The translations under genes were made by a program, and so were the position numbers. Below the pieces are notes generated by a model. It ran no database searches. It was not told where the DNA came from and saw only the letters and a list, made by a program, of their open reading frames with translations. Below are positions 1-41,349 of a DNA stretch of 41,349 nt, in pieces. This DNA is from Methanofastidiosum sp. GTDB lineage: Archaea; Methanobacteriota_B; Thermococci; Methanofastidiosales; Methanofastidiosaceae. Positions within the stretch are counted from its first letter, which is position 1. Every line of letters begins with the position of its first letter. The stretch covers positions 1-41,349 of the forward strand of contig JABLXD010000028.1 of the NCBI GenBank assembly GCA_013178285.1. Reading direction: 5' to 3'.

Positions 1-476
1 AAGATATTGCCCAATTTAGGAAAGTAAAAAGAGAAGCAGATAGATATGGAATGCCAATAATAGTTTGGTCTTATCCTAGGGGAAAAGCCATAGAAGAAAA
101 GGGAGGAAAAGAATCTCTGTACGCTGTAGACTACGCTGCACGTGTAGGGTGTGAATTGGGCGCAGATATTATAAAGATTAATTTTCCTGTAATCGACAAT
201 TCAAAAAGGGATTTGTATCCGGAACCATATAATCAATTAGATTTGTCCCCAGGAGAAGCTATTAAAAAAGTAGTAAAATCTGCAGGCAATACGATGGTCC
301 TTGTATCTGGGGGATCAAAGCTTGGGGATGAAGATCTTTTAAATAAAGTTAAACTTTCCATGGAAGCTGGTGCTACAGGAGTAATTTTTGGAAGAAATAT
401 TTGGCAAAGAAGTAGAGAAGATTCCTGGAAAATCAATGAGAAAATTAGAGACATCATGAAGGAATACCCACGGTGA
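1..476 (+). CDS. fba: Fructose-bisphosphate aldolase, archaeal class I (C-terminal part; 5' end outside window)
   Basis: The reading frame is open from base 3, so the start lies upstream. The visible 157 residues are the C-terminal half of a TIM barrel of the archaeal class I (DhnA/FbaB-like) aldolase family, which splits fructose-1,6-bisphosphate into glyceraldehyde-3-phosphate and dihydroxyacetone phosphate. Landmarks are VWSYPRG, matching the Trp/Tyr pair of the Thermoproteus tenax active site, GADIIKINF, holding the Schiff-base lysine, the phosphate-binding VSGGSK, and GATGVIFGRNIWQR near the end. The next gene, a PfkB sugar kinase, starts 4 bases after the stop. The related enzyme ADH synthase (aromatic amino acid route) is the alternative, but the glycolytic neighbours favour aldolase. 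Confidence 0.88.
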   Translation, partial: DIAQFRKVKREADRYGMPIIVWSYPRGKAIEEKGGKESLYAVDYAARVGCELGADIIKINFPVIDNSKRDLYPEPYNQLDLSPGEAIKKVVKSAGNTMVLVSGGSKLGDEDLLNKVKLSMEAGATGVIFGRNIWQRSREDSWKINEKIRDIMKEYPR

Positions 477-480
477 AAAA

Positions 481-1449
481 ATGTATGACGTTATTACCAT
501 GGGTAGTTGTACTATAGACCTATTTGTAGACACGGGGAAGGATCTATTTAGACTAACTAAAGATGGGCAATTATCCGTACCCTATGGGAGCAAGATCCTT
601 GTTAAATCAATGAATTTTGAAATTGGAGGGGGCGGAACAAATACTGCTGGAGCATTTTCAACATTTGGATTAAAAGTAGCATTATTGGGAAAAATAGGTG
701 ATGATCACAACGCAGATAAAATATTTAAATATCTAAACTCTATTCAATGTGATACCTCTTTATTAATACAAGAAGAAGGCCCATCAGATTATTCTGTAAT
801 TTTGGATGCGAAAGGAAGGGACAGGACAATCCTTACTCTAAAAGATAAAAATGACAAACTTAGATTTAATGAAATTAACTTATCAAAATTAAACTCCAAA
901 TGGTTTTATCTCTGTACAATGCTTGGGGACTCCTTAGAAACCCAGATAAAAATATCAAAATATGCAAAAGAAAATAATATTGGGATAATGTATAATCCTA
1001 GTTCTTATTTAATAAGAAAAGGAATAGAAAAGTTTGAAGAAATACTTAACAATTCTAATATAATTTGTGTAAATTTTGAAGAGGCTAAACTGATTACTGG
1101 CCATACTGATCCAAGGCTTATGGCCGATAGTTTACTTACATATGGGCCAAGTATGGCAGTAATAACGGATGGATCCCATGGGGCATATGCATTCACAAAG
1201 AAAGAAGGGTACATGATTGTACCAAACGAGGTAAATGTAAAAGAAACTACTGGGGCGGGAGATAGTTTTGGTGCTGGATTTCTTACTGGTTTTATGAAAA
1301 CTATGAATATCAAAATTGCCTTAGAATATGGGGCAACTGAAGCCGAGTCTGTAATCCAATACCTGGGCGCAAAAAATAAATTTTTGAATTTAGAGGAAAT
1401 TAATTCTAAAATTAATGAATATCCTCATAAAATTATTAAAATAAAATAA
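481..1449 (+). CDS. PfkB-family carbohydrate kinase
   Basis: A 322-residue ribokinase-fold kinase that phosphorylates a sugar or sugar phosphate with ATP. The N-terminal PfkB signature is the glycine-rich EIGGGGTNTA with GLKVALLGKIGDD after it. The C-terminal signature is ETTGAGDSFGAGF, whose Asp is the catalytic base. Length is typical for the family. The start follows a GGTGA site. It lies between FBP aldolase (4-base gap) and phosphoglucose isomerase (8-base gap), so a 6-phosphofructokinase role is an obvious possibility. The substrate of a PfkB protein cannot be read from sequence alone; ribose, fructose, adenosine and others are known in the family. Confidence 0.88.
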   Translation: MYDVITMGSCTIDLFVDTGKDLFRLTKDGQLSVPYGSKILVKSMNFEIGGGGTNTAGAFSTFGLKVALLGKIGDDHNADKIFKYLNSIQCDTSLLIQEEGPSDYSVILDAKGRDRTILTLKDKNDKLRFNEINLSKLNSKWFYLCTMLGDSLETQIKISKYAKENNIGIMYNPSSYLIRKGIEKFEEILNNSNIICVNFEEAKLITGHTDPRLMADSLLTYGPSMAVITDGSHGAYAFTKKEGYMIVPNEVNVKETTGAGDSFGAGFLTGFMKTMNIKIALEYGATEAESVIQYLGAKNKFLNLEEINSKINEYPHKIIKIK

Positions 1450-1457
1450 GTGTTAAA

Positions 1458-2786
1458 ATGAATGAACTAAAATTTGATTTTAAAGATAGTATGGTATTAC
1501 CAATAGATCTAAACTTAGTAGAAAAAAATATGATGGATGAGATTGATGTTTTAAACAATGTCGTTAAAAACAAGAATTATGAGGATTATAGATCCTTCAT
1601 TAATCTTCCTTATGACGAAGAATCTCTTAATAATATAAAAAAAATAATATACGAGAAAAAAAAATTAAATCCTAAATATTTAATCGTTATAGGTATTGGA
1701 GGGAGCAATCTTGGTACAACGGCTATTCAAGAAGCTATACTTGGAAAACTATACAATGAACTAAATCCAGATATTAAGATATTATATGCAGATACAGTTG
1801 ATTCAGATATTATGAGCAGTATTATACAAGTTATAGAGCCGATTTTACAAAAAGGAGAAAACATAATTATAAATGTAATCAGTAAATCAGGTAGTACTAC
1901 AGAAACTATCGCAAATTCTGAGATAATTGTGAATCTTCTTAAAAAATATAAAAAAAATTTCCAGGACTATATAGTTGTTACTTCTGATAAAGATTCTAAG
2001 TTATGGGAATTAGCTTTAGAAGAAAATTTTACATTATTAGAAATACCAAGAAAAGTTGTAGGTAGGTACTCAGTTTTTTCTGCTGTAGGATTATTTCCTC
2101 TTGGATTAATAGGGATTAATATTGATCTATTGCTTTATGGTGCAAAGGATATAATTCGAAAAAGTATAAACAAGAATTTAGAGTTAAATCCTGCGGCAAA
2201 AAGTGCATCTTTGATATATATCCACTATAAACGAGGGAGGAATATACATAATCTGTTCTTATTTAGTCCAGGAATGGAATCAATAGGCAGATGGTACAAA
2301 CAATTAATGGCAGAAAGCCTTGGGAAGGAATATAATCTCAAAAGAGAACATGTTTTTACAGGTATAACCCCGATAGTATCTATAGGATCAACAGACCTTC
2401 ACTCAATGACACAATTGTATTTGGCGGGACCAGACGATAAATTTACTACTTTTGTCAAAATAAAACATAATAGAAATATTTTGAGGGTTCCAAAAGAAAG
2501 AATTTATTCTAAATTAGTTAAGGGAATACAAGAAAAAAAGTTACAGACTTTAATGACTGCGGTATACAAAGGCGTTACCAAAACATTCAGAAATCACAAA
2601 AGACCATTCATGGAAGTTCGAATTAATAACAAATCTGAATATGCAATGGGACAATTTCTTCAGTATAAGATGATTGAAATGGTATATCTAGGGTATTTAA
2701 TGGATATTAATCCATTCAATCAGCCAAACGTTGAGGAATACAAAACTGAAACGAGAAAGATTCTGGAAAGAAAAAAGGGGGATTGA
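1458..2786 (+). CDS. pgi: Glucose-6-phosphate isomerase (PGI superfamily)
   Basis: A 442-residue conventional PGI, interconverting glucose-6-phosphate and fructose-6-phosphate. Two SIS domains are visible. GIGGSNLG and SKSGSTTET bind the phosphate, and ESIGRWYKQLMAESLGKE carries the catalytic Glu region. TDLHSMTQL carries the ring-opening His, and NPFNQPNVEEYK near the end carries the catalytic Lys. This is the bacterial/methanogen fold, not the cupin-type PGI of Thermococcales. It is third in the aldolase-PfkB-PGI run. Its 3' end overlaps the open frame of the downstream ferredoxin. It could also feed the trehalose genes around 4.9-10 kb. Confidence 0.93.
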   Translation: MNELKFDFKDSMVLPIDLNLVEKNMMDEIDVLNNVVKNKNYEDYRSFINLPYDEESLNNIKKIIYEKKKLNPKYLIVIGIGGSNLGTTAIQEAILGKLYNELNPDIKILYADTVDSDIMSSIIQVIEPILQKGENIIINVISKSGSTTETIANSEIIVNLLKKYKKNFQDYIVVTSDKDSKLWELALEENFTLLEIPRKVVGRYSVFSAVGLFPLGLIGINIDLLLYGAKDIIRKSINKNLELNPAAKSASLIYIHYKRGRNIHNLFLFSPGMESIGRWYKQLMAESLGKEYNLKREHVFTGITPIVSIGSTDLHSMTQLYLAGPDDKFTTFVKIKHNRNILRVPKERIYSKLVKGIQEKKLQTLMTAVYKGVTKTFRNHKRPFMEVRINNKSEYAMGQFLQYKMIEMVYLGYLMDINPFNQPNVEEYKTETRKILERKKGD

Positions 2787-3201
2787 TAGATTCAAACAAT
2801 TACAAATCAAAGATATTGAGAAATGTGTTGGATGCAGTCTTTGTATGTTTGCATGTGCTAGAAAGAATCCAAAAAAACCTGAAATTGGGATAGACTCCTC
2901 AGCTATTTTGGCTATAAGTTTAAGTGGTTTTGAAAGAGGAGCCACTATTATTTTTTGTAGAGCGTGTAAAAATCCGCCTTGTGCTGAAGTATGTCCAAAT
3001 GAAGCATTGATTCCGAAAAAAGGAGGAGGGGTCATGTTTGTTGAGGACAGATGTATAGCATGTCACAATTGTATGAATGCCTGTTCTATTGGGGCTATTT
3101 TCGAAAAGAGTAATGGTAAGCCAGCAGTTTGTATTCATTGTGGTTATTGTGTACAATTTTGTCCGCACGAAGTACTTACATTTGCGGAGGTGAATGATTG
3201 A
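2731..3201 (+). CDS. Ferredoxin-like electron-transfer subunit with four [4Fe-4S] motifs (AOR partner)
   Basis: A polyferredoxin of the HycB/AorA kind. Counted from the TTG at 2731, sixteen cysteines form four clusters: C32/35/38/42, C76/79/84/88, C108/111/114/118 and C134/137/140/144. It overlaps the next gene, an aldehyde ferredoxin oxidoreductase, by 4 bases and is most likely its electron carrier or small subunit. The start is uncertain. The TTG at 2731 lies deep inside the PGI gene, and no ATG, GTG or TTG in this frame follows the GGGGG at 2777-2781. Homologous sequence probably begins near FKQLQIKDIEKC (about base 2791). Confidence 0.88.
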   Translation: MRNTKLKRERFWKEKRGIDRFKQLQIKDIEKCVGCSLCMFACARKNPKKPEIGIDSSAILAISLSGFERGATIIFCRACKNPPCAEVCPNEALIPKKGGGVMFVEDRCIACHNCMNACSIGAIFEKSNGKPAVCIHCGYCVQFCPHEVLTFAEVND

Positions 3202-4931
3202 ACAGTCGGGTCTTAAAAATTGATTTATCGAAAAATAGTTTTGCTATACAGGATAGAAAAGAATTATTTAATGATTGGATTGGTGGAGTTGGCGTGGGTA
3301 CTCAGTTGCTTAAGGAAGAACTAAAATTAGAGGCAGACCCCTTAAGTGAAGATAATGTGATTATTTTTAGTATTGGGCCCTTTACACCTGCTTACCCTTT
3401 AGCTACAAAGACTGTCGCACTTTTTAAAAGTCCCCTAACTGGAGAATGGGGAGAAAGCCATGCGGGGGGAAGAACTGCAACAAGTATTGCGCATGCAGGT
3501 TATGGAGCAATTGTAATAAAAGGAATTAGTAAAAATCCAGTATATCTAGTAATTGAAGATGGAAATGTACTCTTTAGAGACGCTAGAGTTATTTGGGGAA
3601 TTGAAGATTCTAGGATAACGGGAAGAATAATTGCAGAAAGGGAAGAAGGAAAAGGTACTAGAACTGTTATGGCTATCGGAGGGGCCGGTGAAAAACTAGT
3701 TAGATACGCTTCAGTTACTACTGAAACTTATAGGCATTTTGGAAGATTAGGATTAGGTGCTATTTTTGGATCAAAGAATCTTAAAGCAGTTATGATTAGA
3801 GGTAAAAGCAGTAAAATTCCCGAAAATGCCAATATTTACAGGGATACTTATAACAAAATCTTCAAAATAGCAACAGAATCTGAAGCTATGAAAAAATACC
3901 ACCTTATCGGAACATCTGCAAATATACTTACTCTAAATCAAATAGGGGGATTGCCCACAAGGAATCTTACTTCAAATAAATTTGAGAATGGGGATAATAT
4001 AAGTGGAGAAAATATAGGTGAGAAATATTTGGGTAGAAGGATAGCTTGTAATCACTGCCCAACGGCGTGCATACATATAGCCTCTTTAAGAGAACCTTAC
4101 GAAAATAAAAATTATTTCTTTAAAACTTTAATGATATCATATGACTATGAATTAATATATGCCTTGGGATCCATGCTAGGGGTGGGGTCTGCAGATGGAA
4201 TATTAAAACTTATACATAAAGTTGAATCTTATGCCATAGATGCAATGAGCACTGGGGTATGCTTGGCTTGGGCAACAGAAGCTTTAAAAGAAGGTTTAAT
4301 TTCCACCAAGGATACTCTGATTGATTTTGAATTCGGAAATTATCAAAAATACCTTAATGGCATAGAATATTTAGTCAAACAACCAACTGATTTTTACAAA
4401 AATCTTGCCGAAGGTGTTAGAAAAGCTTCAGATGTATATGGGGGGAAAGATTATGCACTTGCTTTTGGTAAAAATGAAATGCCAGGATACCATACAGGCC
4501 CGGCATGCCATATAGGGGATCTAATTGGACTGAGGCATAGTCACCTAGACAATGCAGGATACTCTTTGGACCAGAAGGGCAAAGAATTTGATATAGAAGA
4601 ATTAGTGGATGAACTTGTCGAAGAAGAGATGTGGAGACAGGTACTCTCAAGCCTAGTCGTATGTTTTTTTGCAAGAAATGTATATACGCCAGAAATAGTT
4701 TGTGAAGCTTTTAAACCGCTTGGGGTATCAATAGATAAAGAAACACTAGAAGATCTAGGAAAGAAGATCTATTTAGAAAAATTAAGGCTTAAACAAAAGA
4801 TGGGCTTCAATATAAACTCATTAAATATTCCAGATAGAATATTTCAAACTGAATCCTCTAAAGGAAAAATAAGCAAAGATTATATTACTCAGGCTTTAGA
4901 TTATTATTCTAAAAAAATGGGTAAAGTCTAA
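3198..4931 (+). CDS. Aldehyde ferredoxin oxidoreductase family protein (tungstopterin enzyme)
   Basis: A 577-residue member of the AOR family, which oxidises aldehydes to acids with ferredoxin as acceptor, using a tungsten bis-pterin and one [4Fe-4S] cluster. The N-terminal domain has the family pattern ESHAGGR followed by HAGYGAIVIKG. Cluster ligands are C284, C287, C291 (CNHCPTAC) and C489 (LVVC). The TTG start at 3198 follows GGAGGTGA at 3186-3193 and overlaps the ferredoxin stop by 4 bases. The operon with aldolase, PfkB kinase and PGI raises the possibility of a glyceraldehyde-3-phosphate oxidoreductase (GAPOR), but the specificity cannot be decided by eye. The stop overlaps the convergent nucleotidyltransferase gene. 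Confidence 0.93.
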   Translation: MNSRVLKIDLSKNSFAIQDRKELFNDWIGGVGVGTQLLKEELKLEADPLSEDNVIIFSIGPFTPAYPLATKTVALFKSPLTGEWGESHAGGRTATSIAHAGYGAIVIKGISKNPVYLVIEDGNVLFRDARVIWGIEDSRITGRIIAEREEGKGTRTVMAIGGAGEKLVRYASVTTETYRHFGRLGLGAIFGSKNLKAVMIRGKSSKIPENANIYRDTYNKIFKIATESEAMKKYHLIGTSANILTLNQIGGLPTRNLTSNKFENGDNISGENIGEKYLGRRIACNHCPTACIHIASLREPYENKNYFFKTLMISYDYELIYALGSMLGVGSADGILKLIHKVESYAIDAMSTGVCLAWATEALKEGLISTKDTLIDFEFGNYQKYLNGIEYLVKQPTDFYKNLAEGVRKASDVYGGKDYALAFGKNEMPGYHTGPACHIGDLIGLRHSHLDNAGYSLDQKGKEFDIEELVDELVEEEMWRQVLSSLVVCFFARNVYTPEIVCEAFKPLGVSIDKETLEDLGKKIYLEKLRLKQKMGFNINSLNIPDRIFQTESSKGKISKDYITQALDYYSKKMGKV

Positions 4932-5923
4932 TGTTCATTTATTTTTGAATATTCGCCTAACACTGAATCTTTAAGTTTATTGTCATTGATTGAGCAATGA
5001 CTGTCAAGTATAGATTTATTTATCTGGGAATTTAATATTGAACTATTGTCAAAAATAACGGAATTACTAATTTTGGAATTATCTATCGTGCAATTTTCGC
5101 CTATGTATACGTTTGGACCTATAATTGAATTGTTTATTATTTTGGAATTATCTTTAATAACAACAGGCTCAATAATTTTTGAATTTTCATCTATTTCTAT
5201 ATTTCCAATATAATTCTTCATATAAATACTAAGTGATTCTAAATAAGAATCTGGTTTTCCTATGTCATGCCATAATCCTTCATGACAGGGAAACGCATAT
5301 ATTTCATCCTTTTCAGCTAAATAGCTAATGTAATCTCCTAGATTATCGACATTTCTTCCTTTTTCAATATACTCTAATAAAATATTTAGAGATTTTCTTG
5401 GAAGTATGTATATCCCCATTCCAGCAAGGGTAGAAGGTGGATTATCCGATTTTTCATGGAATTTTACTATTTTATCCTCCTCAAGTTCAGCTATCCCATA
5501 CCTTTTAGCAAGATATTCTGCCTTTACATCATACAATGCAGTTAATGGTTTTTTATTTTTCTTAAAATATTCATAAAATTGCTCTAAACCAAATGTAAAT
5601 AAATTGTCTCCTGCAATAAGAAAGATGTCATCATTTAGAATTTCATAAAGTTGCCCTAATGCTTTAACTGCGCCTAATTTCTCTTCTTCTTTTGTCGTTT
5701 TTTCTGCAATTACTTGAATACCCTTGTTCTTTGCCCATTTCTTAAAATCTTCTTCAAAAATTTGATTTGTTGATACGATTACTGGAAGATTGAATTTAGC
5801 AATTTTTGAGTAAACATGATCAATTATCGTTTCTTTTCCTATAGGCAATAATGATTTTGACCTTTTTCTAGTTATTGGCCATAATCTTGTTGCATATCCC
5901 CCGGCCATTATTACTATTTTCAT
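4928..5923 (-). CDS. Sugar-1-phosphate nucleotidyltransferase with left-handed beta-helix C-terminus
   Basis: A 331-residue two-domain protein. Residues 1-230 are a nucleotidyltransferase domain with GGYATRLWPIT, a downstream KSLLPIGK and IAGDN (metal-binding Asp). Residues 240-331 are irregular hexapeptide repeats rich in Asn, Ser and Ile, predicting a left-handed beta-helix. The family makes NDP-sugars such as GDP-mannose, dTDP-glucose or UDP/ADP-glucose; the sugar and base are not readable here. Its proximity to a phosphohexomutase and a TreT-type glycosyltransferase suggests NDP-glucose. A TATA-like box about 25 bases upstream fits a leaderless start at 5923. The gene is divergent from the MscS operon across a shared 145-base region. 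Confidence 0.88.
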   Translation of the reverse strand: MKIVIMAGGYATRLWPITRKRSKSLLPIGKETIIDHVYSKIAKFNLPVIVSTNQIFEEDFKKWAKNKGIQVIAEKTTKEEEKLGAVKALGQLYEILNDDIFLIAGDNLFTFGLEQFYEYFKKNKKPLTALYDVKAEYLAKRYGIAELEEDKIVKFHEKSDNPPSTLAGMGIYILPRKSLNILLEYIEKGRNVDNLGDYISYLAEKDEIYAFPCHEGLWHDIGKPDSYLESLSIYMKNYIGNIEIDENSKIIEPVVIKDNSKIINNSIIGPNVYIGENCTIDNSKISNSVIFDNSSILNSQINKSILDSHCSINDNKLKDSVLGEYSKINEH

Positions 5924-5942
5924 GATTAATATATAATTTTAG

Positions 5943-5952
5943 AATAAATAAA
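5943..5952 (-). promoter_or_regulatory. TATA box of the nucleotidyltransferase gene
   Basis: On the minus strand this reads TTTATTTATT, centred about 25 bases upstream of the ATG at 5923, the spacing expected for a leaderless archaeal transcript. Assigned by position and composition only. Confidence 0.45.
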
Positions 5953-5993
5953 ATTAATGTTTTAAATTCTATAATAAGAATAATTTTTACTTA

Positions 5994-6035
5994 TTTTGTC
6001 AAATATAGCTCATTTTAGTTTCAAATTTGACAAAA
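5994..6035. promoter_or_regulatory. 11-bp perfect inverted repeat, candidate operator
   Basis: TTTTGTCAAAT at 5994-6004 and its exact reverse complement ATTTGACAAAA at 6025-6035 are separated by 20 bases. The repeat sits between the divergent promoters of the nucleotidyltransferase gene (-) and the small membrane protein/MscS operon (+), ending six bases before the plus-strand TATA box. The centre-to-centre spacing of the arms is 31 bases, about three helical turns, as expected for a dimer binding one DNA face. The regulator is unknown. Confidence 0.5.
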
Positions 6036-6040
6036 AAGCT

Positions 6041-6049
6041 TTTAAATAT
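6041..6049 (+). promoter_or_regulatory. TATA box of the MscS operon
   Basis: TTTAAATAT is centred 24 bases before the ATG at 6069 with no ribosome binding site between, which supports a leaderless start at that ATG. Confidence 0.5.
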
Positions 6050-6068
6050 CTTTTACAAATATCATTGG

Positions 6069-6332
6069 ATGGAAAATCCTAAAGGAGTAGTCCCTACATT
6101 TCCAAAATTATCATTTAGAAACTTAGCCATATTTCATATCTTATTAATTTCAGGATATTTGATATTTAAGAATATGATTAGTCTTAGTTTATTTGAATCC
6201 ATAGCAATGCCATTAAACCTTGTGGCTGAAATTATATTAATTATTTGGTTTACTCTAATCATAGTAACGATTATTAGATTAATTACCTTTCTAGGAGGCA
6301 AATTAATTCCGAATATTAATCAATCAAAATGA
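6069..6332 (+). CDS. Small membrane protein, function unknown (upstream of MscS)
   Basis: An 87-residue protein starting at the leaderless ATG MENPKGVVP; an upstream in-frame TTG at 6027 would precede the TATA box and is rejected. Two hydrophobic segments, about residues 22-38 and 50-73, predict a two-pass membrane protein with a short basic tail. No family was recognised. Its stop overlaps the start of the MscS-type channel gene (ATGA junction), so the two are translationally coupled. An accessory role to the channel is inferred from that coupling only. Confidence 0.7.
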   Translation: MENPKGVVPTFPKLSFRNLAIFHILLISGYLIFKNMISLSLFESIAMPLNLVAEIILIIWFTLIIVTIIRLITFLGGKLIPNINQSK

Positions 6333-7363
6333 TCTTGGATAATCTTTGGATTTTACGGATATTGATATTGTTAATCAGTATTATTTTAAGTATTTTTATA
6401 ATTAATATTCTCTTTTATATCCTAAAAAAGGTTGATAGGGCAAAAAAATATATTAATTTCTTTAAATCAAAGAAACCTTTGATATTTTTTTCTTTCTTTG
6501 TCATATTTGTCATTTTAAATAATTATCTTGATAGTGAAATTATGAAAATTGATGCTGTTTCTTCTATTATAAAAATTCTTGTTATTTTCAATTTTGCTTG
6601 GCTTTCTATCTCTTTAGTAAACGTCTTAAATGATTATCTTTACCAAATATTTAATATCTCAAAGAAGGATAATATAAAAGAAAGAAAAATAGTTACACAA
6701 ATTCAATATATAAAATCTGTGCTAATATTCATAATTATTCTAATTAGCTGCTCTTTGATCTTAGTAAGTTTTGATAGTCTTAAAAATATAGGCGTAGGGC
6801 TAATTACTTCAGTTGGTGTCTTAGGAGTAGTCATCGGATTTGCAGCACAAAAATCATTTTCTAATCTATTGGCCGGATTTCAAATTGCATTTACCCAGCC
6901 AATTAGAATAGATGATGTAGTTGTAGTCGAAAAGGAGTGGGGCAGAGTAGAAGAAATAACATTAACATATGTAGTAGTATGCATATGGGATCAAAGGAGA
7001 TTAATATTGCCTATATCATATTTTATAGATAATCCGTTTCAGAACTGGACAAGGACATCAGCAGAGGTGTGGGGAACTGTATTTTTTTACGTTGATTATA
7101 AAATACCTATTTTGGAAATAAAACAAGAGTTCCATAAAATCCTTGAATCCTCAGAACTTTGGGATAAAAAGGTTGGCGTTTTACAAGTTACAGATACTAC
7201 TGAAAAGACTATGGAACTTAGGGGGATAGTCAGTGCTAAAGATTCGCCTCAGTTGTGGGATTTAAGATGTTATGTTAGGGAAAAAATGATTGAATATATA
7301 CAAAAACATTACCCGGATAGCCTTCCAAAAACAAGATTAGAATTTTCAGAGAAATTGAAATGA
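6329..7363 (+). CDS. MscS-family mechanosensitive channel
   Basis: A 344-residue small-conductance mechanosensitive channel that releases solutes when the membrane is stretched by hypo-osmotic shock. Four or five membrane helices occupy the first 190 residues. The pore-lining helix carries the Gly/Ala pattern GVLGVVIGFAAQKSFSNLLA, followed by FTQPIRIDD at the start of the cytoplasmic beta domain and the alpha/beta C-terminal domain. The start overlaps the upstream small membrane gene. Neighbouring trehalose-type genes fit an osmotic role. The family is clear; gating and selectivity are not. Confidence 0.93.
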   Translation: MILDNLWILRILILLISIILSIFIINILFYILKKVDRAKKYINFFKSKKPLIFFSFFVIFVILNNYLDSEIMKIDAVSSIIKILVIFNFAWLSISLVNVLNDYLYQIFNISKKDNIKERKIVTQIQYIKSVLIFIIILISCSLILVSFDSLKNIGVGLITSVGVLGVVIGFAAQKSFSNLLAGFQIAFTQPIRIDDVVVVEKEWGRVEEITLTYVVVCIWDQRRLILPISYFIDNPFQNWTRTSAEVWGTVFFYVDYKIPILEIKQEFHKILESSELWDKKVGVLQVTDTTEKTMELRGIVSAKDSPQLWDLRCYVREKMIEYIQKHYPDSLPKTRLEFSEKLK

Positions 7364-7390
7364 TGTGTTTTGAAAATATTAGCTTATGGA

Positions 7391-8713
7391 TTAGAGCTCA
7401 TACCAAGGATGAAAGCTAACAATACTCTCTTTGGGCAAAAACTCCATTGTCTCAACGGCCAAGAGATAATCATATGCCCTACCGGGCATTAAGAATCTTT
7501 GCTTAACAAATTTCTTTGCTCTTTTTCCGATTGTTTCTCTTTTTTCTGGATTTCGAAGGAGCATGACTATAGTTTCTATTCTTTTATCTGTATCATATAA
7601 TAAAAATCCATTTTTGTTAGGAACTATTTGAAGAGTCAATCCTCCAACTGGTCGCCCAACAACAGCCTTTTCTTTCCATAATGCTTCGGTAACTGTAAGA
7701 CCGAATCCCTCTTTTATTGAGTTTTGGACTACAACTGTGGCAGCCCTTTGTATTGCATTTACCTCAATATCGGGAAGATTAAGAAGTATATGAACGTCTT
7801 TTGTATGTTTTATTTTTTGTTTAACATCCTCTAAGACTAAAATTGATTCAGGATCGTCATTTGCCATACTACCAATTAAAACAAGTTGACAATCTTCCAT
7901 TTTCTTTACGTTTTTATAAATAGAAATAAGCCCCACAGGATCTTTCCACTTATCAAATCTACTTACTTGAAGAATTATGGGTTTATTTTTTTGAATATTA
8001 TATTTATCAATAATCTCGTCAATATAATCCTGTTTTAACTCTTTGTTTTTCTCTGAGAGGGGATCAATATATGGGGGGATTATAAACTTTGGCAAATTCC
8101 AGCTTGATACCACATATTGGACGTTAGAAAAGATCGCCGAATCATAATAGCTTGCCCACTTAGTTATCAACTTCTCTAAATTTTCATTTTTAAGAAACAC
8201 ATCGATATCTAGGTCGATGTGACATCTCCATAGCCATTTTTCTTTTTCTTTTTTTAGATAACTTGCCAAGCCTAAAGGTTGGGGATCATGAACAGTAATT
8301 ACGTCATAATGCTCGTCTATTATATTTTTCTTTACATTTGCCTCTGTGCAAGCTACATATATATCTTCCATGTTTTTTGTAAAATCCTGTTTTTTTCCTT
8401 GCAACAAATTATGAATTGATTTTGTCACAGTAAAGAATTCATCTGTTCCTTTCATGACTTTCCAATCATCTTCTATCCCAATTTCATTTAAGAAGGGAAC
8501 AGAAGATTTTAGCATCTCTGCAACCCCCCCACCAAAAGCTGTGGAATTTACCTCCAATATTTTAATTCCATTTAGATCTTTAGCTAATTCCTTTAATTTA
8601 TGTATTTTCTCTTTCCCCACCACTTTGGAGTACTCTCTAAGGGCCGGAACTTTTAATTTAGTGATATTCTTTCTTTTACTATATACAGTTTCATTACTAT
8701 CAATTTCTTCCAT
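7391..8713 (-). CDS. treT: GT4 glycosyltransferase, trehalose synthase TreT type
   Basis: A 440-residue GT-B glycosyltransferase resembling the glycosyltransferring trehalose synthase of Thermococcales and Thermoproteus, which joins an NDP-glucose to glucose to form trehalose. Diagnostic stretches are NSTAFGGGVAEML near the N-terminus, HDPQPLG, SRFDKWKDP at the start of the nucleotide domain, and KEGFGLTVTEALW with the E-x7-E-type donor site. It lies 9 bases after the phosphohexomutase in the same direction, forming a mutase-to-transferase operon. A related trehalose phosphorylase or another NDP-sugar transferase cannot be excluded without alignment. Confidence 0.82.
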   Translation of the reverse strand: MEEIDSNETVYSKRKNITKLKVPALREYSKVVGKEKIHKLKELAKDLNGIKILEVNSTAFGGGVAEMLKSSVPFLNEIGIEDDWKVMKGTDEFFTVTKSIHNLLQGKKQDFTKNMEDIYVACTEANVKKNIIDEHYDVITVHDPQPLGLASYLKKEKEKWLWRCHIDLDIDVFLKNENLEKLITKWASYYDSAIFSNVQYVVSSWNLPKFIIPPYIDPLSEKNKELKQDYIDEIIDKYNIQKNKPIILQVSRFDKWKDPVGLISIYKNVKKMEDCQLVLIGSMANDDPESILVLEDVKQKIKHTKDVHILLNLPDIEVNAIQRAATVVVQNSIKEGFGLTVTEALWKEKAVVGRPVGGLTLQIVPNKNGFLLYDTDKRIETIVMLLRNPEKRETIGKRAKKFVKQRFLMPGRAYDYLLAVETMEFLPKESIVSFHPWYEL

Positions 8714-8722
8714 AAAACCTAT

Positions 8723-10012
8723 TCACCGATTCATTATTTTTTTTACATCTCTTATTCTTTCATATAATATCTCTTGATTGTTAGATTCTATATTTACTCT
8801 GAGTAAGGACTCAGTATTTGATGGTCGAACGTTGAGCCACCAATCTTTGTAATAAATAGAAATGCCATCTATTTTTTCTACAGCCCCTTCACTAAAATTT
8901 GTTAAAATCTCGTTCATCTTAGAGTATTTATCGGGGACTTCAAAGTTCAATTCTCCACTCTGGTAATATTTGCTATACTTATCTGCAACATTACTTAAGG
9001 TATTATTTTCAATACTTTTTAGGATATATAGAAGGGCTAAAAGAGGTGCTTCAAATCCTCCAATTTCCATGAAATAAAAATGATTGGATAATTCTCCAGC
9101 AAATATTGCATCCTTTTCTTTCATTAATTTCTTTATGAAATAATGGCCTACTCTTGATTTAATGGGTGTTCCGCCCTTACTAATAATTGTTTCAGGAACA
9201 ATATTACTACAGCGCAGATCGTAAATTATATTTCCCTTTGATTCAGAAAGCAGTTGCTCTGCAATTATAGCAGTTAGAATATCTCCTCTTATGGGATGAC
9301 CTTTCTCGTCTATTATCCCAATTCTGTCACCATCCCCATCAAATATTATCCCAATATCTGCTTTTTCTTCTAATACTTTATTGATTATATTTTCTAAACA
9401 ATCAGGAGTCATAGTGTTTGGTACATGGTCTGGGAAATTGCCATCTGGAACAAAGGAAAGAAAACTTTTATTTTTAAAAATAATATCTAATATTTTTCTT
9501 TCAACTACAGATGCACCGCTTGAAAAATCAACGACGATTTTATAGTCCTTAGCATTTTCAAATTTTTTTAAATAATAATTTGTATATTCAGTTTCAAAGT
9601 CAATTTTATAATCTTCAGCATTTTCAAATATTTCAGATAGTTCGTATTCCTTAAATATAGGTTTAATTTGATTAATAGGTGAAAGTGGCAATCCATCAAT
9701 TCCACATACTTTGAAACCTCCAAATTCTTTAGGATTGTGTGATGCAGTTGCTATGACGCCAATGTCAAAATTCTTTTTTGTTAAAAAATACATTAAGGGA
9801 GTTGAAATCATCCCTGCATAGCTAATTTTTGAGCCTTCATTAATAACTCCCGTTACAAAAGGGTCTTTAAATTTTTCAGAACTTATTCTGGAATCAATGC
9901 CAAATAAAATATTTTTATACAATTTTCCAAAAGTTCTACCCAGACTATATGCAAATTTTTCATCGATTTCGTCGGGGTAATGGCCCCGTATATCATATAA
10001 TTTAAAAATCAT
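8723..10012 (-). CDS. Phosphomannomutase/phosphoglucomutase
   Basis: A 429-residue alpha-D-phosphohexomutase that moves phosphate between C6 and C1 of glucose or mannose. All four family sites are present: the phosphoserine loop ATASHNPKE, the metal loop DGDGDR, the sugar-recognition loop GELSNHFYF (GEMSGH in many relatives), and the phosphate loop RPSNTES. Length is normal. Residues around 130-160 contain a near-duplicate, FENAEDYKI and FENAKDYKI. The gene precedes treT and would supply glucose-1-phosphate to the nucleotidyltransferase at 4928-5923. An AGGTATAATG-like start context is shared with the upstream MFS gene. Confidence 0.92.
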   Translation of the reverse strand: MIFKLYDIRGHYPDEIDEKFAYSLGRTFGKLYKNILFGIDSRISSEKFKDPFVTGVINEGSKISYAGMISTPLMYFLTKKNFDIGVIATASHNPKEFGGFKVCGIDGLPLSPINQIKPIFKEYELSEIFENAEDYKIDFETEYTNYYLKKFENAKDYKIVVDFSSGASVVERKILDIIFKNKSFLSFVPDGNFPDHVPNTMTPDCLENIINKVLEEKADIGIIFDGDGDRIGIIDEKGHPIRGDILTAIIAEQLLSESKGNIIYDLRCSNIVPETIISKGGTPIKSRVGHYFIKKLMKEKDAIFAGELSNHFYFMEIGGFEAPLLALLYILKSIENNTLSNVADKYSKYYQSGELNFEVPDKYSKMNEILTNFSEGAVEKIDGISIYYKDWWLNVRPSNTESLLRVNIESNNQEILYERIRDVKKIMNR

Positions 10013-10055
10013 TATACCTTATTATAATAGGATTTAGGCTTTATTAGTTTTTTGA

Positions 10056-11567
10056 TTATTCTTTATACCTATAGATATTTTTTAATCTAATTTTTTTCAT
10101 GAGCCTTCTTTTTAAAAAATCGTTATTTCTAACTAATAACATTGTTGAAAATGGGAATTGAATCATATACCTTAATCCGCCACCTATATTGGAAAATCCC
10201 CTAATGCCATGTCTCGCTTCTAAAAATAATTCATTGAAAATAATTTTTTTTCTTGTTTCTTCACCTTCTTTTACAACTGCTAAACTGTGTAGTGAATACA
10301 GTCCAATTAAAAAGGCCAAGAAAAAAAAGAAATCCCAGGATTTTAGATTAAACGTTTCAAATAATAGTGCGTTTTCAGGCGATATCCATTCAAGAGTCAA
10401 TGCTAATTCTCTTTTTTCAAAAAAATCGGCAAACAAGCCACCAATTATAGGGGCTATAGCTGCAGTTATTGAATTTATTATGCTTGAAAGTGCAAGATAT
10501 GCAGTAGAATTACCTTCTGGCGCCAATTTCAAGGTTATATTTCCAGAAGCTAATGACACTCCAGCTGCAGATATGCCCATAGTGGCATGAACTAATACCA
10601 ATAATGGCATTGTTAGGAAATATTTTTCTGGCAATGTTGTAAAGGTCCAACCAAGTATGCTTAAAATAAAAAGAGGCCCACAAACTTGCAGTACAGATTT
10701 ATTGCTGAATTTATCAGATATTCTTCCCCAAAAATGCAAAAAGAAAAATGTCATTAACTGCCCTAACACCATCAGAATTATGATAGTGGACATATTTAGT
10801 TCCAATCTTTTTAACATATAAACGGTAAAGAATGGTGCGGCCAAGTTGACTGCAAAATTCCATGATCCCAAAAATTTTATTAGATTTCTATAATTTTTAT
10901 CTCTTAGAGGCTGAGAAAATAGCATTAGGATATTGCTTTCTGCTTTCAATGACATACCTGGCTCAGGTATCTTAGAAATATAATACACTCCGATTATCCC
11001 AGATAAATATCCAAAAAAGAATATTATAGAATAGCTAAATATGCTTAAATCAGGATAAGAAGTACTCCAAAAATCAATGAAAAAGCCTGCTATAAGCGCT
11101 ATTGGAATAGTTGACAATGTTGCGAGTCTCATCCTCTTTGAAAAAAATGAGCCTAATACTTCTATAGGTATTAGATCTCTCATCCAAGAGTTCCAGCTGC
11201 ACCCACCTATAGATGAAAATATTGATTGGAATATTAAAAACAAGACGAACAAAATAATGCCTAAATTAAAATTGACTAAGCATGGCAACAAAGCTATTAA
11301 TAAAATAAAGGATCTGCTGAATGCGGAAGAAAACATTGAGATTTTTCTTCTGTCCCTATATTTCTCAACTATATAAACAGAAGGTATTTGGATAAGATTT
11401 GCTATAGCAGGAATTGATGCCATAATTCCTATTAGTAAATTTGATGCCCCAAGACTTAATGCAAATGCTGTGAGAAAAGTTCCACTTGTCAAAGTTATCA
11501 TTATCTGGCTTGTTACCCCGTCACGAAGTATATATTTCAGGCCAGTATTTTGATCATAAGAGTTCAT
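10056..11567 (-). CDS. Major facilitator superfamily transporter
   Basis: A 503-residue polytopic membrane protein with about 12 hydrophobic helices and a typical MFS layout: loop 2-3 region YIVEKYRDRRK, a mid-protein break around residues 195-225, and GRISDKFSNK in the equivalent loop of the second half. The basic C-terminal tail is cytoplasmic. The substrate is unknown. It lies 43 bases upstream of the phosphohexomutase in the same direction, so it may be co-transcribed with the trehalose genes and carry a sugar, but that is inference. A GAGGT ribosome site precedes the ATG. Confidence 0.85.
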   Translation of the reverse strand: MNSYDQNTGLKYILRDGVTSQIMITLTSGTFLTAFALSLGASNLLIGIMASIPAIANLIQIPSVYIVEKYRDRRKISMFSSAFSRSFILLIALLPCLVNFNLGIILFVLFLIFQSIFSSIGGCSWNSWMRDLIPIEVLGSFFSKRMRLATLSTIPIALIAGFFIDFWSTSYPDLSIFSYSIIFFFGYLSGIIGVYYISKIPEPGMSLKAESNILMLFSQPLRDKNYRNLIKFLGSWNFAVNLAAPFFTVYMLKRLELNMSTIIILMVLGQLMTFFFLHFWGRISDKFSNKSVLQVCGPLFILSILGWTFTTLPEKYFLTMPLLVLVHATMGISAAGVSLASGNITLKLAPEGNSTAYLALSSIINSITAAIAPIIGGLFADFFEKRELALTLEWISPENALLFETFNLKSWDFFFFLAFLIGLYSLHSLAVVKEGEETRKKIIFNELFLEARHGIRGFSNIGGGLRYMIQFPFSTMLLVRNNDFLKRRLMKKIRLKNIYRYKE

Positions 11568-11677
11568 TATACCTCACGCCTAATTATAATTATAAGAATG
11601 AAATTCCAATTATTCTATTTATTCACTTAATTAACTTTGAAGCTAACTTTATATAACTACCTATGTTAAGAAAACAA

Positions 11678-12238
11678 TTATTTGATATTAGAATAAATTT
11701 CAGGGACATATTTCAAAATAATTTTCATTCTTGAGTCATCCTCAAATTGGTCAGGAAAACAGAAGTTTGGGGTAACTTCATATTTATAGCCTTGTTCCAA
11801 TAATCCATATGCAATAAGCTCGCAACAAACAACATTTTTGTCGATGTCAATCCTAAAGTATTTCCTCAAATCTTTCTTGATCAGTCTTTTAATTAAAAAT
11901 AGATTCCCCGTCCTGAGAAATTGAATGTAGCTGTATCCCAATCCAAGGTACATCATGCAGTCCTTAACAAGTTTATCTTTGTCAATGTAATCTGGGGGCC
12001 TCACTATCATTAAGTCATCTGTATCAAGATAATCCTTTACTTCTTTTACCTGGACCCCACCAACAGTCGATTCAACGCTCTTTTCATATCCCATATACAA
12101 TCTGCAGTGTGGCCATCTAGCATCTGGAACGGCCTTACATATGATAGATTCAATTGGACTTTTTTCATTTCTGCTCAGTATTATGTCCCCCTTTTCGAGT
12201 GATGAAATGAATTTTTCTTTAGAAGACGTAATTTCCAT
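11678..12238 (-). CDS. Permuted papain-like (YiiX/YaeF-type, NlpC/P60 clan) hydrolase
   Basis: A 186-residue protein with the circularly permuted papain order. GDIILSR near residue 18 is followed by the catalytic-His segment PHCRLYMG, then VESTVGGVQ, and the catalytic Cys late in the chain in VVCCELIAYGL. Relatives act as amidases, peptidases or lipid-modifying acyltransferases. There is no signal peptide or membrane anchor, so it is probably cytoplasmic. An AGAGGAT site precedes the ATG at 12238. It is monocistronic, divergent from the flavodoxin gene. The fold is fairly secure; the substrate is unknown. Confidence 0.72.
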   Translation of the reverse strand: MEITSSKEKFISSLEKGDIILSRNEKSPIESIICKAVPDARWPHCRLYMGYEKSVESTVGGVQVKEVKDYLDTDDLMIVRPPDYIDKDKLVKDCMMYLGLGYSYIQFLRTGNLFLIKRLIKKDLRKYFRIDIDKNVVCCELIAYGLLEQGYKYEVTPNFCFPDQFEDDSRMKIILKYVPEIYSNIK

Positions 12239-12357
12239 TATATCCTCTGGAAATTAATAGTAATTATATATAAATTTTTTTGATTTATTAACTATATCTA
12301 ATTTTTACCAAAGTTTTTTATAGATTGAAGTTAATATTAATGGCATGAGGTAGTATA

Positions 12358-12798
12358 ATGAAAGTATGTATTCTTTATGATTCAAAATTTGGTACGGGAA
12401 AAACATGTATGGAGTACCTAGGTTCAATCATCCAAGATAAGGGAAATGATGTTGATATTTATTCAGTTAAAGAAATCAAACCTGATTCTGTGCCAGATGC
12501 CGATTTATATATTTTTAGTGCGCCGACACATCTTGCAAACGTTAGTGGCAAGATGAAGGGATTTTTGAAAAAAATAGAAAATAAAGATGGAAAAAGGTAT
12601 TCCGTTATCACAACATGTATGGCACCGGATAAGTCAAGTGCTACTGAAACAATGGAGCAAATTTTGAATGAAAAAGGCATGAATATGGCAGCCCAAAGTA
12701 TAAAGATTAGAGTAAAAGAACTTAAAGGTCCTGCAGAAGAATATTCAAAAGAACAGTTGAAAGATCTGGCAAAAGAACTTATGGAAGAGCTTGGGTGA
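12358..12798 (+). CDS. Flavodoxin-like protein
   Basis: A 146-residue alpha/beta protein with an FMN phosphate-binding loop near the N-terminus (YDSKFGTGKT) and the APTHLANVSG segment expected for the first isoalloxazine-flanking loop. It should carry low-potential electrons with FMN. A GAGGT site lies 7 bases before the ATG, and a TATA-like TTTTATAG is near 12317. The gene for an exported rhodanese follows after 4 bases, so the pair is probably one operon. Confidence 0.85.
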   Translation: MKVCILYDSKFGTGKTCMEYLGSIIQDKGNDVDIYSVKEIKPDSVPDADLYIFSAPTHLANVSGKMKGFLKKIENKDGKRYSVITTCMAPDKSSATETMEQILNEKGMNMAAQSIKIRVKELKGPAEEYSKEQLKDLAKELMEELG

Positions 12799-12802
12799 TT
12801 AA

Positions 12803-13561
12803 ATGAAAAAAATATTGATTTCTTTAGCCATATTATTTTTTGTTATAGCTTCATTTAACTCTGTTTCAGCACAAAAAAATGTAGCTCTTGTCTCGAATTC
12901 CATTGACTACAATATAAATAGTAACATAATATCTATCCTACAAAGTCGAGGCATGAATGTTGTTTATTTTGGAAGAACTGATCCAGGATATAATACCTAC
13001 CCTTACGTTATAATACTAGGCGGACCAGATGCACCAGACCATACTGGAGCATTATCTTTACAGATTTTGCCACCAAATGAAAGTTATAATTTAAGAAATA
13101 TTAAGGGATACCAGATATTCTACGAAAAAAGGGATCAGTGGATATCGAGACAAGAAGTATTTGTCATTGCAGGAAGTGATAGGGAGAATACATACTTTGC
13201 TGTTCAGAGTAACCTTGTTACCTTGATTGACAGGATTGCAGAAGATACTGGAAGCCCAGCAGTTCCATATACTTTGATTAATTCCTCCCAGTTAAAGCAG
13301 TTGATTGCTAGTGGAGAACCCCTTTTTATAATAGATGTTAGAAATTCCGATGAATATAGGGCAGGGCATATCTCTGGTGCAGTCAATATTACTGGAATTG
13401 AATTAGGCTCTGTTCTTTCGAGCATACCTCGAGATAGAAAAATAATAGTATATTGTAGCACTAGTCAAGCAGCAATAACAAACGCACAGTTTTTAGCAAA
13501 CAAGGGATTTGCAAACGTATATGCATTGACAGACCCCTATTCAGTATATATTAATAGTTAA
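12803..13561 (+). CDS. Exported protein with C-terminal rhodanese domain
   Basis: A 252-residue protein with a clear signal peptide (MKKILISLAILFFVIASFNSVSA, cleavage near residue 23). Residues 25-140 form an alpha/beta domain resembling segments of archaeal S-layer-associated proteins (GGPDAPDHTG, FVIAGSDRENTYFAVQ). Residues 155-250 are a rhodanese domain (IIDVRNSDEYRAGHISGAVN) with the active cysteine in VYCSTSQAA. Rhodaneses transfer sulfane sulfur; here the loop lacks the usual basic residue. It follows the flavodoxin gene by 4 bases. An extracytoplasmic sulfur or redox role is inferred. Confidence 0.8.
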   Translation: MKKILISLAILFFVIASFNSVSAQKNVALVSNSIDYNINSNIISILQSRGMNVVYFGRTDPGYNTYPYVIILGGPDAPDHTGALSLQILPPNESYNLRNIKGYQIFYEKRDQWISRQEVFVIAGSDRENTYFAVQSNLVTLIDRIAEDTGSPAVPYTLINSSQLKQLIASGEPLFIIDVRNSDEYRAGHISGAVNITGIELGSVLSSIPRDRKIIVYCSTSQAAITNAQFLANKGFANVYALTDPYSVYINS

Positions 13562-13565
13562 TTTT

Positions 13566-13967
13566 TTATTTTTTGAAGTATTCTTTCAAAGGTGTCCAGT
13601 AGTAATCTATCCAACCTTGGTCATAGTCAGAAGCCTGCTCTTCGGGCACTTTAGAATGAACCATCTCTATTTCAGTGCCGCCCTGCACTTTCTTAAATTT
13701 TAATTCAAATATAGATGGAGGATAACCTTTTGGCCATTCAGTTGTTGACCATTCTTGAACTATTTTTTTTCCTTTCTCTAACTCTAAATGTTTGCCAAAA
13801 ATATATCCATCCCATGCAGTGAACTTCCCACCAATTTTAGAATCAGAAGTAGCTTTGCTTCCCGTAAATTCAGAATGTTTTTTTCCATCAATAATCGCTT
13901 CATATATCTGTTCCGGTTCTGCTGGAATAACTACCTTCTGCTTTAATGTTTTAAACTTAAATTCCAA
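13566..13967 (-). CDS. SRPBCC/AHSA1-family protein
   Basis: A 133-residue START-like fold protein of the AHSA1 group. Typical features are VVIPAEPEQIYEAIIDGKKHSEFTG, GGKFTAWDGYIFG and IVQEWSTTEWP, and a C-terminal helix ending DQGWIDYYWTPLKEYF. These proteins bind hydrophobic ligands or act as Hsp90-ATPase-like activators; the ligand is unknown. The start is TTG at 13967, preceded by GGGGTGA that also contains the stop of the TfoX gene, showing tight coupling. It is the last gene of the msrB-tfoX-SRPBCC operon. Confidence 0.85.
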   Translation of the reverse strand: MEFKFKTLKQKVVIPAEPEQIYEAIIDGKKHSEFTGSKATSDSKIGGKFTAWDGYIFGKHLELEKGKKIVQEWSTTEWPKGYPPSIFELKFKKVQGGTEIEMVHSKVPEEQASDYDQGWIDYYWTPLKEYFKK

Positions 13968-13972
13968 CTAAT

Positions 13973-14326
13973 TCACCCCTTCTTTTTTTCTTTAGGAGGC
14001 AATGACTTTGTATATTCAAACGATTTATTAAGCCAAGAAGCAATGAAACTTCTGTCTTTAGTTAGTGGATCTATAATAGTGACATACTGCTTCATTGTCT
14101 TTCCCATTGACTCAAATGGTCCAAAAAGTTCTTTCTTTGATAAAGCTTCCTCCTTTTCTTCATTTGATAATCTAATAATTATCTTATCTTCATATAGTCC
14201 AGTAAACATATTTCCATTTACATAACAAACTGGATATCCAAACATCTTCTTTCTTTCACACTCGAAAGGCTCGTTTAAATATGCAAATAGTTCAATAAGT
14301 TCCGGTGGAGATTTGTTCCAACTCAA
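13973..14326 (-). CDS. TfoX N-terminal domain protein
   Basis: A 117-residue single-domain protein of the TfoX/Sxy N-terminal family: KKMFGYPVCYVNGNMFTGLYEDKIIIRLS followed by the PFESMGKTMKQYV segment. The bacterial TfoX proteins regulate competence, but the isolated N-domain is widespread with unknown role, and no competence genes are nearby. The TTG start at 14326 follows AGGTGGGG, 8 bases after the msrB stop. It sits between msrB and an AHSA1 gene in one operon. Confidence 0.82.
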   Translation of the reverse strand: MSWNKSPPELIELFAYLNEPFECERKKMFGYPVCYVNGNMFTGLYEDKIIIRLSNEEKEEALSKKELFGPFESMGKTMKQYVTIIDPLTKDRSFIASWLNKSFEYTKSLPPKEKKKG

Positions 14327-14334
14327 AGCCCCAC

Positions 14335-14733
14335 CTATTTTTTCTCTTCAAATTTAAGTGATGCGGAATTCATACAGTATCTTTTACCAGTTGGTTTTGG
14401 ACCATCATCGAAAACATGGCCCAAATGGCCACCGCATTTACTACATAATACTTCTGTTCTGACCATTCCATATGATAAATCATCGTGCTCTTCTACATTA
14501 TCTTTTTCGGATGGCTCAGAGAAACTTGGCCATCCAGTACCAGAATCAAATTTGTCCTCTGAATCAAAAAGCTCATTCCCGCATCCAGCACAAACATATT
14601 TTCCTTTCTTTTTATTGTCTAGTAACTTGCCACTAAATGGTCTTTCTGTTCCCTTTTCTCTCAGAATATGGTACTCTTCAGGGGTAAGTTTTTTCTTCCA
14701 TTCCTCTTCGGTGGGGTTTATCTTTTCTTTCAT
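14335..14733 (-). CDS. msrB: Peptide-methionine (R)-S-oxide reductase
   Basis: A 132-residue complete MsrB, which repairs R-methionine sulfoxide in proteins. Structural zinc cysteines are in CAGC (about residue 48) and CSKC (about 97). The substrate region is GTGWPSF, and [11 protein letters not shown] leads to the catalytic Cys in RYCMNSASL near residue 119. It heads an operon with TfoX-N and AHSA1-type genes. MsrB is patchy in archaea and this set looks bacterial in origin, though that needs phylogeny. A direct repeat lies directly upstream. Confidence 0.95.
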
Positions 14734-14744
14734 AATAATCCTAG

Positions 14745-14803
14745 AATTGTTTAAATATTAAAATTTATATAGTTATTTACTATTAATTGTTTGGATATTA
14801 AAA
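14745..14803. repeat. Pair of 19-base direct repeats between msrB and the next gene
   Basis: AATTGTTTAAATATTAAAA at 14745-14763 and AATTGTTTGGATATTAAAA at 14785-14803 match at 17 of 19 positions, with start points 40 bases apart (about four helical turns). They occupy the divergent promoter region of msrB (-) and the membrane protein at 14819 (+). They may be regulator sites; low complexity makes chance similarity possible. Confidence 0.45.
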
Positions 14804-14818
14804 AAACTACTATAGTCT

Positions 14819-15181
14819 ATGTGGGATATGATAAAAATGTTGAATAAAAAAAGGTTATTGGTAGCCATTATTACTGGGGCTATCTTGGGTGTATTCTGTA
14901 TTATTGGAGTTGGAAGCAGAATAGGATATGGTAATTATATTTTCTTATTAGCTATGTGGTATAACAGGGTAGTTATGGGGCTACTAATCGGCCTTTCAGG
15001 GGAAATAAGATTAACTAAAGGCCCTATCAATACTGTAATTAGAGGCTTCATACTGGGGATAATAGTATCAAGTGCCATATTTCTATCAAGTGAATTTAGG
15101 GATGTTCCAAGTTTTTTCGCCGGGATAGTTTATGGAATTATTATCGATTTTGTTGCAACTAAATATGAAAAAAATAAATAA
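14819..15181 (+). CDS. Small membrane protein, function unknown
   Basis: A 120-residue protein with about four hydrophobic helices (roughly residues 13-30, 40-58, 70-88 and 95-112) and basic ends, giving a compact polytopic membrane protein. Internal Gly-rich turns (GAILGVF, GLLIGLSGE, FILGIIVSS) look like a repeated hairpin. No family was recognised with confidence. It stands alone, divergent from msrB, and its stop is one base from the stop of the convergent acyl-CoA synthetase gene. In-frame ATGs at 14819, 14828 and 14837 are all possible starts. Confidence 0.7.
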   Translation: MWDMIKMLNKKRLLVAIITGAILGVFCIIGVGSRIGYGNYIFLLAMWYNRVVMGLLIGLSGEIRLTKGPINTVIRGFILGIIVSSAIFLSSEFRDVPSFFAGIVYGIIIDFVATKYEKNK

Positions 15182-15182
15182 T

Positions 15183-16979
15183 TTAAGGATTATCCGGAGC
15201 ACCTAGACTTGATGAACAAGATATGTCCATAGTAGTCTCTGGGAATCCTTCTTTATTTTGAATTTTGTCCATTTCACGATTCTTTCTCTTTTCTAGTTCT
15301 TCTTTTTCTAAGACCCCATATGCTACTTTTCCTATTAGAGTCAATGGTAATTCTTTTCTAAACTCAATTTCTTCTGGACAGCTCCATTTTATCAAGTGCT
15401 CTTGACAATAATCCATAAGTTCTTTTGCTAGCTCTTTGCTTGCTTTAGATGGATCTTTCAAAGAAATAAATGCTTTGACACTTTTCATTTTGTGAGGATG
15501 GGGAATTCCAATAGCGCAAGATAATGCGACTAGAGGATGACTGTCCAAAACATCTTCAATCTGCGATGGATAAACATTCATTCCAGAGGATATTATGATT
15601 CGTTTAAGTCTTTGCTTAAAATAGATAAATCCATCAGGATCCATATGACCTGCATCTCCAGTGTGAAGCCATCTTTTTCCATCGGGATGAACTTTAACAG
15701 TTTTCTCCGTTTCTTCAGGATGGTCAAGGTATCCTCTCATCAGTGTAGGGCCGCTGACACATATTTCGCCTTCTTCTCCCGGAAGAGCTTCTTCAAATGT
15801 GTCTAGTTTTACTATCTTGATAATAATGTCCGATAGAGGTATTCCTACACTTCCCTGCCTATAACTATTTTTAGGCATAATAGTAACACCCGTTACAGAT
15901 TCAGTTAATCCGTAACCTTCTCTTAAAACAACATTTCCCCCGGATTTTGAAGCTGCATTTTCAAATTCTAATTTAATATCATGAGGGAGATGATCTCCAC
16001 CACAGAATGCCCCCTTTATACAGCTAAAATCGACCTTGGATATCTTAGGATTTCTAGCAAGTGCAGCATAAAGAGTTGGAACACCTGCCATATATGTGGG
16101 CTTTTTAGTTTTTATTAGATTTAAAACAGTTTCTGCAGAAAACTTAGGAACTAAAATACATTTGCCGCCATCAATCAAAAAGGTATGCACACAAACCCCT
16201 AGGCCGAATCCATGAAATATTGGGAGAATTGAAAGAACTGAATCACCTTCTACCAATGGCCCCTGTGCAGTGGCTTGCATAGCGAGACAGTTTAGATTAT
16301 GACTTGAAAGTTCAATCCCTTTAGGAACTCCCGTAGTTCCACCACTATAGAGAATAACTGCAAGTTCATCAGGATCCATTTTTATTTTTTCTATTTGAGA
16401 GTACTCATTTTCCATTAGATCTTCCCACCAAGAGACTCTCGGATCGAATGGGACTTTTTTTATTTTTCTTCCAGATGTTAGTTTAAATCCAATCTTTTTT
16501 AGGGTTGGGAGATAGTCTGTTATTTTTGCGAGTATTAGTTTTTCAACTGATGTAGACTCTAATATATCTATAAAATTACCATAAAATGCATCAAGTGTTA
16601 TAGCATATTTGCTTTTGCTTAAATTAAGGTAAAATTTTACTTCTTTTGGGGGGGAAAGTGGGTGAATCATGCTCGTTATGCCGCCAATTTTGTTCGCGGC
16701 ATAAAAACAAATAATCGCCTGTGGACAGTTAGGCATACATATAGTAATCCTATCGCCCTTTCTAAGGCCAAGGGCGTAAAGAGCATTGGCAAAGCGATCT
16801 ATATCGGCTAAAAATTCTCTATATGTTGAAGTAAGGTCTAAAAAGTCATAAGCTATCCTGTCTGGATATTTCATAGAGGCATCGTAAATAGCCTCATACA
16901 TTGTTTTTTTAGGATAATCGATTGATTCAGGGATATAAGATTCGTAATACTTTAACCACGGCTTTTTTTCATACATCAT
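15183..16979 (-). CDS. AMP-forming acyl-CoA synthetase (ANL superfamily)
   Basis: A 598-residue adenylate-forming enzyme that activates a carboxylic acid to acyl-AMP and then acyl-CoA. Motifs in order are the P-loop YSGGTTGVPKG (about 211-221), GYGLTES, HTGDAGHMDPDG, the hinge KRIIISSGMNVYP, and IGKVAY holding the catalytic lysine. The C-terminus has an extra, Ser- and Pro-containing tail of about 30 residues. The closest group by eye is long-chain fatty acyl ligases; the substrate is undetermined. A GGAGGG site precedes the ATG, which overlaps the stop of the E2-like gene by 4 bases, so the two are translationally coupled. Confidence 0.92.
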   Translation of the reverse strand: MMYEKKPWLKYYESYIPESIDYPKKTMYEAIYDASMKYPDRIAYDFLDLTSTYREFLADIDRFANALYALGLRKGDRITICMPNCPQAIICFYAANKIGGITSMIHPLSPPKEVKFYLNLSKSKYAITLDAFYGNFIDILESTSVEKLILAKITDYLPTLKKIGFKLTSGRKIKKVPFDPRVSWWEDLMENEYSQIEKIKMDPDELAVILYSGGTTGVPKGIELSSHNLNCLAMQATAQGPLVEGDSVLSILPIFHGFGLGVCVHTFLIDGGKCILVPKFSAETVLNLIKTKKPTYMAGVPTLYAALARNPKISKVDFSCIKGAFCGGDHLPHDIKLEFENAASKSGGNVVLREGYGLTESVTGVTIMPKNSYRQGSVGIPLSDIIIKIVKLDTFEEALPGEEGEICVSGPTLMRGYLDHPEETEKTVKVHPDGKRWLHTGDAGHMDPDGFIYFKQRLKRIIISSGMNVYPSQIEDVLDSHPLVALSCAIGIPHPHKMKSVKAFISLKDPSKASKELAKELMDYCQEHLIKWSCPEEIEFRKELPLTLIGKVAYGVLEKEELEKRKNREMDKIQNKEGFPETTMDISCSSSLGAPDNP

Positions 16980-17860
16980 TTTCCCTCCGTTTCTATCAAA
17001 TAATCCTTAATATCTTCTTCAGAAGGTGGCTTTTCTAGTAGTTCAGGATTCTGCATAAATTTAGTAAAAAGCTCAATAGCTTTAACAAAATATATTCCTT
17101 CACTTATACGATCATCTAAAGTACAGCCTATTCTAACTACCTCTTTAACTTTTAATTCACCTTCATCATCAATAACTGGGGCTTTATGAATCTTGCCCAG
17201 TACCATAAAATTTGATGTATTTCCATATTCAAACAGATGATGGAATACAGAATCTAGCCCTAAACTACCAAGATTAGAAACATACACACTCGCATACATT
17301 GGGTCATCTTTGACTATAGACGCCGGTAAAATTCCATAATAATCAAGACCTCTCCATACCCAGACTATAAATCTTAAGATAAAATCAGGGAACTTAATAA
17401 GAAGGTCTATTTCTTTTTCTTCGTGCTTTTTTTCATCTCCTCTGCCATATTCTAGAGCTTTAGCCATTCGTTGTATCACTGTGTCCAAAGTATCTCTTGG
17501 TTCAAAAGTAACTTTAATATTCGAATACCCTGCGTCCTCGTCCAATTTTTTCTTGACAATCATCGAGATTTGTATTTCGTTTCTTTGGAATATTCGTCTG
17601 CCCATAACAAATCTATTCAATTGTGGCCTCATAGCTACTGTCCTAACTAAAGAAGCAATAAAAATATGAAAAAACTTAACTTTCTTTTCACTTAACCCCT
17701 CATTAACTTTTTCCATATATTCCAAAGTTTTCTCAACTTCAAAATCAAAATCTGCATAAATTGCCGATTCAGTTCTCGTTTTCATTACAAATGGATAAAT
17801 CCTCTTATAATTGGGTAATGTTCTTATCTGCTTACCGTCGCATCTATCGCCAAAGGCCAT
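16976..17860 (-). CDS. E2/chloramphenicol-acetyltransferase-like protein without lipoyl domain
   Basis: A 294-residue stand-alone acyltransferase-fold protein of the 2-oxoacid dehydrogenase E2 catalytic class. Supporting segments are FFHIFIASLVRTVAMRPQLN (about 63-82), VYVSNLGSLGLD (about 192-203) and the C-terminal GCTLDDRISEG. In true E2 and CAT the last site is HxxxDG with catalytic His; here the equivalent is DDRISEG (249-255), so the His is Asp and the DG is EG. There is no lipoyl or E1-binding domain. GGTGAT precedes the ATG. It is coupled to the acyl-CoA synthetase downstream. It could bind or transfer an acyl group by a modified mechanism, or be a non-catalytic partner. Confidence 0.8.
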   Translation of the reverse strand: MAFGDRCDGKQIRTLPNYKRIYPFVMKTRTESAIYADFDFEVEKTLEYMEKVNEGLSEKKVKFFHIFIASLVRTVAMRPQLNRFVMGRRIFQRNEIQISMIVKKKLDEDAGYSNIKVTFEPRDTLDTVIQRMAKALEYGRGDEKKHEEKEIDLLIKFPDFILRFIVWVWRGLDYYGILPASIVKDDPMYASVYVSNLGSLGLDSVFHHLFEYGNTSNFMVLGKIHKAPVIDDEGELKVKEVVRIGCTLDDRISEGIYFVKAIELFTKFMQNPELLEKPPSEEDIKDYLIETEGK

Positions 17861-17961
17861 ATATTATCACCAAATGTTGATACAATATTAGACATTTGAC
17901 GTTTTTATTTATAATGTTTTCCGTTTTAAATTCCGAGGTAAAAAGAAGGCTTACTTATTAT

Positions 17962-17989
17962 TCAAAAAGACATGCCCATATGAGGGCAT
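17962..17989 (-). terminator. Hairpin plus T-run downstream of the P-type ATPase gene
   Basis: ATGCCC (17972-17977) and GGGCAT (17984-17989) form a perfect 6-bp stem with a 6-base loop. On the minus strand the stem is followed by GTCTTTTT, placing a terminator-like structure about 17 bases beyond the stop of the ATPase gene. Confidence 0.5.
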
Positions 17990-18005
17990 AGAATATCCCA
18001 ATCTA

Positions 18006-20555
18006 TTAGTTTGAATTTAATTTTAATTTAATTAATTTTAGTATCTCAAACCACATTATGCTGATAATTCCCAAAACAAGGCATATTAAAAGATCATTTA
18101 TGTGGAGTACTGATAAAAGAAATAACTCCCTAAGAAATGGAATGTAGAGCACCATACCTAAGAATAGTAATGCTCCAAAAGTAACATACCAGAGGGCCGA
18201 ATTTGGAGATTTCAAAGTCTTTAATATTGTTCTTGTCCAAGATCTGTTAGTAAAAATTAATGCTAAATTAGCAACTATTAAAGTTGTAAATGTAAATGCA
18301 CGAGCTTCCATTTCACCTTGACCTCTGCTCAGCACGATAATATATGTAACTAACACTATAATTAAGACGCTGAAACCTTGCAAGAAACTCAATAAAGCTG
18401 TCGATTTGCCAAAAATATTCTCTTTTGTACCTCTTGGAGGTCTGTTCATAACATTTGCCTCTTCAGGCTCAGCTTCAAAGACAACTGAGCAGGCAGGATC
18501 TATTATTAACTCAAGGAATACTATATGAACAGGCAATAGAACTAGTGGCATTTTAAGAAGAACCGGTATAAGTGACATCCCCGCTATAGGAACATGTATA
18601 GCCAAAATATATGCCATGGCTTTCTTTAAATTATCAAAGATTCTTCTACCCATTCTAACTGATTTAACTATTGAAGAGAAGTCATCATCGAGTAACACAA
18701 GATCTGCAGATTCTCTAGCAACGTCTGTCCCTCTTCCTCCCATTGCTATCCCAATATTTGAAGATTTAAGGGCAGGTGCATCGTTAACTCCATCTCCCGT
18801 CATAGCCACAACTTCGCCATTAAATTTCAGTGCGTTGACTATCCTCAATTTTTGTTCTGGAACTACTCTAGCAAAAATATTAATCCCCTTAATTATCTTT
18901 TGTAACTCTTCATCAGTCATTTTATCAAGTTCTTGCCCTGTGATAATCTTTTCTGGGTCCTTTAATCCAATTTGTTTCCCAATATTTTGAGCAGTACTTG
19001 GATAATCACCAGTTATCATTATGATTTTAATGCCGGCGCCATAACATTCTTTGACTGCATTAGGAACAGAAGATCTTATGGGATCCATTAGGCCTATTAG
19101 TCCCAAGAATTCAAATTTGAAATCGTGTTGTTTAGTTGGTAGATCAATTTCTTTAAATGCTGATCTTGCAACTCCTAATACTCTTAGGCCATCTTTAGCA
19201 AGTTTGTCTACATCTGACAAAATTTGTTTCTTTTTGGATTCTTCAAGATGACATAAATCAATAATTGCTTCTGGAGCTCCTTTGGAGGATATTACATAAT
19301 CTTTTCCATCTGGAGATTTCCACACATGTGACATTGCCAACAAATTTTCAGATAAGGGATACTCCCGCATTAATTTCCAATCGTTATGAATATGTTCAGT
19401 ATCAGAAAGATAGTGATTTCCTAATTCTTTGAAAGCCTTTTCCATTGGGTCAAAAGGCTCCTTTTGGCTAGCTAGAATGCTAAACTCAACTATTTCATGA
19501 AAATCCTCAGGTATGGATTTTTTTGATTCATAATTTACTTCATATATGTTCTCGCCAACTAGTATTTTGTTAACGGTCATACGATTTTGTGTTAAAGTGC
19601 CGGTCTTATCCACACAAAGTACTGTTGCAGAGCCAAGAGTTTCTACTGCGGGAACTCTTCTTGTGAGAACCCTATTTTGAGATATTCTCCATGCCCCAAG
19701 CGCTAAAAACACAGTCAATACTACAGGAAACTCTTCGGGCAGTATGGCCATAGCAAGAGTAATGCCAGCAAGAAATCCTTCTAACCAGTTGCCCCGCGAT
19801 AATCCATAAAAAACAATAATTATCAAACAAAGTAAAAATCCAGAGGTAGAAAAATATTTTATAATATTTTTTGTTTCTTTTTGTAAACGAGTTCCCTCTT
19901 GATCTAACGATTGTAATGCTTTACCAATCTTTCCCATTTCAGTTTTAATTCCTGTGGCTTGAACTTGTGCTACACCTTGTCCTTTGACAACTAGTGTGCC
20001 CGAATAAATGAAAGGCAATCCGTCTCCACCGGGAGATATCATTTGAGATATTTCTTTACATTTGGACTTTCTAACTGGCACTGATTCACCAGTTAATAAT
20101 GATTCATCTGTAAAAAAATTACTACAATCCAAAAGTATTGCATCTGCAGGAACACGATCTCCTTCGGAGAGAATTAGTATATCTCCTCTCACTACTTCTC
20201 TCCCTGCAATACGTTTTTGTTCTCCGTCTCTTATTACTGAGGCACGTGGGCTTGACAAGTCTCTCAAAGCTTCTAAAGCTCTTTCAGTCTTTCTTTCTTG
20301 ATAAAAAGTAATTCCAATTATAACAAAAACAAAGAAAAGAAGCATAATACCTTCTTGGATATCTCCGAGAATAAAATATATCGTACCACATGCAACAAGA
20401 AGTAAAAACATTGGTTCGCGTATTACCTCAAAAGCTATACGCAAACCAGTCTTTTTCTTTTTTGAAGGAAGTTCATTGTAACCTTCTTCTTTTATTCTTT
20501 GATTTACTTCCTCTTCAGATAATCCTTTTAATTTTGTAACTTCGAAATTATCCAT
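18006..20555 (-). CDS. P-type cation-transporting ATPase (P2 type)
   Basis: An 849-residue complete ion pump. The cation-ATPase N-domain (residues 1-60) is followed by the actuator TGES (155-158), the membrane ion site PEEFP (273-277), the phosphorylation motif DKTGTLT at D316, the nucleotide-domain KGAPE, the hinge TGDGVNDAP, and a long C-terminal group of membrane helices. This is the Ca2+/Mg2+/Na+-type architecture; the PEEFP site differs from the PEGLP common in calcium pumps, so the ion is left open. There are no heavy-metal-binding CxxC repeats, which argues against copper or zinc. It is monocistronic with a hairpin terminator. Confidence 0.93.
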   Translation of the reverse strand: MDNFEVTKLKGLSEEEVNQRIKEEGYNELPSKKKKTGLRIAFEVIREPMFLLLVACGTIYFILGDIQEGIMLLFFVFVIIGITFYQERKTERALEALRDLSSPRASVIRDGEQKRIAGREVVRGDILILSEGDRVPADAILLDCSNFFTDESLLTGESVPVRKSKCKEISQMISPGGDGLPFIYSGTLVVKGQGVAQVQATGIKTEMGKIGKALQSLDQEGTRLQKETKNIIKYFSTSGFLLCLIIIVFYGLSRGNWLEGFLAGITLAMAILPEEFPVVLTVFLALGAWRISQNRVLTRRVPAVETLGSATVLCVDKTGTLTQNRMTVNKILVGENIYEVNYESKKSIPEDFHEIVEFSILASQKEPFDPMEKAFKELGNHYLSDTEHIHNDWKLMREYPLSENLLAMSHVWKSPDGKDYVISSKGAPEAIIDLCHLEESKKKQILSDVDKLAKDGLRVLGVARSAFKEIDLPTKQHDFKFEFLGLIGLMDPIRSSVPNAVKECYGAGIKIIMITGDYPSTAQNIGKQIGLKDPEKIITGQELDKMTDEELQKIIKGINIFARVVPEQKLRIVNALKFNGEVVAMTGDGVNDAPALKSSNIGIAMGGRGTDVARESADLVLLDDDFSSIVKSVRMGRRIFDNLKKAMAYILAIHVPIAGMSLIPVLLKMPLVLLPVHIVFLELIIDPACSVVFEAEPEEANVMNRPPRGTKENIFGKSTALLSFLQGFSVLIIVLVTYIIVLSRGQGEMEARAFTFTTLIVANLALIFTNRSWTRTILKTLKSPNSALWYVTFGALLFLGMVLYIPFLRELFLLSVLHINDLLICLVLGIISIMWFEILKLIKLKLNSN

Positions 20556-20638
20556 TTATTATTGATTAAAGTATTCTCTTATAAACTTTACATTAAATCA
20601 TTAAACTTAATAATTTCAAAAATTAAAGTAGAACTTGC

Positions 20639-21220
20639 ATGAAAAATAAAGATATGGACGTCTTAAGAAAATCGATACTTACTAAAATGAGTGGTGTGTT
20701 CTTAATATTTATAATATTGGCTTTTTTGAATCTCATATCCGTCTTAGTTTCTTATTTAATATTCCACAAACTTATAGGATTTTTAAACAATAATTTTATC
20801 CTTCTTACATTTCTTCTTGTGACAGTATTAGTTGGGTCGATAATGAAAGACATTAGCCCACGACTAAAATACCTATCTCCTTTATTTTATGCTTTAGGCG
20901 GCTTAACGATATTAATAATTGCAATAAATGCTATAGTCGATTTAGAGATTTTTATAGGTAGTGGATATATATCTTTAGTCCAGAGTAATATAATAATAAG
21001 TTACTCTCTTGCATTTGTTACAATTCTTTTAATAGGTTATTTTATGGTATTTACCGGCATGACAAAAACTGAAGTGACCGGATCTTTATGCAAATTTAAC
21101 ATGTTTAGCTTCTGCCTATTCATGGATGCAATTCTATTCTTTGAGAAGATATTTGAAAAAGCTAGTTTACTACTTTCAAATTTTATTTCATACATTTTAC
21201 ACAAAATATTCTGGAGATAA
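20639..21220 (+). CDS. Polytopic membrane protein, function unknown
   Basis: A 193-residue protein with five hydrophobic segments (about residues 18-42, 52-66, 78-102, 118-142 and 155-170) and basic termini. No motif or family was recognised. It is divergent from the P-type ATPase gene across 83 bases. Its stop codon abuts, with no spacer, the stop codon of the convergent glycosyltransferase gene. Confidence 0.72.
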   Translation: MKNKDMDVLRKSILTKMSGVFLIFIILAFLNLISVLVSYLIFHKLIGFLNNNFILLTFLLVTVLVGSIMKDISPRLKYLSPLFYALGGLTILIIAINAIVDLEIFIGSGYISLVQSNIIISYSLAFVTILLIGYFMVFTGMTKTEVTGSLCKFNMFSFCLFMDAILFFEKIFEKASLLLSNFISYILHKIFWR

Positions 21221-22552
21221 TCATTTGTCAAGTATGCTAGAATTATAATAAGGTGACTTGTAAATGCTCACAGTTCCTAAATTATCTTTGAATGTAACAA
21301 CCGGGCCTAATTCATTGAAAAATTCTCTAGCATATTTGGGCGTTGTTTTCTCATAACTATCAATCACAACGTACTCGATTTTGTTACGCTCAAGAGTTTT
21401 TTTAAATAATTTAGGATCTTGAGGTATTTGATAAGTTTGTCTGTGTGAAAAATAATTAATCTGCCTAAATGATTGGGCCATAACTTTAGAATCCACATCT
21501 GTGTTGTCTCTAAGCCAATGCCCAGCTTCATCTAGTAGCCCATATGAAACAACACTAGTTTCTAGTATTGATACAGTTGCACCAACCTGAAATAACACTG
21601 CAATTATCATAAATGCCATAGCAAGATTTCTTTTTTTGTCCTTTAGGTACAATAATGCCAAATACACCAATAAGAAATATCCTGCAAGTAAATACCGTGC
21701 TTCTTGAACTGGCCATAAAAAAGCAGATAAAAAAACAAGGAATCCAAAAAATAGAAATGTCTTTTCCGATTTTTTAAATCCTAAAATTGAGATGGGTAAG
21801 ATTGGTATAAAAGATCCCAAAATGAATATAGGCAGGGTTCTTGTAAAAAATACAGTAAAATTAGAGCCCATTTCTGGTAAAAGATAAGCTGAATGTGATA
21901 CGAAAGGTGTTTGAAAATGAGAATATGACCAAATTGCCCACGGGAGGACTATTAACACAGATGTTAAGAAATTAACAGCAACTTTCTTATTCATCTTGAT
22001 TACATAATAGACGAGTATGGGAAAAGTATAAACAAATCCAACTGATTTTGTTAAGAAAGATAAAGCAATTAAAGCACCTATTATTACATGTTTCTTATAA
22101 GAATCGTCTTTCCATAAAAAGACTAGATAAGCTGCCATCACAAAAGTTAACAAAGGTATTTCACGAATTACATTAATCGAATCATAAAAAATAATGGGGG
22201 TAAAAAGAATATATAATGCTCCTAGAAAACTAAATTCTGTAGAAACTCTTTTTTCCAAAATAAGATAACATAAAATCACATGGGCTATGGAAAATAAAGG
22301 GACTACTAGAAATATTCCATTTTCCCCAAAAATACCTATGAACAATGCAAGAAACATAGGCAAAATTGGAGGTACATCACCTGGATATCCGTTAAAAAAA
22401 TATCCATTTCCGCTAATAAGTGAGTATCCTAAAGAAGCATATAATCCTCCATCATAGATAAGCCCGTGATGTGGAACATAATAAGCAAGAGAAATAACTG
22501 ATACAATGATTAAAATTAGAATGTACCTATTCCTAGACATTGGGATGTGCAT
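21221..22552 (-). CDS. GT39/ArnT-like membrane glycosyltransferase
   Basis: A 443-residue GT-C fold protein with about ten membrane helices, followed by a soluble C-terminal domain of about 90 residues. The first lumenal loop has the acidic DGGLYASLGYSLISGNGY and the family-type PPILPMFLAL. These enzymes use polyprenyl-phosphate sugars to glycosylate proteins or lipids outside the membrane. A TATA box 27 bases upstream supports a leaderless start at 22552. The acceptor is unknown. Convergent with an unknown membrane protein, their stops touching. Confidence 0.75.
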   Translation of the reverse strand: MHIPMSRNRYILILIIVSVISLAYYVPHHGLIYDGGLYASLGYSLISGNGYFFNGYPGDVPPILPMFLALFIGIFGENGIFLVVPLFSIAHVILCYLILEKRVSTEFSFLGALYILFTPIIFYDSINVIREIPLLTFVMAAYLVFLWKDDSYKKHVIIGALIALSFLTKSVGFVYTFPILVYYVIKMNKKVAVNFLTSVLIVLPWAIWSYSHFQTPFVSHSAYLLPEMGSNFTVFFTRTLPIFILGSFIPILPISILGFKKSEKTFLFFGFLVFLSAFLWPVQEARYLLAGYFLLVYLALLYLKDKKRNLAMAFMIIAVLFQVGATVSILETSVVSYGLLDEAGHWLRDNTDVDSKVMAQSFRQINYFSHRQTYQIPQDPKLFKKTLERNKIEYVVIDSYEKTTPKYAREFFNELGPVVTFKDNLGTVSIYKSPYYNSSILDK

Positions 22553-22574
22553 TATTCAAAAGAAGTAGAGGATC

Positions 22575-22583
22575 TATTTATAT
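22575..22583 (-). promoter_or_regulatory. TATA box of the GT39-like gene
   Basis: On the minus strand this reads ATATAAATA, centred about 27 bases from the ATG at 22552, with no ribosome site between. Confidence 0.45.
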
Positions 22584-22636
22584 GGTTAATGTGCGGCATA
22601 TGAATACTTATTAGTTAATTAAGGCCGTTAGAACTC

Positions 22637-22648
22637 TTTATATTTAAA
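22637..22648 (+). promoter_or_regulatory. TATA box upstream of the 22.7-kb locus
   Basis: TTTATATTTAAA places a transcription start near 22668-22672. That is 65 bases before the ATG at 22736, or directly at the ATG at 22671. Confidence 0.45.
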
Positions 22649-22735
22649 AACAACGAGTATATTCAGTTTTATGCATTCAGAAGCCCTACCCCATACTCCC
22701 TCTAGCCTTTTAATTAGTCCAATTCATGGCTATTC

Positions 22736-22996
22736 ATGGCAAACGAATTTGATCAGGCCTATGGATTTATTATTAAATCGTGTAATTATTTGGGTACAAT
22801 GTGCTCTGTTAAAGGAGAGATTGAAGTTTGGGAGAAAAAGGAAAAGGATAGGATCTTCCTCGTTGATAAAAGTACTGAGAGATTCCTATCACGTAGAAGG
22901 CAAGACGACCCAGAGTGGTATGAGAACTCAAAAGTCATGTTAACTTCACTCATAGAGCATAACTGTAGTCTGCCACCTCTTTTGTGCATGTGTTGA
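22736..22996 (+). CDS. Small cysteine-containing hypothetical protein (doubtful; possibly non-coding RNA)
   Basis: An 86-residue open frame rich in charged residues, with cysteines at 16, 23, 77, 84 and 86 that could bind metal. No family was recognised. It has no clear ribosome site: its ATG sits in the second copy of the direct repeat ATTCATGGC (22722-22730 and 22732-22740). Frames at 22671-22943 (+) and 22786-22989 (-) are also open across it, and the locus is about 40% G+C against about one third nearby. So it may be a protein gene, a leaderless alternative frame from 22671, or a structured RNA. Confidence 0.4.
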   Translation: MANEFDQAYGFIIKSCNYLGTMCSVKGEIEVWEKKEKDRIFLVDKSTERFLSRRRQDDPEWYENSKVMLTSLIEHNCSLPPLLCMC

Positions 22997-23047
22997 CTTT
23001 TTTCTATATATTTTTTTTAAATTACTATATAGTCTCTAGTAGGAATA

Positions 23048-23057
23048 TTTATAAATA
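23048..23057 (+). promoter_or_regulatory. TATA box of the UbiA-like gene
   Basis: TTTATAAATA is centred about 25 bases before the ATG at 23078. This selects that ATG as a leaderless start over the in-frame TTG at 23066. Confidence 0.5.
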
Positions 23058-23077
23058 AACTTAAATTGAGTAATACT

Positions 23078-23980
23078 ATGAAATTTAGGGCAATTGTTTA
23101 CAATTCCGCTACCCTCAATGCCCCAAAAAATATTCTTCAATTTCTCTTTGGAGTTGTAATATATACTAGTTTAACTGGTGATTATAACATATTGAAAATA
23201 GTGGTCGCCGCTTCAGGATTATCTATGGGCCTAGGAGCAATATACCTATTTAATGACCTCACTGACTACGAAGAGGATAGAAAGAATCAGATGAAGATAT
23301 CCTGGAAGGCTATAGCTAATGGGAGTATTTCAGTACAAACGGCAAAATATCTTATCATAATTTTATCTATTTTGGGAACTCTATTCTCATTTTTATCTGG
23401 AACTAATTTCTTTGTTATTTTTGTAGCGATAATAGCATTGAATCTTCTATATTCCTATCCAGCTATAAGGCTTAAAAGTCACAAAAACTCTTCCCTGATA
23501 GTTATTACATTAATACAGATACTGAAATTCTCAAGTGGCTGGTTTCTTTTTACAAATAATCTAGAAGGGTTCCCATATCCTTTCGTGGTTTCATTATCGG
23601 TAGGATACGCACTTCTTTTCTTGTATTATAAGAATAATACTACAAATGCTAAAACAATAATCAGAGAAAATAAAAAGAGAGTATATCCCCTTTCACTAGT
23701 AATGTTCTTATTTCTACTAATTTCATTTTTTATGTATGCTTTTCCCGTGGTATTTCTATTAATACTGGGAATGTCTGTACCCACAATATTATTTTACACC
23801 TTATCAAAGGACTATCTTGGAACAAAAGTAAACTTTGCTTTTATGTATGCAGGGCTTATAATCATCTTATTGTCATTCCTTTTACTTTCAGTTCCAACCG
23901 TTACAGCAACAAACGATACGCTTTTAGGATATTCCACTCAAATCAAAGAAATACTAAAGCATGCCTACTTGAACAGATGA
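23078..23980 (+). CDS. UbiA-like prenyltransferase-family membrane protein, second Asp motif missing
   Basis: A 300-residue protein with about eight or nine membrane helices. The first UbiA motif is complete (N59-D60-x2-D63-x3-D67), followed by NGSIS and later LYSYPAIRLK, both at places usual for the family. UbiA enzymes move a prenyl chain from polyprenyl diphosphate to an aromatic or glycerol-phosphate acceptor. The second Asp-rich motif (D-x3-D type), expected near residues 175-200, is replaced by Asn/Thr/Lys-rich sequence without the acidic pattern, so activity is in doubt. The 3' end overlaps the convergent PHP gene by 16 bases. Confidence 0.75.
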   Translation: MKFRAIVYNSATLNAPKNILQFLFGVVIYTSLTGDYNILKIVVAASGLSMGLGAIYLFNDLTDYEEDRKNQMKISWKAIANGSISVQTAKYLIIILSILGTLFSFLSGTNFFVIFVAIIALNLLYSYPAIRLKSHKNSSLIVITLIQILKFSSGWFLFTNNLEGFPYPFVVSLSVGYALLFLYYKNNTTNAKTIIRENKKRVYPLSLVMFLFLLISFFMYAFPVVFLLILGMSVPTILFYTLSKDYLGTKVNFAFMYAGLIIILLSFLLLSVPTVTATNDTLLGYSTQIKEILKHAYLNR

Positions 23981-24618
23981 ATCATGCTTGTCTTCAAATG
24001 AGGCTTAATCCCAGTTTGTCTTCCATAAATTGATATTTTTCCTTCATTTATGGTTTTGAAAATAGAGTTTGTTGTCTTTTTTGATTCTATCATAAAATAA
24101 GAAGATCCTAATTCTTCTAAAAAATGGGAGTCTGAACCAGCTATTCCTGGAATATTGTTTGTTTTAGAATAGATTTCGGCAAGTTTATTGTGACTAGCCA
24201 ATAAGGTTCTACTATTAAATATTTCAATGGCGTTAATTTTTTCTTTTATTGGATCTAAGTCTTCCCCGATACCTTTTCTAAATTTATCAAAAGGATGTGG
24301 CGCAATGATAAATCCTTTACTCCCATAAGAAATAGTTTCTTCTAAAGTCATATCTCTTGGGATTTCTTCCTCAAGATTTAAGATAATGATTTCTCCTGAA
24401 ACTGTATTTACTTCTTGACCCACAATGACTTTTATAGGCATATCTTTCTTTTCAGCGAGATCTCTAGTTTCAATTCCGCCTTTGGTCGAATTGTGGTCTG
24501 TAACTGAAATTACATCAAGCCCCTTCGAAATGGCAGTTTCAAGAATAGTTAAAGGACTCATATTGCCATCTGGTGAATAGTGGGAATGCATATGAAAATC
24601 AAGTTTAATTTTTTCCAT
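23965..24618 (-). CDS. PHP-domain phosphoesterase family protein
   Basis: A protein of about 217 residues with the PHP metal-binding pattern: DFHMHSHYSPDG at the N-terminus, VTDHNS, GQEVNT, APHPFD and GSDSHF. PHP proteins are metal-dependent phosphoesterases, for example nucleoside 3',5'-bisphosphate or histidinol-phosphate hydrolases; the substrate is not indicated. The ATG at 24618 is preferred over one at 24636 because the protein homology starts there and a TATA-like TTTTTTAA lies about 27 bases upstream on the minus strand. It is convergent with, and overlaps, the UbiA-like gene. Confidence 0.85.
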   Translation of the reverse strand: MEKIKLDFHMHSHYSPDGNMSPLTILETAISKGLDVISVTDHNSTKGGIETRDLAEKKDMPIKVIVGQEVNTVSGEIIILNLEEEIPRDMTLEETISYGSKGFIIAPHPFDKFRKGIGEDLDPIKEKINAIEIFNSRTLLASHNKLAEIYSKTNNIPGIAGSDSHFLEELGSSYFMIESKKTTNSIFKTINEGKISIYGRQTGIKPHLKTSMIHLFK

Positions 24619-24683
24619 GACTAATCGAATTTTCAAATGCTTAAAAAATTAACTTATACTAATGAAAAATTATTCAGAAAGAG

Positions 24684-24690
24684 TTTTAAA
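24684..24690 (+). promoter_or_regulatory. TATA box of the receiver-domain gene
   Basis: TTTTAAA is centred 26 bases before the ATG at 24713. The other in-frame ATG (24698) is only about 10 bases away, so 24713 is the better leaderless start. Confidence 0.4.
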
Positions 24691-24712
24691 CAATTAAATG
24701 GCTATTAATATA

Positions 24713-25069
24713 ATGCTTAAAGTGCTTGTTGTTGAAGACGAAGTTGAACTTCTTGAACTATACGACTTGATTCTAAGTAAAGATTACATAGTTTTTACCA
24801 CTGATAGTGGTAGAGAGGCCATTAATATTTTTGATAGGGAAAACCCTGAAGTTATTATTGTTGATATAAGGCTTCCTGATGTTTCAGGAGTTGAAGTTAC
24901 TAAACATGCTAAGTCAAAAAATCCAAATGTTGCTGTCATAGGAGTATCTGCATATAGAGAGAGATTTAAAGAAGCACTTGATGCAGGAGCGGCTACAGTT
25001 ATTCAAAAACCATTTCTTGTTAAACAGATCCATAAAGTAATAGAAGATGTTCTCCAGAATAAACAGTAA
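24713..25069 (+). CDS. Stand-alone response-regulator receiver protein (CheY-like)
   Basis: A 118-residue receiver domain and nothing else. The acidic pocket is E8/D9, the phosphoacceptor is D51 (IIVDIRLPD), the switch residue is S79 and the conserved lysine is K99 (QKPF), so it looks able to be phosphorylated. There is no DNA-binding or enzymatic output domain. No histidine kinase is in the window, making it an orphan. It lies about 40 bases upstream of the SatP acetate transporter in the same direction, but a TATA-like TTTTAAG between them suggests a separate promoter for satP. Confidence 0.92.
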   Translation: MLKVLVVEDEVELLELYDLILSKDYIVFTTDSGREAINIFDRENPEVIIVDIRLPDVSGVEVTKHAKSKNPNVAVIGVSAYRERFKEALDAGAATVIQKPFLVKQIHKVIEDVLQNKQ

Positions 25070-25108
25070 CACTTTTAAGTAACCTACTTTTTTCTAAGAG
25101 TGGTTACT

Positions 25109-25666
25109 ATGTCAGAAAAAATAGCCAATCCGGGCCCACTAGGGCTTGCTGCATTTGGATTAACCACACTTATTCTAAATTTTGTCAATGCAGAAATAAT
25201 TCCTGCTGAAAGTATAGGAATGGTTTTACCGATGGGCATATTTTATGGTGGCGCATGTCAGGTTTATGCAGGTATGTGGGAGATGAAAAAAGGTAACACT
25301 TTTGGTGCTACAGCATTTACTTCATATGGTGCATTCTGGCTTGGGCTTGCACTTATGTTCCTACTTCAATTTGCAGGAATACTTGCACCTGTACCAAAGG
25401 CAGGACTTGCAATTTTCCTTGGAGCATGGGGTCTTTTCACGGCTTACATGACTGTTGCAACTCTAAAAAAGCCTAAAGCACTGCAAGTGGTATTTATAAC
25501 CTTGACAATACTTTTCTTCCTTTTAGCAATTGGGCAGTTTAATCATACTGTACACATAATTGCAGGATATGAGGGTATATTTACAGCATTGTCTGCATTA
25601 TATCTATCTGCAGCAGAAGTAATAAATGAAACATATGGAAGAGAAGTTCTTCCAATTGGTCAATAA
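25109..25666 (+). CDS. satP: Acetate uptake transporter, GPR1/FUN34/SatP family
   Basis: A 185-residue membrane protein with six helices and the family N-terminal motif NPGPLGL. FYGGACQVYAGMWEMKKGNTFGAT is the conserved GG-Q-x5-W-E segment of the second and third helices. Members move acetate or succinate with protons, as hexamers. The ATG at 25109 is preceded by GTGGTTACT, almost the same as the GTGGTTATT before the S-adenosylmethionine synthetase start at 40488, so an in-frame GTG at 25100 is less likely. T-rich tracts follow the gene. Confidence 0.92.
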   Translation: MSEKIANPGPLGLAAFGLTTLILNFVNAEIIPAESIGMVLPMGIFYGGACQVYAGMWEMKKGNTFGATAFTSYGAFWLGLALMFLLQFAGILAPVPKAGLAIFLGAWGLFTAYMTVATLKKPKALQVVFITLTILFFLLAIGQFNHTVHIIAGYEGIFTALSALYLSAAEVINETYGREVLPIGQ

Positions 25667-25678
25667 ATTTATATATTA

Positions 25679-25694
25679 TTTTTTCTATTTTTTT
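25679..25694 (+). terminator. T-rich terminator after satP
   Basis: Two T-runs (6 and 7 bases) separated by CTA lie about 12-28 bases after the satP stop. Archaeal RNA polymerase terminates at such tracts. No stem-loop is evident. Confidence 0.4.
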
Positions 25695-25705
25695 ATAGGG
25701 ATAAC

Positions 25706-25948
25706 ATGGGATGCAATTCTGAACTCAAATCAAAAATACTTACAATAATATACCAACGAGGAGAGATATCTCCTGAAAAAATATCTGATATCACCAAGGC
25801 TAGCATTGAAGAAGTTAAAGCTTGTGGAAATGAATTAAAATCAGAAAAATTAATTGAAGAATGCTGTGGAAAATATTCTACTTCTTCACTAGTAGGTGGA
25901 AAGGCAGAGTATTCTTCAGGCGATGACGGATGTTCTGGAGCAGGATAA
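25706..25948 (+). CDS. Small winged-helix protein with cysteine-rich tail, function unknown
   Basis: An 80-residue protein. Residues 6-52 have the pattern of a short winged-helix DNA-binding domain (LKSKILTIIYQRGEISPEKI, with the recognition helix near IEEVKACGNEL). Cysteines lie at 3, 40, 53, 54 and 76, and the C-terminus is Gly/Asp/Ser-rich (SSGDDGCSGAG). The layout recalls small FeoC-like or redox-sensing regulators, but no family is certain. It lies 39 bases after satP in the same direction, with an AGGGAT site before the ATG. Confidence 0.65.
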   Translation: MGCNSELKSKILTIIYQRGEISPEKISDITKASIEEVKACGNELKSEKLIEECCGKYSTSSLVGGKAEYSSGDDGCSGAG

Positions 25949-25992
25949 AGATTTAATAGAAACTTTTATTATTATAATATCTATTTTATTTT

Positions 25993-26292
25993 ATGGATTA
26001 TTTTATATTAATCCCTTCATTAATAATAGGATTGCTTTTTGGTCGTTTTATCTTAAATAGATTTGATAAACCAAATGAACTAGTTTGGTTCATAATACTC
26101 ACATTTTTTGGCATAAATATCTTGATTATATTATTTGATAGATATATAATTCCTAATGCCATTCTAATTGGCCAAATTAAATCTTTTGTTCCAGGACTTC
26201 TTATAGGTGTCTACCTATACCTTATTTTAGCTGTTTTCGGTGTTTTTAAACCATCAAGAATGCAATTATCCAAAAAACATTTAAAAAAATGA
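25993..26292 (+). CDS. Small membrane protein, function unknown
   Basis: A 99-residue protein with three hydrophobic segments (about residues 3-20, 30-47 and 65-85) and a Lys-rich tail (MQLSKKHLKK). No family was recognised. A TATA-like run just upstream (about 25966-25980) points to a leaderless start at 25993. It precedes the Nop5 gene by 23 bases. Confidence 0.65.
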   Translation: MDYFILIPSLIIGLLFGRFILNRFDKPNELVWFIILTFFGINILIILFDRYIIPNAILIGQIKSFVPGLLIGVYLYLILAVFGVFKPSRMQLSKKHLKK

Positions 26293-26315
26293 TATATCTT
26301 TGATACAGTGACTAC

Positions 26316-27506
26316 ATGTATATTTGTGTTAATTTAAATGGCATTTATCTTCTTGACAATAAGGGAATAATTAATGACTTTGAACCTTTTTCTAAAGGCA
26401 TAAAACCTTCAGTTAAATCAATCATGAAACTAGAAAAGGGGAAAGTTCCTTTTGAATTAAAAAAAATAATGGAAAGAAACCCGGATTTATCTTTCTCTTC
26501 CGAGTATGAATTAAAGGATAAGACAAAATTTCAATTTATTTTTCCTAACGATGGAGGGATTTTATTTAGGGAGAATTATGCCAAAATTCTAGAAAAGGCG
26601 CAAATACATGAAGAGGAATATCGAAAAAAACAAAAGTCAGTTCTTCAGGAGTTAGCAAGGATAAAGGTCACAAATTTGTTAGGAGAAAAAGATAAACTGA
26701 TAATTCATGCAGTTTATTCGCTTAATGAATTTGATGAAACAATTAATCTATTTCTTGAAAGAATTAGAGAATGGTACTCAATACACTTCCCAGAATCAGT
26801 TTCTGCTATCCCAGATAACAAGCATTTCATTGAATTTATTCTTAAGATAGGGAATAAGTCATATTACCAAGAAAAGAAGAATTTATTATCTTATGAATCA
26901 AATATCACAAATGACACAATTGATAGATCTCTAGGTGTCGAATTATCCGGCGAAGATATGTCTCAAATTAAAGAAATTGCAAATTTAATAGAGATACTTT
27001 ACACTAAGAAAGAATCTTTAGAGAACTATATTACAAATCTTGTAAATGAAATTGCCCCAAATACTTCTTCTGTTGCAACACCAATCATTGCTGCAAAATT
27101 AATATCTCACGCCGGAGGTCTAAAAAACTTATCAGTTAAACCGTCTTCTACTATTCAGTTGATGGGTGCAGAAAAAGCCCTATTTAGACATATAAAGACG
27201 GGTGCTGACCCTCCTAAGTACGGTATAATCTTGCAATTCCCAGAAATTGGCAAAGCTCCATGGTGGCAAAAAGGAAAGATTGCTAGGACACTTGCGGCAA
27301 AAATTGCTATAGCAGCTAGAGTTGATAACGAAGGTGGAGACTATGTTGGAGACTTACTAAGAAGTGATCTTCTAAAAAGGATTAAAGAAATTGAAAAGAA
27401 ATATCCGAATGCACCACCTAAGAAAGAAAAACAGCCTACAAAAAAATTTGATAATAGGCCAAAGAAAAAATTTGAGAAATCCAAATTTAAAAAAGGAAAA
27501 TTTTAA
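26316..27506 (+). CDS. nop5: C/D box ribonucleoprotein core protein Nop5 (Nop56/58 family)
   Basis: A 396-residue protein that bridges L7Ae-bound C/D guide RNA to fibrillarin for rRNA and tRNA 2'-O-methylation. The N-terminal fibrillarin-binding domain (about 1-110) is followed by a coiled-coil and then the Nop domain with TPIIAAKLISHAGGL, SSTIQLMGAEKALFRH and GADPPKYG. The tail is highly basic (last 30 residues mostly Lys, Phe, Pro). In many archaea nop5 is followed by the fibrillarin gene flpA; here the next gene is a cyclophilin-like protein and fibrillarin is absent from the window. Confidence 0.95.
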   Translation: MYICVNLNGIYLLDNKGIINDFEPFSKGIKPSVKSIMKLEKGKVPFELKKIMERNPDLSFSSEYELKDKTKFQFIFPNDGGILFRENYAKILEKAQIHEEEYRKKQKSVLQELARIKVTNLLGEKDKLIIHAVYSLNEFDETINLFLERIREWYSIHFPESVSAIPDNKHFIEFILKIGNKSYYQEKKNLLSYESNITNDTIDRSLGVELSGEDMSQIKEIANLIEILYTKKESLENYITNLVNEIAPNTSSVATPIIAAKLISHAGGLKNLSVKPSSTIQLMGAEKALFRHIKTGADPPKYGIILQFPEIGKAPWWQKGKIARTLAAKIAIAARVDNEGGDYVGDLLRSDLLKRIKEIEKKYPNAPPKKEKQPTKKFDNRPKKKFEKSKFKKGKF

Positions 27507-27530
27507 ATCTTCTTTCTATAATTATCCTTT

Positions 27531-27896
27531 ATGCAAATAAGAATTAAAACAGATAAATTTGAATTTAAGGCAGTATTAGATGAATCAGAAACTTCAAAGG
27601 CAATTTATGAATCACTTCCACTTAAAGCAAGGGGATTTAGATGGGGCGGAGAAATCTATTTTTCTATCCCTGTGCACGTTGACTATGAAAATCCCAAGGA
27701 AATTGTAAATAAAGGGGATCTTGCATTTTGGCCACAAGGGGATGCCTTTTGCATATTCTTTGGAAAAACTCCTGCATCTTTAGAAAAAGAAATTAGACCT
27801 GCAAGTGCAGTCAATATTTTTGGTAAAATTGAGGGTTCTTTAGAAAATCTAGATCTTGTAAAGGATGGAGAAACTATTACTGTAGAACGAGATTAA
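27531..27896 (+). CDS. Cyclophilin-like fold protein (COG2164/DUF369 type)
   Basis: A 121-residue beta-rich protein resembling the archaeal/Thermotoga cyclophilin-like family: ETSKAIYESLPLKARGFRWGGEIYFSIP, then GDLAFWPQGDAFCIFFGKTP and SAVNIFGKIEG. The fold matches cyclophilin but prolyl-isomerase activity is not established for the family. Its stop is immediately followed by the ATG of pelA with no spacer, so the two are co-expressed. The link with Pelota and Nop5 hints at RNA or protein quality control, as inference. Confidence 0.8.
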   Translation: MQIRIKTDKFEFKAVLDESETSKAIYESLPLKARGFRWGGEIYFSIPVHVDYENPKEIVNKGDLAFWPQGDAFCIFFGKTPASLEKEIRPASAVNIFGKIEGSLENLDLVKDGETITVERD

Positions 27897-28946
27897 ATGA
27901 AAATAATACATAGAGAACTAGACAAAGGAATATTGAAGCTAAGAGTGGATAATGCCGATGACCTTTGGCATTTGTCCCACATTATAGAAAGCGGTGACTT
28001 GTTATTCGGTAAAACCTATCGAAAAGAGATGAAGAAAGGAGACAAAATAAGAAGTGAAAAACTTGAAAGAATTCCGGTAAAATTAGAGATAAAGGTAGAA
28101 AAAATTGAGTTCTCAAAAGATGTAATGAGGCTTAGAGTAACAGGGGTAATAACTCAAGGAGAAGAGGCAGGGAGCTACCACACCTTTAATATTGAAGAGG
28201 ATTCAACAATTACTATCACGAAGAAATGGAAAAACTACCAATTAGAGCGTATAGAAAGGGCCATAAAAGATACTTTAACACCTAAAATTTTGATTGTTTG
28301 CATAGAAGAAGGCGATGCAGATTTTGGAATAATTGCACAATATGGGGTAGATTTCCCAGTATCAGTTTCTAAGAGCATTGCAGGAAAACACGAAACATCC
28401 TCGAGAGACAAAGACAAAAGAGAATTTTTTGCAGAGACCTCTTCTAAAATTTTAGAGATGATGCAAAAATATAATTTAAAGACTGTAATCATTGCAGGTC
28501 CAGGATTTTACAAAGATGAATTCATTAATTTTGTGAAAGAATTCAAATCTGAGATGCTAAACAATCTAATACCTGAAAATGTATCTACAGGTGGCAGAGC
28601 GGGGATATATGAATGCATCAAAAGAGGCATTCTAGAAAAAGCCCAAAAAGACCTTAGAGTATCCCTAGAAACAAATGCCGTTGAAAGATTATTTGAAGCA
28701 ATAATAAAGAATGAAGGGGTTTATGGCCTTAATGCAATTGATAAGGCTTTGGAGTATGGGGCAATAAATGAACTTCTTATAGTTGATCAATTTCTTAGAA
28801 AAACTGAATTTGAAGAAATAACTGAGAAATCAAGGGAACAAAGGGCTACTATACACGTGATTTCAAGTGAACACGACGCAGGTAAAAAACTGGAAGGTAT
28901 TGGCGGGATAGGGGCAATTTTAAGATTTAGGATTGATGGGATTTAA
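27897..28946 (+). CDS. pelA: mRNA surveillance protein Pelota
   Basis: A 349-residue homologue of eRF1 that, with aEF1A, rescues stalled ribosomes. The N-terminal Sm-like domain (about 1-130) has the typical DLWHLSHIIESGD and GDKIRSEKLER. The central domain carries VIIAGPGFYKDEF, and the C-terminal domain is related to L7Ae (GAINELLIVDQFLR, HVISSEHDAGKKLEGIGGIGAILRF). The GGQ motif of eRF1 is absent, as expected for Pelota. The start directly follows the stop of the cyclophilin-like gene. The last 20 bases overlap the convergent lipid synthase gene. Confidence 0.97.
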   Translation: MKIIHRELDKGILKLRVDNADDLWHLSHIIESGDLLFGKTYRKEMKKGDKIRSEKLERIPVKLEIKVEKIEFSKDVMRLRVTGVITQGEEAGSYHTFNIEEDSTITITKKWKNYQLERIERAIKDTLTPKILIVCIEEGDADFGIIAQYGVDFPVSVSKSIAGKHETSSRDKDKREFFAETSSKILEMMQKYNLKTVIIAGPGFYKDEFINFVKEFKSEMLNNLIPENVSTGGRAGIYECIKRGILEKAQKDLRVSLETNAVERLFEAIIKNEGVYGLNAIDKALEYGAINELLIVDQFLRKTEFEEITEKSREQRATIHVISSEHDAGKKLEGIGGIGAILRFRIDGI

Positions 28947-29583
28947 GGATATATCCTAAAAAAATAGAAGAAAAAAATATTATTAAGGCTCTTGAAACTA
29001 TTATTATATATGGGTGCGGTATTAGAGAAATGATGACAAATATGAGACTAGATAAAACTAAAGATTTCCCGTTTTTAGAAGGTCTTTGTATCTTTAGGCT
29101 TGATATAAAAAGAAAAGATGTGAAGAGTAATAATACAGAAAATAAGTAAAAATGTATTTCTGATAAAAAAAGTAGAATAACAAATATTGCTCCGATAGTT
29201 ATGGGGAGCCCGTAGTACTCACTTGAATCAATTGCGTTGAACCTTGAAAGCCTTAATAATCCAAATATAACATATATGACTCCTAATAATAAAGCAATTA
29301 TAGAATTATCGCCATAATTAATGAATATTAATGAAGGAACGACACCAAAAGAAATAATATCGGACAATGAATCAAGAGTTTTACCAAAATCAGCAGAATT
29401 ATTTTTCCTCCTAGCCAGAAAACCATCAAAACTGTCAAAAAAAATACACAGAAAAACTATTCTAGCAGCAATAGAGATATTCCCAATAAGAATAAAATAT
29501 AATGCAATTACCCCTAAAGTCCCATTTGCAATAGAAAAAATATCTGGCAAAGAAACAAAATTAATTATACCTTTTTTGTTCAT
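28927..29583 (-). CDS. CDP-alcohol phosphatidyltransferase, probably archaetidylserine synthase
   Basis: A 218-residue membrane enzyme with about seven helices and the complete catalytic motif of the family near residue 50: DSFDGFLARR followed by DFGKTLDSLSD, giving D-x2-DG-x2-AR-x8-G-x3-D-x3-D. The longer chain and N-terminal SLPDIFSIANGTLGV are like PssA type II, so CDP-archaeol plus serine is the likely reaction. It lies 8 bases after an Lrp/AsnC regulator in the same direction. Inositol or glycerol phosphate as acceptor is the alternative. Confidence 0.85.
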   Translation of the reverse strand: MNKKGIINFVSLPDIFSIANGTLGVIALYFILIGNISIAARIVFLCIFFDSFDGFLARRKNNSADFGKTLDSLSDIISFGVVPSLIFINYGDNSIIALLLGVIYVIFGLLRLSRFNAIDSSEYYGLPITIGAIFVILLFLSEIHFYLFSVLLLFTSFLFISSLKIQRPSKNGKSLVLSSLIFVIISLIPHPYIIIVSRALIIFFSSIFLGYILKSHQS

Positions 29584-29591
29584 GATATCAT

Positions 29592-30035
29592 TTAATCGAA
29601 TTTCACACGGATGTCTTCTTTAATAGTGTTTAATACAAGTGAAGTGTTTGTTTTATCAACATTATCAAAAGTTTGGAGTTCTTTGACAAAATTATTTAGT
29701 TGGCCCCTATTCTTGAATCGGGCTATGATAACTGCATCATAATTTCCTGTTACATTATAAATAGATACAATATTATTGAATTTATCCAGAAGGGATGCAA
29801 CATCTTGTAATTTTCCCCTCTTTATCGTGACATTAATAACTGCGATAAAGTCATATCCTGCTTTTGATGGATCAACAACGGGTATATATCCTTTAATTAT
29901 CCCATCTTCTTCCATTTTTTTTACTCTATGTGAAATTGTCCCCACCGCAATGTTAAGATTTTTTGATAATTCTCTGAAGGAAAGCCTTGAATCTTTATTG
30001 AGTTCAGATATAATCTTTTTGTCTAGTTCATCCAT
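29592..30035 (-). CDS. Lrp/AsnC-family transcriptional regulator
   Basis: A protein of about 147 residues. The N-terminal helix-turn-helix (LDKKIISELNKDSRLSFREL, then VGTISHRVKKMEEDGIIKGY) is followed by the RAM ligand/oligomer domain (VTGNYDAVIIARF). The ATG at 30035 is chosen because GGTGGAG sits just upstream; an in-frame GTG at 30044 lies within that site. A TATA-like TTTATATTAA is near 30063 on the minus strand. The operon with a phospholipid synthase is unusual for a regulator usually linked to amino acid metabolism. Confidence 0.93.
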   Translation of the reverse strand: MDELDKKIISELNKDSRLSFRELSKNLNIAVGTISHRVKKMEEDGIIKGYIPVVDPSKAGYDFIAVINVTIKRGKLQDVASLLDKFNNIVSIYNVTGNYDAVIIARFKNRGQLNNFVKELQTFDNVDKTNTSLVLNTIKEDIRVKFD

Positions 30036-30135
30036 AAACTCCACCAGATTTATTACTAAGAATTAATATAAAAGCTTTTACTAAAAAAAGAAGTAAAATA
30101 AAAAATAGATAATAAAATAATAAATAAATTAAAAA

Positions 30136-30843
30136 TCAAATCTTATAGGTTAGTGAAACTGTAGCACTTATCTCTACATCTTCGGGTGGCACAACTGTTC
30201 CACTTTTCATGCTTGCTTCGAAAACTCTGTTATATGGAACTACATTATATGAAGACTCGTTCATATATGTAATCTTTCCAAGTCTAAAGTTACCTGCTTC
30301 GGCCATTGCATTTGCTTTAACTTGGGCTACTTTTACTGCTTCTTTGATTACCTTTACTTTTACGTCTTCCATTTTTGCATCGCTTAACCCGAATTCAATG
30401 TTGTTAATTCTGTTAGCACCTGCCTTGATGGACGCATCTACAACATTTCCAACTTTGGATATATCCGTAGATATTACTTTTAATCCATATACTGCCTTGT
30501 AACCTAACAAAGTAGGTTCTTTGTCTGCTGGATAATAGTACTCTGGATAGATACTAAAGGAATCGGTCTGGATTTTATCAGACGGTATGCCTTCTTTCTC
30601 TAAAGCCTGTATAACTTGAGCCAATATTCTTGATGCTTCCTGCTGAGATAGCAGTGCTGTATCATTTCTTGTTTCTATATATACATATATTGTAGCTTGA
30701 TCTGGCGCTTCTTTTAATACTGCAGTTCCAGTTACTTGCAACTGATCATATTGCCCTTGTGGCAAGGGCTTTAATACTGCAACAGTCACCAACCCTAGTG
30801 CTAGGATAATTGCTACGATACCATAGATTTTATCATGTTCCAT
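30136..30843 (-). CDS. SIMPL-domain (DUF541) exported or membrane-anchored protein
   Basis: A 235-residue protein. Residues 5-25 are a hydrophobic signal anchor (IYGIVAIILALGLVTVAVL). The rest is the SIMPL domain: VTGTAVLKEAPDQATIYVYIET, ILAQVIQALEKEGIPSDKIQT, GYKAVYGLKV and a repeated Lys/Val/Ala-rich helix. The domain is widespread in bacterial and archaeal surface proteins without a firm function. The ATG at 30843 follows GGAGGCGAT with good spacing; a TTG at 30858 is part of that site and is rejected. Downstream sequence (30075-30135) is T-rich on the minus strand and likely terminates it. Confidence 0.88.
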   Translation of the reverse strand: MEHDKIYGIVAIILALGLVTVAVLKPLPQGQYDQLQVTGTAVLKEAPDQATIYVYIETRNDTALLSQQEASRILAQVIQALEKEGIPSDKIQTDSFSIYPEYYYPADKEPTLLGYKAVYGLKVISTDISKVGNVVDASIKAGANRINNIEFGLSDAKMEDVKVKVIKEAVKVAQVKANAMAEAGNFRLGKITYMNESSYNVVPYNRVFEASMKSGTVVPPEDVEISATVSLTYKI

Positions 30844-30931
30844 GTATATCGCCTCCAATCAATAAGTCTTAAGAAACTATATAAGGATTATGATAAGGTT
30901 TAATATATTTTGAAGTTATATCTAATTGAAA

Positions 30932-31441
30932 TTAAAGATATTTCTCAAGATCTTTTTGGAGTAATAATAATCTTTTAATTGAAGAATGGTCTTCTCCAAG
31001 CTCTTTTATGAATCTTTCATATACTTTATCAAAAGATACTTTCTCTCCATTAATAAAAAAATTATCTGCATGACAAACTATCTTTTCTTCTATTGTTTCC
31101 GGGGTATATCTCCTTGGCGGCAATCCATATCTATCTGAATCATATTTGTCAATTCCAGATCCAATGTGCCTCTCGCATATCAAAGCAAGTTTTTCATCTA
31201 TGCCCTTATCTCTTAAGATATTTGCTCCCACGATTCCATGATGAATTCCATTTGTCTTTGACCTGCCTATATCGTGTAAAAGTCCACCAATTTCTACTAG
31301 ATCTAAATCAACATTATAATCAATAGAAGCTTTCTCTGCAATCTCTCTAGCATATATAGAAACATTTGTACAATGTTTTATTATTTTTTCAGAACAGCCT
31401 TCAGATCTTAATAGGGATGTTGCTTCTTCTTTAGATATCAT
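30932..31441 (-). CDS. HD-domain protein (TIGR00295-like)
   Basis: A 169-residue metal-dependent phosphohydrolase-type protein. The HD-site residues are in IIKHCTNV, GGLLHDIGRS, HHGIVGANIL, CERHIGSGI and IVCHADNFF. The YGLPPRRYTPETIEEK stretch is typical of an archaeal subfamily without known substrate. It starts 8 bases after the TFE gene and is probably co-transcribed with it. Cleavage of a nucleotide or cyclic nucleotide is possible but not indicated. Confidence 0.88.
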   Translation of the reverse strand: MISKEEATSLLRSEGCSEKIIKHCTNVSIYAREIAEKASIDYNVDLDLVEIGGLLHDIGRSKTNGIHHGIVGANILRDKGIDEKLALICERHIGSGIDKYDSDRYGLPPRRYTPETIEEKIVCHADNFFINGEKVSFDKVYERFIKELGEDHSSIKRLLLLQKDLEKYL

Positions 31442-31449
31442 GATAATCT

Positions 31450-31950
31450 TTAACTATCTTCGACTTTTTTGAATTTTTCTAATGCTTCTTCAAGTTCTTT
31501 TACCATCTCGGAGTTATCAAAGAAATCTAATTTTTCCCCACAGATATTACATTTGAAATTAAGCTGTTCTGCAACATCGAAAGGAACTTTAGAACAGTTG
31601 TTTTTGCAGGCGAAAAACATATTATCTTGTTCATATTGCAACAACTCTTCGAGATGCTCAGCATAGTCTTTTTCTCTTTTCTCTATTACCTCTGGCGCTT
31701 TAGAAAGGTCCATTTTCCAGTAATAGATATACCAACCAGTTTCTTTGTCTTTAATTCTTCTGTACGTTGCCAGTCTGTTGTCATACAGCTTATATAACGC
31801 CCTTCTTACATTATTAATTCTTAAATGAGTTAATTTAGAGATTTCCTCATCAGTTGCTTCTTTTTCATAAATAATGTTAGCAACTTCAACACCTTCTTCA
31901 CCAAGTAACTCTTCAAGAAAATCAAATAGCAATCTTTGGTCTAATTCCAT
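31450..31950 (-). CDS. tfe: Transcription factor E, alpha subunit (TFE)
   Basis: A 166-residue general transcription factor that helps open promoters with TBP, TFB and RNA polymerase. The N-terminal winged helix (EEISKLTHLRINNVRRALYKL, with ETGWYIYYW) is followed by a helical linker and a zinc ribbon with two cysteine pairs (CKNNC and CNICGEKL), then an acidic helical tail. AGGGAT precedes the ATG. It is first in a two-gene operon with the HD protein. Confidence 0.95.
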   Translation of the reverse strand: MELDQRLLFDFLEELLGEEGVEVANIIYEKEATDEEISKLTHLRINNVRRALYKLYDNRLATYRRIKDKETGWYIYYWKMDLSKAPEVIEKREKDYAEHLEELLQYEQDNMFFACKNNCSKVPFDVAEQLNFKCNICGEKLDFFDNSEMVKELEEALEKFKKVEDS

Positions 31951-32197
31951 GAAATCCCTTCGATTAAAATTTAAAGCAATAATTAATTATGTTTTTTTTT
32001 TATATAAATGTTTGCCCCTATTTCGACTTTTGATTACGAGAAAAAGAGATGTATTTAAACTTTTCGGCAAGACTATAAGTTTAGTATTGATAATTTTTTG
32101 AATATGATTTATAGATGTTTATATGTTATTTTTATTTAAAATAGAGTAACAAAAAGAGATTAGATAGATTTTTAAGCTATATTTTTATTGATTTTTC
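31951..32197. other. 247-base intergenic region, promoters only
   Basis: This is the longest confidently gene-free stretch. It holds the tfe promoter on the minus strand (CTTTAAATTT-like box near 31966-31976) and, on the plus strand, a TTTTTAA box (about 32169-32175) roughly 26 bases before the DUF554 ATG. The ten-base string AAAAAGAGAT occurs twice (near 32040 and 32152). No tRNA, stem-loop RNA or reading frame was supported. Confidence 0.5.
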
Positions 32198-32875
32198 ATG
32201 CTAGGGACTATAGTCAATGTAATTGCGATTATTTTAGGTAGTATCTTAGGCATTCTAATCAAATCACGATTCCCAGAAAAAGTTAATAAAATTATATTCC
32301 AGGTCATAGGATTATTTACGATTACACTTGGTATTACGATGGCGATTAAAACAAATAATTTTCTGATAGTTGCTTTTAGCCTTATTATTGGCTCAGTTAT
32401 CGGAGAACTCCTAGATATAGAAAAATATCTCGAGAGCTTAACTGAAAAATTAAAAAATAAACTTAAAAATTCCAGTGACAAGTTTTCTGAAGGATTTATT
32501 ACGGCCACATTGATATATTGTATTGGTCCGATGGCAATTCTTGGATCAATAGAAGAAGGTCTCGGAAATGCTCCAAATTTATTATTTGCAAAATCAGTAT
32601 TAGATGGAGTTGCATCAATTGCATTAGCTTCTGCTTTAGGAATTGGAGTATTATTTTCTACTATCCCTCTTTTAATCTATCAAGGAGGCATTACTTTATT
32701 TGCAAATTACGTTAGTAACTATCTAAGTGATGCACTTATTGTTGAACTCAGTGCGGTTGGAGGAATATTACTCTTAGGCCTTGGAATGAACATTGCAGAG
32801 ATAAAGAAATTTAGAGTAGTTAACATGCTCCCGAGCCTTTTAGTTGTTGTTATATTAAGTTATTTTCTTGTATGA
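32198..32875 (+). CDS. DUF554 family membrane protein
   Basis: A 225-residue polytopic protein of the DUF554 (YdfK/YqgA) family with about seven helices. Typical are the N-terminal LGTIVNVIAIILGSILG, the centre IGPMAILGSIEEGL with SVLDGVASIALASALG, and VGGILLLGLGMNI near the end. Function is unknown; a transport role is often assumed. A TATA-like box 26 bases upstream supports a leaderless start. It is followed 52 bases later by triosephosphate isomerase, with its own likely promoter. Confidence 0.9.
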   Translation: MLGTIVNVIAIILGSILGILIKSRFPEKVNKIIFQVIGLFTITLGITMAIKTNNFLIVAFSLIIGSVIGELLDIEKYLESLTEKLKNKLKNSSDKFSEGFITATLIYCIGPMAILGSIEEGLGNAPNLLFAKSVLDGVASIALASALGIGVLFSTIPLLIYQGGITLFANYVSNYLSDALIVELSAVGGILLLGLGMNIAEIKKFRVVNMLPSLLVVVILSYFLV

Positions 32876-32927
32876 ACAACATGCAAAAGAATAAAAACAG
32901 ACCCTTAACTTAGTTAATTGTGATAAA

Positions 32928-33602
32928 ATGAAAACACCAGTTATTCTGATTAATTTTAAGATTTACAATGAAATATCTGGGCCAAAAGGATTAGAACTTG
33001 CAAGAATATGTCAAAATGTATCAAATAAAACGGGCGTTAATATAGCCATTGCTCCACAACTTGTTGATTTGTCGTATATTTCTGAAAAAGTATCAATACA
33101 AGTATTTTCACAACACGCAGACAATATAAAACCTGGAAGTGGAACTGGAAAAACTACCCTTGAAAGCATTAAAGTCTCTAAGGCCGTAGGGACTCTTATC
33201 AATCATTCGGAAAATAGACTAAGGATAGCAGATATTGAATCAATTGTGAATAAATGCAATGAATTGGGGCTGATATCTGTTGTATGCACCAATAACATTG
33301 CTGTTAGCAAGGCCGTTGCAATGTTTAATCCAACTTTTATAGCAGTAGAACCTCCAGAATTGATTGGAGGGGACATATCTGTAACAGATGCAGACCCAGA
33401 TATTGTCAAAAACACTGTCAAGGCAATTAGAGACATTTCTCCAAAAGTTAAAGTATTATGCGGAGCCGGTGTAAAAAACGGAAAGGATGTTAAAAAAGCT
33501 ATTGAGCTAGGTGCAGAAGGTGTCCTCTTAGCTTCGGGAGTTACCAAAGCAAAAAATCCTCTTGAAGTTCTAGAAGATCTTGCTAAAGGTGCCATAAAAT
33601 AA
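32928..33602 (+). CDS. tpiA: Triosephosphate isomerase, archaeal type
   Basis: A 224-residue TIM barrel of the short archaeal class (bacterial enzymes are about 250), interconverting dihydroxyacetone phosphate and glyceraldehyde-3-phosphate. Catalytic residues are N9 and K11 (LINFKIY), H93 (INHSENR) and E141 (AVEPPELIG). The phosphate is held by GAGV and GVLLASG near the C-terminus. It acts directly after the aldolase coded at the window's left edge but is unlinked to that operon, which is usual in archaea. Confidence 0.96.
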   Translation: MKTPVILINFKIYNEISGPKGLELARICQNVSNKTGVNIAIAPQLVDLSYISEKVSIQVFSQHADNIKPGSGTGKTTLESIKVSKAVGTLINHSENRLRIADIESIVNKCNELGLISVVCTNNIAVSKAVAMFNPTFIAVEPPELIGGDISVTDADPDIVKNTVKAIRDISPKVKVLCGAGVKNGKDVKKAIELGAEGVLLASGVTKAKNPLEVLEDLAKGAIK

Positions 33603-33669
33603 TTATTATATAATATTAGGGGGATTTAACGCGAAAAAAAATAACATTGGGAAACGGTTTTCAGAGATT

Positions 33670-34068
33670 ATGCGGTATTCCCACCTATATATGAAAGAAG
33701 AACTAAAAGATACGGAGATAGGTAGGGGGCCGTTCCATTTTTTGATGTGTATCTATGAAAATCAAGGTATATGTCAGGAAGATCTGTCTAAAGAGTTAAG
33801 ACTAGATAAAACAACTACTACCCGAACTCTTCAAAAACTATTAAAAGGCGGATATATTTCAAAAGAAAAAAATGTTGAAGATAAAAGAATGTATCGTGTT
33901 TATACTACTTTGAAAGGAAAAGAATTAATACATAATCGCAAAACTATTTTTTCATCATTGGACAAAATTATGCTTGATGGTCTAACTAACGAAGAAAAAG
34001 AAATACTTGAAAAGCTTCTAACAAGAATAGCGCAGAATCTTATCAAAGAAGTTAAAGGCGACAAGTAA
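33670..34068 (+). CDS. MarR-family transcriptional regulator
   Basis: A winged-helix repressor of at least 132 residues: ICQEDLSKELRLDKTTTTRTLQKLLKGGYI is the DNA-binding region and EKNVEDKRMYRVYTTLKGK the wing, flanked by dimerisation helices. The frame upstream of the ATG at 33670 remains open and encodes plausible MarR N-terminal sequence (IGKRFSEI), so the true start may be a non-standard codon such as ATT at 33646. A GGGGGAT at 33619-33625 has no ATG, GTG or TTG at a usable distance in this frame. It precedes an ABC exporter whose promoter carries a palindrome. Confidence 0.88.
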   Translation: MRYSHLYMKEELKDTEIGRGPFHFLMCIYENQGICQEDLSKELRLDKTTTTRTLQKLLKGGYISKEKNVEDKRMYRVYTTLKGKELIHNRKTIFSSLDKIMLDGLTNEEKEILEKLLTRIAQNLIKEVKGDK

Positions 34069-34114
34069 TGAAAACTAAAAACTCTTGAAGTACTATAAAA
34101 AATCCAACGATACT

Positions 34115-34123
34115 TTTATAAAT
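34115..34123 (+). promoter_or_regulatory. TATA box of the ABC exporter operon
   Basis: TTTATAAAT predicts transcription starting near 34145, leaving a short leader with the GGGGGG ribosome site (34149-34154) before the ATG at 34163. Confidence 0.5.
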
Positions 34124-34124
34124 T

Positions 34125-34140
34125 AGTTGTAAATACAACT
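34125..34140. promoter_or_regulatory. 7-2-7 palindrome, candidate MarR operator
   Basis: AGTTGTAAATACAACT has perfect 7-base arms (AGTTGTA / TACAACT) around AA. It begins two bases after the TATA box and ends just before the predicted transcription start of the ABC exporter, where a bound dimer would block polymerase. The MarR gene immediately upstream is the natural candidate repressor. The length is typical of MarR sites. Confidence 0.6.
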
Positions 34141-34162
34141 TTCACTATGGGGGGCTTATTGG

Positions 34163-35131
34163 ATGAGTATTATTGAAATTAAAGATCTTTCAAGAAAATT
34201 TGGTGATAAAATAGCCGTGGATAACATCTCCTTTGAAGTGAGTGAAGGGGAGATATTTGGCTTTTTGGGGCCTAATGGTGCAGGAAAAACTACAACAATA
34301 AGTATCCTTTGTACCCTTCTTGAACCCACATCAGGATATGCCAAAATATCGGGATACAATGTTGCAAATGACAGAGACAATGTCAGACATTCCATAGGAA
34401 TTGTATTCCAAGATCCATCTTTAGATGGAGATTTAACAGGTGAAGAAAATCTTAGATTTCATGGTATGGCTTACAATGTTCCCAAGGATACAAGAGAACA
34501 GAGAATGATTGATTTACTTGAAATGGTTGATCTTTACGAAAAAAAAGATGAACTTACAAAAAATTATTCCGGAGGAATGAAAAGAAGGCTCGAAATAGCT
34601 AGAGGTTTGCTTCACCATCCTAAAGTCCTTTTCCTTGATGAGCCTACTATCGGGCTTGATCCTCAAACTAGAAATAAAATATGGGAACATATTAGGGAAT
34701 TACAGGAAAAAAAAGGCATAACAATTTTTTTGACCACTCATTATATGGAAGAAGCTGAGAACTGTAATAGAATAGCAATCATTGATCGCGGCAAAATAAT
34801 CGCCTTGGATACCCCAGACAATTTGAAAAAAAGTCTTAAAGGTGACTTGATAACCCTAAAAACATCTGACAATGAAGGTGCAAAAGAAGCTATTCAAACA
34901 TGTTTTTCTATTCATCCAGAGATTAAAGACGATACAATTTACCTTTACGCAGAAAATGGGGAAAACTTTGTTCCAAAGTTATTTAGAGCTTTAAGAAATT
35001 ATGAAATCACGTCGATTAATGTTAGAAAACCCACTCTAAATGACGTTTTTTTGAAATTAACTGGGCGCCAGATAAGAGAAGAAACTGTAGATGGAATAAG
35101 CAGAATGAGAGTTTCACATGGAAGGCGATAA
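34163..35131 (+). CDS. ABC transporter ATP-binding protein (DrrA-like, ABC-2 exporter)
   Basis: A 322-residue ATPase. Walker A is GPNGAGKTTT (about 35-44), the Q-loop is in GIVFQDPSL, the signature is YSGGMKRRLEIARGL, and Walker B is VLFLDEPTIGLDPQ followed by the switch His in LTTHYMEEAE. The C-terminal 90 residues form the extra domain of drug-export (daunorubicin-type) ATPases. The permease gene follows after one base. The MarR gene upstream and the palindrome in the promoter suggest inducible export of a toxic compound or lipid; the substrate is unknown. Confidence 0.94.
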   Translation: MSIIEIKDLSRKFGDKIAVDNISFEVSEGEIFGFLGPNGAGKTTTISILCTLLEPTSGYAKISGYNVANDRDNVRHSIGIVFQDPSLDGDLTGEENLRFHGMAYNVPKDTREQRMIDLLEMVDLYEKKDELTKNYSGGMKRRLEIARGLLHHPKVLFLDEPTIGLDPQTRNKIWEHIRELQEKKGITIFLTTHYMEEAENCNRIAIIDRGKIIALDTPDNLKKSLKGDLITLKTSDNEGAKEAIQTCFSIHPEIKDDTIYLYAENGENFVPKLFRALRNYEITSINVRKPTLNDVFLKLTGRQIREETVDGISRMRVSHGRR

Positions 35132-35132
35132 C

Positions 35133-35876
35133 ATGTTAAATGCGATCTATATCATATGGCTTAGAGAAATTAAAAAATTTATTCGAGACCGGTCTAGATT
35201 AGTTTCTTCAATAGCTCAGCCACTGATTTGGCTTTTACTATTTGGAACAGGATTAGGTGCTGCATTCGGAAAAGTTGGGGATTTACAGTATATACAGTTT
35301 ATGTTTCCAGGGATATTAGTAATGACAATTCTATTTTCATCGATGTTTTCTGCAATCTCTATTATATGGGATCGTCAGTTTGGATTTCTAAAAGAAATGC
35401 TTGTAGCACCAATTAGCAGGACATCAATTGCTATTGGAAAGTCAATCGGTGGTGCTTCAAGGAGCACTATACAAGGTTTGATAATTCTGATTTTCTCACC
35501 AATTCTTGGAATAAAATTGACTTTGACTAAATTTTTAATGATAGCACCGCTGATGTTCTTCATAGCATTTACTATATCGGGCCTTGGGATTATCATCGCT
35601 GCAAGAATGGAATCATTTGAAGGATTTAATTTAATAATTAACTTCATTATAATGCCAATGTTTCTTTTAAGTGGAGCAATTTTTCCAATATCTAATCTGC
35701 CTTCTTGGCTATCCGTGATAGTTAATATCAACCCACTTTCTTATGGAGTAGACATAATGAGGTGGGTAATGACTGGAGTCACAGAAAGGGGCGCGTTTTT
35801 AGATTTGACGGTTCTTATGCTAGTCTCAGTTATCTCTACAACAGTCTCAGTGTATCTTTTCTCAAAAGGAAAATAA
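35133..35876 (+). CDS. ABC-2 type transporter permease
   Basis: A 247-residue permease with six membrane helices and the ABC-2 family signature around LLSGAIFPISNLPSWLSVIVNINPLSYGVDIMRW. The N-terminal amphipathic helix (WLREIKKFIRDRSRL) and FGFLKEMLVAPISR coupling region are typical. The ATG at 35133, one base after the ATPase stop, is preferred to 35118 because GGAAGGCGA lies correctly upstream. It forms the membrane half of the exporter. The stop is two bases from the convergent aminopeptidase stop. Confidence 0.93.
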   Translation: MLNAIYIIWLREIKKFIRDRSRLVSSIAQPLIWLLLFGTGLGAAFGKVGDLQYIQFMFPGILVMTILFSSMFSAISIIWDRQFGFLKEMLVAPISRTSIAIGKSIGGASRSTIQGLIILIFSPILGIKLTLTKFLMIAPLMFFIAFTISGLGIIIAARMESFEGFNLIINFIIMPMFLLSGAIFPISNLPSWLSVIVNINPLSYGVDIMRWVMTGVTERGAFLDLTVLMLVSVISTTVSVYLFSKGK

Positions 35877-35878
35877 AT

Positions 35879-36922
35879 TTATAATTTATTTTTTGCTATT
35901 TCTATAGATTTCATTACTAACTTCAATGTGCTTTCTAAATCATTTAAATCTACTATTTCGACAGTTGAATGGATATATTTTGAGGGAATTGAAATTACTG
36001 CAGTTGGTATCCCATCTTTTGTTATATGTACAGCCGCCCCATCTGTACTTCCACTTGAAATATGGGTTTGGTATTGTACCCCGGATTCATTTGCCGCTTC
36101 TAACAAGATTTCTTTTACCTTTTCACTCAATATGAAGCCTCTGTCCATGAGATCTATAGATGGGCCTTTTCCAAGGCTGATTGTAACTTTATCTGATTCA
36201 GTTTTAGGTATTGGCCCTCCGACAGTTGAGTCAATTATAATCGCAAAATCAATATCAATCCCATAAGCAGCTGTTTTAGCCCCCCTTAACCCAACTTCTT
36301 CTTGAGTTGTAAATACTCCATACAATGAATAATCGGGATTTTTAATTTTTTTCAAGATTTCAATTAGAACTGTACACCCTGCTCTATTGTCAAAAGATTT
36401 GCAACTTACAATGTTCTCTTTTCCAAGTTTTGCAAATGAGATGTCCCTAGTAACTGAATCCCCCGGTTTTATACCAAGTTTTTCGACTTCTTCTTTTGTG
36501 TTTAATCCAAGATCTATCCTTAAATCTTCTACTTTTAATGCCCTATCTTTTTCTTCCTGGGGCGTTATGTGGGGAGGTTTTATTCCTATTACTCCAATAA
36601 AGTCGCCCTTTGAAGAATGGATTATGACCCTTTGAGAGCCAAGGCTTCTTGGATCAAATCCGCCTATTGTTTCAAAAGAGATAAATCCTTTATCGTCAAT
36701 ATATTTCACCATAAAACCTATTTCATCCATGTGGGCTGCAATCATGACTTTAAACTTGTCTGAACCTTTCTTAATCGTGATTAAATTTCCCATTGAATCT
36801 TCTTTTATCTCATCAACATAGTCTTTTACTTCATTATTAATTATCTTCTTTATTTTACTTTCATGACCTGAAACACCCGGTGCTTCTGATAGTTTCTTCA
36901 ATAACTCTTTCAAATTTCTCAC
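35879..36922 (-). CDS. M42-family aminopeptidase (TET/endoglucanase-like)
   Basis: A 347-residue di-metal aminopeptidase that forms tetrahedral dodecamers and trims peptides, for example those released by the proteasome. Metal and catalytic residues are H64 and D66 (AAHMDEIGF), D178 (SFDNRAG), E208/E209 (TTQEEVGLRGA), D231 (IDSTVGG) and the late His in KYIHSTVEIVDLNDL. The frame can start at GTG 36922, but AGGTGA overlaps that codon and is better placed for the in-frame TTG at 36913 (giving MKELLKKLSEAPG), so the start is uncertain by three codons. Confidence 0.93.
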   Translation of the reverse strand: MRNLKELLKKLSEAPGVSGHESKIKKIINNEVKDYVDEIKEDSMGNLITIKKGSDKFKVMIAAHMDEIGFMVKYIDDKGFISFETIGGFDPRSLGSQRVIIHSSKGDFIGVIGIKPPHITPQEEKDRALKVEDLRIDLGLNTKEEVEKLGIKPGDSVTRDISFAKLGKENIVSCKSFDNRAGCTVLIEILKKIKNPDYSLYGVFTTQEEVGLRGAKTAAYGIDIDFAIIIDSTVGGPIPKTESDKVTISLGKGPSIDLMDRGFILSEKVKEILLEAANESGVQYQTHISSGSTDGAAVHITKDGIPTAVISIPSKYIHSTVEIVDLNDLESTLKLVMKSIEIAKNKL

Positions 36923-36991
36923 CTATGGAAGTTTCTTTATTGCTTTAGATATAAAAATATCCTTACCTCTAGATATAGCATTTACATTAAA

Positions 36992-37000
36992 GATATAAAA
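36992..37000 (+). promoter_or_regulatory. TATA box of the prenyl synthase gene
   Basis: GATATAAAA is centred about 25 bases before the ATG at 37021, supporting a leaderless start there and not the in-frame TTG at 37015. Confidence 0.45.
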
Positions 37001-37020
37001 GGTATATTATTATTTTGTTC

Positions 37021-38093
37021 ATGTCTGATATTGATATTATTAAATTCATTGAGAGCAAGAAGAACTTTATTGAAAAAACTATAGAGAGATATGTCCCTAA
37101 GGAAATGGGACTTAATAACTTTAAATCAAAATCGAGATATGAAGTTGATTTTAAAGCTTTGAATTATGGCATATCCCAACCCCTCTGGGAATTTCTTAGT
37201 TATGGGGGAAAAAGGTGGAGGCCTGTTCTTTTCCTTTTAATATCTGAAGCACTTGGCGCAGATATGAAGAAGATAAGTGATTTTTTAGTTATACCTGAAA
37301 TTGCACATAATGGAACAATAATTATCGATGATATCGAGGATGGTGCAGATTTAAGGAGAGGAAAACCTGCACTTCACAAAGTGTACGGAGAGGATATAGC
37401 GATTAACTGTGGCAATGCAATGTATTTCTTACCCCTTCAAGTTGTCGACGAACACAAAGGAAAGATAGAAATTGATATACTTCAGAGGGTCTATTCTATT
37501 TATCTAGAAGAAATGAGAAATCTTCACTATGGACAAGCTTTGGATATAACATGGCACAAAGGATTACTGAAAAAAGAGCCAAAAGTTGGAGAATATCTCC
37601 AAATGACTGCGTTTAAGACTGGTACACTAGCTAGAATGGCGGCCAGGATGGCTGTAGCTTTATCAGAAAAAGATGAAGAAACTGAGGATAGATTTGGAAG
37701 ATTTGCAGAAAGCATTGGGATTGCATTCCAAATTCAAGATGATCTGTTAGATTTAACTACAACTGAAAAAGAAAGAGAGGCTTTTGGTAAATCATATGGC
37801 AATGATATAAGCGAGGGCAAAAGAAGTCTTGCGGTAATTTATTCTTTGCTATCTTTAGAAAAAACAAAAAGGGATAGATTAGTCAAAATTTTGAATTCAC
37901 ACACCAAAGAAAAGAAAATTATTGAAGAGGCTATTAATTTAATCAAAGAAACAGGATCTATTGAGATATCTAGAGAAACTGCAAATAAAATCGTTCTTGA
38001 ATCTTGGAAAGAAATAGAAAGGGATCTCGAAGAAAGTGAAGCCAAACTCTACTTAAAGGCTTTCTCTGAGTTTCTAATAAAAAGAAAGATTTA

Positions 38094-38094
<1 letters not shown>
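37021..38094 (+). CDS. Polyprenyl diphosphate synthase (trans-isoprenyl family)
   Basis: A 357-residue prenyl-chain synthase making geranylgeranyl, farnesyl or longer diphosphates for archaeal lipids. YGGKRWRP binds isopentenyl diphosphate. The first Asp motif is DDIED (103-107) with LRRGKPALHK, and the second is IQDDLLDL (about 236). KSYGNDISEGKRSLAV follows. It is somewhat longer than most GGPP synthases, with a divergent N-terminus. Product length cannot be told by eye. Its stop abuts the stop of CDC48, and a hairpin terminator covers the junction. Confidence 0.93.
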
Positions 38095-40356
<2,262 letters not shown>

Positions 40357-40436
40357 TTAAACTTAAACTATTAAAAATGTATTGGTATTAAGTTAAAAAT
40401 ATTATTCTATAATTCTTTTTCGTTAGAACCCGATAG

Positions 40437-40448
40437 TTTTATAAATTT
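40437..40448 (+). promoter_or_regulatory. TATA box of the S-adenosylmethionine synthetase gene
   Basis: TTTTATAAATTT predicts transcription starting near 40467, leaving a leader of about 20 bases that holds the GTGGTT ribosome site before the ATG at 40488. Confidence 0.45.
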
Positions 40449-40487
40449 ACCGAAAGTTGAAATTTTACAAATGTTATAGTGGTTATT

Positions 40488-41349
40488 ATGAAGAATATAT
40501 ACATTTCTCCAAAAGTTATTAAACAAGGCGAATTTGAACTTGTAGAAAGAAAAGGTGTTGGACACCCTGATTCTGTTGCAGATGGAATCGCTCAAAAAGT
40601 AAGCAATGAATTATCGAAGTATTATATTAAAAAATTTGGGACAATAATGCACCACAATACGGACCAAGTAGAAGTTGTTGGTGGACAGGCAATTTCAAAG
40701 TTTACCGGCGGAGAAATAATAGAAGATCCAGTTATTATACTTTCAGGTAGGGCCACTCAAAAAGTTGGTGACGAAATAGTACCAATTCATGAAGTAGCAA
40801 AGGAGGCTACGGAGAAATATATCCATGAACTTTTTAGAGGGCAAATGAAAGTTGGCATTGAATCCTTCATGGGAGAAGGTTCTGCTGATTTAAGAGATGT
40901 TTTTGGTAGAAAAAATTCAATTCCATTGTCAAACGATACTTCTTTTGGTGTTTCTTTTTATCCATTTACTAAAGTTGAGCAGTTAGTCTATGACGTAGAG
41001 ACATACCTCAACTCTGATAAAATGAACAAACAGTATCCAGCAATAGGAAGAGATATTAAAGTAATGGGTGCAAGAATTAAAGATAATACAAAAATAACAA
41101 TTGCATTGGCAACAGTTGACAAATACGTTGAAAATATTAAAGAATATATAACATTCAAAGACCAGATAAAAGAAGTTCTTCAAGATAAGTTTGGAAGTTG
41201 CGATGTTGATTACTATATTAACACAGCTGATGATGTTGAAAGAGGAAGCGCATTCCTTACAGTAACAGGATCATCAATGGAAAATGGTGATGATGGTTCA
41301 GTAGGGAGAGGAAACAGAGCAAATGGGCTTATCACACCTTACAAGCCTA
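40488..41349 (+). CDS. mat: S-adenosylmethionine synthetase, archaeal type (3' end outside window)
   Basis: The frame stays open from the ATG to the window's end, giving 287 residues of a protein usually about 400 long. It makes S-adenosylmethionine from methionine and ATP. Archaeal MAT hallmarks are present: [16 protein letters not shown] near residue 20, [15 protein letters not shown] near 60, [17 protein letters not shown], and [21 protein letters not shown] at the cut end. The start is set by GTGGTTATT just upstream, matching the satP start context. It is divergent from CDC48. Confidence 0.95.

Follow-up and report, generated by a model that had tools for sequence, protein, structure and literature searches.

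A probable accessory trehalose island with a linked MscS-type channel in a Methanofastidiosales archaeon

The window analysed here comprises an entire contig (C28, 41,349 bp) of a 2.12-Mb Methanofastidiosales genome (G000), which falls into a set of ten congeneric genomes. The locus at its left end is probably an accessory trehalose island, carried by three of the ten genus genomes (G000, G001 and G003). It continues leftwards past the contig end to glucokinase and OtsAB genes at the start of contig C12; the C12 end overlaps the window start by 205 bp, 204 of them identical, inside the aldolase gene. The left half of the island thus reads OtsAB (-), glucokinase (+), fructose-bisphosphate aldolase (FBA, +), PfkB (+), phosphoglucose isomerase (PGI, +), ferredoxin (+) and AOR (+), followed in the right half by a nucleotidyltransferase (-), a small protein and MscS (+), TreT (-), a phosphohexomutase (-) and an MFS transporter (-). 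From OtsAB to the MFS gene the full unit spans about 15.5 kb in G000, and the size of the island is put at about 14-15.5 kb. A preliminary description of the window had named genes that make up the right-hand two thirds of the island, and searches against Pfam, NCBIfam and the PDB confirmed its nucleotidyltransferase, MscS, TreT, phosphohexomutase, MFS transporter and PGI at the coordinates given below, including the position of PGI upstream of the nucleotidyltransferase and that of the MscS operon, which runs in reverse direction between the nucleotidyltransferase and treT (strands -, +, -).

The OtsAB gene (L070 1955-4153 on contig C12, minus strand) encodes a fusion (TPSP) covering both the TPS and the TPP fold, with a GT20 part that matches solved TPS structures over residues 3-466 and a second part that matches solved TPP from about residue 483. 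Judged by family, it is unambiguously a trehalose-synthesis gene. The window itself opens with the 3' portion of a gene for a class I FBA of the DhnA/DeoC type (3-476, plus strand), the remainder of which lies on C12 (L070 3-620) and whose ortholog in G001 occupies L034 3244-4134. It is followed on the same strand by a PfkB-family sugar kinase, presumed to be a phosphofructokinase (481-1449; PF00294, E 9.8e-39; 91% identical in G001, 72% in G003), by PGI, recognised by profile matches (1458-2786; 91% identical in G001, 64% in G003), by a polyferredoxin-like 4Fe-4S protein (2731-3201, with a true start probably near 2790) and by a tungsten oxidoreductase of the AOR family (3198-4931). The ferredoxin and AOR genes are intact in G000 and G003; in G001 they persist as remnants (254 bp at 77% and 183 bp at 74% DNA identity, respectively; L034:6445-6868, between PGI and the nucleotidyltransferase), that of AOR being marked by deletion, and because the pair has decayed there it is dispensable. 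An assignment of the AOR as GAPOR was rejected, its score against the NCBIfam GAPOR model being 36 of 1300. The glucokinase and PfkB families run toward glycolysis, and by their family assignments glucokinase, PfkB, aldolase, PGI and ferredoxin/AOR make half of the island catabolic.

In the right half, the nucleotidyltransferase (4928-5923, minus strand) is a sugar-1-phosphate nucleotidyltransferase with an NTP_transferase domain (PF00483, E 5.5e-42) and a left-handed beta-helix C-terminus. Among the NCBIfam models it is closest to RmlA_long, and the phosphohexomutase of the phosphoglucomutase/phosphomannomutase family (8723-10012, minus strand), in which all four PGM/PMM domains were found, is closest to PMM/PGM; both score below the cut-offs, and the nucleotidyltransferase reaches none of the NCBIfam equivalog cut-offs. 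G000 has another nucleotidyltransferase of the same type, located among glycosyltransferase-like genes on contig C22. A related nucleotidyltransferase also occurs in G010, a member of another family of the order, clustered with an AOR, a MalK-like ATPase and a phosphohexomutase that seems to be broken into two frames (L051:126-5232); this cluster stands apart from the TreT-MalEFG-TrmB cluster of the same genome. The MFS transporter (10056-11567, minus strand) is present in G000 and G001 and was not found in G003, and a PDB search returned no solved relative of it. The right boundary is marked by a YaeF-like gene with a permuted papain fold (11678-12238, minus strand), which a profile match and the comparison of empty sites place outside the island. 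Further to the right, at 15183-17860, a long-chain acyl-CoA ligase-like gene lies beside a 2-oxoacid dehydrogenase acyltransferase-like gene, a pair kept in several congeners.

The island-specific MscS-type channel (6329-7363, plus strand; PF00924, E 7.8e-16) has 344 aa, is 86% identical in G001 and 78% in G003, and aligns with solved MscS chains across the TM and beta domains, so that the beta-domain and the preceding pore helix are both present. Its start codon is overlapped by a small gene (6069-6332, plus strand) for an 87-aa protein with two hydrophobic stretches, 71% identical in G001 (dN/dS 0.20). The start of this gene is most likely the ATG at 6069, which replaces a TTG at 6027 and is shared by G001. 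The 145-bp spacer before the pair is identical at 133 of 145 positions (92%) between G000 and G001, though identity falls to 60% in the adjoining nucleotidyltransferase. Within the divergent nucleotidyltransferase/mscS promoter region, G000 has a perfect 11-nt inverted repeat (TTTTGTCAAAT-20 nt-ATTTGACAAAA, 5994-6035), a possible operator, whose right arm is not intact in G001. An island-wide operator or regulon was rejected, since a search ahead of the other island genes did not find this palindrome.

A separate, distant MscS-family gene occurs in every genome of the order except G009, a non-carrier represented by a draft that is 91% complete. This is apparently the housekeeping channel, to which the island MscS is an addition. 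The island MscS is found only in carriers and always within the island: its place is between the nucleotidyltransferase and TreT in G000 and G001, and directly upstream of FBA in G003, where TreT and the nucleotidyltransferase are adjacent and co-directional (L035). Two contigs of G003 (C159 and C134) join inside AOR by a 22-nt overlap that yields a gap-free match over 575 aa, and the contig with the G003 glucokinase would join upstream of MscS. Beside the true junction with C134, the end of C159 repeats a short piece of its own sequence in inverted orientation (L035:4060-4181), probably an assembly artefact. The preliminary description had staked its grouping on MscS being linked to the other genes in relatives; that linkage was found in all three carriers and in two gene orders. 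A chance neighbourhood of MscS was rejected given its absence from all non-carriers and its place inside the island, at two positions, in all carriers.

TreT, the GT4 trehalose glycosyltransferring synthase (7391-8713, minus strand), combines the N-terminal domain PF21269 (E 1.1e-46) with a GT4 C-terminal domain (PF00534, E 1.7e-25). Its best PDB matches are the solved TreTs 2x6q, from P. horikoshii, and 6zj4, which we assume is the Thermoproteus uzoniensis enzyme that PMC11046441 mentions. Over 20 TreTs including these two, 79 columns are invariant, among them R239, K244, E326 and E334 in P. horikoshii numbering. Against the NCBIfam equivalog NF041139 the protein scores 378 bits, below the cut-off of 775, a low score to be read in light of a model built for Thermococcales. 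The nearest named relative, 74% identical, lies on a contig of a Candidatus Methanofastidiosia archaeon. The TreTs of the genus are extended at the N-terminus and end in a C-terminal tail (ESIVSFHPWYEL, window 7391-7430); the tail is identical in all three carriers, and none of the other TreTs compared has it. The acceptor of the genus TreTs could differ, because near the active site they depart from otherwise conserved positions (S159D, S202Y) and have four residues inserted next to the HIDL motif. In other members of the class, TreT adjoins MalEFG, MalK and TrmB (in G010 and in nearly all Thermococcaceae loci read), and in G010 additionally an ADP-dependent glucokinase-like gene.

Within the genus, TreT, the island MscS, OtsAB, glucokinase and FBA/PfkB/PGI each occur in exactly the three carriers, the last three having been traced in a single search with a concatenated query. 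In four non-carriers (G004, G005, G006 and G007) the genes flanking the island, namely an ABC-2 ATPase and permease on the left and the YaeF-like gene on the right, lie 4, 9, 4 and 4 bp apart and form a precise empty site, which rules out assembly gaps as the cause of absence in these genomes; its absence from G002, G008 and G009 is judged on draft assemblies, and the three carriers likewise come from drafts. In G000 and G001 the island sits exactly between these flanks, and G003 shares the left edge. The island is therefore one unit, gained or lost as a block. Since carriers and non-carriers differ by this block at a clean empty site, and since MscS lies inside it at two positions, the channel and the trehalose genes belong together. 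We noticed neither an integrase nor a transposase within the island.

A single inherited, clade-wide trait was not supported. Pelota identity to G000 is 91.7% in G002, 90.8% in G009, 88.5% in G001, 82.9% in G004 (partial sequence) and 80.7% in G003; on the pelota tree, whose inner branches are weakly supported, the carriers require three changes and form one clade in 0% of 200 bootstraps. Synonymous distances are uneven, so that the island looks like a mosaic: OtsAB, PfkB, PGI, MscS and its small partner gene give 0.3-0.7, glucokinase, TreT, PGM and MFS exceed 1.2, and the nucleotidyltransferase is at saturation. Island genes with estimable dS are under purifying selection, and OtsAB, present in every carrier, is strongly constrained (dN/dS 0.08). 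Between G000 and G001 the YaeF-like gene shows 97% identity, far above that of the next two genes beyond it (63-84%), which suggests that the island was exchanged together with this flank.

The closest published parallel is the msc-gt-tpsp operon of Thermoproteus tenax, for which the authors proposed trehalose synthesis under stress and channel release afterwards, and whose arrangement they described as unique to Thermoproteus/Pyrobaculum (PMC3634074). Both loci unite a fused TPSP, a GT4 glycosyltransferase and a mechanosensitive channel conserved in relatives. The island belongs to a different phylum, and its GT4 enzyme is a true TreT, whereas the T. tenax GT is a PimA-like TPS activator. Its MscS of 344 aa, with an 87-aa partner, stands in opposite orientation, while the T. 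tenax msc, of 197 aa, is the first gene of a tricistronic operon. OtsAB and MscS of the island lie on opposite strands with glycolytic genes between them rather than in a single co-directional msc/gt/tpsp operon, and the island adds glucokinase and glycolytic genes. By gene content and order, then, it resembles the T. tenax system in outline and is not a member of it by its defining operon. The MalEFG-TreT-TrmB-MalK locus of Thermococcales has a homologous TreT, about 42-45% identical to that of the island, which unlike that locus has neither an ABC importer (MalE/F/G) nor TrmB beside treT and carries OtsAB, glucokinase and MscS instead. Coexistence of TreT with a TPS/TPP route is shared with the trehalose network of Sulfolobus acidocaldarius (TreT, TreY/TreZ, GT4-TPS/TPP), where trehalose is needed under salt stress (PMC7688234); that network is not reported as one island with MscS, and its TPS is a GT4 enzyme, whereas the island OtsAB is a classical GT20 fusion. 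In the literature on Methanofastidiosum we found no account of a trehalose route.

Taken together, the locus is probably a trehalose island with synthesis by OtsAB, breakdown by TreT, hexose burning and release through MscS. From the gene families and their arrangement we infer the reaction directions, the identity of the solute, the role of the channel and the substrate of AOR. OtsAB would make and store trehalose; TreT, the nucleotidyltransferase and the phosphohexomutase would interconvert trehalose with glucose and glucose-1-phosphate, breakdown being the more probable direction; glucokinase would rescue the glucose freed by TreT; PGI, PfkB and aldolase would burn the hexose phosphates, together with AOR/ferredoxin in two of the three carriers; and the dedicated MscS would vent solute on down-shock. 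By analogy with the T. tenax precedent (PMC3634074), the island may be osmotically regulated. Against this reading stand the housekeeping-type MscS-family gene of nearly all genomes of the order, which means that a channel alone needs no island, and the fact that MscS has its own promoter region and is read opposite to its neighbours, which gives no evident sign of co-regulation.

The direction of TreT cannot be read from its sequence, and on it turns the version of the preliminary description, in which TreT, fed by the nucleotidyltransferase and the phosphohexomutase, is a main synthesis route of an osmolyte vented by MscS. Toward trehalose, TreT requires free glucose as acceptor, which the OtsAB route does not. 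Members of the enzyme families for the proposed complete path from glucose-6-phosphate to trehalose are present, but because of this need the path is not self-sufficient, and the island-encoded glucokinase would compete for the glucose; the MFS transporter could import it, yet was not found in G003. TreT of S. acidocaldarius does synthesise in vivo during salt stress (PMC7688234), the T. tenax TreT is unidirectional and acts in synthesis (PMC3634074), and the conserved MscS linkage suits this version as well. OtsAB, however, by its family already synthesises from glucose-6-phosphate and is the obvious synthesis route rather than TreT. Because the kinases run toward glycolysis and TreT across the class sits in sugar-uptake loci, we consider breakdown somewhat likelier than synthesis for the island TreT, and the TreT-driven version as a whole rather unlikely. 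Of the idea that a compatible solute is synthesised and released from one locus, a trehalose locus with a linked MscS holds, with OtsAB alongside and the block linkage, and TreT as a self-sufficient synthesis route is not supported.

A purely catabolic use, in which trehalose or glucose is imported by the MFS transporter and burnt while OtsAB and MscS are secondary, would account for the glycolytic set of glucokinase, PGI, PfkB, FBA and AOR and for the MFS gene of two carriers. It is improbable given the retention of OtsAB under strong constraint in all carriers, an island without an ABC sugar importer of the kind found in family f2 and Thermococcaceae, and a transporter that is missing in G003 and had no characterised relative in our searches. 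Very improbable is a surface-glycan precursor cluster, in which the nucleotidyltransferase and a phosphomannomutase make NDP-mannose or dTDP-sugars next to TreT and MscS as chance neighbours: the sub-threshold affinities to RmlA_long and PMM/PGM point that way, but the entire block is gained or lost along with OtsAB and glucokinase, TreT and the nucleotidyltransferase are adjacent and co-directional in G003, and another such nucleotidyltransferase, on C22, sits among glycosyltransferase-like genes.

Beyond the trehalose island as such, we tentatively consider, at less than even confidence, an independently assembled 'store, burn and vent' island that a lineage of methyl-reducing methanogens would have acquired or lost whole, at one fixed site. 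In it, OtsAB would store trehalose, TreT, glucokinase and ferredoxin-linked glycolysis would draw on the store, and on down-shock the dedicated MscS, together with its partner protein, would vent it. If this were true, loci combining a channel with trehalose genes would have arisen at least twice in archaea. A second trehalose-MscS arrangement, in a distant lineage and in two gene orders, would make the synthesise-then-vent model general and testable by comparison. It would also show that uncultured methanogens, for which a minimal diet is assumed, can acquire or lose a trehalose and hexose-burning module wholesale.
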